Below, piece by piece: positions 1 through 64,000 of a DNA stretch of 64,000 nt. The DNA lies in NCBI GenBank assembly GCA_030388825.1, contig CP128835.1, positions 1,854,001 through 1,918,000 on the forward strand, read 5' to 3'. The translations under genes and the position numbers were made by a program. The notes beneath the pieces are model-generated. The model saw only the letters and a list, made by a program, of their open reading frames with translations. It did no database searches and was not told where the DNA came from. The DNA comes from Rossellomorea sp. AcN35-11. Lineage in GTDB: Bacteria > Bacillota > Bacilli > Bacillales > Bacillaceae_B. Positions within the stretch are counted from its first letter, which is position 1. Every line of letters starts with the position of its first letter.

Positions 1-323
1 CTCAAAAAAGATTACCATACGCTGAGCGGCTCGCTATTCGAAAGCAGCGCCTGAATCAGTCACCTACAGGTCTATCCAACAGCTTGAGAGGAATGGGGAC
101 AGGAGCACAGGTCTCCTGGTGGCAGAGTTTAGGAAGCATATCCGTGCCGGTTTATTTACTGGTCGGGGAACTGGACGGGAAGTTCGTTCAGATTGCACAT
201 GATATGAAAACGCTCAATCCCGACTTTCAAATCATGACATTTTCCAACACTGGTCATGCAATTCATGTGGAAGAACCGCGAAAGTTTGGTACAATGATAG
301 AGGAACTACTGTTAATTACATAA
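1..323 (+). CDS. menH: MenH, SHCHC synthase (C-terminal part, cut by window start)
   Basis: This is the C-terminal ~107 residues of an alpha/beta-hydrolase, open from the window edge in the frame that ends at 323. The family member in this position makes 2-succinyl-6-hydroxy-2,4-cyclohexadiene-1-carboxylate in menaquinone synthesis. Visible features are the late-strand Asp segment LLVGELDGKF and the C-terminal catalytic His in the GHAIHVEEP motif. It lies 15 bp upstream of menB, whose ribosome-binding site follows directly, so the two are surely cotranscribed. The assignment rests on this context plus the fold; from the fragment alone it could be another small hydrolase. Confidence 0.85.
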   Translation, partial: QKRLPYAERLAIRKQRLNQSPTGLSNSLRGMGTGAQVSWWQSLGSISVPVYLLVGELDGKFVQIAHDMKTLNPDFQIMTFSNTGHAIHVEEPRKFGTMIEELLLIT

Positions 324-338
324 AGGAGGAACAAACCA

Positions 339-1161
339 ATGGCTTTTGAATGGGTTTCAGAAAGAAACTACGAAGATATTTTGTACGAAACATATAATGG
401 AATCGCTAAGATTACGATCAATCGACCAGAAGTTCGCAACGCATTCCGTCCTAAAACGGTCATGGAATTAATCGACGCGTTTGCCTATGCACGCGACGAC
501 TCAAAGGTTGGTGTAATCGTTTTAACAGGTGCAGGTGAAAAGGCATTCTGTTCAGGCGGAGACCAAAGTGTACGAGGACATGGCGGGTACGTCGGGGAAG
601 ATGAAATCCCTCGTTTGAATGTATTGGACTTACAACGATTGATCCGTGTCATTCCTAAGCCGGTCATTGCAATGGTAGCCGGATACGCCATCGGTGGGGG
701 ACATGTCCTTCACGTCGTATGTGATATTACGATTGCTGCTGACAATGCAATCTTCGGACAAACGGGTCCTAAGGTAGGTAGCTTTGACGCTGGATATGGA
801 GCAGGATATCTTGCACGTATCGTCGGTCACACACAAGAAAGCGAAAGAAATCTGGTACCTATGCCGTCAGTACAATGCACAGGAAGCGCTCGAGATGGGG
901 CTAGTCAACACAGTGGTTCCGTATGAGCAGCTTGAAGCGGAAACGGTTCAGTGGGCTTCAGAAATGCTTGAAAAAAGTCCGACTGCCCTTCGTTTCTTAA
1001 AGGCTTCATTCAACGCCGATACAGATGGATTGGCGGGTCTGCAGCAGCTTGCAGGTGACGCTACCCTGCTTTACTACACAACGGAAGAAGCCAAGGAGGG
1101 CCGCGACGCATTTAAAGAAAAGCGTAAACCGGACTTTGGACAATTCCCTCGTTTCCCTTGA
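339..1161 (+). pseudogene. menB: MenB, 1,4-dihydroxy-2-naphthoyl-CoA synthase, frameshifted
   Basis: A crotonase-fold enzyme that closes the second ring of the naphthoquinone from o-succinylbenzoyl-CoA. The reading frame starts at 339 behind AGGAGG and shows the typical MenB segments SGGDQ and GGGHVLH. At about 828-837 the sequence reads CACACACAAG where the family has the residues GHKKA; removing four bases (two CA units) restores one ORF of about 272 residues, the normal MenB length, continuing in the +1 frame to the stop at 1161. As written the protein would stop at 926 after a nonsense tail. Both halves are otherwise perfectly conserved, and menaquinone is needed for respiration in these bacteria, so a sequencing or assembly error is likely. 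Confidence 0.9.
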
Positions 1162-1170
1162 TTTAAAGTG

Positions 1171-1207
1171 GCCTGATGAATCTTTCTGGATTCGTCAGGC
1201 TTTTTTA
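1171..1207 (+). terminator. Rho-independent terminator after menB
   Basis: GCCTGATGAATC and GGATTCGTCAGGC form a 12-bp stem with a short loop, followed by TTTTTT. It separates menHB from menEC, which must have their own promoter or read-through. Confidence 0.85.
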
Positions 1208-1385
1208 AATAAAACTGGGAAAGAGTATGAAAGAATTTCCTTTTGATCTCATAAAGTTGAAAGTGGCCCAATAAAGTTGAGGAACTGGCCCGATTCCCTG
1301 AAATACCCAAGGAATCTTTAACGAGTCAGCGAGACGTTTCTCAAAGTCCCAGGAAAGCGGATACACAAGGAAGGAAGAATGCAGG

Positions 1386-2876
1386 ATGACAACACAGCAA
1401 CTGCCTAACTGGCTAAAACAAAGAGCATTTCTAACCCCGGACAGGATGGCTATAAGAACCGATGACGTGGAATATACCTTCAGAGAGCTATGGGAACAAG
1501 CGATCCATATGGCAGAAAAGCTTCATACCGTCACAAAATCGGCGTCCCATCCCTTTATAGGACTGATGATCAAAAATACATTGGAGTCTGTGTTGATTGT
1601 TCATGCGATTCAACAGCTGGGGTATACAACTGTGCTGTTAAACAATAAATTAAGTGCAAAGGAAATCATGTTCCAAATCAATGATATGGAGTTATCCACG
1701 GTCATCTATGATGATGAGTTTGGGGATAAGTTGTCTTTATTAGAGAAGGGTATTAAAGGAGTCTCCATCTCTCAACTGGTTGACGCAGCCCCGACTCGGT
1801 TTGAGGTGAAGGATCATTTTCAGTTGGACCAAGCATGCTCGGTGATGTACACATCGGGTACGACCGGGGCGCCGAAGGGAGTCCTTCAATCGTACGGAAA
1901 CCACTGGTGGAGTGCCATTGGGTCTTCTTTGAATCTGGGGATAAGTGAAAATGATACATGGCTTTGTTCTGTTCCACTCTTTCATATCAGTGGATACTCT
2001 ATCCTGATGAGGAGTGTCATTTATGGAATGAGCGTCCGGCTGTTTGAACACTTTGACGTGGAAGGAATCAATCGTGAGCTTGAAAGTGGAAGGGTCACCA
2101 TCATGTCGGTTGTGAGTACGATGCTTCAGCGGTTATTGGCAGAGGCTGCGGACCGTACGTATCACCCTGACTTTCGCTGTATGCTGTTAGGGGGAGGGCC
2201 TGCCCCTCTTCCATTGCTTCAGGCATGTAAGGAAAAAGGCGTACCTGTCTTCCAAACGTATGGAATGACAGAAACGGCATCTCAGATCGTGACATTAGCC
2301 CCTGAATACAGTATGACGAAACTGGGTTCAGCAGGTAAACCACTCTTTCCATCCGAATTGAAAATCAAGCAGGAAAATGGCTCAGCCATTGCGAATAAAG
2401 AGGGAGAAATCCTGGTTAAAGGGCCTAATGTGACGAGAGGGTATTACAGGAGAAACGAAGCCAATTCCAAGAGTTTTGAAGATGGATGGTTCCGTACCGG
2501 TGACATTGGTTATGTAGATGAAGACGGGTTCTTGTTTGTACTGGACAGGCGTTCAGACCTCATTATTTCCGGGGGGGAAAATATTTATCCCGCTGAAATC
2601 GAAAGTGTGCTTCTGGGCTGTGAAGGGGTCCATGATGCAGGAGTGGTTGGAATCCCAAGTGACGAGTGGGGACAAGTTCCCTGTGCCTTTGTCGTAAAGA
2701 GCCAGTCTGTTACGAAAGAACAGATCATCAGCCACTGCAGTGAACATCTTGCAACATATAAACAGCCTAAAAAAATGGTCTTTGTAAAGGAGCTTCCACG
2801 AAATGCCTCTAATAAACTGCTGAGGAGAATACTCAAGGATCAGTGGGAAAAAGGAACGGTTGCCGATGAACATTAA
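1386..2876 (+). CDS. menE: MenE, o-succinylbenzoate--CoA ligase
   Basis: An adenylate-forming enzyme of 496 residues that activates o-succinylbenzoate to its CoA thioester, the substrate of MenB. The AMP-binding loop YTSGTTGAPKG lies at about residues 155-165, the YGMTE motif at about 292, the TGDIG hinge region at about 371, and the C-terminal catalytic lysine region NASNKLLRR near 475. Length and motif order match the ANL superfamily and MenE. The ATG at 1386 follows an AAGGAAG site. The 3' end overlaps menC, so the pair is translationally coupled. Confidence 0.95.
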   Translation: MTTQQLPNWLKQRAFLTPDRMAIRTDDVEYTFRELWEQAIHMAEKLHTVTKSASHPFIGLMIKNTLESVLIVHAIQQLGYTTVLLNNKLSAKEIMFQINDMELSTVIYDDEFGDKLSLLEKGIKGVSISQLVDAAPTRFEVKDHFQLDQACSVMYTSGTTGAPKGVLQSYGNHWWSAIGSSLNLGISENDTWLCSVPLFHISGYSILMRSVIYGMSVRLFEHFDVEGINRELESGRVTIMSVVSTMLQRLLAEAADRTYHPDFRCMLLGGGPAPLPLLQACKEKGVPVFQTYGMTETASQIVTLAPEYSMTKLGSAGKPLFPSELKIKQENGSAIANKEGEILVKGPNVTRGYYRRNEANSKSFEDGWFRTGDIGYVDEDGFLFVLDRRSDLIISGGENIYPAEIESVLLGCEGVHDAGVVGIPSDEWGQVPCAFVVKSQSVTKEQIISHCSEHLATYKQPKKMVFVKELPRNASNKLLRRILKDQWEKGTVADEH

Positions 2877-3972
2877 ATGCATTACTCTTCATATCATTTC
2901 CATGCCTTTGAAAAAGCCGTTTGTAACCCATCTTCAAACTGTGAAAGAACGGGAAGGGATGATTGTAGAAGTTCAAGATACAAATGGGTTAAAGGGGCTG
3001 GGCGAAGGGGTTGCTTTTTCCACCCCGTGGTATACCGAAGAAACCGTGAAAACATCCTTTCATATGCTTAAAGATGTATTGATTCCTCTCCTGTACAGCA
3101 AACCATTTAACCACCCTGAAGAGATCGGAAAGAGATTCGAAGTTGTTCGTGGGAATTCAATGGCAAAGGCTTCACTTGAAATGGCTCTGTGGGATCTCTA
3201 TGCCAAACAGGAAAGTGTTCCTCTCTGGAAGGTGATAGGGGGGACCCGAGAAGAAATCCTAGCAGGCGCAGTCGTGGGTGCTAACTCCGTTAACGAAATG
3301 ATCCATCAGGCTTCGGAGCTTGTCCAGGATGGATATCAGCGAATCAAGCTGAAAATCTCTCCAGGAGCAGATGTTGAAATCGTGAGGGAGCTGAGGGAGC
3401 ATTTTCCTTCCCTTTCTCTTTTGGCGGATGCTAATTCCGCCTACACACTTGAAGACAAAACTCATCTGCAGGCATTGGACAAATATAGTCTGGAAATGAT
3501 CGAACAGCCTCTTGGTGTGAACGATTTAGTGGAGCACTCCCTTCTACAAAAGGAACTGACCACACCGGTCTGTTTGGATGAAAGCATTGTGACTCCACAT
3601 GATATGAAAAGTGCCATCTATTTACATAGTTGTGGAGTGGTCAACATGAAGCTTGGCAGGGTAGGAGGCTACACAAGTGCCCTTGAAATCTACCGGCTAT
3701 GTCAGGAGAACGACATCAGGGTATGGTGCGGGGGCATGATCGAATTCGGGATATCCCGGGCTCATAACCTGACCCTTGCCACTCTTGAGGGCTTCTCCAT
3801 ACCCGGGGATATCGCTTCCTCCTCAACTTATTGGGAAGAAGATATCATCTCGTCCCCTATTATGGTGAATAACGGGGTAGTGGAGAGACTGGCTGGTCCT
3901 GGAATAGGGGTAGAGCTGAATAGCAAGCGATTGCGGGAAGTGACCGGATATGAGGAATCATTTAAAGCTTAG
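2866..3972 (+). CDS. menC: MenC, o-succinylbenzoate synthase
   Basis: An enolase-superfamily dehydratase of 368 residues that forms o-succinylbenzoate from SHCHC. The KxK general-base motif (RIKLKI) is at about residue 160, followed by the metal ligands in LADANS, MIEQP and CLDES, and the second lysine in NMKLGRVGG. I chose ATG 2866 rather than the in-frame TTG at 2860, because the AAGGA site at 2851-2855 is properly spaced only for the ATG. It overlaps menE by 11 bp. The family also contains N-acylamino-acid racemases, but the men context settles the role. Confidence 0.93.
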   Translation: MNIKCITLHIISMPLKKPFVTHLQTVKEREGMIVEVQDTNGLKGLGEGVAFSTPWYTEETVKTSFHMLKDVLIPLLYSKPFNHPEEIGKRFEVVRGNSMAKASLEMALWDLYAKQESVPLWKVIGGTREEILAGAVVGANSVNEMIHQASELVQDGYQRIKLKISPGADVEIVRELREHFPSLSLLADANSAYTLEDKTHLQALDKYSLEMIEQPLGVNDLVEHSLLQKELTTPVCLDESIVTPHDMKSAIYLHSCGVVNMKLGRVGGYTSALEIYRLCQENDIRVWCGGMIEFGISRAHNLTLATLEGFSIPGDIASSSTYWEEDIISSPIMVNNGVVERLAGPGIGVELNSKRLREVTGYEESFKA

Positions 3973-4023
3973 TTGATTGAACCTTAACGGGGAAATGAAG
4001 AAAATCATAAGGGGGCAGAAAAG

Positions 4024-4395
4024 ATGAAATTAGGTGCATTCTCAGTAAGTTTAACTGTAAAAGATATCAAAAAATCACAATCCTTTTACGAGGGCCTTGG
4101 ATTTGAAGCCTTTGGCGGAAACATCGATCAAAACTGGCTGATCATGAAGAATGGGGATAGTGTGATTGGCCTGTTTCAGGGAATGTTCGAAAAGAATATC
4201 CTCACCTTTAATCCAGGCTGGGACCAACATGGAGAGAATCTCGATTCTTTTACAGACGTCAGGGACCTTCAAAAGCATCTAAAGAAACAAGGGGTAAACC
4301 TACTTACTGAAGCGGATGAAACAAGTGAAGGACCTGCAAGCTTCACGATTGAAGATCCTGACGGCAATCTTATTTTGGTTGATCAGCACAGATGA
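4024..4395 (+). CDS. VOC-family (glyoxalase/bleomycin-resistance fold) protein
   Basis: A 123-residue single-domain protein with the two beta-alpha-beta-beta-beta modules of the vicinal oxygen chelate fold. The start LGAFSVSLTVKDIKKSQSFY and the end FTIEDPDGNLILVDQH, with the usual final acidic ligand position, are typical. It has a good GGGGGCAG-type ribosome site and lies 51 bp after menC. The substrate cannot be told from sequence; family members act on thiols, catechols or antibiotics. It is probably a passenger in the men transcript and not a menaquinone enzyme. Confidence 0.8.
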   Translation: MKLGAFSVSLTVKDIKKSQSFYEGLGFEAFGGNIDQNWLIMKNGDSVIGLFQGMFEKNILTFNPGWDQHGENLDSFTDVRDLQKHLKKQGVNLLTEADETSEGPASFTIEDPDGNLILVDQHR

Positions 4396-4406
4396 AGCAG
4401 GATGTG

Positions 4407-4446
4407 AAAAAAGCTCAGAGCTGAATCTGAGCTTTTCCTTTTTTTA
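4407..4446. terminator. Bidirectional terminator between VOC gene and ythB
   Basis: AAAAGCTCAG and CTGAGCTTTT form a 10-bp stem around an 8-nt loop, with a T-run on the + side and A-run on the other, so it serves both convergent genes. Confidence 0.85.
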
Positions 4447-4458
4447 TAGAGTACAGGA

Positions 4459-5490
4459 TCATTCGCTTTCCTGTCTTAAATACCGTTTATCATTCATAAA
4501 CAAGCTCCAAAAGTAGACGAACCCGGGAAACAGGATGATGAACCCTACGATATAGGTGATGAAAACAGCCTTAAACGAATTGGGATCCGTGAAACCGGAT
4601 TGGATCGTGACTTCAGGATAGATGATATAGGGAAGGTGAGCCTTGCCGTATACATAGCTTGCCAGTACATATTGAAAAGTCACGGCGATGACTGCCACAC
4701 GTGGCATTCCCTTCATTCCCTCTTTGTTCGTCGGCAGGAACAATGCCGCGCCGGCAACCAGGAACCCGATGAGGGAAACCCATAATAAGAGCTGATCTTC
4801 CATCATTTTATCATAGATCCACCGTGCTTCATTCTTCATGGTGAGCATGATGAGGAACGCCATGACAACAGAAATCGGACCAATGATCAACGCATCCCGT
4901 CGATACACTTTAAAGGCTTCGAATTCCCTTGAAGCTTTTGAGTAATCAGCGAGGAGTAAAGATGAAAGAAACAACGTGCTGGCAACGGCAAACCCAAAGA
5001 AAGCATATTCATGGGGACTCGTGAACAGTTTCCCCAGCAGAAGCGTCTGACCATTTTCAAAATCAATGTAAGGTCCATGGGAAATGGGAAGCACGCTGAT
5101 GAGAAGACCCGGTATCAATAATCCAGTGATTCCCGTTACATAAGTCAGGGGCTTCCTGTAATCATCCGCCACATGAGAAAACACTAAAAACGCGCTTCGA
5201 AGGGCCAGAAGCAGAAGGATGAGACTTCCAGGGACAAGGAGTACCGTTCCTAAAGAATAGGCCGCTCCCGGGAACATGCTATATACAGCCACTACCAGGG
5301 CTACAATGAATGTATTTGTTACCTCCCACGTCGGGGAAAGATAGCGGTTGGCGATATTCGTAGCCTTCGTCTTATCATGATTAATGTACACCATGGACCA
5401 GAAGCCCGCGCCGAAATCCATTGTCGCCATGACGGCGTAAATAAAGACGAACCCCCACAGGATCGTGATGGCAATCAATACTTGTGTCAT
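4459..5490 (-). CDS. ythB: Cytochrome bd-type quinol oxidase subunit II (YthB-like)
   Basis: An integral membrane protein of 343 residues with about eight or nine hydrophobic segments, matching CydB/CioB family proteins that pair with subunit I in cyanide-tolerant bd oxidases. The N-terminal part carries the conserved YAVMATMDFGAGFW segment and later TWEVTN. It follows subunit I by 24 bp in the same orientation, so it is the second gene of the operon. B. subtilis has both cydAB and ythAB; the relaxed motif set and chromosomal position fit ythB. Confidence 0.9.
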   Translation of the reverse strand: MTQVLIAITILWGFVFIYAVMATMDFGAGFWSMVYINHDKTKATNIANRYLSPTWEVTNTFIVALVVAVYSMFPGAAYSLGTVLLVPGSLILLLLALRSAFLVFSHVADDYRKPLTYVTGITGLLIPGLLISVLPISHGPYIDFENGQTLLLGKLFTSPHEYAFFGFAVASTLFLSSLLLADYSKASREFEAFKVYRRDALIIGPISVVMAFLIMLTMKNEARWIYDKMMEDQLLLWVSLIGFLVAGAALFLPTNKEGMKGMPRVAVIAVTFQYVLASYVYGKAHLPYIIYPEVTIQSGFTDPNSFKAVFITYIVGFIILFPGFVYFWSLFMNDKRYLRQESE

Positions 5491-5514
5491 ATCTTCACCT
5501 CCATTTCTTGCTGA

Positions 5515-6873
5515 TTATGTGGAAAGAGGGATATCCTTTTCTTTTCCTTCTGCTTTGTTGATGTCTTTTTCAGGCGGATTCCGCTTGAAGTAGTATAAGA
5601 GAACAAGAACGACGGCCACTGCTAAAATCGCATATACCGAAACAAAGAGGCCGAATAAGACAGCGATGTTTCCTGTCGTGGTTACAGAATCCTCTGTACT
5701 CAGTATCCGATAAATGGTCCAGGGCTGACGGCCGGTACAGGCAAAGATCCACCCGAACTCAATGGCCAGGATGGAAAGGGGACCTCCGGCTACAAACGAC
5801 CACATCAGCCACTTCGGAAATCTGTCCTTTTTCAATAGTTTGTTCCACACATAAGCAATGAGGGACAGCATGATGAGCAGGGAGCCGATCCCCACCATGG
5901 CGTTAAAGAGCGTATGAACAAAGAGTGGAGGCCAGTATTCCTCAGGGAAATCGTTTAAGCCTATCACCTCTGTATCAAAGCTGTTCCCTGCAAGGAAACT
6001 GAGTACCCAGGGGATTTCGATTCCCCACTTCACTTCCCGTTCAACTGGATCCGTAAAACCTCCTATGGCCAGTGGTGCATGGGTTTGAGTTTCAAACAAT
6101 CCCTCAGCGGCAGCGAGTTTCTCAGGCTGGTATTCGTGGAGCATCTGAGCTGATTCATGACCATTAATCGCCGTGAAGAATGAGAACACCCCGCCGACCA
6201 ATAAACAAATCATGAGGGATTTTTGATGAAATTTATATATTCTGGATCCGAATGAAGCACGCAGCATCTTAAATGCTGATACGGTGGCAATCGTAAAGGC
6301 GCCAACCACATAAGCAGATAAGGCTACATGTCCCGCCGTTACGAAAAAGCTTGGATTGAAAAAGGCTTTCCACGGATCCACGTTGGTAATTTCCCCGTTC
6401 ACCATTTCAAAACCGGCAGGTGTCCCTTCAAATGCATGTACATTCGTGATCAATACAGCGGAAGCAAGTCCTCCGATGGCAACGAGGACAAGGCTCACGA
6501 TGCGCATCCAGGGTGCGATCCGATTGGCCGCGTACACGTAGATGGACATAAATAATGCTTCTACAAAAAAGGCATAGATTTCGATCTGGAACGGCAATGC
6601 CATCACTCGCCCGATTACCTCCATGAAACCTGGCCACAGAAGGGACAATTGAACACCGGCTATGGTACCAGTCGGAATCCCCACCCCAAGCAAAACGGCA
6701 AACGCCTTCGTCCAACGTTTTGCCATCACGGAATAATCAAGATCATTTGTCCGCTGAAACATAATCTCTGCAACAAGAATCATTAACGGTATACCCACTC
6801 CCAGGGTGGCAAAAATGATATGAAATGCCATGGTAGTACCAAATAAGGAACGGGCAATTACTAATTCATCCAT
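5515..6873 (-). CDS. ythA: Cytochrome bd-type quinol oxidase subunit I (YthA-like)
   Basis: A haem-bearing subunit I of 452 residues that oxidises quinol and reduces oxygen in the membrane. It begins MDELVIARSLFGTTMAFH with the axial His region, then has GRVMALPFQIEIYAFFVEAL and the conserved GRQPWTIYRI after the quinol loop. The loop is short, as in CIO/YthA enzymes and unlike E. coli CydA. I place the start at 6873 because AAGGGAGA precedes that ATG; an in-frame ATG 15 codons upstream lacks a site. It forms an operon with ythB and uses the menaquinol made by the men genes nearby. Confidence 0.92.
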   Translation of the reverse strand: MDELVIARSLFGTTMAFHIIFATLGVGIPLMILVAEIMFQRTNDLDYSVMAKRWTKAFAVLLGVGIPTGTIAGVQLSLLWPGFMEVIGRVMALPFQIEIYAFFVEALFMSIYVYAANRIAPWMRIVSLVLVAIGGLASAVLITNVHAFEGTPAGFEMVNGEITNVDPWKAFFNPSFFVTAGHVALSAYVVGAFTIATVSAFKMLRASFGSRIYKFHQKSLMICLLVGGVFSFFTAINGHESAQMLHEYQPEKLAAAEGLFETQTHAPLAIGGFTDPVEREVKWGIEIPWVLSFLAGNSFDTEVIGLNDFPEEYWPPLFVHTLFNAMVGIGSLLIMLSLIAYVWNKLLKKDRFPKWLMWSFVAGGPLSILAIEFGWIFACTGRQPWTIYRILSTEDSVTTTGNIAVLFGLFVSVYAILAVAVVLVLLYYFKRNPPEKDINKAEGKEKDIPLST

Positions 6874-7019
6874 TCTCAAGTCTCCCTTACTAGTCTTTAA
6901 CATTTCCTTATTGTCCACTTAATGGAAAATAATATTCATGATTTTAGGAAGGTTGGAAAGTTTGATGTGTGATTATGGGAAGCGGTTATCAGTATGCAAT
7001 GGCAGGGGAGAGCTGGGAT

Positions 7020-7112
7020 TTGAAAATAAGATGTCAGAATTGAAAATAAGTCCTTGGTTTTTGAAAATATATCCGGAAATTTGAAAAGAAATCGTCGGAA
7101 TTTGAAAATAAA
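7020..7112. repeat. Five-unit array with ~20.5-nt period, core TTGAAAATAA
   Basis: TTGAAAA begins at 7020, 7040, 7061, 7081 and 7102, so the unit alternates between 20 and 21 nt. The core of about ten bases is conserved and the other half of each unit varies. The array lies in the 400-bp gap between the 5' end of ythA and the 3' end of adcA. I see no gene elsewhere in 6874-7229. No function can be assigned from sequence. Confidence 0.75.
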
Positions 7113-7229
7113 CTTGGAATGGATCCACTTCCTGGGTCGCAAATTCTTCTATAAATGGTCTCATACTTGGTCATTCATCCGTTAAGCTTGAAACATTCCT
7201 TTTTTACATAGATTTTTACTTGTAAGAAC

Positions 7230-7264
7230 GAAAAAAGAGAAGCCATGAGAGCTTCTCTTTTTTA
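7230..7264 (-). terminator. Terminator of adcA
   Basis: AAAAAAGAGAAGC and GCTTCTCTTTTTT form a strong stem with a CATGA loop region and flanking A and T runs, immediately after the adcA stop on the minus strand. Confidence 0.85.
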
Positions 7265-7271
7265 AACGATT

Positions 7272-8273
7272 TTATTGTAATGCCTGCTTCAACGTCTCGA
7301 TATTCTTCTTCATGAGGGAAAAATAATCTTCATCGTTGTCACGGTCTTCAGCGGTAAGGACAGATAGATTATGGAGGGTCAGGGCTTTTGCCCCCAATTC
7401 ATTTTGAACGACTTCTGTCAGCCTGGAGGAGACGTTTTGTTCAAAGAGAATGTATTGGACATTGTCTTCCTTCCCTTTTTCAATGATGTCCTTAAGCTCT
7501 TGCTGAGAAGGCTCATCAGTCGTATTCAGTCCGGCTATGGCTTCCTGATGAAGTCCGTAGCGCTCTTCCCAGTAGGTATAGGCAGCATGGGAAACGAAGA
7601 AGCTCTTCTTAGGTGCAGTTTCAGCCATTTCCTTGAATTCTGCGTCAAGAGCATCTAAATCTTTCGTTAAAGCCTCAAGGTTTGCCTGGAAATCATCTTG
7701 ATGTTCCGGCATTTCTTCTGAAAGGGTATCTGCAATGGATTTCGCCAGCTCTTTAGAGTACACAGGGTCTAACCATAGATGGGGATCAACGTCATGGTTG
7801 TGCCCATCCCCGTGATCTTCCTCGTGGGAGTCACCATGTTCTTCAGTCTCATCATGTTCTTCATGTTCTTCATGCTCTTCAGCACTTTCTCCTGCATGAT
7901 CTTCTTCATGACCAATCTCAACATTCTCACTCGTTGGTACCACCACGACATCTTCGTCCTCTAAGATCGATTTAGACCCTTCGACAAATCCTTCTAGTCC
8001 CAGTCCGATATAAAAGAAAACATCTCCGTCAGCCATTTCAATCATATCTTTTTGAGATGGTTCAAACGTATGTTCATCTGCACCAGGAGGATAGATGCTT
8101 TCTACATCAACATGCTCCCCGCCGATTTTTTTCGCGAAGTCTTCCAGTGGATACACCGTGGTGTACACTTTCAATTGATTTTTATTGTTTCCGTCTTCCT
8201 GTTTAGAGTCGGTTCCGCAAGCGGACAAGACTAAAATGAATAATAATAGTAAGCTTATTCGAATATAGTTCAA
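7272..8273 (-). CDS. adcA: Zinc ABC transporter substrate-binding lipoprotein (AdcA/ZnuA)
   Basis: A 333-residue extracytoplasmic metal-binding lipoprotein. It has an N-terminal membrane anchor with lipobox LSAC and a cluster A-I fold. A long His/Asp/Glu-rich loop (about residues 120-160, many HEE/HDH runs) is the hallmark of zinc receptors, followed by the metal-site motif DPHLWLDP. A near-consensus Zur box lies just upstream. The permease and ATPase genes are not adjacent, so this receptor must use a transporter encoded elsewhere. The alternative, manganese specificity, is unlikely given the His-rich loop and the Zur box. Confidence 0.93.
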   Translation of the reverse strand: MNYIRISLLLLFILVLSACGTDSKQEDGNNKNQLKVYTTVYPLEDFAKKIGGEHVDVESIYPPGADEHTFEPSQKDMIEMADGDVFFYIGLGLEGFVEGSKSILEDEDVVVVPTSENVEIGHEEDHAGESAEEHEEHEEHDETEEHGDSHEEDHGDGHNHDVDPHLWLDPVYSKELAKSIADTLSEEMPEHQDDFQANLEALTKDLDALDAEFKEMAETAPKKSFFVSHAAYTYWEERYGLHQEAIAGLNTTDEPSQQELKDIIEKGKEDNVQYILFEQNVSSRLTEVVQNELGAKALTLHNLSVLTAEDRDNDEDYFSLMKKNIETLKQALQ

Positions 8274-8303
8274 GAGGAATCCTCCTTTTAAGATAATAGT
8301 AGA

Positions 8304-8324
8304 TAACTGTAATCATTACGATTT
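8304..8324. promoter_or_regulatory. Zur box upstream of adcA
   Basis: The 21-bp site matches the Bacillus Zur consensus AAATCGTAATCATTACGATTT at 18 of 21 positions, with the right half (ATTACGATTT) perfect. It lies about 30 bp upstream of the adcA start on the minus strand, in the promoter region, so adcA is likely repressed when zinc is sufficient. Confidence 0.85.
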
Positions 8325-8394
8325 AGCACAAAGGTTATTTTACTACCGTTATGGGTAATAAGCAAGATAAAAGATAGATTTTTTATTTTATCTT

Positions 8395-8433
8395 TGAGAA
8401 AAAAGAATGACTAGCTCCAGATGGGGGCTAGTC
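8395..8433 (-). terminator. Terminator overlapping the yidD stop
   Basis: On the minus strand TGACTAGCCCC and GGAGCTAGTCA form a stem that includes the TAG stop of yidD, followed by ATTCTTTTTTCTC. Confidence 0.75.
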
Positions 8434-8673
8434 AGAATGATTGGTATGTTTAGAAGGCCATTCTTCTGGCACGTGATCGATGCCTCCTGGGTGAAAAGGA
8501 TGGCATTTCACAATCCGTTTGATGGTCAACCAACCTCCACGTAAAGCACCGAACCGGCTGACTGCCTGTACACCGTAATGAGAACAGGTTGGATAAAACC
8601 GGCAAGTGGGAGGCTTGAGGGGAGAGATGATCCGCTGGTACACCTTAAAGACAAATAATAATAAGTTTTTCAT
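8428..8673 (-). CDS. yidD: YidD, membrane protein insertion efficiency factor
   Basis: A small basic protein of 81 residues that assists YidC-dependent membrane protein insertion. It has an amphipathic N terminus ([19 protein letters not shown]), the conserved [11 protein letters not shown] motif, and [19 protein letters not shown], all diagnostic for the YidD (DUF37) family. I chose ATG 8673 because a GGAG site sits just upstream; seven extra N-terminal codons are possible from 8694. It stands alone here, unlike the rnpA-yidD-yidC arrangement of many bacteria. Confidence 0.93.
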
Positions 8674-8867
8674 AAACTCCGTCTCCCGATTCATTTTCTA
8701 TTACTATATCAAACCTGTATTCAGGATGAAACGTACTTGAATTATATCCATTCAAAAGATAGGCTGCAATGAAAAAGTGGGTTTTTAGCCCAATTCATAT
8801 TAAGTTGATGAAATAACTATGAATTTACGTTATACTTATAAACAGAAACTAAATGGGAGTGATTGTA

Positions 8868-9341
8868 ATGCCTTCAGTAGAAAGCTTTGAATTAGATCAT
8901 AATGCAGTGAAAGCACCTTATGTGAGACACTGTGGTGTTCATAAAGTAGGAAGCGACGGCCTTGTCAATAAGTTTGATATTCGTTTCTGTCAGCCAAACA
9001 AACAAGCGATGAAGCCTGATTCCATTCATACATTAGAGCATTTGTTAGCCTTCACCATCCGCAAATACGCAGAGCCATATGCTCATTTCGATATTATTGA
9101 TATTTCCCCCATGGGCTGCCAGACCGGCTACTATCTTGTCGTTAGCGGCGAACCGGAAGTGGAAGAAATTATCGACCTGTTGAATGCGACCATGAAAGAA
9201 GCAGTTGAAATAGAAGAAATCCCGGCAGCGAATGAAAAACAGTGTGGTCAAGCCAAGCTTCATGATTTGGACGGAGCAAAGAAACTAATGCGCTTCTGGC
9301 TTAGCCAAAGCAATGAGGACCTGAAACAGGTTTTTGCATAG
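8868..9341 (+). CDS. luxS: LuxS, S-ribosylhomocysteine lyase
   Basis: A 157-residue iron/zinc enzyme that splits S-ribosylhomocysteine to homocysteine and DPD, the precursor of autoinducer-2, in the activated methyl cycle. The metal ligands are visible in HTLEHLL (His and His) and in EKQCGQAK (Cys), and the catalytic Cys in MGCQTGYYL. The start at 8868 ([11 protein letters not shown]) follows GGGAGTG; the upstream in-frame ATG at 8853 would add five unconserved residues. MetK, the entry point of the same cycle, is encoded 16 kb away in this window. Confidence 0.97.
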
Positions 9342-9346
9342 AACGA

Positions 9347-9387
9347 ATAAAACCCCACCGTTCTCCATAAGAGCGGCGGGGTTTATC
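9347..9387. terminator. Bidirectional terminator between luxS and ytzI
   Basis: AAAACCCCACCGTTCTC pairs with GAGCGGCGGGGTTT around a short loop, lying exactly between the two convergent stop codons. Confidence 0.8.
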
Positions 9388-9561
9388 TTATTTCTCTACC
9401 TTATCTTCTTCTTCCTTCATCTTTTCCAGATGAGGATTATTTTCTATTGGATCGACTGTATGTTTAACAGAAGTGTATGCCTTCGAAGTCGTCAGGGCAC
9501 TTACGAAAATCACTAAAATGCATATAATGACGGAAATGATCAGAACAAGAGTTACTGTCAC
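9388..9561 (-). CDS. ytzI: YtzI-like small membrane protein
   Basis: A 57-residue ORF starting at GTG 9561 behind a GGGGG site. It has one N-terminal transmembrane helix (about residues 4-23, VTLVLIISVIICILVIFVS), then TTSKAY and KHTVDP, and ends in a charged, Glu/Lys-rich tail. The TTSKAY-KHTVDP pattern agrees with my memory of B. subtilis YtzI, which is annotated as uncharacterised. It faces luxS and shares its terminator. No function is known. Confidence 0.75.
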   Translation of the reverse strand: MTVTLVLIISVIICILVIFVSALTTSKAYTSVKHTVDPIENNPHLEKMKEEEDKVEK

Positions 9562-9746
9562 GGTGCAACCCCCTTTTTTTTTACTATTTTACCATAGAAG
9601 GACGATATACTGAGGGGTAAATATCAACACTTTTATGACGTGAATGGGAAGATGAAACTACTTTTACCTTGAGGACTCTGGTATGCTGAATGAGATGAGT
9701 GGTTGAGTATGTACCGAAAAAATAGTGAGCCGAGGGGGAAGTTGGA

Positions 9747-9929
9747 ATGGATGTGTCTTCATTGATGGGGAAGCAAGTTGCAGAGCTTCAACGAACACTC
9801 AGTATGAATTTGTTGAAAAGTCAGATGGCGACCCAGACAGCCCAAGTGACCGTCATGATGAAAGAAATGCAGGCCAGTCAACCTGCACCCCATCCCAGTA
9901 AAGGTCACGCTATTGATGTGAAGGGATGA
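9747..9929 (+). CDS. YjfB-family putative motility protein
   Basis: A 60-residue protein, MDVSSLMGKQVAELQRTLSM onward, whose N-terminal amphipathic helix pattern and short length fit the YjfB family (linked to motility by annotation only). The C-terminal tail is Pro/His-rich and probably disordered. A GAGGGGGAAG ribosome site precedes ATG 9747 and a strong terminator follows, so it is monocistronic. I see no SigD promoter that I would trust. Confidence 0.75.
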   Translation: MDVSSLMGKQVAELQRTLSMNLLKSQMATQTAQVTVMMKEMQASQPAPHPSKGHAIDVKG

Positions 9930-9935
9930 AACAGG

Positions 9936-9979
9936 AAAAAAGCCTTGTTCCGTGAGAGTGGGAACAAGGCTTTTTTTTG
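9936..9979 (+). terminator. Terminator of the yjfB-like gene
   Basis: AAAAAAGCCTTGTTCC and GGGAACAAGGCTTTTTTTT form a stem of 13 or more base pairs with an 8-nt loop and long T-run. Confidence 0.9.
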
Positions 9980-9993
9980 TTGAAACTGTCTTT

Positions 9994-10024
9994 TGCCGGG
10001 CCTGCCAGTCCGCCTCTGCTTTTC
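9994..10024. repeat. 3'-end fragment of the nested-palindrome repeat
   Basis: The bases match the last ~30 of the third full copy (GGGCCTGCCAGTCCGCCT versus GGGCCTACCAGTCCTCCT, then CTTTTC) but the 5' half is absent. It sits directly before full copy 1, as does a similar remnant in the second cluster. Confidence 0.7.
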
Positions 10025-10029
10025 GATTT

Positions 10030-10149
10030 GTCCAGCTCCGGGGCTTAGAGGCTCGAGGTCATAAGCCAAACCAACCAAAAAGGCAAAGAACGCCTTTCCG
10101 GTTGGTTCGTCTTATGCTTGTCGCCTCTTTCAAAGCCCCTCTGCTTTTC
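10030..10149. repeat. Nested-palindrome intergenic repeat, copy 1
   Basis: A ~120-bp element from TCCAGCTCCGG to GCTTTTC. Inner arms 10060-10076 and 10100-10116 pair with two mismatches, an AGGC-GCCT hairpin lies at the centre, and outer arms pair GGGGCTTAGAGGC with GCCTCTTTCAAAGCCCC. Elements with the same ends (TCCAGCTCC...GCTTGTCG...GCTTTTC) recur in Bacillaceae intergenic DNA as I remember them. Confidence 0.85.
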
Positions 10150-10154
10150 GATTT

Positions 10155-10274
10155 GTCCAGCTCCGGGGCTTAGAGGCTCGAGGTCATAAGCCAAACCAAC
10201 CAAAAAGGCAAAGAACGCCTTTCCGGTTGGTTCGTCTTATGCTTGTCGCATCTTTCAAAGCCCCTCCGCTTTTC
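10155..10274. repeat. Nested-palindrome intergenic repeat, copy 2
   Basis: Almost identical to copy 1 and offset from it by exactly 125 bp, so it arose by recent tandem duplication. Inner arms are 10185-10201 and 10225-10241. One outer-arm change (GTCGCATC for GTCGCCTC) weakens pairing. Confidence 0.85.
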
Positions 10275-10278
10275 GATT

Positions 10279-10400
10279 GTCCAGCTCCGGCGGCCAGTCC
10301 CTCGAGGTCATAAGTCAAGGGAACCAAAAAAGGCAAAGAACGCCTTTTCCGGTTCCCTCGCCTTATGCTTGTCGGGCCTACCAGTCCTCCTCCGCTTTTC
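10279..10400. repeat. Nested-palindrome intergenic repeat, copy 3
   Basis: Same architecture, but the inner arms (10309-10325 and 10351-10367) carry GGGAACC/GGTTCCC in place of AACCAACC/GGTTGGTT, and the outer arms carry AGTCCC/GGGCCT. Sequence changes on one arm are matched on the other, so pairing is kept while sequence is not. The element ends one base before the stop codon of the next gene. Confidence 0.85.
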
Positions 10401-10401
10401 T

Positions 10402-10647
10402 TTAATGCAAGCTCTTTTTTTCCAGTCTTACCCGTTCTTCGTTGTTGGACCATTTTTCTTTTAGTGTTTCGAATATGTATAGGCGGAAGAAGTATTGTAA
10501 TTCTTCGGTTTCCATTTCTTGAATGAGTTCCAGGAGTTCGTTCCTAGATGTATCTTCTAAGATTGTAAGGGCAATGAGGTCTAAGTCTTCGTCGGTACCT
10601 TTGATTCTTCCTCGGTACATTTCATAAATTTCTTCGATCAACTTCAT
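10402..10647 (-). CDS. DUF6154-like small conserved protein
   Basis: An 81-residue acidic helical protein (MKLIEEIYEMYRGRIKGTDE at the start, then ILEDTSRNELLELIQEM). The repeated Leu/Glu helices and length fit a Bacillaceae-only family that I remember as DUF6154; no function is known. The ATG at 10647 follows GGGAGGTGAAGTGC; an upstream in-frame ATG at 10680 has no site. Its stop codon abuts structured repeat copy 3, which may double as its 3' end. Confidence 0.7.
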   Translation of the reverse strand: MKLIEEIYEMYRGRIKGTDEDLDLIALTILEDTSRNELLELIQEMETEELQYFFRLYIFETLKEKWSNNEERVRLEKKSLH

Positions 10648-10831
10648 GCACTTCACCTCCCTTTCATTATATTTTAACATGAACCTTTATGAATTACGTA
10701 ACATATTATGCTAGGACAACTTTTATTTGTCTTTTACCCTTTCTGATACGAATTAACCACGGGTGATGATAGGGCTATCATTTCAAGTTTTTTGGGACAT
10801 GACCAATCATTCGGAAAAGGAGATGATCTAA

Positions 10832-11224
10832 TTGGAGAAAAGTATGCTGTTCATCGGATCTGGGCTTGGTGCACTTGTTCTGAATTTCTTTGGCGAATGG
10901 AATTCGCTGTTGACGATTCTGTTAGTTGCAGTCACCTTGGATTATTTTACAGGGATGATTGCCAGTGGCCTTGAAGGAAAGTTATCAAGCAAAAGTGGGT
11001 TAAAAGGAATAGGTCGGAAAATTCTGATTTTTTCACTTGTGACGGTTGCCCACCTTATTGATACTATACTAACAAATCAGCACTTTATTCGTAATGCTAC
11101 GATTATTTTTTATATATGTAATGAAATGATCTCCATCATTGAAAATGTCGGGAGAGCGGGAGTGCCGGTACCGGAGTTTCTTACAAAAGCAGTTGAAGTC
11201 TTAAAGAAGAAACGAGATGAATAG
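10832..11224 (+). CDS. ytkC: Holin-like membrane protein (phage_holin_4 / YtkC-like)
   Basis: A 130-residue protein with three or four hydrophobic segments (GLGALVLNFFG, LLTILLVAVTLDYFTGMIASGL, ILIFSLVTVAHLIDTIL) and a charged C terminus KAVEVLKKKRDE. The DYFTGM segment and layout are typical of the toxin-secretion/phage-lysis holin family. It starts at TTG 10832 behind AAAAGGAGA. There is no endolysin or phage gene nearby; its place two genes before ytkD matches chromosomal ytkC of B. subtilis, so it is probably not prophage. Confidence 0.75.
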   Translation: MEKSMLFIGSGLGALVLNFFGEWNSLLTILLVAVTLDYFTGMIASGLEGKLSSKSGLKGIGRKILIFSLVTVAHLIDTILTNQHFIRNATIIFYICNEMISIIENVGRAGVPVPEFLTKAVEVLKKKRDE

Positions 11225-11276
11225 TTTTCAGTCAATTGAGGAAAATGAAGGGTAAGCACAGTGAAGGAGTGGGAAG

Positions 11277-11615
11277 ATGAACGAAGAACGATATGATTAC
11301 TATATTGAAGTGGCGACGGGTGAAATTTCACGGAGTTCGACTGATTCACCCTGGAACTTTAAGATATCGGCAACCGATGAAGAAATCACCCGTCTCAGGG
11401 AAGTGTTTGACAACAATCACTCTGTTGATTGGCAGAATTTTTACCGGGCCCATGTTCCTTATATTCAATATCATTACGACCGGCAGAATGATGCCTATGA
11501 TGAGAATCTGCATCTCGTTTATGAGATGATCCATCAATTGGGGGATGAGGAAGCGAAGAAATTCATTGAAAGCATGGGCATCCTTCAATCAGATTCACGT
11601 GAAGATCCTCAATAA
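11277..11615 (+). CDS. Conserved hypothetical protein next to ytkD
   Basis: A 112-residue hydrophilic, acidic protein rich in Tyr, Asp and His (YDYYIEVATGEIS, VPYIQYHYDRQNDAYDE). There is no signal peptide or membrane segment. Similar proteins beside ytkD in bacilli carry the database label hydrolase/acyltransferase, but I see no catalytic motif that supports it. A GGAGTGGGAAG site precedes ATG 11277. Function unknown. Confidence 0.65.
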   Translation: MNEERYDYYIEVATGEISRSSTDSPWNFKISATDEEITRLREVFDNNHSVDWQNFYRAHVPYIQYHYDRQNDAYDENLHLVYEMIHQLGDEEAKKFIESMGILQSDSREDPQ

Positions 11616-11711
11616 CGGATAAAAGTGTTGGTTCAGAAGAGATTTCTGTGGACCAATGCTTTTTATTTGTGGTTAGATGAAAGAAAGAGTGTACGGATGA
11701 GGTGACGTTGG

Positions 11712-12179
11712 ATGGAACGTTTTATAGATGAAAATGGGAAGAAAGTAGAAATATCGTTTGAAAAAGGATGGTTCCAGCAGGAATCACATCATGTATTGGT
11801 TCTCTGCCGTTTCGAAGATGAATGGCTGTTGACGAGGCATAAAAAGAGAGGTCTTGAGTTCCCCGGGGGCAAGCGGGAGAAAGGAGAGAGCCTAGAGGAA
11901 GCTGCGGTAAGGGAAACGTTCGAAGAAACAGGGGGAGTGATCAAATTTCCGTATTTTATTGGAGAATATAAGGTGTATGATCACAGGCCATTTGTTAAAA
12001 CCATCTATTTCGCAGAGGCAGAAGAAATCATACCCAAGGAAGATTATTTGGAAACAGAAGGAGCCGTCCTGTGGAATGGTGATTTCACCAACATCCAGGA
12101 CGACCCGGAATTTAGTTTCATCATGAAAGATCAAGTAGTGGAGCTGGCTCTTAATAGATTGTCTAATCTCAGGATTTGA
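11712..12179 (+). CDS. ytkD: YtkD, Nudix hydrolase (8-oxo-dGTP diphosphatase)
   Basis: A 155-residue Nudix protein. The Nudix box runs [20 protein letters not shown] then ETGG, at about residues 57-80, with every conserved Gly and Glu present. The B. subtilis homologue hydrolyses 8-oxo-dGTP and protects against oxidative mutation; RNA 5'-decapping activity has also been described for such enzymes. The ATG at 11712 follows GATGAGGTGACG. Its last 11 bp overlap the convergent ytlD gene. Confidence 0.88.
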
Positions 12180-12969
12180 TCCATTTTTTCTCGAGCTGTT
12201 CCACGAGCTTATACATAATCGTTGCGAATACAGCGATGACCATAAGGGATAGCATGACCAGGGTGAAATTAAACACCTGGAAACCATAAATGATCATATA
12301 TCCGAGTCCTTTGGCGGAAACCAGGAATTCCCCAACGATGACTCCGACCCATGACAAACCCACGTTTACTTTCAGAGTCGAGATGATGGTTGGAAAAGAG
12401 GCAGGGAGTATCACTTCTTTAAACATCTGTCCTCGCTTTGCCCCAAACGTCTGCATCACCTTGAGGTAATTGGGATCGACTTCACGGAAGGAAGTATACA
12501 CGACGATGGTGGTGATGATGACGGAAATGACTGTCCCCATGGCGATGATGGAAGTGAATCCCGGCCCTAAGCCGACGATCAATATAGGACCGAGGGCAAC
12601 CTTTGGCATGGCATTCAGGATGACGAGATATGGATCGAGGACTTTCGAAAGAAATGGCGACCACCATAATAAAGCGGCTAAAAGGGTTCCGAGTAAGGTT
12701 CCAAGAAGGAAGCCGATGATGGTTTCACCCAGTGTAACAGACAGGTTTGAAAGAAGGCTGCCGTCAGAAAGCTTAATAAGGAATAAGTTCCATACCTTTG
12801 AAGGGGAACTGAAGATAAGGGGATCGATCCAGCTGTTTCGGCTTGCAATCTCCCACAGAAAGAAAAACACAAGGAAGATAAGGGCCTGATAAAACCAAAC
12901 CCACCGTTGTTCTTTCTTTAGTGAGTGAATGTAATCCAGGTGCTTTTGTTTAATGGTTTCGGGATTCAA
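12169..12969 (-). CDS. ytlD: ABC transporter permease (YtlD-like, SsuC/TauC type)
   Basis: A permease of about 266 residues with six membrane segments and the BPD_transp_1 EAA loop ([20 protein letters not shown]). I place the start at TTG 12969 because AAGGAG lies properly upstream; the longer frame from 13035 would overlap the ATPase by 86 bp. It is the last gene of ytlA-ytlC-ytlD. Relatives import sulfonates, nitrate or pyrimidine thiamine precursors; the substrate of this one is not known. Confidence 0.85.
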
Positions 12970-13726
12970 GTTTTTCAAGCTCCTTCCAAATGGTTTGGAA
13001 AAACCCAGGGAAATCTTCGTGATTTCTAACCTCAAATGGCATTAAGCCTCTTAACGAGTCCGGGACGTCGAATATAGTGTGAATCCGACCCGGCTTCGCT
13101 CCGAAAAGGATGATGCGGTCACACATGGCGATGGCCTCTCCGATATCATGAGTGACAAGAACTGCCGTTTTTCCAAACGACTTTAATGTGGAAAATACCA
13201 AATCCTCAAGCTTCAATTTGGTTTGATAGTCGAGTGCTGAGAATGGTTCATCCAAGAGGAGCAGTTGGGGTTCTGTGATCAGTGTGCGAATCAATGCCAC
13301 CCTTTGGCGCATTCCCCCTGAAAGTTCCCTGGGATACGAAGATTCGACCCCTTCTAGGCCCATTTCCACTAATAAAGCACGGGCTTCTTTCCTTTTCTCT
13401 TCTGAAAGATTACCTGTAATGGTCAAACCTAAAAAAATATTCTCTTCAATGGTTTTCCAGGGGAACAGGTAATCCTGTTGAAGCATGTAGCCGAGCTTCT
13501 TTTTCATGTTTCGGATAGGTTGACCGTTTAATGAAACCGTTCCTCCAGTTGGCTGAATGAGACCTGCAATAATCGAAAGTAAAGTCGTTTTACCGCATCC
13601 ACTGGGGCCGATGAACGAAACAAACTCTCCTTCTTTCACTGCCAGGGAAATGTCTGAGAGGGCATGGGTGGCCGTCTTAGGTGAGAAGTACGTGTGATGG
13701 ACCGAGTCTAACGATAGGAAGTTCAC
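12950..13726 (-). CDS. ytlC: ABC transporter ATP-binding protein (YtlC-like)
   Basis: An ATPase of 258 residues with all nucleotide-binding motifs: Walker [10 protein letters not shown] at about 40, Q-loop [10 protein letters not shown], signature [11 protein letters not shown] at about 138, Walker [13 protein letters not shown], and H-loop [10 protein letters not shown]. The type matches the nitrate/sulfonate/taurine importers. It lies between the lipoprotein and permease genes and overlaps the latter, as expected for one operon. Confidence 0.92.
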
Positions 13727-13759
13727 AGTAACAAGCCTCCATTTTCTTATTTCTACAAG

Positions 13760-13790
13760 TGAAGGGCTGACATGAGAAGTCAGCCCCCGA
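13760..13790 (-). other. Intercistronic hairpin between ytlA and ytlC
   Basis: GGGCTGACTTCTCATGTCAGCCC on the minus strand forms an 8-bp GC-rich stem without a T-run. It lies just after the ytlA stop and may stabilise the upstream mRNA so that receptor is made in excess over permease. Confidence 0.5.
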
Positions 13791-13794
13791 AATG

Positions 13795-14796
13795 CTACTC
13801 TGATACTTTTTCTGCGATTGATGTGTTCACAAGGATTTCATGATTAACGGACTGAGGAAGCTCCCCGGCTTCATCCATGATATTTTGTAGATTGTTCCAT
13901 TCTTCTTCGTCAAGGATCGGGTCGGTTGCGTAGGATCCTTGTGATTTATAGCGGTCAACGACGGTTTCAATCAATGAAAGCTCCGTGTCTTCGAAATAAG
14001 GCTCAATCACTTTTGCGATGTCACGGGCGCTATTTTCCTCCACCCATTGTTGGGCTTTGTATAAAGCTTTAGCGAATTTCTCTACTGTATCTTTGTTTTC
14101 ATTCATATAGCTGTCTTTGGCCATGAACGTTGTATAGGGGACATGACCTGATTCGGTTCCAAAGGAAGCTACGATATGCCCTTTACCTTCTTGTTCGAAG
14201 ATGGATGCCGTAGGTTCGAAGAGTTGGACATAGTCACCTGTACCTGAGGCAAAGGCCCCTGCAATATTGGCGAAATCAATGTTTTGGATCAGGTTTAAAT
14301 CGTTCTGAGGGTCGATGCCGTTCTGCTTTAGGACAAATTCCCCAACCATTTGCGGCATGCCGCCTTTACGCTGACCAAGGAAGGTCGCTCCTTTTAGTTG
14401 ATCCCATTCAAAGTTCTCTACTTTTTCACGGGAGACGAGAAAGGTTCCATCAGTCTGTGTTAATTGTGCAAAGTTGATCACCGGATCATCTGAACCTTGT
14501 GAATGGACATAGATGGACGTTTCTGATCCGACAAGAGCCACATCGGCTCCATTGGAGAGTAACGTCGTCATGGTCTTATCGCCACCCCAAGTGGTGGTAA
14601 GCTCGATGTCCAGCCCTTCCTCCTTGAAGAACCCTTTTTCAATCGCCACATACTGAGGAGCATAGAAGATCGAACGGGTCACCTCCGCAACTCGAACTTT
14701 CTGCACGGCGTCTTCTTTTTCGCCGCATGCTGTCAATCCGATGGCTAACATGCCTGTAAGCAACAAGGCAAAGCCGCTTCGAAGCCATTTTTTCAT
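13795..14796 (-). CDS. ytlA: ABC transporter substrate-binding lipoprotein (YtlA-like, NMT1/SsuA type)
   Basis: A 333-residue receptor with a signal peptide and lipobox LTAC at about residue 24. The mature part follows the NMT1/THI5-like fold (VTRSIFYAPQYVAIEKGFF, then LELTTTWGGDKTM). ATG 14796 follows AAGGAGGAAGATGAA; an in-frame upstream ATG at 14856 would put 20 residues before the signal peptide. NMT1-like folds bind thiamine pyrimidines, sulfonates or similar small anions; no riboswitch is seen upstream, so a thiamine role is not supported here. Confidence 0.88.
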   Translation of the reverse strand: MKKWLRSGFALLLTGMLAIGLTACGEKEDAVQKVRVAEVTRSIFYAPQYVAIEKGFFKEEGLDIELTTTWGGDKTMTTLLSNGADVALVGSETSIYVHSQGSDDPVINFAQLTQTDGTFLVSREKVENFEWDQLKGATFLGQRKGGMPQMVGEFVLKQNGIDPQNDLNLIQNIDFANIAGAFASGTGDYVQLFEPTASIFEQEGKGHIVASFGTESGHVPYTTFMAKDSYMNENKDTVEKFAKALYKAQQWVEENSARDIAKVIEPYFEDTELSLIETVVDRYKSQGSYATDPILDEEEWNNLQNIMDEAGELPQSVNHEILVNTSIAEKVSE

Positions 14797-15012
14797 TTCA
14801 TCTTCCTCCTTTAAGCTGCTAAACCTGATTAACAATAGAAACGGGAATGAATGCATCTCTCTTTGCCTTGTTTATCTCTCTATACGGATAGGGTAGGATG
14901 GTCATAAGGCAGCATCTTCAATCGACTGCTGTTCAGGAGATTTGCTAAAATATTCTATGTAGAGTATAAAAAATGTGTGAATACCCAGTGCACGTTTTGA
15001 AAGGAAGAGAAT

Positions 15013-15809
15013 ATGAATAACGGAATGATTGTCAAAAAAACCTTGTTTCCCTCACCAAATCCACAAGTTGACCTATATGAAATCACCTATCTATCCGCAG
15101 GGCTCAGGGTGAAAGGCATGTTGGCAGAACCTAAAAGGGAAGGGAAGTATGATGGATTCCTCTATTTAAGAGGGGGGAATTAAAGGGGTCGGCATGGTCC
15201 GACCTGCCAGGATCGCTCAATTCGCTTCCCATGGATTCATCGTCTTCGCCCCCTATTACAGAGGGAATCTGGGTGGAGAGGGAAATGAAGATTTTGCCGG
15301 GGATGATCGTGAAGATGCCATCTCAGGGGTAGATCTGCTTAATCAGTATCATAGAGTGGCAGATCATCGGATTCATGTCTTCGGGTTTTCCCGTGGAGGA
15401 GTGATGGCGCTGCTGACAGGCATAAAGAGAAAAGATGTCATCTCCGTTGTGACGTGGGGAGGGGTATCGGATATGTTCTTAACGTATGATGAACGGAAGG
15501 ACCTCAGAAGAATGATGAAGAGGGTCATAGGGGGAAGTCCCAATAAAGTCCCGGAAAGATATGTTTGGCGTACGCCCTTATATGAATTGGAGGGTCTCGC
15601 TGCCCCTGTACTGATCATTCACGGAGAACAGGATAAGAACGTTTCGGTGGAGCATGCATATAGATTAGAAAAAAAGACTGAAAGAGCTGGAGAAAAGGGT
15701 GACGTCTCACTATTTCAAAGAATTCACCCACTATTTTCCTCCGCGTAAGAATCAACAGATTGTCTCCATGCTCTGCTCATGGATGAAAGATCAGGAGACG
15801 GTAGTGTAA
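15013..15809 (+). pseudogene. ytmA: YtmA-like alpha/beta hydrolase (S9 peptidase fold), two frameshifts
   Basis: The gene starts at ATG 15013 (MNNGMIVKKTLFP) and reads to 15809 only if two single bases are removed: one G in the run 15172-15177 and one A in the run 15669-15675. The restored protein of about 264 residues has the nucleophile elbow GFSRGG, a later Asp in LIIHGEQDKNV, and a C-terminal His segment (SHYF..THYFPPR), as in dienelactone hydrolase/prolyl oligopeptidase-like proteins. The order ytlD-ytlC-ytlA, ytmA, ytmB is as in B. subtilis. Both disruptions are +1 in homopolymers, so they may be base-calling errors. Confidence 0.8.
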
Positions 15810-15841
15810 GATGAAATAAAAAAGGATTGAGGTCATTTCGT

Positions 15842-16084
15842 ATGGGAATGGGTTTAGAGTTAAATACCATGATTGTGACAAAGGGTAGGGAAGTGAGGAA
15901 AGAAGAAAATCTGTTCGAATTAAAAAAGGACGGATACCGTCTTTATCCCATGCATCTCCCCATTGATGTGAGAAAGACGAAACGTAGTGATTCCATTGGG
16001 TACGGCAGAATTGAAAAGATGGAATGGACGGATGAGAAAACGACGATTCTGTATCGATTGATTTCCTTAAATTCCACCAACTAA
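15842..16084 (+). CDS. ytmB: YtmB, DUF2584 family protein
   Basis: An 80-residue basic protein (MGMGLELNTMIVTKGREVRK at the start) with a beta-rich pattern and no signal peptide. Length, N terminus and place after ytmA fit YtmB/DUF2584. I chose ATG 15842, which has a GAGG site at a workable distance; ATG 15848 is also possible. No function is known. Confidence 0.8.
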   Translation: MGMGLELNTMIVTKGREVRKEENLFELKKDGYRLYPMHLPIDVRKTKRSDSIGYGRIEKMEWTDEKTTILYRLISLNSTN

Positions 16085-16089
16085 CTAAA

Positions 16090-16127
16090 GGAGGGCTGTA
16101 AACATCCGCTTACAGCCCTCCTTTTAT
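16090..16127. terminator. Terminator between ytmB and a convergent lipoprotein gene
   Basis: GGAGGGCTGTAA and TTACAGCCCTCC form a perfect 12-bp stem around a short loop, with AAA and TTTT flanks. It serves ytmB and overlaps the stop of the minus-strand gene. Confidence 0.88.
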
Positions 16128-16455
16128 TGTATTTCCTCGTATAAAATATAGCGATTATCCTCAGTCTGGGCGATCAGATAGTTGGTGTGGTCTTTCACCC
16201 GATAAATGGGTGTCCTTTTTTCAATGTATTTGCCGTAAAATCATTCACAGGGTGATATTGACGATCAATCTTCTCTTTAATGGTCCCAAGCTTTTCAGAA
16301 AGGACCAGCTTCTTTTCTTCAGAAACCTTCACATACTCCTTCTTGTTCACCACCATCATATCCCCATACCCGCACAATTCATAGGATGCAGGTTCTTTGT
16401 CTCCACATGAACTTAACAAAAATACGCATAATAGCAAAATAACCAGTCGCTTCAT
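16124..16455 (-). pseudogene. Small uncharacterised lipoprotein, frameshifted near its end
   Basis: It starts at ATG 16455 behind AAGGAGG and encodes a lipoprotein signal (MKRLVILLLCVFLLSSC). The mature part includes CGYGDMMVVNKKEYVKV and HPVNDFTANTLKKG. The frame then stops early, but adding one base near the A-run at 16211-16221 continues it to 16124 with TPIYRVKDHTNYLIAQ and a final ILYEEIQ, about 110 residues in all. I do not recognise the family. A beta-strand-rich C terminus after a charged helix is all that can be said. Confidence 0.65.
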
Positions 16456-16596
16456 GTTTTTCCTCCTTCTCATTTCTTCACATACTCAAAAGATATTCAG
16501 GCTTGTACGCCAACATGTTTGTTTTTTATCCAAATATTCCTCCACTTTGAAATGGATAAGGTGGTATAATGTTCCTTAAGTGAATAACCCTCGCAG

Positions 16597-16760
16597 AAAA
16601 TAGGTGCTGATCTTAAGCATAAAGGGAATTCGGTGTGACTCCGAAGCTGTCTCCGCAACTGTAAGTGCTGACGAAATAAGATAAAAACCACTATTTGTTT
16701 ATTCAGATGGGAAGGTTCTTAGAGTAGGCTGACGCACAAGCCAGGATACCTGCCTATTTT
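16597..16760 (+). promoter_or_regulatory. Cobalamin (AdoCbl/B12) riboswitch
   Basis: The aptamer has the core GGAATTCGGTGTGACTCCGA, then CCGCAACTGT, and the B12 box (AGCCAGGATACCTGCCTATT). Bases 16597-16604 (AAAATAGG) pair with 16753-16760 (CCTATTTT) as P1. An extended -10 (TGGTATAAT, ending 16570) lies 27 bp upstream. The riboswitch precedes an ATR-like gene and btuF, so these are made when B12 is short. Confidence 0.93.
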
Positions 16761-16837
16761 CCATCGTATTATGCTCTTCGGAAGTTAAGGGTATGGTGCG
16801 GCTTTTTAGCATCTCTTTTTTCATATGGATGACAACT

Positions 16838-16870
16838 GCCGGCCAATATTCCTGGGCGGTTTTTTTGTGT
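16838..16870 (+). terminator. Expression-platform terminator of the B12 riboswitch
   Basis: ACTGCCGGCC and CCTGGGCGGT pair imperfectly and are followed by TTTTTTTG, 68 bp before the ATR-like gene. This is probably the terminator controlled by the aptamer; pairing is weaker than in the other terminators here. Confidence 0.6.
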
Positions 16871-16937
16871 TTAAGTAACCTCCCGGAAGATACGATAGGT
16901 GCTTCACCAATATCATTCAGAAAGGAGGAGCTTACAA

Positions 16938-17459
16938 ATGGCAAAGGATTTCCGTTACGTATGTTATCCCTATATGCGTGAATCTGTTTCAACCGTTGAT
17001 TTCGAAATTCGCACCGATTCACTTTCAACTAAAATCGGACTGGCGTCATCCCTTACGGAGCATTTGCCGGAAGTGCACGGTGATTTACTGTATTTGGCTG
17101 AGATGGCGTATCATCTCAATGGTTCGGTGCGGGGAATGACGGCCATCAAGGAAGAGGACTTGAGTGCATTGAGCAAGATGTACGATCGTTATGTTTTGGA
17201 AGTAAAGGAACGTATTCAAACCTTTGTCCTTCCACAGGGTTCCACAGCTGCATGTGTGCTTCATACTTGCCGCAGTGAAGCAAAGAAGTCCGTCCGTACC
17301 TTACATAAAGTCAGTACTGAGATGAAAGTGGAGAACATTTTATTTAAGTACGCTCATTTACTGGCAAATGTCCTGTTTGTGATGGCTGTGTATGTGAATA
17401 AATGTGAAGGAATTGAAGAAATTCCTTTTGTGAGTAAATCGTATAGAAGCAAAATTTAG
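16938..17459 (+). CDS. Divergent PduO-type cob(I)alamin adenosyltransferase-like protein
   Basis: A 173-residue protein under the B12 riboswitch. The parts that resemble PduO/YvqK adenosyltransferases are RTDSLSTKIG, the segment FVLPQGSTAACVLHTCRSEA (compare the family FILPGG..AA.LH.AR) and a final helix LLANVLFVMAVYVN. The N-terminal nucleotide-binding motif of true enzymes (TKTGDKG-like) is absent, replaced by MAKDFRYVCYPYMRESVS. It starts at ATG 16938 behind AAAGGAGGAGC. It may be an enzyme with altered ATP binding or a B12-handling partner of the adjacent receptor. Confidence 0.75.
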   Translation: MAKDFRYVCYPYMRESVSTVDFEIRTDSLSTKIGLASSLTEHLPEVHGDLLYLAEMAYHLNGSVRGMTAIKEEDLSALSKMYDRYVLEVKERIQTFVLPQGSTAACVLHTCRSEAKKSVRTLHKVSTEMKVENILFKYAHLLANVLFVMAVYVNKCEGIEEIPFVSKSYRSKI

Positions 17460-17478
17460 AGAACGGGGAAGATGAAAT

Positions 17479-18418
17479 ATGAAAAAGACATGGGTAATTC
17501 GTTTACTTTTATCAGCCATCCTGGTTGCTTTCACAGGGTGCAGCAATGGGGAAGAAGGAACATCCACAATCGAAGTTACGTCTCCGAATGAGTCTTATTC
17601 TGTGACCGATGACAGGGGGGGAAGAAATCCGTTTTGAGAAAATACCGGAAACCGTCGTTTCCTTACAGCCCAGTAACACAGAAATTCTTTTTGCCTTAGG
17701 AGCTGGAGATAAAGTAGTCGGGACGACTGAATTCGACAACTATCCTGAAGAAGCGAAGGAGATTAAGAGAGTATCGGATTCCATGACGGTCAATGCCGAA
17801 GAGGTCATCGCATTAAAGCCTGAAGTAGTCATTGCCTATACCACAGGAGATGATGCCGGGGTGAAGCAGCTTGAAGAGGCTGGATTAACCGTATTTGTCA
17901 TTCAATCTGCCCAAACCTTTGATGATGTGTATGGAGACATCGAACAAATTTCAAAGGTGATGGGGGTAGAGGAGAAGGGGGCCGAATTGGTGGAAGGCAT
18001 CAAGGAACAGATTTCAGCTGTGAAAGAAAAAGTCAGCACCCTTAAGGAAAGAGAACCTGTATATTTTGAAATCAGTCCCTCCCCGGATATCTACACAGCA
18101 GGAGCAGAAACCTTTCAGCAGGAAATACTGGAAACCGCAGGGGTCGAGAATATCTTTAAAGAGCAGAAAGGCTGGGTGAAAGTAGGAGAAGAAGAAATCA
18201 TTAAACGAAATCCTAACACGATTTTGACTACGGTGGGGTATGTAGACGAGCCGACAGTTGAAATCAAGTCCCGGGAAAGCTGGAAGGACATAAACGCAGT
18301 GAAGAATGATCAAGTTCATTTCCTGGATTCAGACATTATGTCAAGACCGGGACCACGAATCGGAGAAGCCGTTGAGCTGACAGCTGAAACGGTGTATCCT
18401 CACTTGTTTTCTGAATAG
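17479..18418 (+). pseudogene. btuF: BtuF-like cobalamin-binding lipoprotein, frameshifted
   Basis: Starts at ATG 17479 with lipoprotein signal and lipobox FTGC. After the N-terminal stretch (TSPNESYSVTDDRG) one extra G in the run 17615-17621 breaks the frame; without it the protein continues GEEIRFEKIPETVVSLQPSN to 18418, about 312 residues. The class III binding-protein fold, with SNTEILFALGAGDKVVGTT and YPEEAKEI, matches vitamin B12 and siderophore receptors; the upstream B12 riboswitch decides for cobalamin. No permease or ATPase follows, and a terminator closes the unit. Confidence 0.85.
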
Positions 18419-18439
18419 AATAGGATGATAGATTGGAGA

Positions 18440-18476
18440 AGACAGTGATTGCATGTGGAATCATTGTCTTTTTTCT
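18440..18476 (+). terminator. Terminator after btuF
   Basis: AGACAGTGATT pairs with AATCATTGTCT around an 8-nt loop, followed by TTTTTT. It ends the riboswitch-controlled unit after only two genes. Confidence 0.85.
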
Positions 18477-18604
18477 CAAACAGGTTCATAGGTGACGAAA
18501 ATGCGAGAAAGGCGTATCGTTTTTTTTGTTACTATACGACTATTTGAAAAGAGAATGAATTATGGTAATAATAGTATGTAATACAAAATAATACGATCAA
18601 TATT

Positions 18605-18706
18605 TCTACTGGGGGAGTCCGATACATAGCTCGGACTGAGAGGAGAACGCATAAGTTCTTTGACCCTTTGAACCTGATCTGGATGATACCAGCGTAGGGA
18701 AGTAGT
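18605..18706 (+). promoter_or_regulatory. TPP riboswitch (THI element) of thiC
   Basis: Conserved core bases are present in order: GGGGAGTCC, GGACTGAGAGGA, CCCTTTGAACCTGATCTGG, ATGATACCAGCGTAGGGAAG. P1 pairs CTACT with AGTAG at 18606-18610 and 18701-18705. It precedes thiC by about 160 bp, with a terminator in between. Confidence 0.97.
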
Positions 18707-18755
18707 ACGGATGCGTTAGGTGTGTATTTTAGCGCATACTACTTTTTGACATGTC

Positions 18756-18786
18756 GGGTTCTGATTATTCAGAACCCTTTTTTGTG
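18756..18786 (+). terminator. TPP-controlled terminator before thiC
   Basis: GGGTTCTG and CAGAACCC form an 8-bp stem with TTTTTTG after it. Upstream GTAGTACGGATGCG and GCGCATACTAC can pair and probably form the competing element. Confidence 0.85.
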
Positions 18787-18863
18787 TCTTCATGTCCTTT
18801 TCTGATAAAGGGGAATGCCTGGCGAGGTTCCTTCCGGATCCAATCAAAAGGAGGAGAAGGTAA

Positions 18864-20790
<1,927 letters not shown>

Positions 20791-20910
20791 ATTTGAATAA
20801 ATGTCGTTTGTCAGAGCATAGGTACCTCGTTGAGTTAACAGGCCAAAGAAAAGAGAGACATTGTCAATGCACTTAAATGAAGACAGAAAAAGAAGCTTCC
20901 CAAAGTCCTG

Positions 20911-20953
20911 TTATGTATGTTAACTTAAAGTTATATATAGTTTACATACATAA
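20911..20953. promoter_or_regulatory. BirA-type biotin operator upstream of bioY
   Basis: Arms TTATGTATGTTAAC (20911-20924) and GTTTACATACATAA (20940-20953) are inverted repeats with one mismatch, separated by 15 bp. This is the spacing and half-site type (GTTAAC/GTTWAC) of Firmicute BirA operators. It lies 14 bp before the bioY start. Confidence 0.8.
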
Positions 20954-20966
20954 GGGGGATAAGAAA

Positions 20967-21527
20967 GTGAACGGAGAAAAATTAAGGATGATTATACACT
21001 GTGCCATTTTTGCAGCGATTACAGGGATATTCGCTCAAATTGAGATACCTCTGCCACTCGTTCCGATCAGTGGGCAAACATTGGCAGTCGGAATGACAGC
21101 GACAATTCTCGGAAGTCGATATGGAGCGTTTGCCATGATCGGCTATGCAGCCCTGGGTGCAGTCGGTGCCCCGGTATTTGCAGGCTTCAGTGGAGGTGCC
21201 CAGGTACTTGTCGGGCCGACCGGCGGATATATATTCGGATTTATCGCAGCGGCATTCTTTACTGGATACATTCTTGAAAAGACGAAGTTTACGATTCCAA
21301 TGGCGATGGTCGCCAACACAGTGGGAATGGTCATTACCTTGATCCTCGGATCCATCCAGTTAAAGGTTGTGGCTGACCTCAGCTGGAATCAGGCAATGGC
21401 AGCAGGGGTTTATCCGTTCATCGTTGTGGGGCTCATTAAGGCGTTCCTGGCAAGCTGGATCGGGATCACCGTTAGACAGCGTTTGATTCAAGCCCGCTTA
21501 ATCGGGAACCGGAAAGTGGCTGCATAG
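20967..21527 (+). CDS. bioY: BioY, biotin ECF transporter S component
   Basis: A 186-residue membrane protein with six hydrophobic segments that captures biotin for an ECF-type importer. Family motifs GAFAMIGYAALGAVGAPVFA and GPTGGYIFGF are present. I chose GTG 20967 behind AAGGGGGAT; a longer frame from 20877 would run through the operator. The energising ECF A/A'/T genes are not in this window. The BirA-type operator indicates repression when biotin is sufficient. Confidence 0.93.
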   Translation: MNGEKLRMIIHCAIFAAITGIFAQIEIPLPLVPISGQTLAVGMTATILGSRYGAFAMIGYAALGAVGAPVFAGFSGGAQVLVGPTGGYIFGFIAAAFFTGYILEKTKFTIPMAMVANTVGMVITLILGSIQLKVVADLSWNQAMAAGVYPFIVVGLIKAFLASWIGITVRQRLIQARLIGNRKVAA

Positions 21528-21530
21528 TAG

Positions 21531-21568
21531 AAAAGTTGACTCTCGGGATGAGAGTCAACTTTTTTTTA
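21531..21568 (+). terminator. Terminator after bioY
   Basis: AGTTGACTCTC and GAGAGTCAACT form a perfect 11-bp stem with T8; the A-run on the other side may serve the convergent acetyltransferase gene. Confidence 0.9.
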
Positions 21569-21571
21569 TGG

Positions 21572-22360
21572 CTAAAATTTATACATGGTCCAATATCCTA
21601 TATCCTTGAATCCGATGCGCTTATAAATTTTTCCAGCTTCTGGATTATCGTAGAATAAGCACAATTCTTTTCCTTCGTTTAAAACGTCCCGGCAAAGCTT
21701 TGTCATGCAATCCGTCGCAAAGCCTTTTCTCTTGTATTCCGGATGGGTGCATACCGCCACAATCATGGCTGACAGGCTGTTCTCAGCGGTTGTAGACGAG
21801 GAAGAAACAAACTGTCCATCCTCTTCAACGTAATAACTCCTGGATACTCCGGCTTCCATGCTGTGTCTTCTCTTTTTTACAGTGAAATCTCCACCACTGA
21901 ATTCAGGGATGCTGTTTAAAAGGTCTACAAGTTTTGGTAAATCGGTGATATCGGCTTGTTTCACATGTGGAAGATCATGTTTGTCCAGGAAAGCAGTGCT
22001 GTCACATTTCGCATAATGCATATGCCTTTTGGATGTTATGTCTTTTGCCAAATAAGGTTCAACCTCAGTGACGATCCTCTTTAAGCCTGAAACGATGCTG
22101 CAGTCCTCATGCTGATTGATGATGGCTGCGAATCCTTCTGCATCAAATTCATCCATAGAAAATGGAATGAAATTTTCACGATATTTAAGGAGGATCCCCC
22201 TTAGATTTCCCTCTGCATCAAAGTCGCCCCAAATCTTCTGAAAATCCTGCTCATATCCGAATGCTTCTATATCACCAATGATAAATAAATTCTCAGCCGG
22301 CTGCTGTTGAACCAACTTTTGACAAATGTCATGATCCTGTTCTGTAAGCTGTCTGATCAT
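21572..22360 (-). CDS. GNAT-family N-acetyltransferase
   Basis: A 262-residue protein whose C-terminal half is a GNAT domain: the strand AMIVAVCTHPEYKRKGFATD contains the R/QxxGxG/A acetyl-CoA loop (KRKGFA), and LFYDNPEAGKIYKRIGF is the final motif. The N-terminal half (IRQLTEQDHDICQKLVQQQP) is of the type found in two-domain GNATs. The acceptor is unknown. It is convergent with bioY and monocistronic. Confidence 0.82.
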   Translation of the reverse strand: MIRQLTEQDHDICQKLVQQQPAENLFIIGDIEAFGYEQDFQKIWGDFDAEGNLRGILLKYRENFIPFSMDEFDAEGFAAIINQHEDCSIVSGLKRIVTEVEPYLAKDITSKRHMHYAKCDSTAFLDKHDLPHVKQADITDLPKLVDLLNSIPEFSGGDFTVKKRRHSMEAGVSRSYYVEEDGQFVSSSSTTAENSLSAMIVAVCTHPEYKRKGFATDCMTKLCRDVLNEGKELCLFYDNPEAGKIYKRIGFKDIGYWTMYKF

Positions 22361-22530
22361 AATGACTCCCCCTGTGAAGTTTATTCATTATCATACCAAT
22401 AGTAGGAATATTTAGTAAAGTAATTCATGACCGAATATTCTTTAAAATAATAGTAGGAATGATTGCTTGTTTTAAATGGTTGAAATCAGGGAAAGTTAGC
22501 ATCAAACACATTTTCTAGGGAGGGTAACCT

Positions 22531-22680
22531 ATGCTTTGGACCATTATCGGAATTCTGTTGGTACTTTGGTTGCTTGGATTGATCTTTAAAATCGGGGGAG
22601 CCATTATTCATGTTCTGCTTGTGATTGCCATCGTCGTATTTTTATTTAACAGAATCACAGGACGGAAAAAAGGACTGTAA
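22531..22680 (+). CDS. lmo0937-type (DUF5670) small membrane protein
   Basis: A 49-residue ORF, mostly two transmembrane helices (MLWTIIGILLVLWLLGLIFK and the following AIIHVLLVIAIVVFLF) and a basic end RITGRKKGL. Length and pattern fit the lmo0937/DUF5670 family, common in Firmicutes and sometimes stress-linked. ATG 22531 follows AGGGAGGGT. No function is proven. Confidence 0.8.
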   Translation: MLWTIIGILLVLWLLGLIFKIGGAIIHVLLVIAIVVFLFNRITGRKKGL

Positions 22681-22715
22681 ATGCTATATCTACCTATGTA
22701 AGGAAAAGCATGACA

Positions 22716-22754
22716 AAGGTCCGTCCCTCGGTATGGAGGGACGGACCTTTTATT
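22716..22754. terminator. Bidirectional terminator with GGTCCGTCCCTC stem
   Basis: AAAGGTCCGTCCCTC and GAGGGACGGACCTTT form a perfect stem of about 15 bp between two convergent genes. The same stem sequence recurs after other genes in this window. Confidence 0.9.
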
Positions 22755-22759
22755 TTAGG

Positions 22760-24352
22760 TTATTTAACGGACGGTCCGCCATTACGTTCGATCTCGGCTG
22801 GAACGTTTGAGAATTTCCTGAAGTTTTCGTTGAATTTGTGGGCAAGTTCTCTTGCCTTCACGTCATAAGCTGCTTCATTGGACCAGGTTCTTTTTGGCTG
22901 CAGTACTTCATCGGGAACACCAGGGACGTGAACTGGGATGTTCAGGCCGAAGATATCGTCGGTTTCTGTTTCAACGTGTGTCAGTTCACCTTCAAGGGCT
23001 GCCTGGATCATAGCACGGGTGTAGGATAACTTCATGCGGTTCCCTACTCCGTACTCTCCACCGGTCCAACCTGTGTTCACTAAGAATACCTGAGCATTGT
23101 GCTCATCGATCTTTTTACCAAGCATCTCAGCATAGCGAGTTGCAGGGAGAGCGGAAGGAATGGTGAGCCGAAGCATGTTGAGAATGTCGCCTGGGGTGAA
23201 GTGATTCCTCGTTCTGTTCCTGCAAGCTTTGATGTATATCCGCTTAAGAAATGGTACATGGCCTGCTCTTTTGTCAGTTTGCTGATTGGAGGCAACACGC
23301 CGAAAGCATCTGCTGTTAAGAAGACGATTGTATTCGGGTGCCCTGCAATACTTGGTTCAACGATGTTTTCCATAGCCTGAAGAGGGTATGCAGCCACGTG
23401 TGTTTTCTGTTAAAGTATTATCATCATAATCCGGGATGCGCGACATGTCATCAAGTACGACATTTTCAAGGACGGAACCGAATCGGATCGCATCGAAGAT
23501 TTGTGGTTCCTTTTCCCGTGTCAAGCCGATGCATTTAGCGTAGCAGCCGCCTTCGATATTGAATACGCCGTTAGGGGACCAGCCGTGCTCATCATCCCCG
23601 ATCAAGCGGCGGTTAGGATCTGCTGACAGAGTCGTTTTGCCTGTACCAGATAGCCCGAAGAACAATGCCACATCTCCTTCGCGTCCTACGTTTGAAGAGC
23701 AGTGCATGGAAAGGATATCGGATTCTGGAAGCACGTAATTCATAACAGAGAAAATGGATTTCTTCATTTCACCTGCATACTCTGTTCCACCAATCAGCAC
23801 GATTCTTCTTTCAAAGGAAACGATGATGAATGTTTCTGAGTGAGTTCCGTCAACTTCTGGGTCTGCCTTGAAGTTAGGGGCTGAAATGACAGTGAATTCA
23901 GATTGGTGATCCTTTAACTCTTCGGATATAGGTCGAATGAATAACTGATGAGCGAAAAGATTATGCCAGGCGAATTCATTGATTACTTGAATCGGCAGCC
24001 TATGCTTTGGATCGGCACCAGCAAACCCTTTGAATGAAAATACTTCTTCTTTTTCTTTTAAGTATTCTATTACTTTCGTATATAATTTATCGAATGACTC
24101 CGGCGAGATTGGTTGATTGACAGACCCCCATTCAATCTTATCCTTCGTCGATGGTTCTTCTACAATAAATTTATCCTTAGGAGAGCGTCCTGTGTATTTA
24201 CCAGTTTCTGCTCTGACTGCACCTGATGATGTTAAAACGCCTTCATTTCGTTGAAGGACCTTTTCAACTAATTGGGAAACAGATAATTGTTCCTGAATGT
24301 TCTGACCGTTAAGTAATCCTGTTAATTCATTAGACATGCTCACTGAATTCAT
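22760..24352 (-). pseudogene. pckA: PckA, PEP carboxykinase (ATP), two frameshifts
   Basis: The gluconeogenic enzyme that makes PEP from oxaloacetate. It starts at ATG 24352 ([10 protein letters not shown]) behind AAGGAAGGG. Motifs seen: [11 protein letters not shown], the P-loop [11 protein letters not shown], and [15 protein letters not shown]. Two disruptions split it. Near 23394-23395 one extra base changes TRAAYP into TRGCIP; near 23147-23150 two extra bases change [13 protein letters not shown]. Removing them gives one protein of normal length (about 530 residues) with no other defect. The pieces are fully conserved, so error is likelier than decay. Confidence 0.9.
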
Positions 24353-24674
24353 TAGAACCCTTCCTTTATATAAATTTAATGATCTCGTTTGCTTCACAAA
24401 AATAGTATAACACAATTAAACCATTAGTCTATACTATTTATTTAATTTTATAATGTGTCTCCAAATTGTCACATTTTTCTTCCAAATATAGCTTGTACCT
24501 TCTTATATATATGAAAGAAAAATCATAATGTTTAGCCTCATTACCCAATTAGGTTATGTTAAGAGATCAAGTTAGGTTGGAATCATGAAATGAGTAAGCC
24601 TGGATGGTTAAACATGTCACTCGAAAAAAGTTGACACCCTTTGTACGAAACGTTATCATTGTTCCTTGAACGGA
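24353..24674. other. Divergent intergenic region between pckA and the metK leader
   Basis: A 322-bp AT-rich stretch that must hold the promoters of both genes. I saw no ORF, repeat or strong operator in it. Confidence 0.5.
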
Positions 24675-24827
24675 TACTCTTATCCTGAGCTGGTGGAGGG
24701 AGCAGACCCTATGAAACCCAGCAACCTGCTAAATAGTGAATGGATCCTTTCTGCCCGAAACGGTCCGATTGAGCGAAGGTGCTAAACTGAGGCAAGGTCT
24801 TCTAAGAACCTTGAACGATAAGAGAGA
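24675..24827 (+). promoter_or_regulatory. SAM-I (S-box) riboswitch of metK
   Basis: Conserved S-box blocks appear in order: CTCTTATCCTGAGCTGGTGG, GACCCTATGAAACCCAGCAA, AGGTGCTAAACTGAGG, and the closing GATAAGAGAG that pairs with CTCTTATC as P1. It lies about 200 bp before metK. Confidence 0.97.
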
Positions 24828-24847
24828 AAAGGCGCGGCTATGATCTG

Positions 24848-24892
24848 AAACCTTTCCTCTGAAGCTTAAACCTCGAGGAAGGGTTTTTTCTA
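24848..24892 (+). terminator. SAM-controlled terminator before metK
   Basis: AACCTTTCCTC and GAGGAAGGGTT pair around a loop and are followed by TTTTTTC, at the usual distance behind the S-box aptamer. Confidence 0.88.
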
Positions 24893-25036
24893 TTTATAGT
24901 GGACCATGTGCACATAAATCATGATTTTTTTATAAAAAATCCATGTTTACTTCATACTACTTAGGGAATGAGTACCGTATCTGTTTAATGTTTTGTCAGA
25001 TCAACTTCTGACAAATATGCTTAAGGAGGAACCTTG

Positions 25037-26239
25037 ATGTCAACTAAACGTCGTCTGTTTACATCTGAGTCCGTAACTGAAGGACATCCAGATAAAATTT
25101 GTGACCAAATTTCTGATTCAATTCTCGATGCAATTCTAACAAATGATCCCAATGCTCGTGTAGCATGTGAAACGTCTGTAACAACGGGTCTGGTTCTTGT
25201 TGCAGGTGAAATTACAACGAGTACGTATGTAGATATTCCGAAAATCGTTCGTGAAACGATCCGTGAAATTGGCTACACTCGTGCCAAATACGGATTTGAT
25301 GCTGAAACATGTGCTGTTTTAACATCCATCGATGAGCAATCTGCCGATATCGCTCAAGGTGTCGATCAGGCACTTGAAGCCCGTGAAGGCCAAATGACCG
25401 ATGAGGAAATCGAGGCAATCGGAGCAGGTGACCAGGGATTGATGTTCGGTTTCGCTTGTAATGAAACGAAAGAGCTTATGCCTCTTCCGATTTCCCTTGC
25501 TCACAAAATTTCCCGTCGCCTGACTGAAGTACGTAAAGAAGAAATCCTTCCTTACCTGCGACCGGATGGGAAGACTCAAGTAACAGTTGAATACGATGAA
25601 AACGACAAGCCTGTGCGCATCGACACAATCGTCATTTCTACACAACATCATCCTGAAGTGACGTTGGAACAGATTCAGCGTAACCTTAAAGAATATGTCA
25701 TCGATCCAGTTGTACCGAAAGAATTGATTGATGAAGAGACAAAATACTTCATCAATCCGACAGGACGTTTCGTTATCGGTGGACCACAGGGTGATGCAGG
25801 TTTAACGGGCCGTAAAATCATCGTTGATACTTACGGCGGATATGCCCGTCACGGTGGTGGTGCATTCTCTGGTAAGGATGCGACGAAAGTGGACCGTTCA
25901 GCAGCATATGCAGCCCGTTATGTGGCGAAGAACATCGTAGCGGCAGGACTGGCTGAGAAATGTGAAGTTCAGCTGGCGTATGCGATTGGAGTTGCTCAAC
26001 CGGTATCGATCTCTGTTGACACATTCGGAACAGGTAAAGTATCAGAGGACGTATTGATCGACGTTGTCCGCAACAACTTTGACCTGCGTCCTGCAGGAAT
26101 CATCAAAATGTTAGACCTTCGTCGCCCGATCTACAAGCAGACGGCTGCTTACGGACACTTTGGCCGTAACGACATCGATCTTCCTTGGGAACGCACGAAT
26201 AAAGCGGAAGCTTTAAAAGCAGAAGCGTTAGGCGAATAA
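25037..26239 (+). CDS. metK: MetK, S-adenosylmethionine synthase
   Basis: A 400-residue enzyme that makes SAM from methionine and ATP. It shows the entry motif [16 protein letters not shown], the signature [11 protein letters not shown] at about 118-128, and the second signature [10 protein letters not shown] chose ATG 25037 over TTG 25034 because AAGGAGGA is best spaced for it. The S-box riboswitch shuts it off when SAM is high. It feeds the same cycle as LuxS. Confidence 0.98.
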
Positions 26240-26248
26240 GGAAAATGC

Positions 26249-26286
26249 AAGAGACCAACACTCTTCAAGGTGTTGGTCTCTTTTTG
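26249..26286 (+). terminator. Terminator after metK
   Basis: GAGACCAACAC and GTGTTGGTCTC form a perfect 11-bp stem followed by TTTTTG. Confidence 0.92.
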
Positions 26287-26442
26287 ATTGTGGGAGAAAA
26301 GTCGCCTTTTTTTAGGCGATTGGAAAAAATCGCGACGGGTTATGCATATACATCTTTCACAGGACTTTGTCACTTGAAGATCCCGGATGAAAAAATTCCA
26401 TGAGTAATCTACCGTTGGATGGGGTATCCCAAGTATAGGAAG

Positions 26443-26958
26443 TTATAGCGGTTTGATGCTTTTATAATATTGCCCTTTTTCAGCGTATTCTCTGGAGATG
26501 CGTTTCATTTCACTGATATCATGTTCATTCAGCTCTCGTACTACTTTAGCCGGCCGGCCGAATGCAAGAGTGTTGGGTGGGATGACTTTTCCTTGGGGAA
26601 CAAGGCTCCCGGCCCCGATAAATGCGCCTTCACCAATTTCTGCGTTATCCAGGATGATCGACCCCATTCCGATTAACGCTTTCTTTCGGATCTTGCAGCT
26701 ATGTAGGATGACGCCATGGCCGACGGTTACTTCATCTTCAAGTATAAGAGGGTTATTTGGACTCTGATGGAGAATGGAATGATCCTGTATATTTACTTTA
26801 TGACCGATTCTGGTGGGAGCGACGTCCCCTCTGATGACAGTGTTGAACCATATACTTGACTCTTCTCCGATTTCCACATCCCCCGAGATGGTCACATAAT
26901 CGGCAACGTAAGCCGTATCGGCAATGACCGGTTTTTTATCATGATAAGGATAGAGCAT
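26443..26958 (-). CDS. ytoA: YtoA, gamma-carbonic anhydrase-like hexapeptide protein
   Basis: A left-handed beta-helix protein of 171 residues. Hexapeptide repeats run from VADYVTISGDVEIGEESSIW to IGAGSLVPQGKVIP. The zinc-ligand histidines of the gamma class are visible in DHSILHQ and VGHGVILHSC. Close relatives include YrdA/PaaY-type proteins whose activity is uncertain. ATG 26958 follows AAGGGGT. It is divergent from ytpA, with 84 bp between the starts. Confidence 0.85.
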   Translation of the reverse strand: MLYPYHDKKPVIADTAYVADYVTISGDVEIGEESSIWFNTVIRGDVAPTRIGHKVNIQDHSILHQSPNNPLILEDEVTVGHGVILHSCKIRKKALIGMGSIILDNAEIGEGAFIGAGSLVPQGKVIPPNTLAFGRPAKVVRELNEHDISEMKRISREYAEKGQYYKSIKPL

Positions 26959-27042
26959 TTTTATTACCCCTTTCAATAATATTTACTATAATAAATGGTA
27001 GCAGAATTCGTTCGCTTAGAGAACTATAAAGGAGGATTTGCC

Positions 27043-27846
27043 ATGTGGAAATGGGAAACAGATCAAGAAGCAAAGGCAGTCATCGTCATCATCCATGGAG
27101 CAATGGAGCATCATGGCAGGTACGGTTGGCTCATAGAAATGTGGCGTGCAGCAGGCTTCCATGTCATCATGGGGGATTTACCCGGTCAGGGGATGACTTC
27201 AAGAAGTAAAAGAGGACATATCGATTCTTTCGATGAATATATAGTAGAAGTGAAAGATTGGGTACAGGCAGCGTATCAATTTGAATTACCGGTATTTTTA
27301 ATCGGCCATAGTATGGGTGGGCTGGTTGCGGTTCGCATGCTTCAGGAATCCCATGTAAACCTGGCTGGTGTCATATTGTCTTCACCTTGTCTCGGTTTGG
27401 TCAAGTCTCCGTCTAAACCGGTCGAGCTATTATCCCTCGGGTTGAATAAGATCGCTCCCATGGTGAAGTTTCCATCAGGGCTGACAATCGATATGGCAAC
27501 TCGGAATGCAGATGTACGTGAAATTGACAGCAACGATTCACTTTATATTACCAAGGTGTCTGTCCGATGGTACAGGGAACTCGCCTACGCGATTAAACTG
27601 GCATTTATAAACCTGGAAAAAATGCCTGACGTTCCTCTCCTCGTGCTGCAGGCAGGTGACGACAAAATTGTCGATAAGAAATCCGTGAAAAAATGGTTCA
27701 ACGAGCTGTCCCTCTCTGAAATGCATTATAAAGAATGGGCTAAATGCTATCATGAAATTTATAATGAACCTGAAAGAGAAGATGTGTTTGAGTATTCCAG
27801 GAATTTCATTGAAAGTCGTTTGAAAGCGTTAGGATACATTTTGTAA
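27043..27846 (+). CDS. ytpA: YtpA, monoacylglycerol lipase/lysophospholipase-like hydrolase
   Basis: An alpha/beta hydrolase of 267 residues. It has the oxyanion segment IIHGAMEHHGRYGWL, the nucleophile elbow GHSMGG at about residue 90, an Asp in LQAGDDKIVD and a late His in CYHEIYNEPER. In B. subtilis YtpA is a lysophospholipase credited with making the phospholipid antibiotic bacilysocin. The start at 27043 follows AAAGGAGGATTTGCC. It lies 14 bp before ytpB in one operon. Confidence 0.88.
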   Translation: MWKWETDQEAKAVIVIIHGAMEHHGRYGWLIEMWRAAGFHVIMGDLPGQGMTSRSKRGHIDSFDEYIVEVKDWVQAAYQFELPVFLIGHSMGGLVAVRMLQESHVNLAGVILSSPCLGLVKSPSKPVELLSLGLNKIAPMVKFPSGLTIDMATRNADVREIDSNDSLYITKVSVRWYRELAYAIKLAFINLEKMPDVPLLVLQAGDDKIVDKKSVKKWFNELSLSEMHYKEWAKCYHEIYNEPEREDVFEYSRNFIESRLKALGYIL

Positions 27847-27860
27847 ATGAGGTGGTAAAG

Positions 27861-28934
27861 GTGTCGATTCCAAGTGATCCTTTTTCGTTAATGACAAGAG
27901 TATACCGAAATGTTTTTCCGATGGTTCATAAGGAGTTAGATGAATGGAAGAAGCGTGCAGAAGCCATTCCCAATCATGAGCTAAGGAACCAGGCCCTTGC
28001 AAGTATCGAGCATAAGACCTTTCATTGTGAAGGCGGTTCGATCCTTTCCCTTCTGTCACTGGATAAAAAACACGATACCATCAGGTTTATCGTCGCGTAT
28101 CAAACCATAAGCGATTACTTGGATAATCTGTGTGATCGCAGCGTATCCCTTGATCCGGACGATTTTGAACTCCTCCATCAGTCCATGAAGGATTCCTTAA
28201 CGGTGGGAGCAGTTCCGGTCAATTACTACGCGTTAAGAGCCGATCAGGATGACGGTGGATATCTCAGGGATTTAGTGCTCACCTGTCAATCCGTCCTTTC
28301 AGCACTGAGCCACTACGACAGCATCAAAATGGATCTGGTTGAACTGTGTGAATACTATTGCGATCTGCAGATACATAAACATGTGAAGAAAGAGGAGAGG
28401 GAGGCAAGGCTGCAGGATTGGTTTGAAACACACCGCCACAACCTCCCCGACATGAATTGGTATGAGTTTTCCGCCTGTTCCGGATCCACACTCGGCATCT
28501 TCTGTCTTGTGGCATATGCATGTCGTGGAGATTTTCAGCCGTCTTACACAGAGAAGATCAAAAGCGGGTACTTCCCTTACATTCAGGGCCTTCATATTCT
28601 TCTTGATTACTTCATCGATCAGGATGAAGATATAGAAGGAGGGGACTTGAATTTCTGCTTCTATTATGAGGACGATGAGCACATGAAAAAACGGCTTCTT
28701 CATTTCCTTCAGAAAGCCGATGAACACACCCATGAATTGCCTCATGCCCACTTTCACCGCCTGATCAACAAAGGACTCATCGGCGTCTACCTGTCAGACG
28801 AAAAAGCAAGCAAACAGGAAAAGGTGCAATCCTTCTCCAAAGAATTCATCGGACAAGCCGGTTGGATCACCAGATTCTTCTATCTCAACGGCAAAATCTA
28901 CCGCAAATGGAGAAACCGTAAAAAGATATCCTAA
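27861..28934 (+). CDS. ytpB: YtpB, tetraprenyl-beta-curcumene synthase
   Basis: A 357-residue, helical, DUF2600 protein. In B. subtilis it cyclises all-E-heptaprenyl diphosphate (and others) to tetraprenyl-beta-curcumene, the start of C35 sesquarterpenes that are linked to spores and stress. The acidic motif DYLDNLCD and later DYFIDQDEDIEGGDLNF are the likely Mg-diphosphate sites. I chose GTG 27861, spaced well from GAGGTGG; GTG 27852 is too close. The C35 cyclase partner (SqhC) is not in the window. Confidence 0.88.
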   Translation: MSIPSDPFSLMTRVYRNVFPMVHKELDEWKKRAEAIPNHELRNQALASIEHKTFHCEGGSILSLLSLDKKHDTIRFIVAYQTISDYLDNLCDRSVSLDPDDFELLHQSMKDSLTVGAVPVNYYALRADQDDGGYLRDLVLTCQSVLSALSHYDSIKMDLVELCEYYCDLQIHKHVKKEEREARLQDWFETHRHNLPDMNWYEFSACSGSTLGIFCLVAYACRGDFQPSYTEKIKSGYFPYIQGLHILLDYFIDQDEDIEGGDLNFCFYYEDDEHMKKRLLHFLQKADEHTHELPHAHFHRLINKGLIGVYLSDEKASKQEKVQSFSKEFIGQAGWITRFFYLNGKIYRKWRNRKKIS

Positions 28935-28937
28935 AGA

Positions 28938-28990
28938 AAAAAAGGGACGGACCTTCGGAGTAGCTTCCGAAGGTCCGCCCCTTTTTTGTC
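28938..28990 (+). terminator. Terminator after ytpB, GGGACGGACC family
   Basis: AAAGGGACGGACCTTCGGA and TCCGAAGGTCCGCCCCTTT form a ~19-bp stem with one mismatch and T6 behind it. Stem core is shared with terminators at 22716, 32772 and 44020. Confidence 0.92.
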
Positions 28991-29256
28991 TTTTTATCGC
29001 AACCAAAAGAGTGCTGACTGCTTAAAAATTCGCCATTTTATACCATATTTATACATATTTAAAACGGAGTAAAATCTGATTTTGTGACAATATTCCCTCT
29101 TCTGGAATGATGAATCATCATACTAATTATCTAAATATGAAAAATGTAGTCGTACTAAATAACTAATTGTTATCTGAAAATATTTACTTTTCTGAATAAT
29201 TAAGTATATTGTAATTAGTGCCAATAATCATTATAGAAATAGAGGGGGGATCGTGC

Positions 29257-31659
29257 TTGAAAACACGAAAAGTATTGTCAATGGCCATGGCTGCCGCCAT
29301 TAGTGTAGGGGCCTTCACTGTCCCTGCATCAGCTGCAACCACTGTGCCGGAGAATGTGTTGGCAAAGCCAATGGTAAAGCATGAACATGAACACAAACAT
29401 GGAGGGCCTTTTGATTTAGGAATTGCGAATGATGAGCGCCTGATTGAAATGCTTAAGAAAGACGGGAAAATCAAGCAGAATGCGACACCTGGCGAGGCTG
29501 AAAAAGCGCTTCAGAAGTTCCTGAAAGCGAAAGCGGAATCTGCTGAAAAACAAGCAGGGGAATTACATGAAAATGAAGCTTCTGAAAAAGTGAAGCTTCA
29601 AGAACAAATGAAAAACAACGATTTGACGAATGGTAAAGGGAATAAATTGGGACAAGCTAAGAAGAATTCACCGGCTTCTGTAAAAGAAGAGGTGTATGAA
29701 GGTGAAATGCGTACGGATAAGGTACTGGTACTTTTAGTTGATTATCCGGACAGAAAGCATAATGAGATGAAGCCTGATGAAACGGATATGTATTATGATG
29801 GTGAAAATGCGTATTCCAGAGAGCACTATCAGGACATGCTGTTTGGAACAGGCGGATGGACAGGCCCGGACGGCAAAACATATGTATCGATGAAACAATA
29901 CTACGAGCAGCAGTCAGGCGGAAGTTATTCTGTTGAGGGGGAAGTTGCCGGATGGTACACAGCCAGTCAACCGGCAGCGGCATATGGAGGAAACTATCCT
30001 ACCGAAGATGGTAGCGATGTTAATGCGAGAGGTCTTGTAAAAGAAGCTCTGGCAGCGGCCGCGGCAGATCCGGAAGTAAACCTTGCCGATTATGACAAGT
30101 GGGATCGTTACGACCTAGATGGAGACGGAAACTATCTAGAGGCAGACGGTCTCGTTGACCACTTGATGGTCATCCACTCTGGTGTCGGGGAAGAAGCTGG
30201 TGGAGGAGAGTTAGGATCAGATGCTATTTGGTCCCACCGTTGGAATCTTGGAGGTGTGCATACTCTCCCAGGAACCGAAGCAACTGTTCCTTACTGGGGA
30301 GGAGCCATGGCAGCCTATGACTACACGATCGAACCGGAAGACGGTGCCGTCGGAGTCATGGCCCATGAATTCGGACATGATTTAGGACTTCCGGATGAAT
30401 ATGATACTCAGTATACAGGTGCAGGTGAACCGGTGAGTTACTGGTCCATCATGTCAAGCGGAAGCTGGGCAGGTGAAATTCCCGGGACACAGCCGACAGG
30501 ATTCAGTCCTTATATGAAGGAAATGCTGCAGGAATCTGCTGTAGTGGATAGTGAGGGAACTAAAGGGAATTGGCTGTCTGGTACTGAAGTGAGCCATGGT
30601 GATGTTAATAGTAAAGGTATGGAAGTGTTACTCGACGAAGCGAACACAAAAGGGACAAACAACGACGTAGTAAAAGTAACTCTTCCTCAAAAAGAAACGG
30701 TCATCAATGAGCCGGCAAGCGGTAAACATGAGTACTTCTCAGGCAGCGCTGATGATTTACACAACTATCTAACTAAAACGGTTGATCTGACAGATGCTTC
30801 ATCTGCACAGTTCAATTTCAAAGCTTGGTATGACATTGAAACGGATTGGGATTATGCCTATGTAACAGTTAACGGGGAGCCTGTAGCAAGTGAAATTACG
30901 ACTAACACAGACCCATATGGATCCAATCTAGGAAACGGAATCACAGGTTCATCTGACGGTTGGATCGATGCAACATTCGACCTATCCGCTTATGTGGGAC
31001 AAGAGGTGGAAGTGGCCATGGAATATGTAACGGATGCGGCCGTTTCGAATCCTGGTTTCTATGCTGACGATCTTTCCATTGTGGTCGACGGACAAGAAGT
31101 GGTATTCGATGATGCAGAAGGCGAACCTCAATTCACTTTAGACGGTTTTGACATAAACGACGGTATCAAACGCTCTGACCACTACTACCTCCTTGAGTGG
31201 CGCAGCCACAACGGTGTCGATGAAGGTCTTGCCAACATCCGCCGCGGTGCAAGCTTAATGCAATTCGATGGCGGATTAGTGGTATGGTATGTGGATAAGC
31301 AGTTCAGTGAGAACTGGACAGGGGCTCACCCTGGAGACGGTTTCGTCGGTGTAGTAGACGCAGATCAACATACGAACTATTGGAGTGATGGTTCAGTGGG
31401 ATCCACACGCTATCAGGTTCATGATGCCGCATTCAGCCTGAATAAATCTGAGAAAATGTTCTTGGATTACTCAAGCCTGTTAGGGATCACCATGAAAGAC
31501 AATCATACCGCCCGCAACCCATTATTCAACGACAGTGCGGACTACAGCAACAAAGGGTTGGTTGATGCCGGCCGTAACGTACCGAATTACGGATTGAAAT
31601 TCCGTGTTACAGGGCAAAGTGCTGATGGTACAGTCGGCAAGGTCTTGATCTTTAAGTAA
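29257..31659 (+). CDS. inhA: Secreted M6-family metalloprotease (immune inhibitor A type)
   Basis: A secreted zinc protease of about 800 residues. The signal peptide ends PASA-ATT near residue 27. A charged propeptide-like region follows, then the M6 catalytic domain with Ca-type DLDGDGNYLEADG and the zinc motif HEFGHDLGLPDEYD at about 370. The C-terminal half holds an immune-inhibitor MAM/jelly-roll-like domain (FNFKAWYDIETDWDYAYVTV). InhA proteins degrade host antimicrobial peptides in pathogens and feed proteolysis in free-living bacilli. It starts at TTG 29257 behind GAGGGGGGA. The 270 bp upstream are AT-rich with no gene. Confidence 0.9.
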   Translation: MKTRKVLSMAMAAAISVGAFTVPASAATTVPENVLAKPMVKHEHEHKHGGPFDLGIANDERLIEMLKKDGKIKQNATPGEAEKALQKFLKAKAESAEKQAGELHENEASEKVKLQEQMKNNDLTNGKGNKLGQAKKNSPASVKEEVYEGEMRTDKVLVLLVDYPDRKHNEMKPDETDMYYDGENAYSREHYQDMLFGTGGWTGPDGKTYVSMKQYYEQQSGGSYSVEGEVAGWYTASQPAAAYGGNYPTEDGSDVNARGLVKEALAAAAADPEVNLADYDKWDRYDLDGDGNYLEADGLVDHLMVIHSGVGEEAGGGELGSDAIWSHRWNLGGVHTLPGTEATVPYWGGAMAAYDYTIEPEDGAVGVMAHEFGHDLGLPDEYDTQYTGAGEPVSYWSIMSSGSWAGEIPGTQPTGFSPYMKEMLQESAVVDSEGTKGNWLSGTEVSHGDVNSKGMEVLLDEANTKGTNNDVVKVTLPQKETVINEPASGKHEYFSGSADDLHNYLTKTVDLTDASSAQFNFKAWYDIETDWDYAYVTVNGEPVASEITTNTDPYGSNLGNGITGSSDGWIDATFDLSAYVGQEVEVAMEYVTDAAVSNPGFYADDLSIVVDGQEVVFDDAEGEPQFTLDGFDINDGIKRSDHYYLLEWRSHNGVDEGLANIRRGASLMQFDGGLVVWYVDKQFSENWTGAHPGDGFVGVVDADQHTNYWSDGSVGSTRYQVHDAAFSLNKSEKMFLDYSSLLGITMKDNHTARNPLFNDSADYSNKGLVDAGRNVPNYGLKFRVTGQSADGTVGKVLIFK

Positions 31660-31665
31660 AAACGA

Positions 31666-31706
31666 ATCATCAAGGGTGACTGCCTATTCGGCTGTCACCC
31701 TTTAAG
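31666..31706 (+). terminator. Probable terminator after the M6 protease gene
   Basis: AAGGGTGAC and GTCACCCTT form a 9-bp stem with extra GC pairs near the loop; the T-run is short (TTTA), so strength is uncertain. Confidence 0.6.
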
Positions 31707-31775
31707 CATGTGAGTGGACATTTTTTACTGGGGAATTGATAATAATACTCACATCAATTAAAGGAGATGTCCATT

Positions 31776-32771
31776 TTGAAGCTAAGTGTTTTAGACCAGT
31801 CACCCATTTCAGAAGGAATGAGCCCCCAAGAGGCTTTACAACATACAGTGCAATTGGCACAGCATACAGAAAGATTGGGATTCCAGCGCTTCTGGGTTTC
31901 AGAGCATCATGATTCCACAGGGCTTGCAGGCTCGTCTCCAGAGGTATTGATCGCCCACCTGGCCCAGAACACTTCAAAAATCCGTGTAGGTTCAGGGGGA
32001 GTGATGCTCCCACATTATTCTTCATACAAGGTGGCGGAAAATTTTCGCTTGCTTGAAGGGTTGAATCCGAACCGGATCGACTTAGGACTTGGAAGGGCGC
32101 CTGGGGGCATGCCTATGGCCACGATGGCCCTGCATGACGGCAAGCCGAGGGACGTGAACCGCTATCCTGAGCAAATTGATGATCTCCTCGGTTATTTAAC
32201 GGATTCATTACCGGATACCCATCCCTACCAAGGATTGACGGCGGCACCAAAGATTCAAACGATGCCGGAAGTATGGATGCTCGGTTCAAGTCCATCAAGC
32301 GCTATGCTGGCAGCGCAAAAAGGGCTGCCGTATACGTTTGCCCAGTTTATCAATGGAGAAGGCGGCCCTCAATATACCCAGGCTTACAGGAATCATTTTG
32401 TTCCTTCCGACTATTTGAAGGAGCCTCAAAACATCGTGGCTGTATTCGCCATCTGTGCCGAAACCGATGAAGAAGCAGAGAGAATCGCATCAAGCCTCGA
32501 CCTGTCCATCCTGATGATCGAGCAGGGGATGCGCTCTAACGGGACCCCGAGCCCGGAAAAAGCAGCGGCTTATCAGTACACGCCATTTGAAGAGATGAGG
32601 GTGCGTGAAAACCGTAAACGGATGGTCGTCGGAAATCCTAAAAAAGTGAAGCAACAGCTGCTTTCCCTGAGTGAACAATATCAAACGGATGAAATCATGC
32701 TCGTCACCATCACCTACGACTTCCAGGACAAACTCAAATCCTTCGAACTGATCGCGAACGAATGGTTATAG
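31776..32771 (+). CDS. LLM-class flavin-dependent oxidoreductase
   Basis: A luciferase-like TIM-barrel monooxygenase of 331 residues. It begins LKLSVLDQSPISEGMSPQEA and continues RFWVSEHHDSTGLAGSSPEV, the usual N-terminal pattern of the YvbT/MsnO8-like subfamily, with GLGRAPGG as flavin-phosphate region. I place the start at TTG 31776, because the in-frame ATG at 31767 directly abuts its AAAGGAG. The substrate is unknown. It is monocistronic, with a strong terminator behind it. Confidence 0.85.
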   Translation: MKLSVLDQSPISEGMSPQEALQHTVQLAQHTERLGFQRFWVSEHHDSTGLAGSSPEVLIAHLAQNTSKIRVGSGGVMLPHYSSYKVAENFRLLEGLNPNRIDLGLGRAPGGMPMATMALHDGKPRDVNRYPEQIDDLLGYLTDSLPDTHPYQGLTAAPKIQTMPEVWMLGSSPSSAMLAAQKGLPYTFAQFINGEGGPQYTQAYRNHFVPSDYLKEPQNIVAVFAICAETDEEAERIASSLDLSILMIEQGMRSNGTPSPEKAAAYQYTPFEEMRVRENRKRMVVGNPKKVKQQLLSLSEQYQTDEIMLVTITYDFQDKLKSFELIANEWL

Positions 32772-32816
32772 AAAATGAGGGACGGACCTTTGAAAGGTCC
32801 GTCCCTCATTTTTTAT
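32772..32816. terminator. Bidirectional terminator, GGGACGGACC family
   Basis: AAATGAGGGACGGACCTTT and AAAGGTCCGTCCCTCATTT form a perfect 19-bp palindrome between convergent genes, with T-runs on both sides. Its T-run overlaps the stop of mnmM. Confidence 0.93.
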
Positions 32817-33385
32817 CTCTTCTCCAGCGCCACAATGAATGGAGGGTTATTAAGCTGGTTCATGAACTGATAGCGAAGGACATGGACATAGGTTTGATCC
32901 AATTTTTCCACGTAGCGGAGGATGTAGTCCCGTTCCACTGCTCCTTCGGGGTGTCCGTGATAAATGACAAGAACGAGTATCCCTTCAGGCGCCATCATTT
33001 CTAAAATTTGATTTAATGCAAGGATCGTCGTTTTTGGACGAGTGACGATCTCCTTGTCCCCTCCAGGCAAGTATCCGAGGTTGAAGACTGCCCCTGTCAC
33101 TTTCCCGTGATGCACCGGGGGAATGACGTTCATGACCGTCTCATGTCCCTGGTGAAAGAGTGTCACCCGGTGAGAAAGATCGTGGGTCATGAGCTGTTCT
33201 TTTGTGTTCTCTATGGCTTCTTCCTGAATATCAAATCCATAGACCCGGCCGTTTTCACCTACAAGTTGAGCGAGAAATAAGGTGTCGTGTCCGTTCCCGA
33301 GCGTTGCATCTATTGTAATATCCCCTGGTGAGACAGCACGTTCCAACAGCTGTCTTGCAAAAGGTAAGATTCGATCTAATTTCAT
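32813..33385 (-). CDS. mnmM: MnmM (YtqB), tRNA mnm5(s2)U methyltransferase
   Basis: A Rossmann SAM methyltransferase of 190 residues. Motif I is DATLGNGHDTLFLAQ, followed by VYGFDIQEEAI and the NLGYLPGGD motif typical of the YtqB group. MnmM of Gram-positive bacteria adds the final methyl of 5-methylaminomethyl uridine at tRNA wobble position 34. It overlaps the upstream radical-SAM gene by four bases, so the two are cotranslated and likely consecutive steps. Confidence 0.9.
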   Translation of the reverse strand: MKLDRILPFARQLLERAVSPGDITIDATLGNGHDTLFLAQLVGENGRVYGFDIQEEAIENTKEQLMTHDLSHRVTLFHQGHETVMNVIPPVHHGKVTGAVFNLGYLPGGDKEIVTRPKTTILALNQILEMMAPEGILVLVIYHGHPEGAVERDYILRYVEKLDQTYVHVLRYQFMNQLNNPPFIVALEKR

Positions 33386-34347
33386 GCTTTCACATCCACT
33401 TTATAAAATTTTCCCTGCCAGCTGTCCCGGCGTTTTAGTTCATCGTCGATGGCGTTCAATACGTTCCATTTGTTCACGCTCCACATAGGTCCGATCATGA
33501 GGTCGATAGGTCCGTCCCCCGTGATGCGGTGAACGATCATTTCAGGAGGGATGATTTCGAGCTGATCGCAAACCAGCTTAACGTAATGATCGAATTCCAT
33601 GAAGTCCACGAGCCCTTTTTCATATTGCTTGACCATGGGTGTTCCCTTCAGTAAGTGCAAGAGGTGAATCTTGATTCCCTGTACGTCGAGCTTAGCGACT
33701 TCCCTTGCCGTCTCCATCATCATTTGCTCATCTTCCTGGGGCAGACCGTTAATGATATGAGAGCATACCCGAATGCCGTGTTTTCTTAATTTATTGACGC
33801 CGTCCACATAACATTGGTAGTCATGGGCGCGATTGATCAAGCCTGCCGTTTTTTCATGAACGGTCTGCAGTCCAAGTTCTACCCATAAATACGTTCGTTC
33901 GTTTAATTCAGCCAGGTATTCCACGACGTCGTCAGGAAGGCAGTCGGGACGGGTTGCGATGGAAATGCCCACGACCCCTTCTTGCTTGAGTACGGATTCA
34001 TACTTTTCCCTAAGCACTTCCACAGGTGCGTGTGTGTTGGTGAACGCCTGAAAGTACGCCATATACTTTCCATCTTTCCACTTCCTGTGCATCTTGTCCT
34101 TCACATCGTTAAATTGCTTTTCTAAAGAGTCGACCCTGCTTCCTGCAAAGTCACCGGAGCCTGCCGCACTGCAGAACGTACAGCCGCCGTGTGCGACGGT
34201 GCCATCCCGGTTCGGGCAGTCGAAGCCTCCGTCAAGGGCAACCTTAAAAACTTTATGACCAAAATGGTTTCGTAAATGATAATTCCACGTATGGTATCGT
34301 TTTAAATCTGTGGCATATGGAAATGGGTTTGTCCCGATGACAAACAC
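33382..34347 (-). CDS. mnmL: MnmL (YtqA), TIGR01212-family radical SAM enzyme
   Basis: A radical-SAM protein of about 322 residues. Cluster cysteines lie in FDCPNRDGTVAHGGCTFC near residues 45-62, as in TIGR01212 proteins. B. subtilis YtqA has been assigned to conversion of cmnm5U to nm5U in tRNA, just ahead of MnmM. The start is uncertain: GTG 34347 directly adjoins its AGGAGG, so a rarer codon four triplets later may be used. Its 3' end overlaps mnmM by four bases. Confidence 0.88.
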   Translation of the reverse strand: MFVIGTNPFPYATDLKRYHTWNYHLRNHFGHKVFKVALDGGFDCPNRDGTVAHGGCTFCSAAGSGDFAGSRVDSLEKQFNDVKDKMHRKWKDGKYMAYFQAFTNTHAPVEVLREKYESVLKQEGVVGISIATRPDCLPDDVVEYLAELNERTYLWVELGLQTVHEKTAGLINRAHDYQCYVDGVNKLRKHGIRVCSHIINGLPQEDEQMMMETAREVAKLDVQGIKIHLLHLLKGTPMVKQYEKGLVDFMEFDHYVKLVCDQLEIIPPEMIVHRITGDGPIDLMIGPMWSVNKWNVLNAIDDELKRRDSWQGKFYKVDVKA

Positions 34348-34553
34348 CTCCTACTTTTCAATCTATATGTTTGTTTGTATGTATGACGCTCAAAAAGATT
34401 TTAACATGAACACGGGGGCAAATGTATCCTGCAAGTTGAAATAGGCGAAGATTACCACTTCTGAAATGGGGGAAACCGTTCAAACTAAAGGGGAGGAGAG
34501 TAAGGATACTCACTTTCCTCTGCTTTATTCCATATGTTAAGGAGGTAGTCGCA

Positions 34554-34847
34554 ATGGCAACAAGAAATTCGATTGATGAATGCATTCAAAAGTGTGAAGA
34601 TGCCATTCGTTACGCTCAAGAACAATATAAATCAGGAACACAGCAGGAGCATTACCATGATGTTGAATATACTCAAGCTATGCAGCAATTGGAGAAAGCG
34701 GTGAATGATGTCGCACATTTAGCCAATAGTGCGAACTCCCAGCAGCGTGAACAATTGCATCGCATGAGACTTCAGCTTCAAAACCTGCAGAATGAAATGA
34801 TTTTGTTGGATCATGATCCAAATGTAGTGGGAGGGAAATTACATTGA
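34554..34847 (+). CDS. ytzC: YtzC family protein (DUF2524)
   Basis: A 97-residue helical, Gln-rich protein (SIDECIQKCEDAIRYAQEQY, then QQREQLHRMRLQLQNLQNEM) that fits the YtzC family in sequence type and position. It probably forms a helical hairpin or coiled coil in the cytoplasm. ATG 34554 follows AAGGAGGTAGTCGC. Function unknown. Confidence 0.85.
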   Translation: MATRNSIDECIQKCEDAIRYAQEQYKSGTQQEHYHDVEYTQAMQQLEKAVNDVAHLANSANSQQREQLHRMRLQLQNLQNEMILLDHDPNVVGGKLH

Positions 34848-35008
34848 CCACGCGTTCCGACCAAAACAATCCCGAACAAAAGACCAGAAGTGATTTCAGG
34901 AATCTTGATACTGAATTCGGGGCTGAAAATAATCCCGTGAAAACAGCAAAAAAACGGTATGAAAAACAGGCGCAGCCTGTCAAATCCAACCATCATAATG
35001 GAAAATGA
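34844..35008 (+). CDS. Small hydrophilic protein coupled to ytzC
   Basis: A 54-residue ORF starting at TTG 34844, overlapping the ytzC stop by four bases, with GGAGGG eight bases upstream. It is rich in Asn, Lys and Gln (SDQNNPEQKTRSDFRNLDTE and TAKKRYEKQAQPV) and has no hydrophobic core, so it is likely disordered. Similar tiny proteins in bacilli are mislabelled as glycogen or spore proteins; I cannot assign a role. The overlap, ribosome site and terminator support translation. Confidence 0.65.
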   Translation: MTTRSDQNNPEQKTRSDFRNLDTEFGAENNPVKTAKKRYEKQAQPVKSNHHNGK

Positions 35009-35015
35009 TCTTATT

Positions 35016-35056
35016 AAGCGAGGTGTGCTCCTTCCAGGGCACCTCGTTTTTTAGTT
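35016..35056 (+). terminator. Terminator after the ytzC unit
   Basis: CGAGGTGTGCTCC and AGGGCACCTCG pair around TTCC, followed by TTTTTT. Confidence 0.88.
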
Positions 35057-35079
35057 TGTGTAAAAAGGGACAGCGGTAA

Positions 35080-35095
35080 CAAGAAATATTTCTTG
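35080..35095. promoter_or_regulatory. Perfect 16-bp palindrome upstream of yttB
   Basis: CAAGAAATATTTCTTG is a perfect palindrome 71 bp before the yttB start, with no T-run. Size and position suit a dimeric repressor operator; the regulator is unknown. Confidence 0.5.
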
Positions 35096-35165
35096 CCCCC
35101 TCTCTAAAAAAAGAGTAAAATCCTTTTGGGACTCGAAATAAGTTAGTGGAAAGGGGGCGGAAACT

Positions 35166-36347
35166 ATGCCCAAATCTTTATGGCTGCTTGTCATTGGCAT
35201 GATGGTGAATGTGACAGGTGCCTCTTTTTTATGGCCGCTTAATACGATTTATCTTCACGAGAATTTAGGGAAATCACTGTCTGTTGCGGGAATCGTACTG
35301 ATGATGAACGCCGGTGCAAGTGTCATCGGAAACCTGGTCGGGGGGACGTTATTTGATAGGATTGGCGGCTATCGTTCCATTCTGTCAGGGATATCCATCA
35401 CTCTGGCTGCATTGGTGGGAATGAATATTTGGCACGGGTGGCCACATTACGTAGTATTGTTGACGATTGTCGGATTTGGCTCAGGGATCGTGTTTCCATC
35501 CATGTATGCCATGGCAGGTTCGGTGTGGCCTGAAGGCGGACGCAAAGCATTCAATTCTGTCTACGTTGCCCAAAACATTGGTGTCGCCGTCGGGGCTGCA
35601 TCAGGCGGATTGATCGCCTCATTTTCGTTCAATTATATATTTTTAGCGAATTTATGTATGTATATCGTCTTTTTTTTCATCGCCTTCTTTGGTTATCGGA
35701 ACATTACGGTCTCCGGTCATTCACCATCTGTATTGAGTGAATCGAAGGTAATCAGGGATAAATCGAAGTTGAAGGCCTTGCTCTTCATCTGTACAGCCTA
35801 TTTATTATGCTGGATGGGATATGTTCAGTGGCAGTCCACCATCGCGACCTATACTCAGGAAATCAACATCAGCTTGAAGCAGTATAGCTTTTTATGGACC
35901 ATCAATGGCGCGATGATTGTTCTGGCCCAGCCGATATTATCAAAAGTCATTAAGCGTTTTGAACATAATTTAAAGCTTCAAATTATGATCGGGACGATCA
36001 TTTTCATGGTTTCGTTTGCGGTTGCTTCGATTTCCGATCAATTCCAATGGTTTGCCATTGCGATGATCATTTTGACCGTCGGGGAAATGCTCATCTGGCC
36101 TGCTGTTCCTACGATAGCCAACTCCCTTGCCCCAAAAGGAAGAGAGGGATTCTATCAGGGGATAGTAAATAGTACGGCAACGGGAGGAAGAATGATCGGA
36201 CCGTTCATCGGTGGGGTATTAGTGGACGTATTCAGCATGCAGGTGCTGTTTATGACATTGATTGCATTCTTTCTGGTTTCTTTAGTCATTACAAGTCAAT
36301 ATGACCGACCGCTGAAAAAAGCAGTATCCGTATCGGTCCAATCATAA
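35166..36347 (+). CDS. yttB: MFS transporter (YttB-like)
   Basis: A 12-helix major facilitator of 393 residues. The loop 2-3 motif GGTLFDRIGGYRSILSG corresponds to the usual GxLxDRxGRR, and PKGREGFYQG lies in the loop after helix 10. It is likely a drug or metabolite exporter; the substrate is unknown. ATG 35166 follows AAAGGGGGC. It is monocistronic with its own terminator and a possible operator palindrome upstream. Confidence 0.85.
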   Translation: MPKSLWLLVIGMMVNVTGASFLWPLNTIYLHENLGKSLSVAGIVLMMNAGASVIGNLVGGTLFDRIGGYRSILSGISITLAALVGMNIWHGWPHYVVLLTIVGFGSGIVFPSMYAMAGSVWPEGGRKAFNSVYVAQNIGVAVGAASGGLIASFSFNYIFLANLCMYIVFFFIAFFGYRNITVSGHSPSVLSESKVIRDKSKLKALLFICTAYLLCWMGYVQWQSTIATYTQEINISLKQYSFLWTINGAMIVLAQPILSKVIKRFEHNLKLQIMIGTIIFMVSFAVASISDQFQWFAIAMIILTVGEMLIWPAVPTIANSLAPKGREGFYQGIVNSTATGGRMIGPFIGGVLVDVFSMQVLFMTLIAFFLVSLVITSQYDRPLKKAVSVSVQS

Positions 36348-36350
36348 TAG

Positions 36351-36382
36351 AAGCCCCAATGAAATCATTGGGGCTTTTTTCC
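36351..36382 (+). terminator. Terminator after yttB
   Basis: AAGCCCCAATG and CATTGGGGCTT pair around AAAT, followed by TTTTT. Confidence 0.9.
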
Positions 36383-36385
36383 CAT

Positions 36386-36510
36386 ATAAAAAGGGCTCCC
36401 GTTTCCTACGGAAGCCCACTTGCAAAAAATTGAGGCGAGAGATCAGCAAACGCCACATCGTTTGTTGTCACAAGGACGTGATCCCCGACTTACACAATTC
36501 AGCTCATCGC
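36386..36510 (-). ncRNA. Candidate small RNA with own promoter and terminator
   Basis: On the minus strand TTGTTT (36540-36545) and TATTCT (36517-36522) are 17 bp apart, a good housekeeping promoter. About 125 nt later a GC-rich stem (GGGCTTCCGT/ACGGGAGCCC) with TTTTT ends the transcript. Between them are a hairpin CAAACG-ATGTGG-CGTTTG and a possible closing helix of GAGCGATGAG with CTCTCGCCTC. No ORF with a ribosome site fits, and no gene follows on that strand, since yttB is convergent. I do not recognise an Rfam family; 6S RNA was considered but the long bulged hairpin is not evident. Confidence 0.55.
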
Positions 36511-36516
36511 TCTATT

Positions 36517-36545
36517 AGAATAGCACAGGACAGGTAAGAAAACAA
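36517..36545 (-). promoter_or_regulatory. SigA-type promoter of the candidate sRNA
   Basis: TTGTTT-17 bp-TATTCT on the minus strand, with an A/T-rich block upstream (AAAAAAAAGGGA). Confidence 0.65.
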
Positions 36546-36650
36546 TCCCTTTTTTTTATAAAAACAATATGCAGAGATTTACGGAGTCTTATGAGCTGTT
36601 TCAGGGATGCTCTGCACTGGAGATACAGGAACAGCAGGCAGATCCTTGGT

Positions 36651-37160
36651 TTAGCCCTGTTTCTTAAGCCAATATTTAATAAGAGGCCCCTTTTCTCCAA
36701 ACACGGGATCTAATGAAGGGCACGGCACGTTCTTGATCTCTATCAAAACGCTTGGACGCTCCCGTAATAACCCTTTTTTTAAGTTGTATTCGTCCCCGTT
36801 CGGATAGGCCCCTGCGACCTTAAAGTCGGGACTGGAGGATACTTTCTTATGCCCGGTTCCAGCTGGAAGGATGATCACATCACTTTTATGGATGGTCACC
36901 TCTTCACCCAGTTCACCGCCCAGCTGCACCTTTGCTTCTCCTTCCATGACTCCCAATACTTCGTGGGCGTTGCTGTGGTAATGGTGGTAATCATAAATGC
37001 CATTTGTCCAACTGTTAAGCCATTGATTCCGGTTGAAAAGTTCTTCGGCACCATGGGAATGATCAAGTGCACTCCGGTAAATGAGTACGGGCAGGTCCGG
37101 GTTATTAGGGATGATTCCATCGTCTTCGAAATATAATAGTTTCAGTTCTGCGATTTTCAT
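36651..37160 (-). CDS. YjlB-like cupin protein
   Basis: A 169-residue cupin. The first motif YDYHHYHSNAHEVLGVMEGE contains the metal-binding HxH and Glu, and the second is DVIILPAGTGHKKV with the last His. N and C termini agree with the YjlB family (LIYRSALDHSHGAEELF, DPVFGEKGPLIKYW). ATG 37160 is spaced from GGAGG; the longer frame from 37268 has unconserved codons. Reaction unknown. Confidence 0.82.
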   Translation of the reverse strand: MKIAELKLLYFEDDGIIPNNPDLPVLIYRSALDHSHGAEELFNRNQWLNSWTNGIYDYHHYHSNAHEVLGVMEGEAKVQLGGELGEEVTIHKSDVIILPAGTGHKKVSSSPDFKVAGAYPNGDEYNLKKGLLRERPSVLIEIKNVPCPSLDPVFGEKGPLIKYWLKKQG

Positions 37161-37335
37161 CCTTTCATTCCTCCATTCATTGTTAAAAACTTTCCCTTTT
37201 CCACCGTGAATTAAACCGAATTCGTGATGATAATTGAAATTATTGGAAATGTAAAATGGTTTTAGCAATGGGTGTGAATGGATGTGCTAATATAAGGTTA
37301 TATGTTCTCTTGCAAGAAAGAGGAGGCAATGAAAA

Positions 37336-38698
37336 ATGAGCAGCTTATTAAAAAAGGTATCCGTGGAAATGATTGAAATCATTCTTGAGAACGCTTTCGA
37401 ATGGTTGGTCGTTGTCGATGGTGAAGGGACGATCATTTATATAAATGACAACTACTGCCGTTTTCTTGAGGTTGATCGTGAGAAAGCGATTGGGTCACAT
37501 GTGACCAATGTCATTGAAAACACCCGTATGCATATTGTGGCAGGCAGCGGCAAGGAAGAAGTGGCGGACCTTCAATATATAAAGGGAAACTATATGATTG
37601 CCAATCGAATCCCCATCCGGGTGGATGGAAAGGTCATCGGTGCATTTGGATCTGTCATCTTTAGGGATACAAGTGAATGGATGCAAATGAGTTCTCACGT
37701 AAAAAACATGATGTCCAAAATCCAAAGCTACATACAGGATATTAACTCGGGTGTGAAATACTCACTGAACGATATAATCGGGGAATCCCCAGGCATGAAT
37801 GAACTGAAGGATAAAGCCCAAATGATTGCTCCAAGTGATATCTCAGTCCTGATCAGAGGGGAGAGCGGGACTGGTAAGGAACTCTTCGCCCACAGTATAC
37901 ACCAGCTGAGCGAAAGAAGCGGGCAGCCTTTTATCAAGGTGAACTGTGCAGCGATACCGGAACAGCTATTAGAATCCGAGTTGTTCGGTTATGAAGAAGG
38001 AGCCTTTACGGGAGCGAAAAAAAGGCGGTAAGAAAGGGAAGTTTCAGCTGGCCCATAAGGGAACGCTCTTTCTGGATGAGATTGGGGACATGCCCCTCAA
38101 TATGCAGGCGAAGCTCCTCAGGGTATTACAGGAAGGGGAAATCGAGGCGGTCGGTTCCACAAGGATTCAACATGTGGATGTCCGCATCATTGCCGCCACC
38201 AACCGCCCACTGGAGAAAATGATGGAAGAAAAGCGGTTCCGCAGCGATCTGTATTACCGGATCAATGTCGTTCCATTTCAAATCCCTTCTTTACGGGAGC
38301 GGAAGGAAGATATCGGGACGCTGGCCAGATTTTTTCTGGAGAAATCCACTAAATCATCGGGGAAACGAATCCAAGGCTTTGAAAATGAAGTCATGCAGAT
38401 TTTCCTTTCCTACAGCTGGCCTGGGAATCTCCGTGAATTAGAAAATGTCATTAACGCTTCCACCTATTTGTCAAATGGAAGCATGATTTCCCTTCAATCG
38501 CTCCCTTCCTATATGAAGGCTGGAAATGTATACGATGTAGGATCAAAAACTTTAAAGGAGATCCTTGAGGAAACCGAGAAATCCGTGTTGGCTCAAAGCC
38601 TACAGACTCACCATCATGATAAACGGAAAGTGGCAGAGTCTTTAGGGATAAGTAAATCAAGCATGTATGAGAAGTTAAATAAATATCAGCTTCTGTGA
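37336..38698 (+). pseudogene. Sigma-54 dependent transcriptional activator (PAS-AAA-Fis HTH), frameshifted
   Basis: A PAS domain ([20 protein letters not shown]) is followed by the sigma-54 interaction AAA domain: Walker [17 protein letters not shown] and the sigma-54-contacting GAFTGA. The frame breaks right after GAFTGAKK, at an A7 run (38017-38023); with six A it reads [20 protein letters not shown] and continues through FLDEIGD and the R-finger region to a Fis-type HTH ([20 protein letters not shown]). Restored length is about 454 residues. It sits upstream of a sigma-54 promoter and a 3-hydroxybutyrate module, which it surely controls. A ligand-sensing PAS, and not a receiver, means it is not a two-component regulator. 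Confidence 0.88.
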
Positions 38699-38707
38699 TT
38701 GAATACG

Positions 38708-38754
38708 CAGTCCGGAAATATGGAAAGTCGTCCATATTTCCGGACTGTTTTACG
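38708..38754 (+). terminator. Terminator after the sigma-54 activator gene
   Basis: CAGTCCGGAAATATGGA and TCCATATTTCCGGACTG form a perfect 17-bp stem followed by TTTT. The arms share TCCGGA/ATTTCCGGA with nearby sequence at 38805-38816, so the region may also contribute activator sites. Confidence 0.8.
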
Positions 38755-38866
38755 TTTGAAGCAGATGTGTACATTTCATGACAGAAATGGTGCCGTTTTG
38801 TCCAGAAATCCGGAATCCACATCCCTGTAAACAGAAAGAATGATTTCATTGTCAGTAATCTGAAAG

Positions 38867-38883
38867 TTGGCACAATTTTTGCA
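38867..38883 (+). promoter_or_regulatory. Sigma-54 (-24/-12) promoter upstream of the GntP permease
   Basis: TTGGCACAATTTTTGCA matches TGGCAC-N5-TTGCA exactly, with GG at 38869-38870 and GC at 38881-38882, ten bases between. It lies 116 bp before the permease start. Confidence 0.93.
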
Positions 38884-38998
38884 AGTATATATTGTGAAAG
38901 GATTTCACGGGAAGGAGAGAAGAAGCTTTTTCGCTGGATGAAAATGTAAACGATTTCATATTAAGTGATCAACTTCAGAGAATAAAGGGGGAAATACC

Positions 38999-40321
38999 AT
39001 GTTAAGCATGATCGGTCTAATTGGAGGACTCATTTTATTAATCTTTTTAACGATGAGGGGAATGAACATATTAGTCGTTGGTCCCATTTCGGCATTGTTC
39101 GTAGCGGTGTTGAGCGGGATGCCGCTCTTTCCGCAGTTGGCCGCTGAAGGGGAAGCCAACCTGGTATCCAATTATATGTCAGGGTTCACAGGCTTTGTCG
39201 CGGCCTGGTATCTCATGTTCTTATTGGGTGCCGTTTTCGGGAAAGTGATGGAAGACAGTGGGGCAGCGGATAGTGTCTCCCGATTTGTAGTAGAGAAATT
39301 AGGGATGAAATACGCCGTATTCGCCATTGTCCTTGCCTGTGCCGTTTTAACGTACGGGGGCGTGAGTCTCTTCGTTGTGGCATTTTCCGTTTATCCTATG
39401 GCGGTGAGTTTATTTAAACAGGCTGACCTTCCACGAAGATTCATTCCTGCGGCATTGGCATTCGGTTCTGTCACATTTACCATGACATCCGCAGGTTCAC
39501 CGGAGATCCAAAACTGGATCCCCATCGAATACTTAGGGACCACGCCTTATGCAGGCTGGGAAGTCAGCTTGATTGTGGCTGTGTTTATGGCGGTATTCGG
39601 TTATTGGTGGTTAAAACGGATGATCACAAAGGCAGTCAATAAAGGAGAGAAGTTCCATTCACGTGAAGAAGATCCGGTCATCGATGAAGGAAGACCTCTT
39701 CCGAATCCGTTCATGGGGCTGATTCCATTACTGGTTGTGCTGATTCTTTCGTTCATTTTCCATGATTCATTAAAACAATCAGCCCTTATCATTGCCCTTT
39801 TAGGAGGGGTGATTTCAGCGTATGTGCTGAATCGTAAATATTTCAAAGGCTTCTGGGGTGCTGTTTCTGAAGGAACGGTCGGGGCACTGATCGCGATCGG
39901 GAATACTGCGGCAGTCGTTGGATTCGGAGGCGTGGCAAAAGCCGTTCCCGCTTTCAGTACAGCCGTTGATGTCATGACCAGTATCCCGGGTTCTCCATTG
40001 ATAGGTGGGGCCATTGCCGTCAGTGTGATCGCAGGTATGACAGGTTCTGCTTCCGGTGGTCAGGCGATTGCCCTGCCGATCCTCGCCCCTCACTATGTTG
40101 ATATGGGCGTGAATCCAGAAGCCCTGCACAGGGTAGTGGCGATTTCGTCAGGAGCACTGGATTCTTTACCGCATAATGGGTATGTGGTCACGACAATCCG
40201 TTCCATCTGTAATGAAACACATGGAGAAGCCTATGGGGCTGTCGGTGCCCTTACAGTCATCGTCCCTCTCATCGGTTTAGCCATTGCGATTGCATTATTC
40301 TCATTCGGCGTAGGGATCTAA
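38999..40321 (+). CDS. GntP-family permease (YxjC-like)
   Basis: A 440-residue membrane transporter with about twelve hydrophobic segments and the GntP-type stretch SAGSPEIQNWIPIEYLGTTP. GntP members carry gluconate or other hydroxy acids. Here the next gene is a 3-hydroxybutyrate dehydrogenase and the pair resembles yxjC-yxjF, so hydroxybutyrate or a related acid is the likely substrate (inference). ATG 38999 follows AAAGGGGGAAATACC and a sigma-54 promoter. Confidence 0.87.
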   Translation: MLSMIGLIGGLILLIFLTMRGMNILVVGPISALFVAVLSGMPLFPQLAAEGEANLVSNYMSGFTGFVAAWYLMFLLGAVFGKVMEDSGAADSVSRFVVEKLGMKYAVFAIVLACAVLTYGGVSLFVVAFSVYPMAVSLFKQADLPRRFIPAALAFGSVTFTMTSAGSPEIQNWIPIEYLGTTPYAGWEVSLIVAVFMAVFGYWWLKRMITKAVNKGEKFHSREEDPVIDEGRPLPNPFMGLIPLLVVLILSFIFHDSLKQSALIIALLGGVISAYVLNRKYFKGFWGAVSEGTVGALIAIGNTAAVVGFGGVAKAVPAFSTAVDVMTSIPGSPLIGGAIAVSVIAGMTGSASGGQAIALPILAPHYVDMGVNPEALHRVVAISSGALDSLPHNGYVVTTIRSICNETHGEAYGAVGALTVIVPLIGLAIAIALFSFGVGI

Positions 40322-40336
40322 GAAAGGAGTATCAGG

Positions 40337-41114
40337 ATGGTTGGAAATAAAGTTGTATTCATAACAGGGGCAGCCCGGGGAATCGGGTTTGAAATCGGAA
40401 GGGAATTCGCTGCGAATGGAGCAAAAGTCGTCCTCACCGATTTGCATGAAGACTCCGTTCAAGAAGCAGCGGAGACTATTAGGAGAGAAGGATATGAGGC
40501 CCTTGGCTTACGGTGTGATGTGACATCTGAAACGGAATTAAAGGAAGCGATCCATCATACAGTCGATCGCTTCGGGAAATTGGATGTCTTGATCAACAAC
40601 GCGGGACTGCAATACGTTTCTCATATCGCAGAGTTTCCTGTTGGAAAATTTGAGCTGCTGCTGAAAGTCATGCTGACAGCCCCGTTCGTAGCAATCAAGC
40701 ATGCTATGCCCCACATGAAAAAACAGGGATCAGGGCGAATCATCAACATGGCTTCCATTAATGGATTGGTCGGATTCTCAGGAAAGGCAGCCTATAATTC
40801 GGCGAAACATGGAGTCATTGGACTGACAAAGGTTGCGGCTCTGGAGACCGCTGAGCACGGCATTACGGTAAATGCGGTCTGCCCGGGGTACGTGGATACA
40901 CCCCTAGTCAGGAATCAACTGGGGGGACCTGGCCAAGACCAGAAACATCCCCCTTGAGAATGTGCTTGAAGAAGTCATCTATCCGCTGGTGCCACAAAGA
41001 AGACTGTTGGACGTGAAAGAAATAGCCGACTACACGATGTTTTTGTGCAGTGATGCAGCAAAAGGAATCACGGGTCAGGCTGTCGTACTGGACGGCGGAT
41101 ATACAGTTCAATAG
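40337..41114 (+). pseudogene. hbdH: 3-hydroxybutyrate dehydrogenase (SDR family), frameshifted
   Basis: A short-chain dehydrogenase that oxidises 3-hydroxybutyrate to acetoacetate with NAD. It has the cofactor motif TGAARGIG, LINNAG, and the catalytic Ser and YNSAK (Tyr, Lys). After VDTPLVRNQL a G6 run (40921-40926) breaks the frame; with five G it reads GDLAKTRNIPLENVLEEVIY and ends VVLDGGYTVQ at 41114, about 258 residues, the usual size. RNIP and QRRLLDVKEIADY are typical of hydroxybutyrate dehydrogenases. It follows the permease by 15 bp in one sigma-54 operon. Confidence 0.88.
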
Positions 41115-41310
41115 GTGAGTTGATGGAGAAACGATCTTTTAGGAGGTCGTTTCCTTCTCTATGTTGGGCCCGCTTCCTCTCGGATTCACTACTTCTGTAT
41201 AGAACTGTGCCGTCTTCAATGACAAAAAATTGTCCCGCCCATCAACAATGGGCTTGCGCTTCTGAATATTTTTCACTAAAATAGTGAATACATATAATGT
41301 TTACCATATT

Positions 41311-41557
41311 GAAACGTTGATCAGGAGTAGTAGTGAAGGTTTTCTGACGTAGAGAGTTGACGGGTGGTGAAAGTCAACCAGAAGCATCATGAACTCGCCT
41401 GCTGAGTTGCAAGTGTGAACCTAAGTAAGACTTGCCGTTTTCCGCGTTAAGGATGAATGAAGCTGAGTGCGCGTACACTAATGTGGGTGGTACCGCGGGA
41501 GAATGTAAATACAAACTCTCGTCCCAAATATTTATTTGGGATGAGGGTTTTTTTATT
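41311..41557 (+). promoter_or_regulatory. T-box leader of leuS
   Basis: The T-box sequence AATGTGGGTGGTACCGCGGG lies at 41480-41499. A stem I with GAACTC at 41391-41396 gives CTC, a leucine codon, as the likely specifier. The leader ends in a terminator (GTCCCAAAT/ATTTGGGAT plus T8, about 41517-41557) that uncharged tRNA-Leu would prevent. Confidence 0.95.
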
Positions 41558-41591
41558 TTATTTTGAATGACAAGTAAAGGAGGATCTCAAT

Positions 41592-44006
41592 ATGAGTTTT
41601 AATCATAAAAGTGTTGAGACAAAATGGCAGCAGTATTGGGAAGAAAACAAAACGTTCAAAGCAACGGAAGAGGAAGGGAAATCGAATTTCTACGCATTGG
41701 ATATGTTTCCGTATCCATCAGGAGCAGGACTTCACGTGGGACATCCGGAAGGGTTCACCGCAACGGACATCCTTTCACGCATGAAGCGTATGCAGGGGTA
41801 CAATGTCCTTCACCCGATGGGGTGGGATGCATTCGGTTTACCGGCTGAGCAGTACGCACTGGATACGGGAAATGACCCGGCAGAATTCACTGAGAAAAAT
41901 ATCAATACGTTCCGCCGTCAAATCAAATCACTAGGTTTCTCTTATGATTGGGACCGCGAAGTGAATACAACAGATCCTGGCTACTACAAATGGACGCAGT
42001 GGATCTTCATCCAGCTATATAAAAAAGGATTGGCTTATGTAGACGAGGTGGCTGTGAACTGGTGCCCGGCACTTGGGACGGTCCTTGCGAACGAAGAAGT
42101 CATCGACGGGAAAAGTGAGCGCGGGGGGCATCCGGTAGAACGCCGCCCGATGAAGCAGTGGATGCTGAAGATTACGGCTTATGCAGATCGTCTTGTGGAA
42201 GATCTTGAAGAAGTCGACTGGCCGGAAAGCATCAAAGATATGCAGCGTAACTGGATCGGACGTTCTGAAGGGGCAGAAGTGAATTTTGCCATCGATGGTC
42301 ATGACAAATCATTCGAAGTGTTTACGACACGCCCTGATACGATCTTTGGTGCGACATACGCGGTACTTGCCCCTGAGCATCCGTTTGTAGCAGACATCAC
42401 AACCGACGAACAACGCTCGAAAGTGGAAGAGTACATCGACAAGATCAAGTCGAAAAGTGACCTTGAACGTACCGATCTTGCGAAAGAAAAAACCGGTGTA
42501 TTCACGGGGGCATATGCGATCAATCCTGCAAATGGCGAGAAAATGCCAATCTGGATTGCCGATTATGTTCTGATGAGCTACGGTTCCGGTGCCATCATGG
42601 CCGTTCCAGCCCATGACGAAAGAGACTATGAATTCGCAAAAGAGTTCGATCTTCCAATCGTCGAAGTCGTTGCTGGCGGCAACATCGAGAAGGAAGCATA
42701 CACTGGTGACGGTGATCATGTGAATTCAGGCTTCCTTGACGGATTAGGGAAGGAAGAGGCGATTGCGAAAGCCATTTCCTGGTTAGAGGAGAAAAACATC
42801 GGTACGAAGAAAGTGACATACCGCCTTCGCGACTGGTTATTCAGCCGTCAGCGTTACTGGGGTGAGCCAATTCCAGTCATTCACTGGGAAGATGGTACGA
42901 CATCGACCGTTCCTGAAAGTGAGCTTCCACTTGTCCTTCCGAAGACGACGGAAATCAAACCGTCCGGTACAGGTGAATCACCGCTTGCGAACATCAGTGA
43001 ATGGGTGAATGTCGAAGATCCTGAAACAGGCAAAAAAGGCCGTCGTGAAACGAATACCATGCCACAGTGGGCGGGAAGCTGCTGGTACTATCTTCGTTAT
43101 ATCGATCCGCATAACGAAGAAGCCCTTGCCGATGCGAAGAAAATGGACGACTGGCTTCCGGTGGATACGTATATCGGTGGAGCAGAGCATGCGGTCCTTC
43201 ACTTACTGTACGCGCGTTTCTGGCATAAGTTCCTTTACGATATCGGCGTAGTACCGACGAAAGAGCCGTTCAAGAAGCTGTTCAACCAAGGAATGATCTT
43301 AGGGGAAAACAATGAAAAAATGAGTAAATCCAAAGGGAATGTCGTCAATCCGGATGAAGTGGTAGAATCTCATGGTGCAGACACACTTCGCCTGTACGAA
43401 ATGTTCATGGGACCACTTGAAGCATCCATCGCATGGAGCACGAACGGTCTTGACGGAGCGCGCCGCTTCCTTGACCGTGTATGGCGCCTGCTTGTGGAAG
43501 AGGACGGTTCACTGTCTTCCAAAGTGACGGATGCACCGAACAGTACCCTTGACAAAACGTATAACCAAACTGTCAAGAAAGTGACTGAAGACTACGAAGG
43601 CCTTCGTTTCAATACAGGGATTTCACAGCTGATGGTATTCATCAATGATGCCTACAAAGCGGAAACCCTTCCTAAAGAATATGTAGAAGGTTTCATCAAA
43701 CTCCTGTCTCCGATCGCTCCTCATATGACGGAGGAACTTTGGAGCAAGTTAGGTCACGAAGGAACGATTTCCTACGAAGCATGGCCGACATTCGATGAAT
43801 CAAAGCTTGTGGACAACGAAGTCGAAATCGTCCTTCAAGTGAACGGCAAAGTAAAAGCCAAGGTCATGATCCCACGGGACATGAACAAAGAAGACCTGGA
43901 AAAAACAGCCATGGAAAACGATGAAATCAAAAGCCAAATCGAAGGCAAAACCATCCGCAAAGTCATCGCCGTACCAGGCAAACTAGTCAACATCGTAGCC
44001 AACTAA
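41592..44006 (+). CDS. leuS: LeuS, leucyl-tRNA synthetase
   Basis: A class I synthetase of 804 residues. The HIGH motif is in [15 protein letters not shown] at about 47-50, the editing domain carries the TTRPDT motif ([16 protein letters not shown]) at about 240, and KMSKS is at about 576. Length and domain order are those of bacterial LeuRS. ATG 41592 follows AAGGAGGATCTC. Controlled by the leucine T-box. Confidence 0.98.
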
Positions 44007-44019
44007 TATGTAATCTTTT

Positions 44020-44109
44020 TTGAGGGACGGACCTTGAAGCTGAATCTGATTGATAGGGAATGCTGTCAATTAAGGATTCTGTGTTTCGCTAAGGTCCGTC
44101 CCTCTTTTC
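44020..44109 (+). terminator. Terminator after leuS with long loop, GGGACGGACC family
   Basis: GAGGGACGGACCTT (44024 onward) pairs with AAGGTCCGTCCCTC ending near 44104, separated by about 50 nt, and TTTT follows. A degenerate copy of the right arm (GAGGTCCGTCCCCCTTTT) recurs at about 44179-44197. Confidence 0.75.
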
Positions 44110-44270
44110 CATTTGGAGGAACAGGCCTCAAAATGGGCTGTCTTTTTAATATGAATCGCTTTAGATCAGTGTTTCGTTGAGGTCCGTCCCCCTTTTGGAG
44201 TCTGATGTTTTTGATTGGCTGTCGGGCTTTGGTATAATCATGGGGAATGAATGATGAAAGGAAGATGAAA

Positions 44271-44582
44271 TTGGATACGATTAAGACGATTACGACGGAT
44301 GAGTTAGAGCAGAAGTTGAAGAATGGTGAGGACCTGCTTTTAGTGGATGTTCGTGAAGATGAGGAAGTGGCCGGGGGAATGATCCCTGGAGCGAAGCATA
44401 TCAAAATGGGGGAAATCCCAGAGTCATTGGATCAATTTGATAAAGAGAAAGAGTACATCTTTATCTGCCGTTCAGGAAATCGCAGCGGAAATGTTGCCCA
44501 CTACATGCAGGAGCAGGGATACAAAGTGGTGAACATGGAAGGCGGCATGATGAACTGGTCTGGTGAGACTGCAGCTAAGTAA
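44271..44582 (+). CDS. ytwF: Rhodanese-like protein (YtwF-like)
   Basis: A single rhodanese domain of about 103 residues. The active-site loop is CRSGNRSG, with Cys as the persulfide carrier, and LLLVDVREDEEVAGGMIPGA is the usual N-terminal half. It may deliver sulfane sulfur or act as a reductase; the partner is unknown. Start uncertain: TTG 44271 has AAAGGAAG at the right distance, while ATGs at 44265 and 44247 are worse placed. Confidence 0.87.
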   Translation: MDTIKTITTDELEQKLKNGEDLLLVDVREDEEVAGGMIPGAKHIKMGEIPESLDQFDKEKEYIFICRSGNRSGNVAHYMQEQGYKVVNMEGGMMNWSGETAAK

Positions 44583-44586
44583 TGAT

Positions 44587-44630
44587 GAAAGAGGGCACAT
44601 TCTTTTTAAAAAAGGGTGTGCTTTTTTATG
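44587..44630 (+). terminator. Terminator after ytwF
   Basis: GGGCACATTCTTT pairs with AAAGGGTGTGCTT around TTAA and is followed by TTTTT. Confidence 0.8.
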
Positions 44631-44690
44631 TATGTTGCGGGAAACATGAGAAAGTGGCTTTGCGGTAGAGGTGAATTTGGAGTGGAAGGC

Positions 44691-44905
44691 GGTTTATCGG
44701 GGGAATCCGGGATATATCAGCGAAGTGGTGATTTTATCAGCGAAATCCGGGATATATCAGCGAAGTGGTGATTTTATCAGCGAAATTCAGGATATATCAG
44801 CGAGATGGTGATTTTATCAGTGAAATCCTGGATAAATCAGCGAAGTGGTGATTTTATCAGCGAAACCAGGGATTTATCAGCGAAACCCACAATATATCAG
44901 CGAAA
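44691..44905. repeat. Eleven-unit tandem array, exact 20-nt period, core ATCAGCGAA
   Basis: ATCAG ends at 44720, 44740, 44760 and so on to 44900, ten times without a single slip; a degenerate unit (ATCGG) ends at 44700 in phase. Even and odd units differ: one type reads GATATATCAGCGAAGTGGTG, the other ATTTTATCAGCGAAATCCGG, so a 40-nt higher-order unit exists. The last three units lose this alternation. It lies between ytwF and cse60 and encodes no protein, since 20 is not a multiple of three. Confidence 0.92.
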
Positions 44906-45023
44906 ACCACACAACACCTCACCATCCGCAAGCTTCCAACCAACATGTATATCCCCATCAATTGTTTGAAAATGAACTATTCTGACAATACTACTATCAA
45001 ACAAAGAATGGGGAGGGTGCTCT

Positions 45024-45206
45024 ATGATTCAAGTGAAAGTATTTGATTACGAGCATGAAAAAGATTTAGAGAAAGATATGAACCAGTTTCTCAGTAAGAT
45101 GGATGATAAAAAAATTGTGGATATCAAATACCATGTCGCAGCGATGTCTGAAGAAGTAGAGGAGCAAATCTATTGTTTTTCCGCCATGGTCATATACAGA
45201 AAATAA
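45024..45206 (+). CDS. cse60: Cse60, SigE-type sporulation protein
   Basis: A 60-residue acidic protein (MIQVKVFDYEHEKDLEKDMN, then DIKYHVA and YCFSAMVIYRK). Pattern and length match B. subtilis Cse60, made in the mother cell under SigE. ATG 45024 follows GGGGAGGGTGC. It lies directly beside ytfP, as in B. subtilis. The function in sporulation is unknown. It is evidence for an endospore former. Confidence 0.88.
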   Translation: MIQVKVFDYEHEKDLEKDMNQFLSKMDDKKIVDIKYHVAAMSEEVEEQIYCFSAMVIYRK

Positions 45207-45254
45207 AAAGGTTGATCACCCTGCAGATGCAGATGGAGATCAACCCATTTTTTT
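45207..45254. terminator. Terminator between cse60 and ytfP
   Basis: GGTTGATC and GATCAACC pair with an inner CTGCA-TGCAG element, and A and T runs flank both sides of the convergent pair. Confidence 0.8.
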
Positions 45255-45260
45255 TAGAAC

Positions 45261-46523
45261 TCAAACCTTTGCTGCATTATAGCCAGCAAGTCTGCCGGTC
45301 ACTAGGGCAGAGGTGATATTGTAGCCTCCTGTGTATCCGTGGATGTCGAGCACTTCCCCACAGAAAAAAAGGCCGTTCATCTTTTTCGAAGCCATCGTTT
45401 TCGGTTCGATTTCTTTAATGGAAACGCCCCCGCCCGTGACGAAGGCTTTATCAATGGACAACGTTCCGTTCACATTGAAGGTGAATTGTTTCAAGAGGTT
45501 CGTAAATTGACGGATTTTTTCAGATGAGATGTGATCTCCTTTTTCATCTTGATCGATTTCGGCACGATCAAGTAAAAAGAGAAGATATCTTTCGGGAACC
45601 AATCCTTTGAAGATGTTTTTGGCTGCTTTCTTACCGTCTTCCTTCACTTGTTTATGAAGGGATTGAAAAAGCTGCTCCTCATTTTGATCCGGGATGGAAT
45701 CGATTTGCATGGCGACGTGGGTCAGATTCCACTTTTTCATTGCTTTTACCACGTATTGACTGCAGCGGAGAACGGCCGGTCCTGAAATCCCGAGATGGGT
45801 GAAAATCATATCCATCCGGTGTGTGATGATTTTCTTCCCTTTTGGGTTCAATACGCTCAGGTCTATGCTTCGCAGGGACAATCCCTGTAGCTCTTTCTTT
45901 TTCACGAAGCGCTCGTCTGATGTAAGGGGAACCTCTGTTGGGAATAAATCCGTGATCGTATGTCCAGCCTTCGTTGCCCACGGATAGCCGTCTCCCGTTG
46001 ATCCCGTGTGAGGGACGGACTTTCCACCGACTGCAATGACGACGGCATTTGCCGCGATGGTTTCCCCGTCTTTCAGAAGGATGCCCACTGTCTCGCCGTT
46101 TTCATACAGGACTTCTTCCACGCTTGTGCTTGTCCGGGTTTCCACCTTCAATTCCTTCATCCGGTTTAATAAGGCTTCCACCACGTCCAGTGCCCGGTTC
46201 GATACGGGAAACATTCGGCCGTGATCTTCTTCTTTTAATTTTATCCCCAGCTTTTCAAAGAAAGCGATGATATCTTCATTACTAAACTCGGAAAAGGCAC
46301 TGTATAGAAACCGGCCATTTCCTGGAATATGCTTGATGATTTCCTCAACAGGAAGCCGATTGGTCACATTGCAGCGACCGCCGCCTGAAATGGCGAGCTT
46401 TCTTCCTAGTTTTGTTCCTTTATCGACTAGAAGGACTTTCGCACCGTTCTCACCGGCTGCGATACTGGCCATTAAGCCTGACGGTCCCCCGCCTATTACG
46501 ATGACATCGTATCTTTTTACCAT
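45261..46523 (-). CDS. ytfP: YtfP, HI0933-family NAD(P)/FAD-dependent oxidoreductase
   Basis: A flavoprotein of 420 residues. The N-terminal FAD site is [20 protein letters not shown], followed by [17 protein letters not shown], the signature of the HI0933/YhiN group, and a C-terminal [19 protein letters not shown]. The reaction is not known for bacilli; relatives act on unidentified substrates or tRNA/rRNA in remote groups. Convergent with cse60. Confidence 0.88.
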
Positions 46524-46720
46524 TTTTCCACCAACTTTTAATATTCGCTTCTCAAAAGAAGTTTCACCTTATTTTAAATGGGATAGTGTTTAAATACAAC
46601 TTTCGAAAAAAATTGTCATTCGAATCGGACAGTAGTAAACTACTGATAGTGTGTTAAATGAGTAAGCCGGATTTTATTATGGTTGTGTAACGGGCAACAA
46701 GATATATAGAGAGGGATACT

Positions 46721-48341
46721 ATGTCATCTAAATTAATAAGAGGAACGTTTATCTTGACGTTAGGGACCTTTATTTCAAAGTTTTTAGGTCTTTTTTATGT
46801 TATACCGTTTGATGATTTGTTAAAAGGTCATGAAGAGGGGGCTTCCCTTTATCAATATGGTTATGTACCGTATACCATATTCCTGACGATCGCGACGGCA
46901 GGGGTGCCCCTGGCTGTCTCGAAATTCATTTCGAAATACAATGCCATTGGGGAATATGCTGTAGGACGAAGGTTATTTAAATCAGGTCTGGTGCTGATGA
47001 CGCTGACGGGGGTTGTTTCCTTCCTCATTATGTATGCCTTCGCACCGATATTCGCTGAAATGACGATTAAAAGTGATGAGCAGGTCATCTCCGTTGCACA
47101 GGTGACCACCGTCATTCGGGCAGTGAGCTTTGCCCTGATCATCATCCCGTTCATGAGCTTGATCCGTGGTTTCTTCCAGGGACATCAATCCATGGGACCG
47201 ACGGCGGTTTCCCAGGTGATTGAACAGATTGTCCGGATTGTATTCCTGTTAGGCGGGATTTATGTTGTATTAAACATTTTAGACGGCTCGGTCACCACAG
47301 CGATTTCTGTGGCTACGTTTGCTGCCTTTGTTGGTGGACTGGCAAGCCTTGGGGCATTGATCTGGTATTGGTTCAAGAGAAAGCCTCATTTAGATGAGCT
47401 TTTAAAGGAAGACCGCGGTCAGGAAGAAATTTCTTTACGTTCCATGTATAAGGAAATCATTGCTTATTCTATCCCGTTCATTTTTGTGGGGCTCGCGAAT
47501 CCATTGTTTCAACTGGTGGATCAAATCACGTTCAATACTGCCATGGCGGATATAGGAAATGCGAAAATCTCTGACCATGCCTTTGCCGTCTTGAACTTTT
47601 ATACTCATAAGCTTGTGATCATACCAGTATCATTGGCAACGGCCTTTTCCATGACGCTGATCCCGTTGATTACGACTTCTTATACGAGCGGTGACAGGAA
47701 AACGATGCGCAGGAACATTGATCAAACCTTTCAGATCCTGCTGTTCCTGACAGTGCCGGCTGCTCTGGGGATTGCCCTGCTAGCGGAGCCGACGTATACG
47801 ATGTTCTATCATAGCGATGCGTTGGGAACGTCCATCTTGAGATCTTATGCCCCTGTTGCGATTCTGTTTGCCCTGTTTGCTGTGACGGCAAGCGATCCTT
47901 CAAGGAATCGATGAGCAGAAATTCACGATTTTCAGCTTGCTGGTCGGACTGCTTCTGAAGCTTGTCCTGAATATTCCGTTGATACGACTGTTCGAAACAC
48001 AGGGGGCAGTGATCGCCACCACGATTGGATATGCTGTGGCCATTCTGATCAATTTATATGTCATCAAAAAATATGCGAGATACCAATTCCGTCTGATCAT
48101 GAGAAGGACCATGTTCATCGGGGCATTGAATGCCATCATGGCAGTGGTTGTACTGGTTCTATACGGAGTGCTCGTTCAATTTCTTAATCCGGAGTCGGGC
48201 TTCCAGTCCATCCTTCTCGTCGCGATTTGCGGCGGAGTGGGAGCCCTCGTTTACTTCTACTTAAGCTTAAGAAGTAAACTGGCAGATCGATTATTTGGGG
48301 AAAAGATAACGAGGATCCGCAGTAAATTGCGGATAGGTTAA
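46721..48341 (+). pseudogene. murJ: MurJ-type lipid II flippase / polysaccharide exporter (YtgP), frameshifted
   Basis: A MOP-superfamily membrane protein. It starts MSSKLIRGTFILTLGTFISK and has about fourteen hydrophobic segments. YtgP is the MurJ of B. subtilis, which flips lipid II for wall synthesis together with Amj. After LFALFAVTA an extra A at 47890-47891 breaks the frame; without it the protein continues AILQGIDEQKFTIFSLLVG to 48341, about 540 residues, the family length. A nonsense frame here would leave the cell dependent on Amj, so a sequence error is more likely. Confidence 0.88.
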
Positions 48342-48343
48342 AA

Positions 48344-48382
48344 GGAAAAGGGATGATGCATGCCGATCATCCCTTTTTTTAT
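48344..48382 (+). terminator. Terminator after murJ/ytgP
   Basis: AAGGGATGATGCATG and GATCATCCCTT pair and are followed by T7. Confidence 0.85.
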
Positions 48383-48450
48383 TGAAAATCCACCATGGAT
48401 CAAGCTGTGAATGGGTATAGGCCGTAGCATCATCGGTCTGAGATGAAGGG

Positions 48451-48675
48451 CTAATAGTTATAATAGCCGAGCTGACTTTCTAGTCTCTCTACCTTTCGTT
48501 CCAGCCTGTTGACTTTTCGATTGAGACGCCGATATTGCCTTTCAAGGCGGTCCAGGCGTTCGTCTACGCCGCCATATCCTTGCCCTGGATAATCGGGATA
48601 ACCTTGGCCTCCGCCTCCAGGAAAAGGAATCGGTATTAAAATTCCGCCTGTCCCTTGCTGCCTGTATGGATACAT
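48451..48675 (-). CDS. Gly/Pro/Tyr-rich coiled-coil protein
   Basis: A 74-residue protein in two parts. The N-terminal half is low-complexity (IPIPFPGGGGQGYPDYPGQG), and the C-terminal half is a charged heptad helix (LDRLERQYRRLNRKVNRLER) ending in QLGYYNY. ATG 48675 follows GAGGTGAGC. The composition resembles spore-coat or adhesive small proteins of bacilli, but that is only an impression. I do not recognise a named family. Confidence 0.7.
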   Translation of the reverse strand: MYPYRQQGTGGILIPIPFPGGGGQGYPDYPGQGYGGVDERLDRLERQYRRLNRKVNRLERKVERLESQLGYYNY

Positions 48676-48832
48676 ATGCTCACCTCATTTATTTTCTTCA
48701 TAGTTGCTTCCTATAGTAGCCTATGTTAAGAATAGAAACATGAACTGGGTAAATGCCCATAGACAAGTGATAACAAGAAAACGGATGGATCTTATAAATA
48801 AATGAATACGACATTAATGGAGTGTGAACACG

Positions 48833-49552
48833 ATGAGAATAGATAAAATGCTGGCCAATATGGGGTACGGCAGCCGAAAAGAAGTAAAGAAATTATTGAA
48901 GGATGGCGGTCTTCAGGTCAATGGAGAGGTCATTAAGGATGGAAAAGTACATATCGATACAGAAAAGGATACCGTGATGCTGTACGGGGAGCAGGTTGAG
49001 TATCGTGAATTCATTTATCTGCTCATGAATAAACCGCCGGGTGTTATCTCTGCGACGGAAGATGGGCAGGAAGAAACCGTGATTGATTTACTTGAGTTGG
49101 AGGACCGAATCTTCAATCCATTCCCTGTAGGAAGACTCGACAAAGATACAGAAGGATTTCTTCTCATCACCAATGATGGTCAATTATCACACCAGCTTCT
49201 TTCACCGAAACGCCATGTCCCGAAAACGTATTTTGCCGTGATTGACGGGGAAGTGACTGAAGAGGATGTAAAAGCCTTCAAACAAGGTGTCACCCTGGAC
49301 GATGGGTACGAAACCAAGCCGGGTGAACTGACCATTTTAAAATCCGGTTTAACATCCGACATCGAACTGACGATCACAGAAGGGAAATTCCATCAAGTGA
49401 AAAGAATGTTTGAAAGTGTCGGGAAACGGGTCATGTATCTGAAGCGGATCACAATGGGACCGCTGGAGCTGGATAAAGATCTGGAGCTCGGGGAGTACCG
49501 TGAGCTGACGGAAGAGGAAGTTACGCTTCTGAAAGAATATAAGCCTGAATAA
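48833..49552 (+). CDS. ytzG: RsuA-family rRNA pseudouridine synthase (YtzG-like)
   Basis: A 239-residue protein with an N-terminal S4 domain (MRIDKMLANMGYGSRKEVKK) and an RsuA/RluB catalytic domain containing GRLDKDTEG with the essential Asp, and ITEGKFHQVKRMF. It isomerises uridine in rRNA, probably 16S as RsuA. ATG 48833 is chosen for spacing from GGAG; GTG 48824 is too close. Confidence 0.92.
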   Translation: MRIDKMLANMGYGSRKEVKKLLKDGGLQVNGEVIKDGKVHIDTEKDTVMLYGEQVEYREFIYLLMNKPPGVISATEDGQEETVIDLLELEDRIFNPFPVGRLDKDTEGFLLITNDGQLSHQLLSPKRHVPKTYFAVIDGEVTEEDVKAFKQGVTLDDGYETKPGELTILKSGLTSDIELTITEGKFHQVKRMFESVGKRVMYLKRITMGPLELDKDLELGEYRELTEEEVTLLKEYKPE

Positions 49553-49555
49553 GAT

Positions 49556-49605
49556 AGAGAGCGGGCAGCCCCTTACATATGCAAGGGGCTGCCCGCTCTT
49601 TTTGT
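49556..49605 (+). terminator. Terminator after ytzG
   Basis: GAGCGGGCAGCCCCTT and AAGGGGCTGCCCGCTC form a perfect 16-bp stem, then TTTTTG. Confidence 0.95.
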
Positions 49606-49607
49606 GC

Positions 49608-49665
49608 CGGAAAGGCAGTTCTTGGCTAATGCTTGTCTCCTCTGAACGAGCCGCCTCCGCTTTTC
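49608..49665. repeat. 3'-half fragment of the nested-palindrome repeat
   Basis: The bases GGAAAGGCAGTTCTTGGC... to GCTTTTC match the 3' half of the following copies, including TGCTTGTC and ACGAGCCGCCTCCGCTTTTC, but no 5' half precedes. Confidence 0.75.
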
Positions 49666-49667
49666 AT

Positions 49668-49789
49668 GATCCAGCTCCGGCGGCTAGGCCCTCGAGGTCA
49701 TAAGTCAAGAACGCCAAAAAGGCAAAGAACGCCTTTCCGGCGTTCTTGACTTATGCTTGTCGGGCCTAAACGAGCCGCCTCCGCTTTTC
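49668..49789. repeat. Nested-palindrome intergenic repeat, copy 4
   Basis: Best-paired copy: arms 49699-49715 (CATAAGTCAAGAACGCC) and 49739-49755 are perfectly complementary over 17 bp, with AGGC/GCCT inside. Outer arms GGCGGCTAGGCCC and GGGCCTAAACGAGCCGCC also pair. Confidence 0.9.
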
Positions 49790-49791
49790 AT

Positions 49792-49915
49792 GATCCAGCT
49801 CCGGCGGCTAGAGGCTCGAGGTCATAAGGTAAACCTGCCAAAAAAGGCAAAAACCCGCCTTTCCGGCAGGTTCACCTTATGCTTGTCGCCTCTAAACGAG
49901 CCGCCTCCGCTTTTC
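49792..49915. repeat. Nested-palindrome intergenic repeat, copy 5
   Basis: Arms 49823-49839 (CATAAGGTAAACCTGCC) and 49865-49881 pair with one mismatch, though the arm sequence differs from copy 4 at about half of its variable positions. Its right end runs into the coding sequence of ytzE. Confidence 0.9.
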
Positions 49916-50140
49916 TATTATGATGTCATTTTTACTTTTTTTCTCTGTAGTTGTCCATTGACCTCTGGTGGGGCTTTGCACCAGGTCATTATACACTAAC
50001 ACGTTGAGATCTCTTTGTATGGTGCGAGGAGTAATGCCAAATTCGTCTACAAGATCTTGAGTTGTTACAGTACCTTTCTGATTAATGTACATGTATACAG
50101 CTTTGATTCTAGTTAGCATACGATTGGTTGACGGTTTCAA
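49892..50140 (-). CDS. ytzE: YtzE-like DeoR-type HTH regulator
   Basis: An 82-residue protein that is little more than a DeoR-type winged helix (AVYMYINQKGTVTTQDLVDE, then FGITPRTIQRDLNVL). There is no effector domain, so it may act as a bare DNA-binding protein. It starts at TTG 50140 behind GGGAG. The last eight codons (IEKRRRLV) and the stop lie within repeat copy 5, so the native C terminus was probably replaced or extended by the repeat. Confidence 0.82.
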   Translation of the reverse strand: MKPSTNRMLTRIKAVYMYINQKGTVTTQDLVDEFGITPRTIQRDLNVLVYNDLVQSPTRGQWTTTEKKSKNDIIIEKRRRLV

Positions 50141-50502
50141 AGAACCACTCCCTCATCATTTTTCCACAGGCAAAGACTACATGTGTCATTCGTGCACATT
50201 ACGTGCTCCCGTATGTACTATGCGCTTTAGACAACCCCTTTTCTTTATATAAGTTTACTCATAAGATGTCAGACAATTACATTGTACTCCTAATCCGACA
50301 AAATTTCTAGAATATTGTCCAAATTTACAAACAATTTACGTAGTAACTCATGGGTGTATTCCTAGAATATGAAGAAAATGCTAAAAATATGTATTTGATA
50401 AAATAGGTTTTTTTCGAGGGGGATGGCTGTCTGTTTGGATTTCCCCGTGAAACAGTATAAAATGTAAGGAGAATTAAATACATATAGAGCAGGTGGATAT
50501 GA
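50141..50502. other. AT-rich intergenic region between ytzE and pepV
   Basis: It must hold the divergent promoters. I see no gene, terminator or repeat in it. Confidence 0.5.
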
Positions 50503-51909
50503 ATGAGCATGAATTGGACAAACGAAGTGGAGAAACGGAAAGACGATATGCTGAAGGATCTGCAGCGTTTCCTTCAGATTAAGAGTGTAATGGATGAAGA
50601 GAATGCGACAGGGGAAGCGCCTCTTGGTGAAGGGGTGAAGGAAGCGTTGGATTTCATGTTGACACTGGGGGAGAAAGACGGTTTCATCCCTAAGAATGTG
50701 GACCATCTCGCCGGCCATTTAGAGTTCGGGGAAGGAAAGGATCTCCTGGGCATCCTGTGTCATGTGGATGTTGTTCCGGAAGGAGATGGATGGAGTGTTG
50801 ACCCATTTGGGGGTGAGATCAAAGACGGTAAGATTTATGCCCGGGGAGCCATTGATGATAAGGGTCCCACGATGGCAGCCTATTATGCAATGAAAATCGT
50901 AAAGGATCTTGATCCCTCCTTCAACAAACGGGTCCGCATGATCATTGGAACCGATGAGGAAAGTGATTGGAGATGTGTGAAGCGCTATTTCCAAAAAGAA
51001 GAAATGCCGACGATGGGCTTTGCTCCTGACGCTGATTTTCCGATCATCCATGCTGAAAAGGGAATTGCCGACTATGATCTGGTTCAAGGGGCATCATCCA
51101 ATGGATCCCAGTCGGGTATAAGAGTACTTTCCTTTGAATCCGGCCGCCGTTATAACATGGTCCCTGACTATGCAAAGGCGATTCTTTTCGTCCATGAGGA
51201 TCATACGAAATGGGTGCAGAATTTTGAGATTTTCACGAAAGAAGAAGGCATAAAGGGAAATTACTATCTTGAAAATGGAGAGCTGATTTTTGAAGTGGAA
51301 GGTGTATCGTCCCATGGAATGGAGCCTGATAATGGGAAGAATGCAGGCCTTTACTTAGCCGCTTTCTTATCCAAACTCCCTCTTTCCTCTCAGGGAGAAG
51401 AATTCTTTACGTTCACTACAAAGCATTTCTTTAAGGATTCAAGGGGTGTTCAGCTCGGGGTGAGCTATCGCGACGATATTACGGGAGATTTAACGATCAA
51501 TGTCGGGAAGCTGCGCTATACGGAAGCTGACGGCGGACGACTTGGATTGAACATGCGATATCCTGTGACATTTGACATGGAAAAGGGAATGTCCATCCTT
51601 GAAAACATGGAAGGGTATGCCATTGAGAATTTCACGGACAGTAAGCCTCATCATGTTTCCAAAGATGACGAACTGGTTCAGACCCTGAAGAAAGTTTATG
51701 AAGATCAAACGGGTGAAACAGGCGAGTTGTTAAGCATCGGCGGAGGAACATACGCCAGGAGCCTTGAGGCAGGGGTTGCCTTTGGAGCATTATTTCCCGG
51801 CCGTGAAGATATTGCCCATCAAAAGGACGAATATATGTACGTCGAAGATCTGTTGAAGGCAACGGCCATCTACGCCCAGGCTATTTACGAATTGGCATGT
51901 GAATCTTAA
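50503..51909 (+). CDS. pepV: PepV-type dipeptidase (YtjP-like, M20 family)
   Basis: A zinc dipeptidase of 468 residues. Metal and catalytic motifs appear in order: LGILCHVDVVPEGDGW, GRGAIDDKGPT-like ARGAIDDKGPT, GTDEESDWRC and MGFAPDADFP, all M20A/PepV type. It is cytoplasmic and completes peptide breakdown. The ATG at 50503 (or 50509) follows AGGTGG. It is 21 bp before dat, in one operon. Confidence 0.93.
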   Translation: MSMNWTNEVEKRKDDMLKDLQRFLQIKSVMDEENATGEAPLGEGVKEALDFMLTLGEKDGFIPKNVDHLAGHLEFGEGKDLLGILCHVDVVPEGDGWSVDPFGGEIKDGKIYARGAIDDKGPTMAAYYAMKIVKDLDPSFNKRVRMIIGTDEESDWRCVKRYFQKEEMPTMGFAPDADFPIIHAEKGIADYDLVQGASSNGSQSGIRVLSFESGRRYNMVPDYAKAILFVHEDHTKWVQNFEIFTKEEGIKGNYYLENGELIFEVEGVSSHGMEPDNGKNAGLYLAAFLSKLPLSSQGEEFFTFTTKHFFKDSRGVQLGVSYRDDITGDLTINVGKLRYTEADGGRLGLNMRYPVTFDMEKGMSILENMEGYAIENFTDSKPHHVSKDDELVQTLKKVYEDQTGETGELLSIGGGTYARSLEAGVAFGALFPGREDIAHQKDEYMYVEDLLKATAIYAQAIYELACES

Positions 51910-51930
51910 TAAAGACAGGGGGAGAAGAGA

Positions 51931-52785
51931 ATGAACACAGTTTTTGTTAATGGGGAAATGATGGACCGCGCCGATGCCAAGGTGGATATAGAGGATCGCG
52001 GATATCAATTCGGAGACGGAATCTATGAAGTGATACGAGTTTACGGCGGAAAGACATTCACCATGAGAGAGCATATGGAGAGACTGTACGAAAGTGCCCA
52101 AAAGATGAAACTGGCGATTCCATACTCGGAACAGGAACTGACAGACGATCTTCTGAAGCTTGTCGATTTAAACCAAGTGAAGGATGGGATCATTTATTTG
52201 CAGGTGACCCGGGGCGTGGCAGCCCGCCAGCACCATTTTCCTGCTAAGGAAGTAAAGGGGAGTGTCGTGGCCTATACGAAAGACTTCCCTGTTCCTCAAC
52301 AACAGATGGATCAAGGTGTAACGGCCAAGCTCGTGGAAGACATCAGGTGGCTGAGATGTGATATCAAAAGCCTGAATCTCCTTGGAAATCTCCTTGCGAA
52401 AGAAGAAGCGGCTTCCGAAGGGCACTTTGAAGCCATCCTCCATCGCGGGGACACCGTAACGGAAGGTTCTTCTTCAAATGCATTTTTGGTCAAGGACGGT
52501 GTCATTTACACACATCCCGTCACCAATTTGATACTCAATGGGATCACAAGGCGAGTCATTAAAGAGCTGTGCAGGGAAAACGATCTGTCTTTTCAAGAAG
52601 AATCCTTTTTTGTAGAGGATCTTCTTGAAGCGGATGAGATGTTCATTGCAAGTACAACTTCTGAAGTGATGCCGGTAATCAAGGTGGATGGGCATGTGAT
52701 TGGCGATGGGAAACCGGGTGTCGTCACGAAAAGGCTTCAGGTCCTGTTCAGTGAAAGAAAAAATGGAAAAAGAGCGGTAAAATAG
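51931..52785 (+). CDS. dat: D-alanine (D-amino acid) aminotransferase
   Basis: A class IV PLP enzyme of 284 residues that interconverts D-alanine and D-glutamate with their keto acids, supplying wall precursors. Motifs: DRGYQFGDGIYEVIRVY at the N terminus, the PLP lysine in DIKSLNLLGN (K at about 145), EGSSSNAFLV and ASTTSEVMPV. ATG 51931 follows GGGGGAGAAGAGA. The operon with pepV is common in bacilli. Confidence 0.95.
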   Translation: MNTVFVNGEMMDRADAKVDIEDRGYQFGDGIYEVIRVYGGKTFTMREHMERLYESAQKMKLAIPYSEQELTDDLLKLVDLNQVKDGIIYLQVTRGVAARQHHFPAKEVKGSVVAYTKDFPVPQQQMDQGVTAKLVEDIRWLRCDIKSLNLLGNLLAKEEAASEGHFEAILHRGDTVTEGSSSNAFLVKDGVIYTHPVTNLILNGITRRVIKELCRENDLSFQEESFFVEDLLEADEMFIASTTSEVMPVIKVDGHVIGDGKPGVVTKRLQVLFSERKNGKRAVK

Positions 52786-52798
52786 TTGGAGGCTTTAC

Positions 52799-53077
52799 AT
52801 GAAATTGATATGTTCACAACCTGTTATGAAGACGGAACGAAGAATAGAAGACAACCAGCAATTCACGGTAGAGACCGAGGAGCACCTTCATTTGTATGGA
52901 GACCGAATTGAGACTCCTACGAAAAGCTTCACCATCAAGGACGTGTTGGATGTGACCAGCAAGCCTTTGTCGGCTTACTATACTTTCTTGTATCTTCACA
53001 CGATTGAAGGGGTGTGGACATTCATTGTAAAGTCTTCTCCCGCACATTTCATCACCCAATATCATAAGGTTAAATGA
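52799..53077 (+). CDS. Conserved hypothetical protein after dat
   Basis: A 92-residue protein, beta-rich with mixed charge (LHLYGDRIETPTKSFTIKDV, then YTFLYLHTIEGVWTFIVKSS). The pattern recalls a small PH-like barrel, but this is only an impression. ATG 52799 follows GGAGGCTTTAC, 14 bp after dat, so it belongs to the pepV-dat operon, and a terminator follows. I do not recognise a function. Confidence 0.7.
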   Translation: MKLICSQPVMKTERRIEDNQQFTVETEEHLHLYGDRIETPTKSFTIKDVLDVTSKPLSAYYTFLYLHTIEGVWTFIVKSSPAHFITQYHKVK

Positions 53078-53085
53078 AGATAAGA

Positions 53086-53121
53086 AAGAGGCTGCGCCAT
53101 CATGGGCGCAGCCTCTTTTTG
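53086..53121. terminator. Terminator after the pepV-dat operon
   Basis: AGAGGCTGCGCC and GGCGCAGCCTCT form a perfect 12-bp stem around ATCATG, followed by TTTTT; it also lies just downstream of ytkP on the other strand. Confidence 0.93.
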
Positions 53122-53132
53122 ACTACTGTCGA

Positions 53133-54062
53133 TCAGAATCGGAACAGGTCACTGGATAGATATCTTTCCCCTGTATCACAGGCAATGCATACGACCACAT
53201 CTTCCGGTGATAAAGTCTTCGCGACTTCAATGGCTGCATAACAAGCGGCACCTGATGATGGTCCGACAAGGATGCCTTCTTCACTTGCCATTCTTCGTGC
53301 GATATCGTAAGCGTGTTCGTCTTCAATTTTATGGATTTTATCATATACAGTTGTATTCAGGATATCCGGCACAAATCCTGGACTGGTACCGACGAGTTTA
53401 TGTTTACCCGGCTTTCCTCCAGAAAGAACCGGAGATCCAGCTGGTTCCACGACGTGAACGGCGAGATCGGGATAATGTTCTTTTAACACTTCACCCGTTC
53501 CGGTAATCGTGCCCCCTGTACCGGCAGTTGCAACGAATGCAGATAGTGGTTTCCCGATTTGTTTCATGGCTTCCACGATTTCAAGGGCTGTCGTTTGCCT
53601 GTGGGCTTCGGGATTTGCATCGTTTTCAAACTGCATAGGCATAAAGCTGTTCGGGATGCTTTTTGTCAGCTCTTTCGCTTTTTCGATGGCTCCTGGCATT
53701 TTATCATCCCCTGGTGTCAATACAACCTCGGCTCCGTAAGCTTTGAGCAGGTTGATACGCTCCTGGGTCATGGTATCAGGCATGACCAGAATCGCCCGAT
53801 ATCCCCTTGCTGCTGCGTTCATGGCAAGTCCGATCCCCGTGTTACCGCTTGTCGGTTCAATGATGGTTGAACCCTCTTTTAACAAGCCTTCCTTTTCGGC
53901 TTCGACGATCATTTGAAAGGCTGCGCGATCTTTTACACTTTTACTGGGATTATAGAATTCCAACTTCACATATACGTCCGCTCCATCGGCAGGATTGAGT
54001 CGATTCAATTTGACAAGGGGGGTGTCCCCGATCAGTTCAGCAATATTTTGGACTACTTTCAT
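53133..54062 (-). CDS. ytkP: YtkP-like cysteine synthase (O-acetylserine sulfhydrylase family)
   Basis: A PLP fold-type II enzyme of 309 residues. It shows IGDTPLVKLNRL, the PLP lysine in NPSKSVKDRAA (about residue 43), the substrate loop PTSGNTGIGLA and the phosphate-binding GTGGTITGTG. CysK paralogues such as YtkP are usual in bacilli and their preferred substrate is uncertain. I chose ATG 54062 after AAAGGAAG; TTG 54068 is too near the site. Monocistronic and convergent to the pepV operon. Confidence 0.9.
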   Translation of the reverse strand: MKVVQNIAELIGDTPLVKLNRLNPADGADVYVKLEFYNPSKSVKDRAAFQMIVEAEKEGLLKEGSTIIEPTSGNTGIGLAMNAAARGYRAILVMPDTMTQERINLLKAYGAEVVLTPGDDKMPGAIEKAKELTKSIPNSFMPMQFENDANPEAHRQTTALEIVEAMKQIGKPLSAFVATAGTGGTITGTGEVLKEHYPDLAVHVVEPAGSPVLSGGKPGKHKLVGTSPGFVPDILNTTVYDKIHKIEDEHAYDIARRMASEEGILVGPSSGAACYAAIEVAKTLSPEDVVVCIACDTGERYLSSDLFRF

Positions 54063-54222
54063 CGTCAACTTCCTTTCAGATTACATTCTTCTTCTATCGT
54101 ACTAATTCAAATAAATCTTATCAAATAAATGAGCTTTGTATTTCATTTTTGTTGCATTTCCTTCTAGTCATTCTCTCTCATGACACATTTTGCTAAAATG
54201 GTAGAAACGATTGAAAGGATGG

Positions 54223-54817
54223 GTGTCAGATTGGGAAGCTCACTATTTCTTTGCGCTCTCTTTATCGGAAGAGACGAAAGAGCATTTACATAAGTGGACA
54301 CAGCCGATGAAGGAGGAAGGGGCATTCCAGAGGTGGGTGCACCCCGAGGATTACCATATCACCCTGGCCTTTTTAGGAAGCGCGGACGAACTGGACCCTG
54401 TGATCCAAAAGGTCGAGGCGCTGGAGTGCCCTTCATTTTCTATAAGCCTTGATCAGTACGGTACGTTCGGAAAGAGTGATTCACCCAGAATCCTTTGGAT
54501 GGGCATGCAGCCTACCCAGGCCTTACATGATGTCCGTGACTCTGTGTATGGTGCTTGCGGGGAGGCAGGCTTTCAATTGGATAAGAGACCATTTTCGCCC
54601 CATATAACCGTAGGCCGAAAATGGAATCATGACTTCCCATTTACATCCGAATGGTTGAATTCGTTCCAGCCAACGGATCGACATTCTTTTTACCACAGGA
54701 GAAATCGTGTTATATCGAACCCGCTTGGATCGACTTCCCAAGTATGAAGCCATCTACGCGAAACCGTTACATGCAGATCGTCATGAAAGGAAAGATACAT
54801 ATGGCACAGCTGATTAA
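54223..54817 (+). pseudogene. thpR: ThpR (YtlP), RNA 2',3'-cyclic phosphodiesterase, frameshifted
   Basis: A 2H phosphoesterase with both HxTx motifs, HITLAFLG and HITVGRKW. Near the end a T5 run (54687-54691) breaks the frame; with four T it reads RHSFTTGEIVLYRTRLDRLP and ends at 54817, about 198 residues, as in family members. As written the tail is nonsense. GTG 54223 is spaced well from AAAGGATGG; TTG 54211 is the alternative. The true stop overlaps the start of ytlQ, which explains the apparent gap in operon structure. Confidence 0.85.
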
Positions 54818-55769
54818 ACTTCAAGATTATGTTTCAAGGTACGAAACAGATTTATATAGATATCCTTCCCAATTTGTCCGATTAAAAAAGCAGCAATGGG
54901 AAAAAATGAGACAATATTGGGAGAATGGGAATGTTCCGGAGCCCATTCCGCCAACGAAAGATGAAGAACACGTAGAGGACAGGAGCTCCATGAAAGATAA
55001 GCTCTTCTCCCTATTCAAAAAGAAGCAAGCTGAAGAAGAGGAACTTTCTGATTCCACACCGCCAAATGATGAAGAAATCGAATTTGAGATGGATGGATAT
55101 CAAGGGTTCTCTACGGAGGAAGAATTAAAGATTTCCTTTCTTAATCTTGTGTTTGAGTTTCAATTGAAATGGGCAAGCTCGACGATTATGGAAAAATCAT
55201 ATGTGGACAACAGCTACCATTATGACGAACGACTGCGTTATCTGCTTCAGCGATTCCCGGATAATATCTTTGTCATGTACAACCCGGTCCTTAAGATCAA
55301 ACAGGCACCTGTGGAACTCGAAACCATTTTGATTACCCCGACAGGAATCTGGTGCTTAACCTTTCTCGAATTTGAAGAAGGGACCGCATATATCGGCTCG
55401 GGTGAACGATTCTGGTTGAAAAAATGGGGAGATGTAGAGATGAAGGTATTGAATCCCCTTATTGGCCTAAGGAGGATGGAACGTATACTCCGTCAGATTA
55501 TTCAACATAGAGGCGTGGATCTCCCGATTTATCAGGCTGTGGTCAGCAGAAATGGATACATAGATTATCCTCAGGCACCGACGGGGATACAATTCTTGGA
55601 CAGTAAGCTCCATGACGAATGGTTCCAGAAACAGCGTTCCAACTCATCCCCTATCAAGGGAGTGCAGCTGAAAGCGGCACAGGCTATCATGGAGTATTGC
55701 CAGACCACTTCTTTCAAGAGGCTTAAGTGGGAGGAGCAGGCGACTGTTTCGGAAGAGAACCATCAATGA
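54801..55769 (+). CDS. ytlQ: YtlQ-like NERD-domain protein
   Basis: A 322-residue cytoplasmic protein. It begins MAQLIKLQDYVSRYETDLYR, has an acidic linker (about residues 75-105), and a C-terminal half with ELETILITPTGIWCLTFLEF and GSGERFWLKKWG, which fits the NERD (nuclease-related) fold. Activity is unproven. The start at 54801 lies inside the end of thpR, and an in-frame ORF that extends to 54651 merely reads through thpR in another frame. It is followed by ytlR with a 4-bp overlap. Confidence 0.8.
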   Translation: MAQLIKLQDYVSRYETDLYRYPSQFVRLKKQQWEKMRQYWENGNVPEPIPPTKDEEHVEDRSSMKDKLFSLFKKKQAEEEELSDSTPPNDEEIEFEMDGYQGFSTEEELKISFLNLVFEFQLKWASSTIMEKSYVDNSYHYDERLRYLLQRFPDNIFVMYNPVLKIKQAPVELETILITPTGIWCLTFLEFEEGTAYIGSGERFWLKKWGDVEMKVLNPLIGLRRMERILRQIIQHRGVDLPIYQAVVSRNGYIDYPQAPTGIQFLDSKLHDEWFQKQRSNSSPIKGVQLKAAQAIMEYCQTTSFKRLKWEEQATVSEENHQ

Positions 55770-56719
55770 AGACGATTTTCATCGTGAACCCTTCTGCAAA
55801 GAATCATCATTCATTATCTTCATGGAATCAGTTCCGTCAAACCATTGATATTCCCCATGAAACTTTTATGACAGAGCATCCAGGGGACGTGAAGGAGATT
55901 GTCACAAGACTTGTCAGTCAATCATCAGATGAATGGCTCCTTGTCGTCGGAGTCGGCGGAGATGGAACCATGAACTCTCTGGTGAGTGGGACTGTCGGTT
56001 TTGATAAGGTCGTTGTAGGGTATATTCCATCAGGAAGTGGAAATGATTTTGCAAGGGGCTATAATTGGCCTAACAACAAAAAACAAGCATATACCTTAAT
56101 TAAGCAGGGTTTTAAGAAAGAGGACATTGTGCTTCTGGATTCAGGTCGATTTATGATGGAAAGCGGACCAAAAGGGCATTTCGTGAATAATATAGGGATA
56201 GGATTTGATGCCCAAATCGCCCGTAAAGCCAATCGGTCTTCCTTAAAAAAACGGTTGAACAAGTGGTCTCTTGGACAGTTGATCTACCCGCTCCTCCTTT
56301 GTAAGGAAGCGTTGACGTTCAAACCATTTTCCCTGTCCATCCATGTTGATGGAGAAGAACAGCAGTTCCACAAAGTATGGTTTGTAACGGTGTCGAATCA
56401 GCCATTTTTTGGCGGAGGCATGAAGATCGCCCCACAGGCTTCTCCTTGTGATGGATATATGGATGTGACCCTCGTTCACGGGTTATCGAGATGGAAATTA
56501 CTCCTCGTCTTTCTTTCCGTCTTCTTCGGGAAACATACGGCTTTCAAAGAAGTCAGCACGTTTAAAGGGAAAGCGATGACCCTTACTACATCCAGGGATG
56601 TCCCGGTTCACGCAGACGGAGATACAGTTGAAGAACTGGAGAAGGGGAATGAGTTGAAAGTACATGTTCTTCCATTGAGTTGGAAAATGTTAAACAGAAG
56701 TGGGTGGCAGAAGTGTTAG
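55766..56719 (+). CDS. ytlR: YtlR-like lipid/diacylglycerol kinase family protein
   Basis: A 317-residue DAGK-catalytic protein. It has IFIVNPSAKN, the nucleotide loop VVGVGGDGTMNSLVSG and the substrate region IPSGSGNDFARG, all of the YegS/DgkB family, and a C-terminal PVHADGDTVEE. It phosphorylates a lipid, probably diacylglycerol or a long-chain base analogue; the exact substrate is not shown. Its ATG overlaps the stop of ytlQ (ATGA). Confidence 0.88.
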   Translation: MKTIFIVNPSAKNHHSLSSWNQFRQTIDIPHETFMTEHPGDVKEIVTRLVSQSSDEWLLVVGVGGDGTMNSLVSGTVGFDKVVVGYIPSGSGNDFARGYNWPNNKKQAYTLIKQGFKKEDIVLLDSGRFMMESGPKGHFVNNIGIGFDAQIARKANRSSLKKRLNKWSLGQLIYPLLLCKEALTFKPFSLSIHVDGEEQQFHKVWFVTVSNQPFFGGGMKIAPQASPCDGYMDVTLVHGLSRWKLLLVFLSVFFGKHTAFKEVSTFKGKAMTLTTSRDVPVHADGDTVEELEKGNELKVHVLPLSWKMLNRSGWQKC

Positions 56720-58857
56720 TCATTAGCAGGCATTATGATGCATTCCTAGATACATTCAATACGATTACATTGATTCTCCCATACGATTATCATGAAGGAA
56801 ATTCCAGACACTTCTCTTTAATCAAAGGAAGTGAAAAAATGGCTCTTCACATTGAAGAAAAGATTCCCCTGAAGGATGCCATGAAATATGTCACGACCAT
56901 TCAGGGTGAAAAGGTCATTCTGGGAGAAACATATGAAGTGGTCGACGAGCATAACACAAAGACAGATCTCCAGATCGGAGCGGTCATAAGGACGGAGGAA
57001 TTCGATCAGCGTTATTATTATGACGGGGATGACCTTGGTGTTACATACCAGGAGGGACGCACCGTGTTCAAGGTATGGTCACCGACATCCACAGAGGTAA
57101 GATTGAAGCTCAGATCCCCTGATGATGAAGAAATCCAATACCCATTTACAAGAACACAGAACGGCGTATGGGAATGCAAGGTAAGCACAGATGTAGACGG
57201 CTATTTCTATTCGATTCTTACGTGCATAAATTTAGTATGGGATGAATTCATCGATCCCTATGCTAAATCCGTTTCCTACAACAGTGAATGGGGCTGTGTG
57301 GTGAACCCCGGGAAAAGTAAGTCCCTTTCCCCCCTATCACCGCTGAACTCCCCGACAGATTCTGTGATCTACGAACTGAATATCCGTGATTTCTCCGCCC
57401 AAAAAGAGAGTGGAATGACATTTACAGGGAAATATCGGGCGTTTACAGAAAAGGGGACATCCACCCCGAAAGGCTTCAGCAGTGGGATCCAATATTTAAA
57501 AGAACTTGGCATCACCCATGTGGAACTGCTTCCTGTCAATGATTTCGATGGTGTGACGGATGATCCATCCGACACAAGTTATAATTGGGGATACAATCCT
57601 CTCTTCTTTAATGCCCCGGAAGGCAGTTACAGCCTGAAGCCTGAAGATCCCTATGAACGGATCAACGAACTGAAAAGTGTCATTCAGAGCCTTCATGATG
57701 AAAATATCAGGGTCATACTCGATGTGGTTTACAACCATGTGTTCATAAGGGAGGATTCATCCTTTGAAAAGCTCGTGCCGGGGTATTTCTTCCGCCACGA
57801 TGAAAACGGATTACCGTCAAACGGTACGGGAGTAGGGAATGACTTTGCATCAGAACGTCTGATGGCGAGGAAATTCATCGTGGATTCCATCCTCTATTGG
57901 ATAAACGAATACGGTATCGACGGCTTTCGATTTGATCTGATGGGAATCCTGGATGTCAAGACCATGACGACGATCCGTGAAGAAGTGGATAAAGTGTTGC
58001 CGGGAGCCATCATCATTGGAGAAGGCTGGGACCTGAATACCCCTCTCCCCCCTCATCAAAAAGCAAACCTTCGTAATGCCCATCACCTTCAGGGAATCGG
58101 TCAATTCAATGACTGGTTCAGGGATACTGTCAAAGGAAGTACCTTTAACTTATATGACAAAGGCTTCGCACTCGGTCACGGTCATCTGGAACAGAAAGTC
58201 GAGATTGTCCTGACGGGGAGTGTGGGTACGAAAAGTGGTGAAAGGGGCTTGTTTAAAGAACCGACACAATCGGTCAATTATGTGGAGTCCCATGACAATC
58301 ACACCCTGTGGGATAAAATGAAGGCTTGTTTGAATGAAGAGGAAGAAACCATGATGGATCGTCATAAACTGGCCACCACCATGGTGATATTATCACAAGG
58401 GATCCCTTTTATTCATGCAGGACAGGAATTTTACAGAACGAAGAAGGGAATTGAAAACAGCTACAACTCTCCCGTGGAAATCAATCAGTTGGACTGGGGG
58501 AGAAGAGAGGAATATGATGATGTCGTTCAATACGTCAAGGGCCTCATCCAAATCCGTAAAAGTCACGGTGCTTTCCGCTTTCAGACCAGCGCATTGATCA
58601 GGGAACATGTGGAGGTATCCCACAGCATTGAGAACCTGGTTGTCGTTCGATATCGGAACGTCCACCCATATGGTCCATGGAATGATATTTTCATGGTATT
58701 CCATTCGGACTCTAGACCATGTCAGTATACACTTCCCGAAGGTCAAGACTGGCTTTGTTTAGCTGATGGGAATCGGGCTAATGTAAACGGCCTGTATAAA
58801 GTGGAAGTGCCGACCATCAACCTTGAACCTGTTTCATCATATGTCTTTGTTAGATAA
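56713..58857 (+). CDS. amyX: AmyX, type I pullulanase
   Basis: A debranching enzyme of about 714 residues that cuts alpha-1,6 links in pullulan and limit dextrins. The type I signature YNWGYNP is at about 290, the nucleophile region DGFRFDLMG at about 405, the acid/base GEGWD at about 435, and the third acid in VESHDNHTLWD. An N-terminal CBM48-like part begins VTYQEGRTVFKVWSPTS. No signal peptide, so it acts inside the cell. I chose GTG 56713, overlapping the ytlR stop; the frame opens at TTG 56680 without a site. Confidence 0.93.
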   Translation: MLVISRHYDAFLDTFNTITLILPYDYHEGNSRHFSLIKGSEKMALHIEEKIPLKDAMKYVTTIQGEKVILGETYEVVDEHNTKTDLQIGAVIRTEEFDQRYYYDGDDLGVTYQEGRTVFKVWSPTSTEVRLKLRSPDDEEIQYPFTRTQNGVWECKVSTDVDGYFYSILTCINLVWDEFIDPYAKSVSYNSEWGCVVNPGKSKSLSPLSPLNSPTDSVIYELNIRDFSAQKESGMTFTGKYRAFTEKGTSTPKGFSSGIQYLKELGITHVELLPVNDFDGVTDDPSDTSYNWGYNPLFFNAPEGSYSLKPEDPYERINELKSVIQSLHDENIRVILDVVYNHVFIREDSSFEKLVPGYFFRHDENGLPSNGTGVGNDFASERLMARKFIVDSILYWINEYGIDGFRFDLMGILDVKTMTTIREEVDKVLPGAIIIGEGWDLNTPLPPHQKANLRNAHHLQGIGQFNDWFRDTVKGSTFNLYDKGFALGHGHLEQKVEIVLTGSVGTKSGERGLFKEPTQSVNYVESHDNHTLWDKMKACLNEEEETMMDRHKLATTMVILSQGIPFIHAGQEFYRTKKGIENSYNSPVEINQLDWGRREEYDDVVQYVKGLIQIRKSHGAFRFQTSALIREHVEVSHSIENLVVVRYRNVHPYGPWNDIFMVFHSDSRPCQYTLPEGQDWLCLADGNRANVNGLYKVEVPTINLEPVSSYVFVR

Positions 58858-58903
58858 CAGTTCATTCCAGTGCTTGACGAAAACGCAAGATGACGATAAA
58901 ATC

Positions 58904-58948
58904 TATACAGATGGCTATTGATTGTATTGCCCAATAGCTGTCTTTTTT
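58904..58948 (+). terminator. Terminator after amyX
   Basis: ACAGATGGCTATTG and CAATAGCTGTCT pair and are followed by TTTTTTATTTT. Confidence 0.82.
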
Positions 58949-59033
58949 ATTTTATGAGACTTTTTTTATTGAATTCGAAACTACTGTAAATGAACATATA
59001 AATATGACAAAGGACCAATAGAAGGTGAATATA

Positions 59034-59807
59034 TTGGAACACTTATTTGACCAAGATTGGGAAATAGTCCCCGCAGGCGGTGCTACAGGAGAAGCGTTCT
59101 TTGCTCAGTACCAGGAGCAGAGATTATTTCTGAAGCGAAATTCCTCGCCTTTTGTTGCTGTATTATCAGCAGAAGGAATAGTACCGAAACTGGTTTGGAC
59201 CAAACGAATGGAAAACGGGGATGTCATCACGGCACAACACTGGTTAAATGGGAGAGAATTAAAGCCTGAAGAAATGAAGGACGAGAGAGTGGCGAGGCTG
59301 CTTAATAAGATCCATTCCTCCAAGCCTCTTTCAACCATGCTTGAGCGCTTGGGGAAAGAACCGTTTCAACCAGAGCATATGCTCACTGAAGTGGAAACAG
59401 GCTTGGAATTCGATCTGCTTTCTTTACCTGTTATGAGAGAGGCACTCTTGTTTCTTCAGAAAGAACTGATGGAGGTTCAACAGGAAGAATATGTCGTCTG
59501 CCACGGTGATGTCAATCATAACAACTGGCTGCTTTCTGATTACAACCAGTTGTATCTGATTGATTGGGATGGAGCGATGATTGCAGACCCGGCATTTGAC
59601 GTAGGTTTGCTGCTCTATTGGTATATCCCTGAGGATCAATGGGAAAGCTGGCTGACTCAGTACGGAGTCGAGCTGACCGATAACCTGAAACTTAGGATGA
59701 AGTGGTACGTGGTGGCACAAACGATTTTATCCATTCAGTGGCATAAAGGAAAAGCCCGATTCCACGAAATGAATCATTGGATTGAATACCTGCACAAGAT
59801 CATCTGA
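59034..59807 (+). CDS. ytmP: YtmP-like phosphotransferase (APH/choline kinase fold)
   Basis: A kinase-like protein of about 257 residues. Catalytic loop HGDVNHNNWL and metal motif LIDWDGAMIADPAFD are intact. The N terminus FDQDWEIVPAGGATGEAFFA resembles the phosphate loop of YtmP. TTG 59034 is chosen because it fits the family's N terminus and is spaced from GAAGG; GTG 59025 is alternative. The phosphate acceptor is unknown. The stop lies only four bases from the convergent ytzH stop. Confidence 0.87.
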   Translation: MEHLFDQDWEIVPAGGATGEAFFAQYQEQRLFLKRNSSPFVAVLSAEGIVPKLVWTKRMENGDVITAQHWLNGRELKPEEMKDERVARLLNKIHSSKPLSTMLERLGKEPFQPEHMLTEVETGLEFDLLSLPVMREALLFLQKELMEVQQEEYVVCHGDVNHNNWLLSDYNQLYLIDWDGAMIADPAFDVGLLLYWYIPEDQWESWLTQYGVELTDNLKLRMKWYVVAQTILSIQWHKGKARFHEMNHWIEYLHKII

Positions 59808-59811
59808 ATGA

Positions 59812-60090
59812 CTAAGAGTAATGGTTCATATCTGTCACCCATTGTGACAAGTTCTGTTGGTTGGCCGTAATATGGTTCGCTAAGTCAGGGGAGGAAATCC
59901 CGCTTTGGCTATACTGATAAATTTCCTGAAGGACAGGCTTGACGTTCTCATGAATATCAGCATTGACCATCAAAGACTTCACCAATCGTTCAACCTGCTC
60001 ACATTCAGAAACTGAACCGCAGCAATCGGTACTGTGATTGCTTAGAATATCCGATAACAACTGCATTTGATTCTGTGAATTTAAAGGCAT
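59812..60090 (-). CDS. ytzH: YtzH family protein
   Basis: A 92-residue helical protein (MPLNSQNQMQLLSDILSNHS, then DCCGSVSECEQVERLVKSLM). A Cys-Cys pair is conserved in the family. It fits YtzH in sequence and in being beside ytmP. ATG 60090 follows AAAGGGTG. Function unknown. Confidence 0.87.
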   Translation of the reverse strand: MPLNSQNQMQLLSDILSNHSTDCCGSVSECEQVERLVKSLMVNADIHENVKPVLQEIYQYSQSGISSPDLANHITANQQNLSQWVTDMNHYS

Positions 60091-60173
60091 GAAGTACACC
60101 CTTTCATTTTCGTCTTTGAAGAATATAAGAACTAACACGTACTTTTTCAGCCCTTCAAAATGAACAGACCAAA

Positions 60174-60214
60174 AAAGGAATTCACTACTAGTGTGTGAAT
60201 TCCTTTTTTAATTA
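60174..60214. terminator. Palindrome/terminator upstream of ytzH
   Basis: AAGGAATTCAC and GTGAATTCCTT form an 11-bp stem around a CTAGTG-type loop, with TTTTTT on the + side. It lies 84 bp upstream of ytzH, where no + gene ends, so it may terminate an unannotated transcript or block read-through. Confidence 0.6.
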
Positions 60215-60399
60215 TGCGCCCTTTTTAGGGACGGGCCTTTAGCGGTTGAACAGCATCATCCGCTCCCCCGAAGTCCTGTTCCATTTTGGCTCTTGCATAG
60301 GAAGGGGAGTCATGGTATGTTTTTTTCGATACGCTCTTTTCGCAAGATTATTGCTTTTTAAATATAGCTCTGCATGGTTCTGTCAATGAGTATAGGGTG

Positions 60400-60519
60400 G
60401 ATGATGAAGGGAACTGCTTCCCTTTCCGAGAACGTTCGGCTGATCCACTTCAGCTTAGTCGAACAGGGTCTCTGCACGCCTTTACTTCCGCAGAAGTCTA
60501 CTCAGTTCACCTCATCATC
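60400..60519. repeat. 120-bp palindromic element with 17-bp imperfect terminal inverted repeats
   Basis: Ends GATGATGAAGGGAACTG (60400-60416) and CAGTTCACCTCATCATC (60503-60519) are complementary at 15 of 17 positions. Inside are the hairpins GTTCGGCTGA/TTAGTCGAAC (with G-T pairs) and ACTTC-CGCA-GAAGT. It has MITE- or REP-like size and encodes nothing. It lies in the 780-bp ytzH-trmB gap, which holds no gene. Confidence 0.65.
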
Positions 60520-60669
60520 TTTAAGAACTTGTAGAGACAGAGCTTAAAGTGTCAATGAACAATTCAATAAAAGTGATCTTCCAGCTTTTAAGGAAAAGCA
60601 ATCACCATCACCTTATATGAGCTTGTTTATTAACATTTGGTTTCAATTTCTTTTATACATGCTTAGAAA

Positions 60670-60798
60670 GTTGATTGGAGTGGAAGGATGCCCGCCTCCT
60701 TTGGGAGTAGCTGGACAGATGAGGTCCCACAGGGAAAACGGCCGAGGAGGATCACCGCCAGCCCCTCTGAAAGCGGGCATCCTGCAGTGGAAATCAAC
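60670..60798. repeat. ~129-bp dispersed Bacillaceae-type inverted repeat
   Basis: Outer arms GTTGATT (60670-60676) and AATCAAC (60792-60798) and inner arms GGATGCCCGC (60686-60695) and GCGGGCATCC (60773-60782) are perfectly complementary. The middle carries GGACAGATGAGGTCCCACAG. I remember very similar GTTGATTTCC...ATCAAC elements scattered through Bacillus genomes, without a settled name. An ORF spanning it at 60617-60862 has no ribosome site. Confidence 0.75.
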
Positions 60799-60871
60799 GT
60801 CTACTTTATTCTTCATGGTAGCAACAATGTTTTTCGAAAAGAGTTTTGATAATAAAAAATGAGGTGTCTAC

Positions 60872-61516
60872 ATGCGTTTACGTAATAAACCGTGGGCTTC
60901 TGAGAAAATCAGTGACCATCCACAGTATGTGGTGGCAGAACCCCAGGAGAAAAAAGGTCAATGGAACAAAGAATTTGGTAATGACAATCCGATTCATATC
61001 GAAGTCGGGACCGGTAAAGGTCAATTCGTCACGGAAATGGCCAGAGCCAATCCAGACGTCAATTATATTGGAATCGAGTTATATGAAAGCGTCATTGTGA
61101 CAGCCCTTGATCGTTTAATTGAAGCGGAACTACCAAACGTCAAGCTGTTAAATGTGGATGCAAAGAGTCTGACTGAATACTTCGCACCGGAAGAAGTGAG
61201 CAGAGTATACTTGAACTTCTCCGATCCATGGCCTAAAAACCGTCATGAAAAACGTCGTCTGACCTATAAAGACTTTTTGAAATTATATGAAGAGGTGCTG
61301 ATCAAAGGCGGGGAAATTCACTTTAAAACAGATAACCAGGGGTTATTCGAGTACTCGTTAAAAAGTTTCTCGTGGTACGGCCTGCATTTGAACTTCCTCA
61401 GTCTCGATCTTCATAAGAGTGAGTTCGAAGGGAATATCATGACGGAATATGAAGAGAAATTCTCAGCCAAAGGGCAGCGGATTTACCGTGTGGAAGCTCA
61501 GTATCAAAATCAGTAA
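60872..61516 (+). CDS. trmB: TrmB, tRNA (guanine-N7)-methyltransferase
   Basis: A 214-residue SAM methyltransferase that makes m7G46 in tRNA. Motif I is [12 protein letters not shown] at about 42, followed by [10 protein letters not shown], the family motif [19 protein letters not shown] and [16 protein letters not shown] 60872 follows GAGGTGTCTAC. It precedes ytnP, with its own terminator. Confidence 0.96.
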
Positions 61517-61524
61517 TTCATTGC

Positions 61525-61560
61525 TTTAACAGCCTTGCCGTCTGGCAGGGCTGTTTTTCA
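61525..61560 (+). terminator. Terminator after trmB
   Basis: ACAGCCTTGCC and GGCAGGGCTGT form a stem with one G-T pair, followed by TTTTC. Confidence 0.88.
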
Positions 61561-61656
61561 TAGTTGGCACTTATCCATACAGTACCAAGGCATCTACCTA
61601 TAAGTTGTCCATTTATTCTGATAAAATAAGGGTGTATGAACAAAGGAGGAATCAAG

Positions 61657-62499
61657 ATGGAAGAGTTGAAAGTGGGAGAACTGACGATACACTGGCTGAA
61701 TGGCGGTGTCACGCACATGGATGGGGGAGCCATGTTCGGGGTGGTTCCAAAGCCCCTCTGGTCCAAAAAATATGCCGTAAATGACTTAAATCAAATCGAA
61801 TTACGAACGGATCCTCTCTTTTTTCAATGGAAAGGGAAGAATGTATTAATTGAATCCGGTATTGGAAAAGGAAAGCTGAATGATAAACAAAAGCGTAACT
61901 ATGGGGTGCAGGAAGAGTCGGATGTAGACGCCTCCCTGAAAGCTCATGGCTTGTCGCCTGAAGATATTGATGTGGTGCTGATGACTCACATGCATTTTGA
62001 TCACGCCTGCGGTTTAACGAAATATGAGGGAGATGAACTGGTTCCTGTATTTCCCAATGCAACCATTTACACCTCTCAAGTGGAATGGGATGAAATGAGA
62101 AACCCGAATATCCGCTCCCGTAATACATACTGGAGAGAGAACTGGGAGAGTATTCAATCTCAAGTAGAAACGTTCCAGGAGGAAAAGGAAGTCCTCCCAG
62201 GGATTCGAATGGTGCATACAGGGGGTCACAGTGACGGGCATTCGATCATCCTTTTAGAGAGTGAGGGCGAAACATTCATCCATATGGCAGACATCATGCC
62301 GACCCATGCCCACAAAAATCCCCTTTGGGTACTTGCCTACGATGATTATCCCATGACATCCATCGATGCGAAGGAAAAGTGGATCAATCAAGCGATGGAA
62401 GGCGGGTACTGGTTCCTTTTTTACCATGATGCAGTGTATAGAGCAGTGAAGTGGAATCGTGATGGGGCAATGGTAGACAAGGTATTGAGGAAAAAATAG
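61657..62499 (+). CDS. ytnP: YtnP-like MBL-fold lactonase
   Basis: A metallo-beta-lactamase fold hydrolase of 280 residues. The zinc motif [10 protein letters not shown] is at about 115, further ligands are in [10 protein letters not shown] and [11 protein letters not shown]. subtilis YtnP degrades gamma-butyrolactone-type signals of Streptomyces and acyl-homoserine lactones (quorum quenching). ATG 61657 follows AAAGGAGGAATCAAG; a start at 61636 is less likely. Confidence 0.9.
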
Positions 62500-62501
62500 A
62501 A

Positions 62502-62552
62502 AAAAAGGATGATCCCGAGGATTCGACAGAGTCCAGGATCATCCTTTTCTAT
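62502..62552. terminator. Terminator between ytnP and the PepSY gene
   Basis: AAAGGATGATCC and GGATCATCCTTT form a perfect 12-bp stem around a 20-nt loop with A and T runs on both sides, between convergent genes. Confidence 0.85.
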
Positions 62553-62584
62553 TTAATCCTTCCAAAGGATCCAGAAAGGCTTGG

Positions 62585-62899
62585 TTACCTCAGGGGATAC
62601 ACATCAATGACGGTTCCTGTGTAGGCATCTGCCAGGAATTCGTATTGTTCCAGCTCTCCGTCCCTTCTTCTCGATACGCCGCCTTTATAGACTTTCGTCG
62701 CGACGGAATGCTTTTGAAAGTCTTCTGGTTTCATCCCGATCCACGAACCATCGATATCCCCGTCTTTTTTAAACGATTGTTTCACATCTTTTAGTACTTT
62801 TTCGGCAGAAATCAGTGAGGACTCATTTAATTTTTCTTTTAAAAAATAGCCTCCTGCTGCCCCGATTCCGATTCCAATTATGAAAGATTTCCAGTTCAT
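62585..62899 (-). CDS. ytzB: PepSY-domain small protein (YtzB-like)
   Basis: A 104-residue protein. The N terminus (NWKSFIIGIGIGAAGGYFLK) is a Gly-zipper membrane anchor, and the rest is a PepSY unit ending LEQYEFLADAYTGTVIDVYP. PepSY domains inhibit proteases or bind at the cell surface. ATG 62899 follows GGAGGGAGAAACG; a long upstream extension is not real. It is divergent from ytoP, as in B. subtilis. Confidence 0.82.
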   Translation of the reverse strand: MNWKSFIIGIGIGAAGGYFLKEKLNESSLISAEKVLKDVKQSFKKDGDIDGSWIGMKPEDFQKHSVATKVYKGGVSRRRDGELEQYEFLADAYTGTVIDVYPLR

Positions 62900-63162
62900 C
62901 GTTTCTCCCTCCACAGGCAATGAGTAGTTGAATGGTGCTCTAATAACCAGGGGTCGCTGATGAATCACGTGATGCAGGGGAATCATCCCTTCTTCCATAT
63001 CTCCCTGGAAATTCTCGTTTATTTTCCGTTTATAGGTACATTCTATCAAATAAATCATAAAAAAGAGAAATGCTTTTCCTCTCAATTGGTGGTAAGACGT
63101 TCGAAAGTTCTGTAAAATAAAATTATACATAAAGTAGATCTTATACAAAAGGGGCATTTGAC

Positions 63163-64000
63163 ATGAAACAAGAAACGTTGGAATTATTTAAGACACTGAC
63201 TGAATTGCCGGGGGCACCTGGTAATGAGCATGCAGTCCGTAAATTTATGAAAGAGCAATTGACTCAATACTCAGATGAAATTGTACAGGATCGTCTAGGC
63301 GGAATCTTCGGAGTGAAAAAAGGCAATGATCAGGATCCTGTTGTCATGGTTGCAGGACATATGGATGAAGTGGGGTTTATGGTCACGTCCATTACCGATA
63401 ATGGCATGATCCGTTTTCAACCTCTTGGCGGCTGGTGGAGTCAGGTCCTCCTAGCGCAACGGGTTCAAATTATAACAGATAACGGCCCAATAACAGGAGT
63501 CATCGGAAGCATCCCTCCGCACCTCCTTGGGGAAGACCAGCGCAGAAAGCCAATGGATATGAAGAACATGCTAATCGATATCGGTGCTGATGATCGTGAA
63601 GATGCACGTGAAATTGGAATCAAGCCCGGCCAGCAGATTGTACCGATCTGTCCGTTCACCCCGATGGCAAATGAGAAGAAGATTCTGGCGAAAGCCTGGG
63701 ATAACCGTTATGGGTGCGGACTGTCCATTGAGTTATTAAAAGAGCTTCAGGGTGTGTCCCTTCCCAATACCCTTTATTCCGGAGCCACTGTGCAGGAAGA
63801 GGTGGGATTAAGAGGTGCTCAGACTGCAGCCAATATGATCAATCCTGATCTCTTCTTCGCGTTGGATGCGAGTCCGGCAAATGATATGTCAGGGGACAAA
63901 AATGAATTTGGTCAACTAGGCAAAGGTGCTCTCCTTCGCATTCTGGATCGTTCCATGGTCACTCACAGAGGCATGCGGGAATTCGTCCTTGATACGGCTG
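63163..64000 (+). CDS. ytoP: YtoP-like M42 family aminopeptidase (5' part, cut by window end)
   Basis: An open frame from ATG 63163 (behind AAAAGGGGC) to the end, 279 codons seen. It has the metal motifs [22 protein letters not shown] and [11 protein letters not shown], and DASPAND, all of M42 glutamyl aminopeptidases/endoglucanase-like TET peptidases. It cleaves peptides in the cytoplasm as a large oligomer with two metal ions. The C terminus (about 75 residues) lies beyond the window. Confidence 0.92.

Follow-up and report, generated by a model that had tools for sequence, protein, structure and literature searches.

A covarying, hairpin-forming interspersed repeat of the Bacillales

Structured interspersed repeats are known as a general kind. 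The BOX elements of Streptococcus pneumoniae are small structured intergenic repeats containing a module in variable tandem number; their authors consider them parasitic, with slow transposition, and over-represented between convergent genes (PMC3049150). REP sequences are defined as 20-40 bp long with a GTAG or CGTC tag at one end (PMC3733652), and REPs, BIMEs and REPINs are intergenic, of high copy number, palindromic and clustered, the BIMEs alternating in orientation (PMC2817692, PMC3116915, PMC3733652). Two intergenic stem-loop repeats, Bhal-1 of B. halodurans (74-bp model, 36 copies) and bcr1 of Bacillus, the latter described in the title of its own paper as specific to the B. cereus group, appear in a further report (PMC2267715).

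We describe a repeat of the order Bacillales for which BOX is nearest in behaviour, a variable number of tandem modules being common to both. BOX is a composite (boxA, boxB array, boxC) nearly confined to a few streptococci, whereas here the whole hairpin is repeated and the distribution is order-wide. Distinct flanking modules like boxA and boxC were not observed; the one recurrent neighbour of the arrays is a truncated copy, which in most cases stands on the left. Like the REP family the repeat is intergenic, of high copy number, palindromic and clustered, but its unit of about 120 nt, head-to-tail arrangement, GTCCAGC and CTTTTC ends and lack of a link to RAYT set it outside the REP definition as those accounts give it. 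The terminal inverted repeats of a MITE are also missing. The outermost 9 nt or so, GTCCAGCTC and CCGCTTTTC, share only AGC/GCT, and continuous arm pairing begins inside them. Bhal-1, to judge from its description, might be part of the same family, and bcr1 is set apart by its reported restriction to the B. cereus group.

Two arrays and their repeat unit

The window, a 64,000-nt stretch of the genome of Rossellomorea sp. AcN35-11, contains two plus-strand arrays of this DNA repeat, at 9993-10400 and 49620-49915. Array 1 has three full units and array 2 has two, at a spacing of 124-126 nt, and in both the right half of another unit stands before the full ones. The features are as follows.

9942..9980, plus strand: terminator-like hairpin with a T-run, left neighbour of array 1, 3' of a small ORF at 9747-9929 (read by eye)
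9993..10024 (about), plus strand: array 1, leading truncated copy that retains the right half alone (repeat family D4)
10030..10149, plus strand: array 1, unit 1, with left arm, inner hairpin and right arm
10155..10274, plus strand: array 1, unit 2 (identity to unit 1 about 98%)
10279..10400, plus strand: array 1, unit 3, arms diverged, ending 1 nt from the facing ORF
10402..10680, minus strand: facing ORF, DUF6154 (PF19651)
49560..49600, plus strand: terminator-like inverted repeat (I3) with a T-run, 3' of a pseudouridylate synthase ORF at 48824-49552
49620..49665 (about), plus strand: array 2, leading truncated copy that retains the right half alone
49670..49789, plus strand: array 2, unit 1
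49794..49915, plus strand: array 2, unit 2

Each unit comprises a left arm (from GTCCAGCTCC to TCGAGGTCATAAG), then an inner stem of variable sequence whose loop is of the AAAGAAC type, and finally a right arm (from CTTATGCTTGTCG to CCGCTTTTC). In a consensus of 115 copies GTCCAGC lies at the start and CTTTTC at the end. Within the window, exact matches to the anchors CTTATGCTTGTCG and TCGAGGTCATAAG are confined to the five full copies, and their counts at up to two mismatches were reached in none of 100 shuffles. Each unit can be folded as a single long imperfect hairpin, with an energy below that of all 200 of its own dinucleotide shuffles (z from -3.0 to -8.6).

The first-pass annotation had placed the five full copies correctly to within 1-2 nt. 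The arm variants that it quoted are present, although the near identity of copies 1 and 2 leaves four distinct variants. Its two types of outer arm were likewise found, but they do not simply alternate: copy 3 pairs CAGTCCC with GGGCCT except for a T-C mismatch, and in copy 2 one pair is broken (GCATCT). The variability reported for inner and outer arms is confirmed and extends to the outermost arm (GGGGCTT/AAAGCCCC as against GGCGGC/GCCGCC). The truncated leading copies are missing from that description.

At the right of array 2 a DeoR-type helix-turn-helix ORF (49892-50140, minus strand) takes its final codons and stop from the last unit, while in relatives such as G005 the frame stops short of the repeat; by eye, an A-run near the 3' end of this ORF is apparently one base longer in the window. 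Elsewhere in the window, at 16585-16771, 18601-18717, 24677-24824, 36394-36510 and 41308-41529, Rfam matches correspond to cobalamin, TPP and SAM riboswitches, the BsrF sRNA (minus strand) and a T-box leader.

Covariation and the shape of the hairpin

Five copies from one window prove little, so the case for covariation is carried by larger alignments. For the genus, 46 of 50 representative copies were aligned without reference to structure. In that alignment 90.0% of cells are paired and 30 of 39 pairs show two-sided change, and neither value was reached in 500 shuffles; when partners are slid out of register pairing falls to 32-48%. A tree-based null was then constructed in the manner of R-scape, with parsimony substitutions redistributed along a FastTree tree. 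Against it, covariation is significant at nine of the 39 pairs in the 46 genus copies and at 16 of the 39 in 115 copies from the genus and other genera. The larger alignment was fitted to the structure of the model and leans towards it, which is not the case for the smaller one. No significant pair of columns outside the structure was detected in either. The compensatory change proposed at first pass therefore stands, and the outcome named there as its refutation, covariation no higher than background, did not occur under the tree null.

How did the compensated pairs arise? Among 33 pairs of copies differing by three bases or fewer we counted 40 one-sided stem changes, one two-sided uncompensated change and no compensatory change. 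Between copies 19-30 bases apart there are 18,898 compensated two-sided differences as against 9,728 one-sided, counts that are not independent since the copies are related. The arms therefore change singly, with compensation following later. These data bear on the possibility that covariation arises without selection, by hairpin-templated repair or arm conversion. Distant copies do differ by many compensated pairs together, and non-standard pairs are rare, as such a process would give; but the excess of one-sided change among near-identical copies runs the other way and the commonest mismatches stay uncorrected. We regard this explanation as very unlikely, and arm conversion, which the annotation had offered alongside selection, is not upheld as the main cause.

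The lasting common mismatches are A-C at columns 40/85, C-T or T-C at 38/87 and G-T at 29/95, and the internal loops keep their motifs, CTCGAGGTC (left) and GCTTGTCG (right). Together they point to recognition of a shaped hairpin, beyond pairing alone. Non-paired cells standing in the stems number 38 G-T, 118 A-C and 237 of other types, so that G-U is not favoured. We attempted to identify the folded strand from wobble pairs and abandoned this approach; the bias of A-C over G-T is also present among near-identical copies and therefore reveals little. It amounts to about three to one in the stems of alignments A2 and A3, with recent changes at 16 against two, and in the loops of the same alignments C>T types exceed G>A.

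The extent of the evolving unit was judged at 215 left-arm positions that differ, drawn from 51 pairs of neighbouring units. At 165 of these positions the right arm is complementary to the left arm of its own unit alone, and at 31 to that of the next unit alone. The evolving unit is left arm, inner hairpin and right arm.

Array ends, placement and turnover

The two ends of the arrays behave differently. An anchored extension, scored above 99% of shuffled flanks, shows sequence of a preceding unit running leftward in 99 of 127 arrays, orthologous ones included, over 7-121 nt and for about two thirds over 15-55 nt. Sequence of a following unit runs rightward in 18 of the 127, 17 of them over 7-31 nt and one over 124 nt. 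Arrays of the window's genome (G000) have one to six full units each, and its 34 non-nested arrays give 31 left and four right extensions. A two-unit profile agrees: 111 of 119 right ends lie at model positions 118-134 with eight beyond, while 117 left starts, individually approximate, are scattered over positions 5-127. The profile match of window array 1 overruns into the terminator hairpin, and the anchored extension was added as a check.

Placement and orientation were assessed with a home-made gene finder in two genomes, G000 and G007, a relative of the same genus, the G007 set being drawn from among the matches listed. None of 82 clusters lies inside a predicted gene. Where the array and the next gene on the right face one another, the right end is within 6 nt of the stop codon in nine of 11 cases (G000) and ten of 15 (G007). 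In 33 of 50 cases (20/27 and 13/23) an array is separated from an upstream gene on its own strand by a terminator-like hairpin, a figure obtained without a control. The idea that terminators are insertion targets was set aside, since insertions ahead of a terminator may simply be selected against, which would account for such a figure.

The same hairpins bear on whether the repeat is a structured RNA with a role in the host, an mRNA 3' end, small RNA or attenuator, selected as a folded transcript. Covarying helices, conserved internal-loop motifs and window copies that all fold below their shuffles would suit such a role. Against it, G-U pairs have no advantage over other mismatches, array 1 yielded no promoter-like site and occupancy varies inside the genus. 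Moreover, since a terminator-like hairpin intervenes so frequently, with the caveat that this count lacks a control, many arrays would lie beyond the upstream transcript. A host RNA is, in our judgement, unlikely.

Orientation follows local GC skew. Of 35 non-nested clusters in each genome, the skew-positive strand carries 31 in G000 and 25 in G007. Convergent and divergent contexts are informative because gene direction cannot explain orientation there, and in these 18 of 23 clusters are on the skew-positive strand (9/9 in G000, 9/14 in G007). This suggests a link to replication, for example a single-stranded lagging-strand template as substrate or target. A replication-strand rule as such was not retained, being strong in the window's genome and weaker in G007.

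Solo copies also occur inside a second dispersed repeat with ends like GTTGATT...ATCAAC, in five of 40 clusters in G000 and seven of 42 in G007 (loci L031, L043, L054, L057, L060, L364, L367, L374, L379, L391, L398 and L401). In one form of this second repeat the unit directly precedes a TCCAGCTATTCCC motif, and L380 has a version without the unit.

Within arrays the median best identity is 97.5% and 98.3%, as against 90.8% and 92.6% between loci. Copies are found downstream of the gene left of array 2 at 14 of 30 genus loci and beside the gene right of array 1 at eight of 30; in G002, G011-G013 and G027 they are some hundred bases off. Of the 40 G000 loci, 31 were compared with a syntenic region of G007, the other nine including the five nested solo copies. 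The G007 counterparts comprise 18 with full copies, six with partial copies only and seven without the repeat, and the number of units per array differs between the two genomes at shared sites. All six partial-only loci are left-truncated and reach the right end, just what would remain after recombination of a truncated right half with a full one. It follows that most sites are old and copy number is volatile, with a solitary right end the usual remnant. At one orthologous site followed in three genomes the left ends differ between species and the right junction is similar; later deletion may shape part of the spread of left ends.

Most compared sites are occupied in both species, which implies that new insertions are rare, and none was caught. 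Fresh transposition was considered for two near-identical G007 arrays 1 Mb apart and rejected. Both sites are filled in the window's genome too, and for these most similar arrays ectopic conversion therefore fits better. Comparison of occupied with empty sites revealed no constant target-site duplication, and the left ends vary.

Distribution and a possible mode of copying

That the family is abundant, as the annotation had supposed, is borne out within the genus and beyond. Matches occur in 35 of 36 genus genomes, at least 27 of them in 30 of the 36; among the matches listed, G007 has at least 91 and G029 at least 84. Few or none are present in G014 (0), G016 (1) and G017 (1, in a genome 84% complete), and G020 and G034 also count as repeat-poor. 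With strict filters and 12 candidates scored per genome, covariance model R1 matches 217 of 299 genomes of the order Bacillales, in 83 of 116 genera (E 0.001). At E 1e-5 a scan of the phylum with R1 matches six of 398 genomes: five belong to the order, the window's genome among them, and the sixth to the same class. When named genomes were scanned with a pattern, the matches listed were mostly Rossellomorea and Bacillus sp., together with Sutcliffiella, Cytobacillus, Jeotgalibacillus, Metabacillus, Pseudoneobacillus and others.

In the window's genome all 91 BLAST matches are on the 4.19-Mb contig and none is on the 0.63-Mb contig. This second contig (628 kb) has a G+C content of about 37% in three stretches, compared with 40-46% for four loci of the chromosome; it could represent a megaplasmid or, with 9.23% flagged, contamination. 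Using one query copy, a single plasmid record of 72,556 was matched, from a Cytobacillus replicon of 690 kb, and the 50,697 phage records gave no match.

These distributions are relevant to a further alternative, that the repeat is a chromosomal DNA hairpin or cruciform serving the host in replication, recombination or nucleoid structure. Orientation along the skew-positive strand, in symmetric contexts as well, the near absence from plasmid and phage records as judged with one query copy, and the second contig without a match are all consistent with this. Yet G007 alone is weak in symmetric contexts, some genus genomes (G014, G016 and the incomplete G017) are almost without copies, and site occupancy differs between close relatives. 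We consider such a host function rather improbable.

No Rfam 15 family overlaps the repeat at the gathering cut-off in the window, in 20 loci of other genera or in 11 further loci, and array 1 searched at E values up to 10 gave only matches far under the cut-off. RF01690 (Bacillaceae-1 RNA) is a structured Bacillaceae RNA which matches about 30 nt from a copy in another genus (L156:1653-1719, 59 bits); it does not overlap the repeat and matches no other scanned copy-bearing stretch. No account of the repeat turned up when the open-licence literature was searched with words and with sequence strings, which is weak evidence of absence. The family is real and seemingly selected for its fold, and as an order-wide repeat family it is apparently undescribed.

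The best explanation, to which we assign a probability of roughly 0.6, is that this is a non-autonomous, BOX- or REP-like interspersed repeat, spread across the order, with a hairpin recognized during copying. It behaves like an old, slow genomic parasite. By analogy with what is supposed for BOX- or REP-like parasites, the fold would be retained as the substrate recognized for copying. Copying would begin at the CTTTTC end and halt at variable points; arrays would grow and shrink by recombination between truncated and full right halves, which may sometimes leave a solitary left-truncated copy. Evidence against this reading includes the minority of right ends that run on, eight of 119 by profile and 18 of 127 by extension, the failure to catch a new insertion or a constant target-site duplication, and the better fit of ectopic conversion and later deletion to some of the sites described above.

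What might supply the copying machinery? Y1 transposases and group II maturases, looked for in 36 genomes, did not yield a helper gene. No autonomous relative was found, and no larger, gene-carrying version was noticed among the matches in the window's genome. A REP/REPIN-type element mobilized by a RAYT (Y1) transposase is one candidate, and Y1_Tnp genes are present in all 36 genus genomes. However, the repeat is absent from 48 Y1 loci of 2.5-5.5 kb (part of those found), the three chromosomal RAYTs of the window's genome included. No RAYT clade is common to the repeat-rich genomes in a tree of 16 of the 36, G012 and G013 have one Y1 gene each, of a clade missing from G019, and the unit is at least three times the length of a REP. 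RAYT mobilization thus appears highly improbable. Group II intron mobilization was discarded, the GIIM domain being present in ten of 36 genomes and absent from the repeat-rich G007 and G029.

A different form of copying would use a circular or tandem template of single units, RNA or single-stranded DNA, starting at the CTTTTC end, continuing for one or more rounds and stopping anywhere. This would give arrays of one truncated unit followed by a number of full units. We hold it doubtful, with only a slim chance of being correct; if true, it would represent a bacterial rolling-circle or SINE-like parasite without a recognized helper.

The interest of the family lies in ends that are one-sided and a helper that is missing; the ends together with a covarying fold offer a testable lead to a copying system. 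The repeat may also break assemblies: a draft contig from the same species ends within both arrays, the 39.5-kb G024:C29 starting inside array 1 and stopping inside array 2. Although the order is well studied and 83 of the 116 genera sampled from it carry this structured repeat, Rfam lacks an entry for it. Because its sites are long-lived, it can serve as a model for the persistence of structured repeats.
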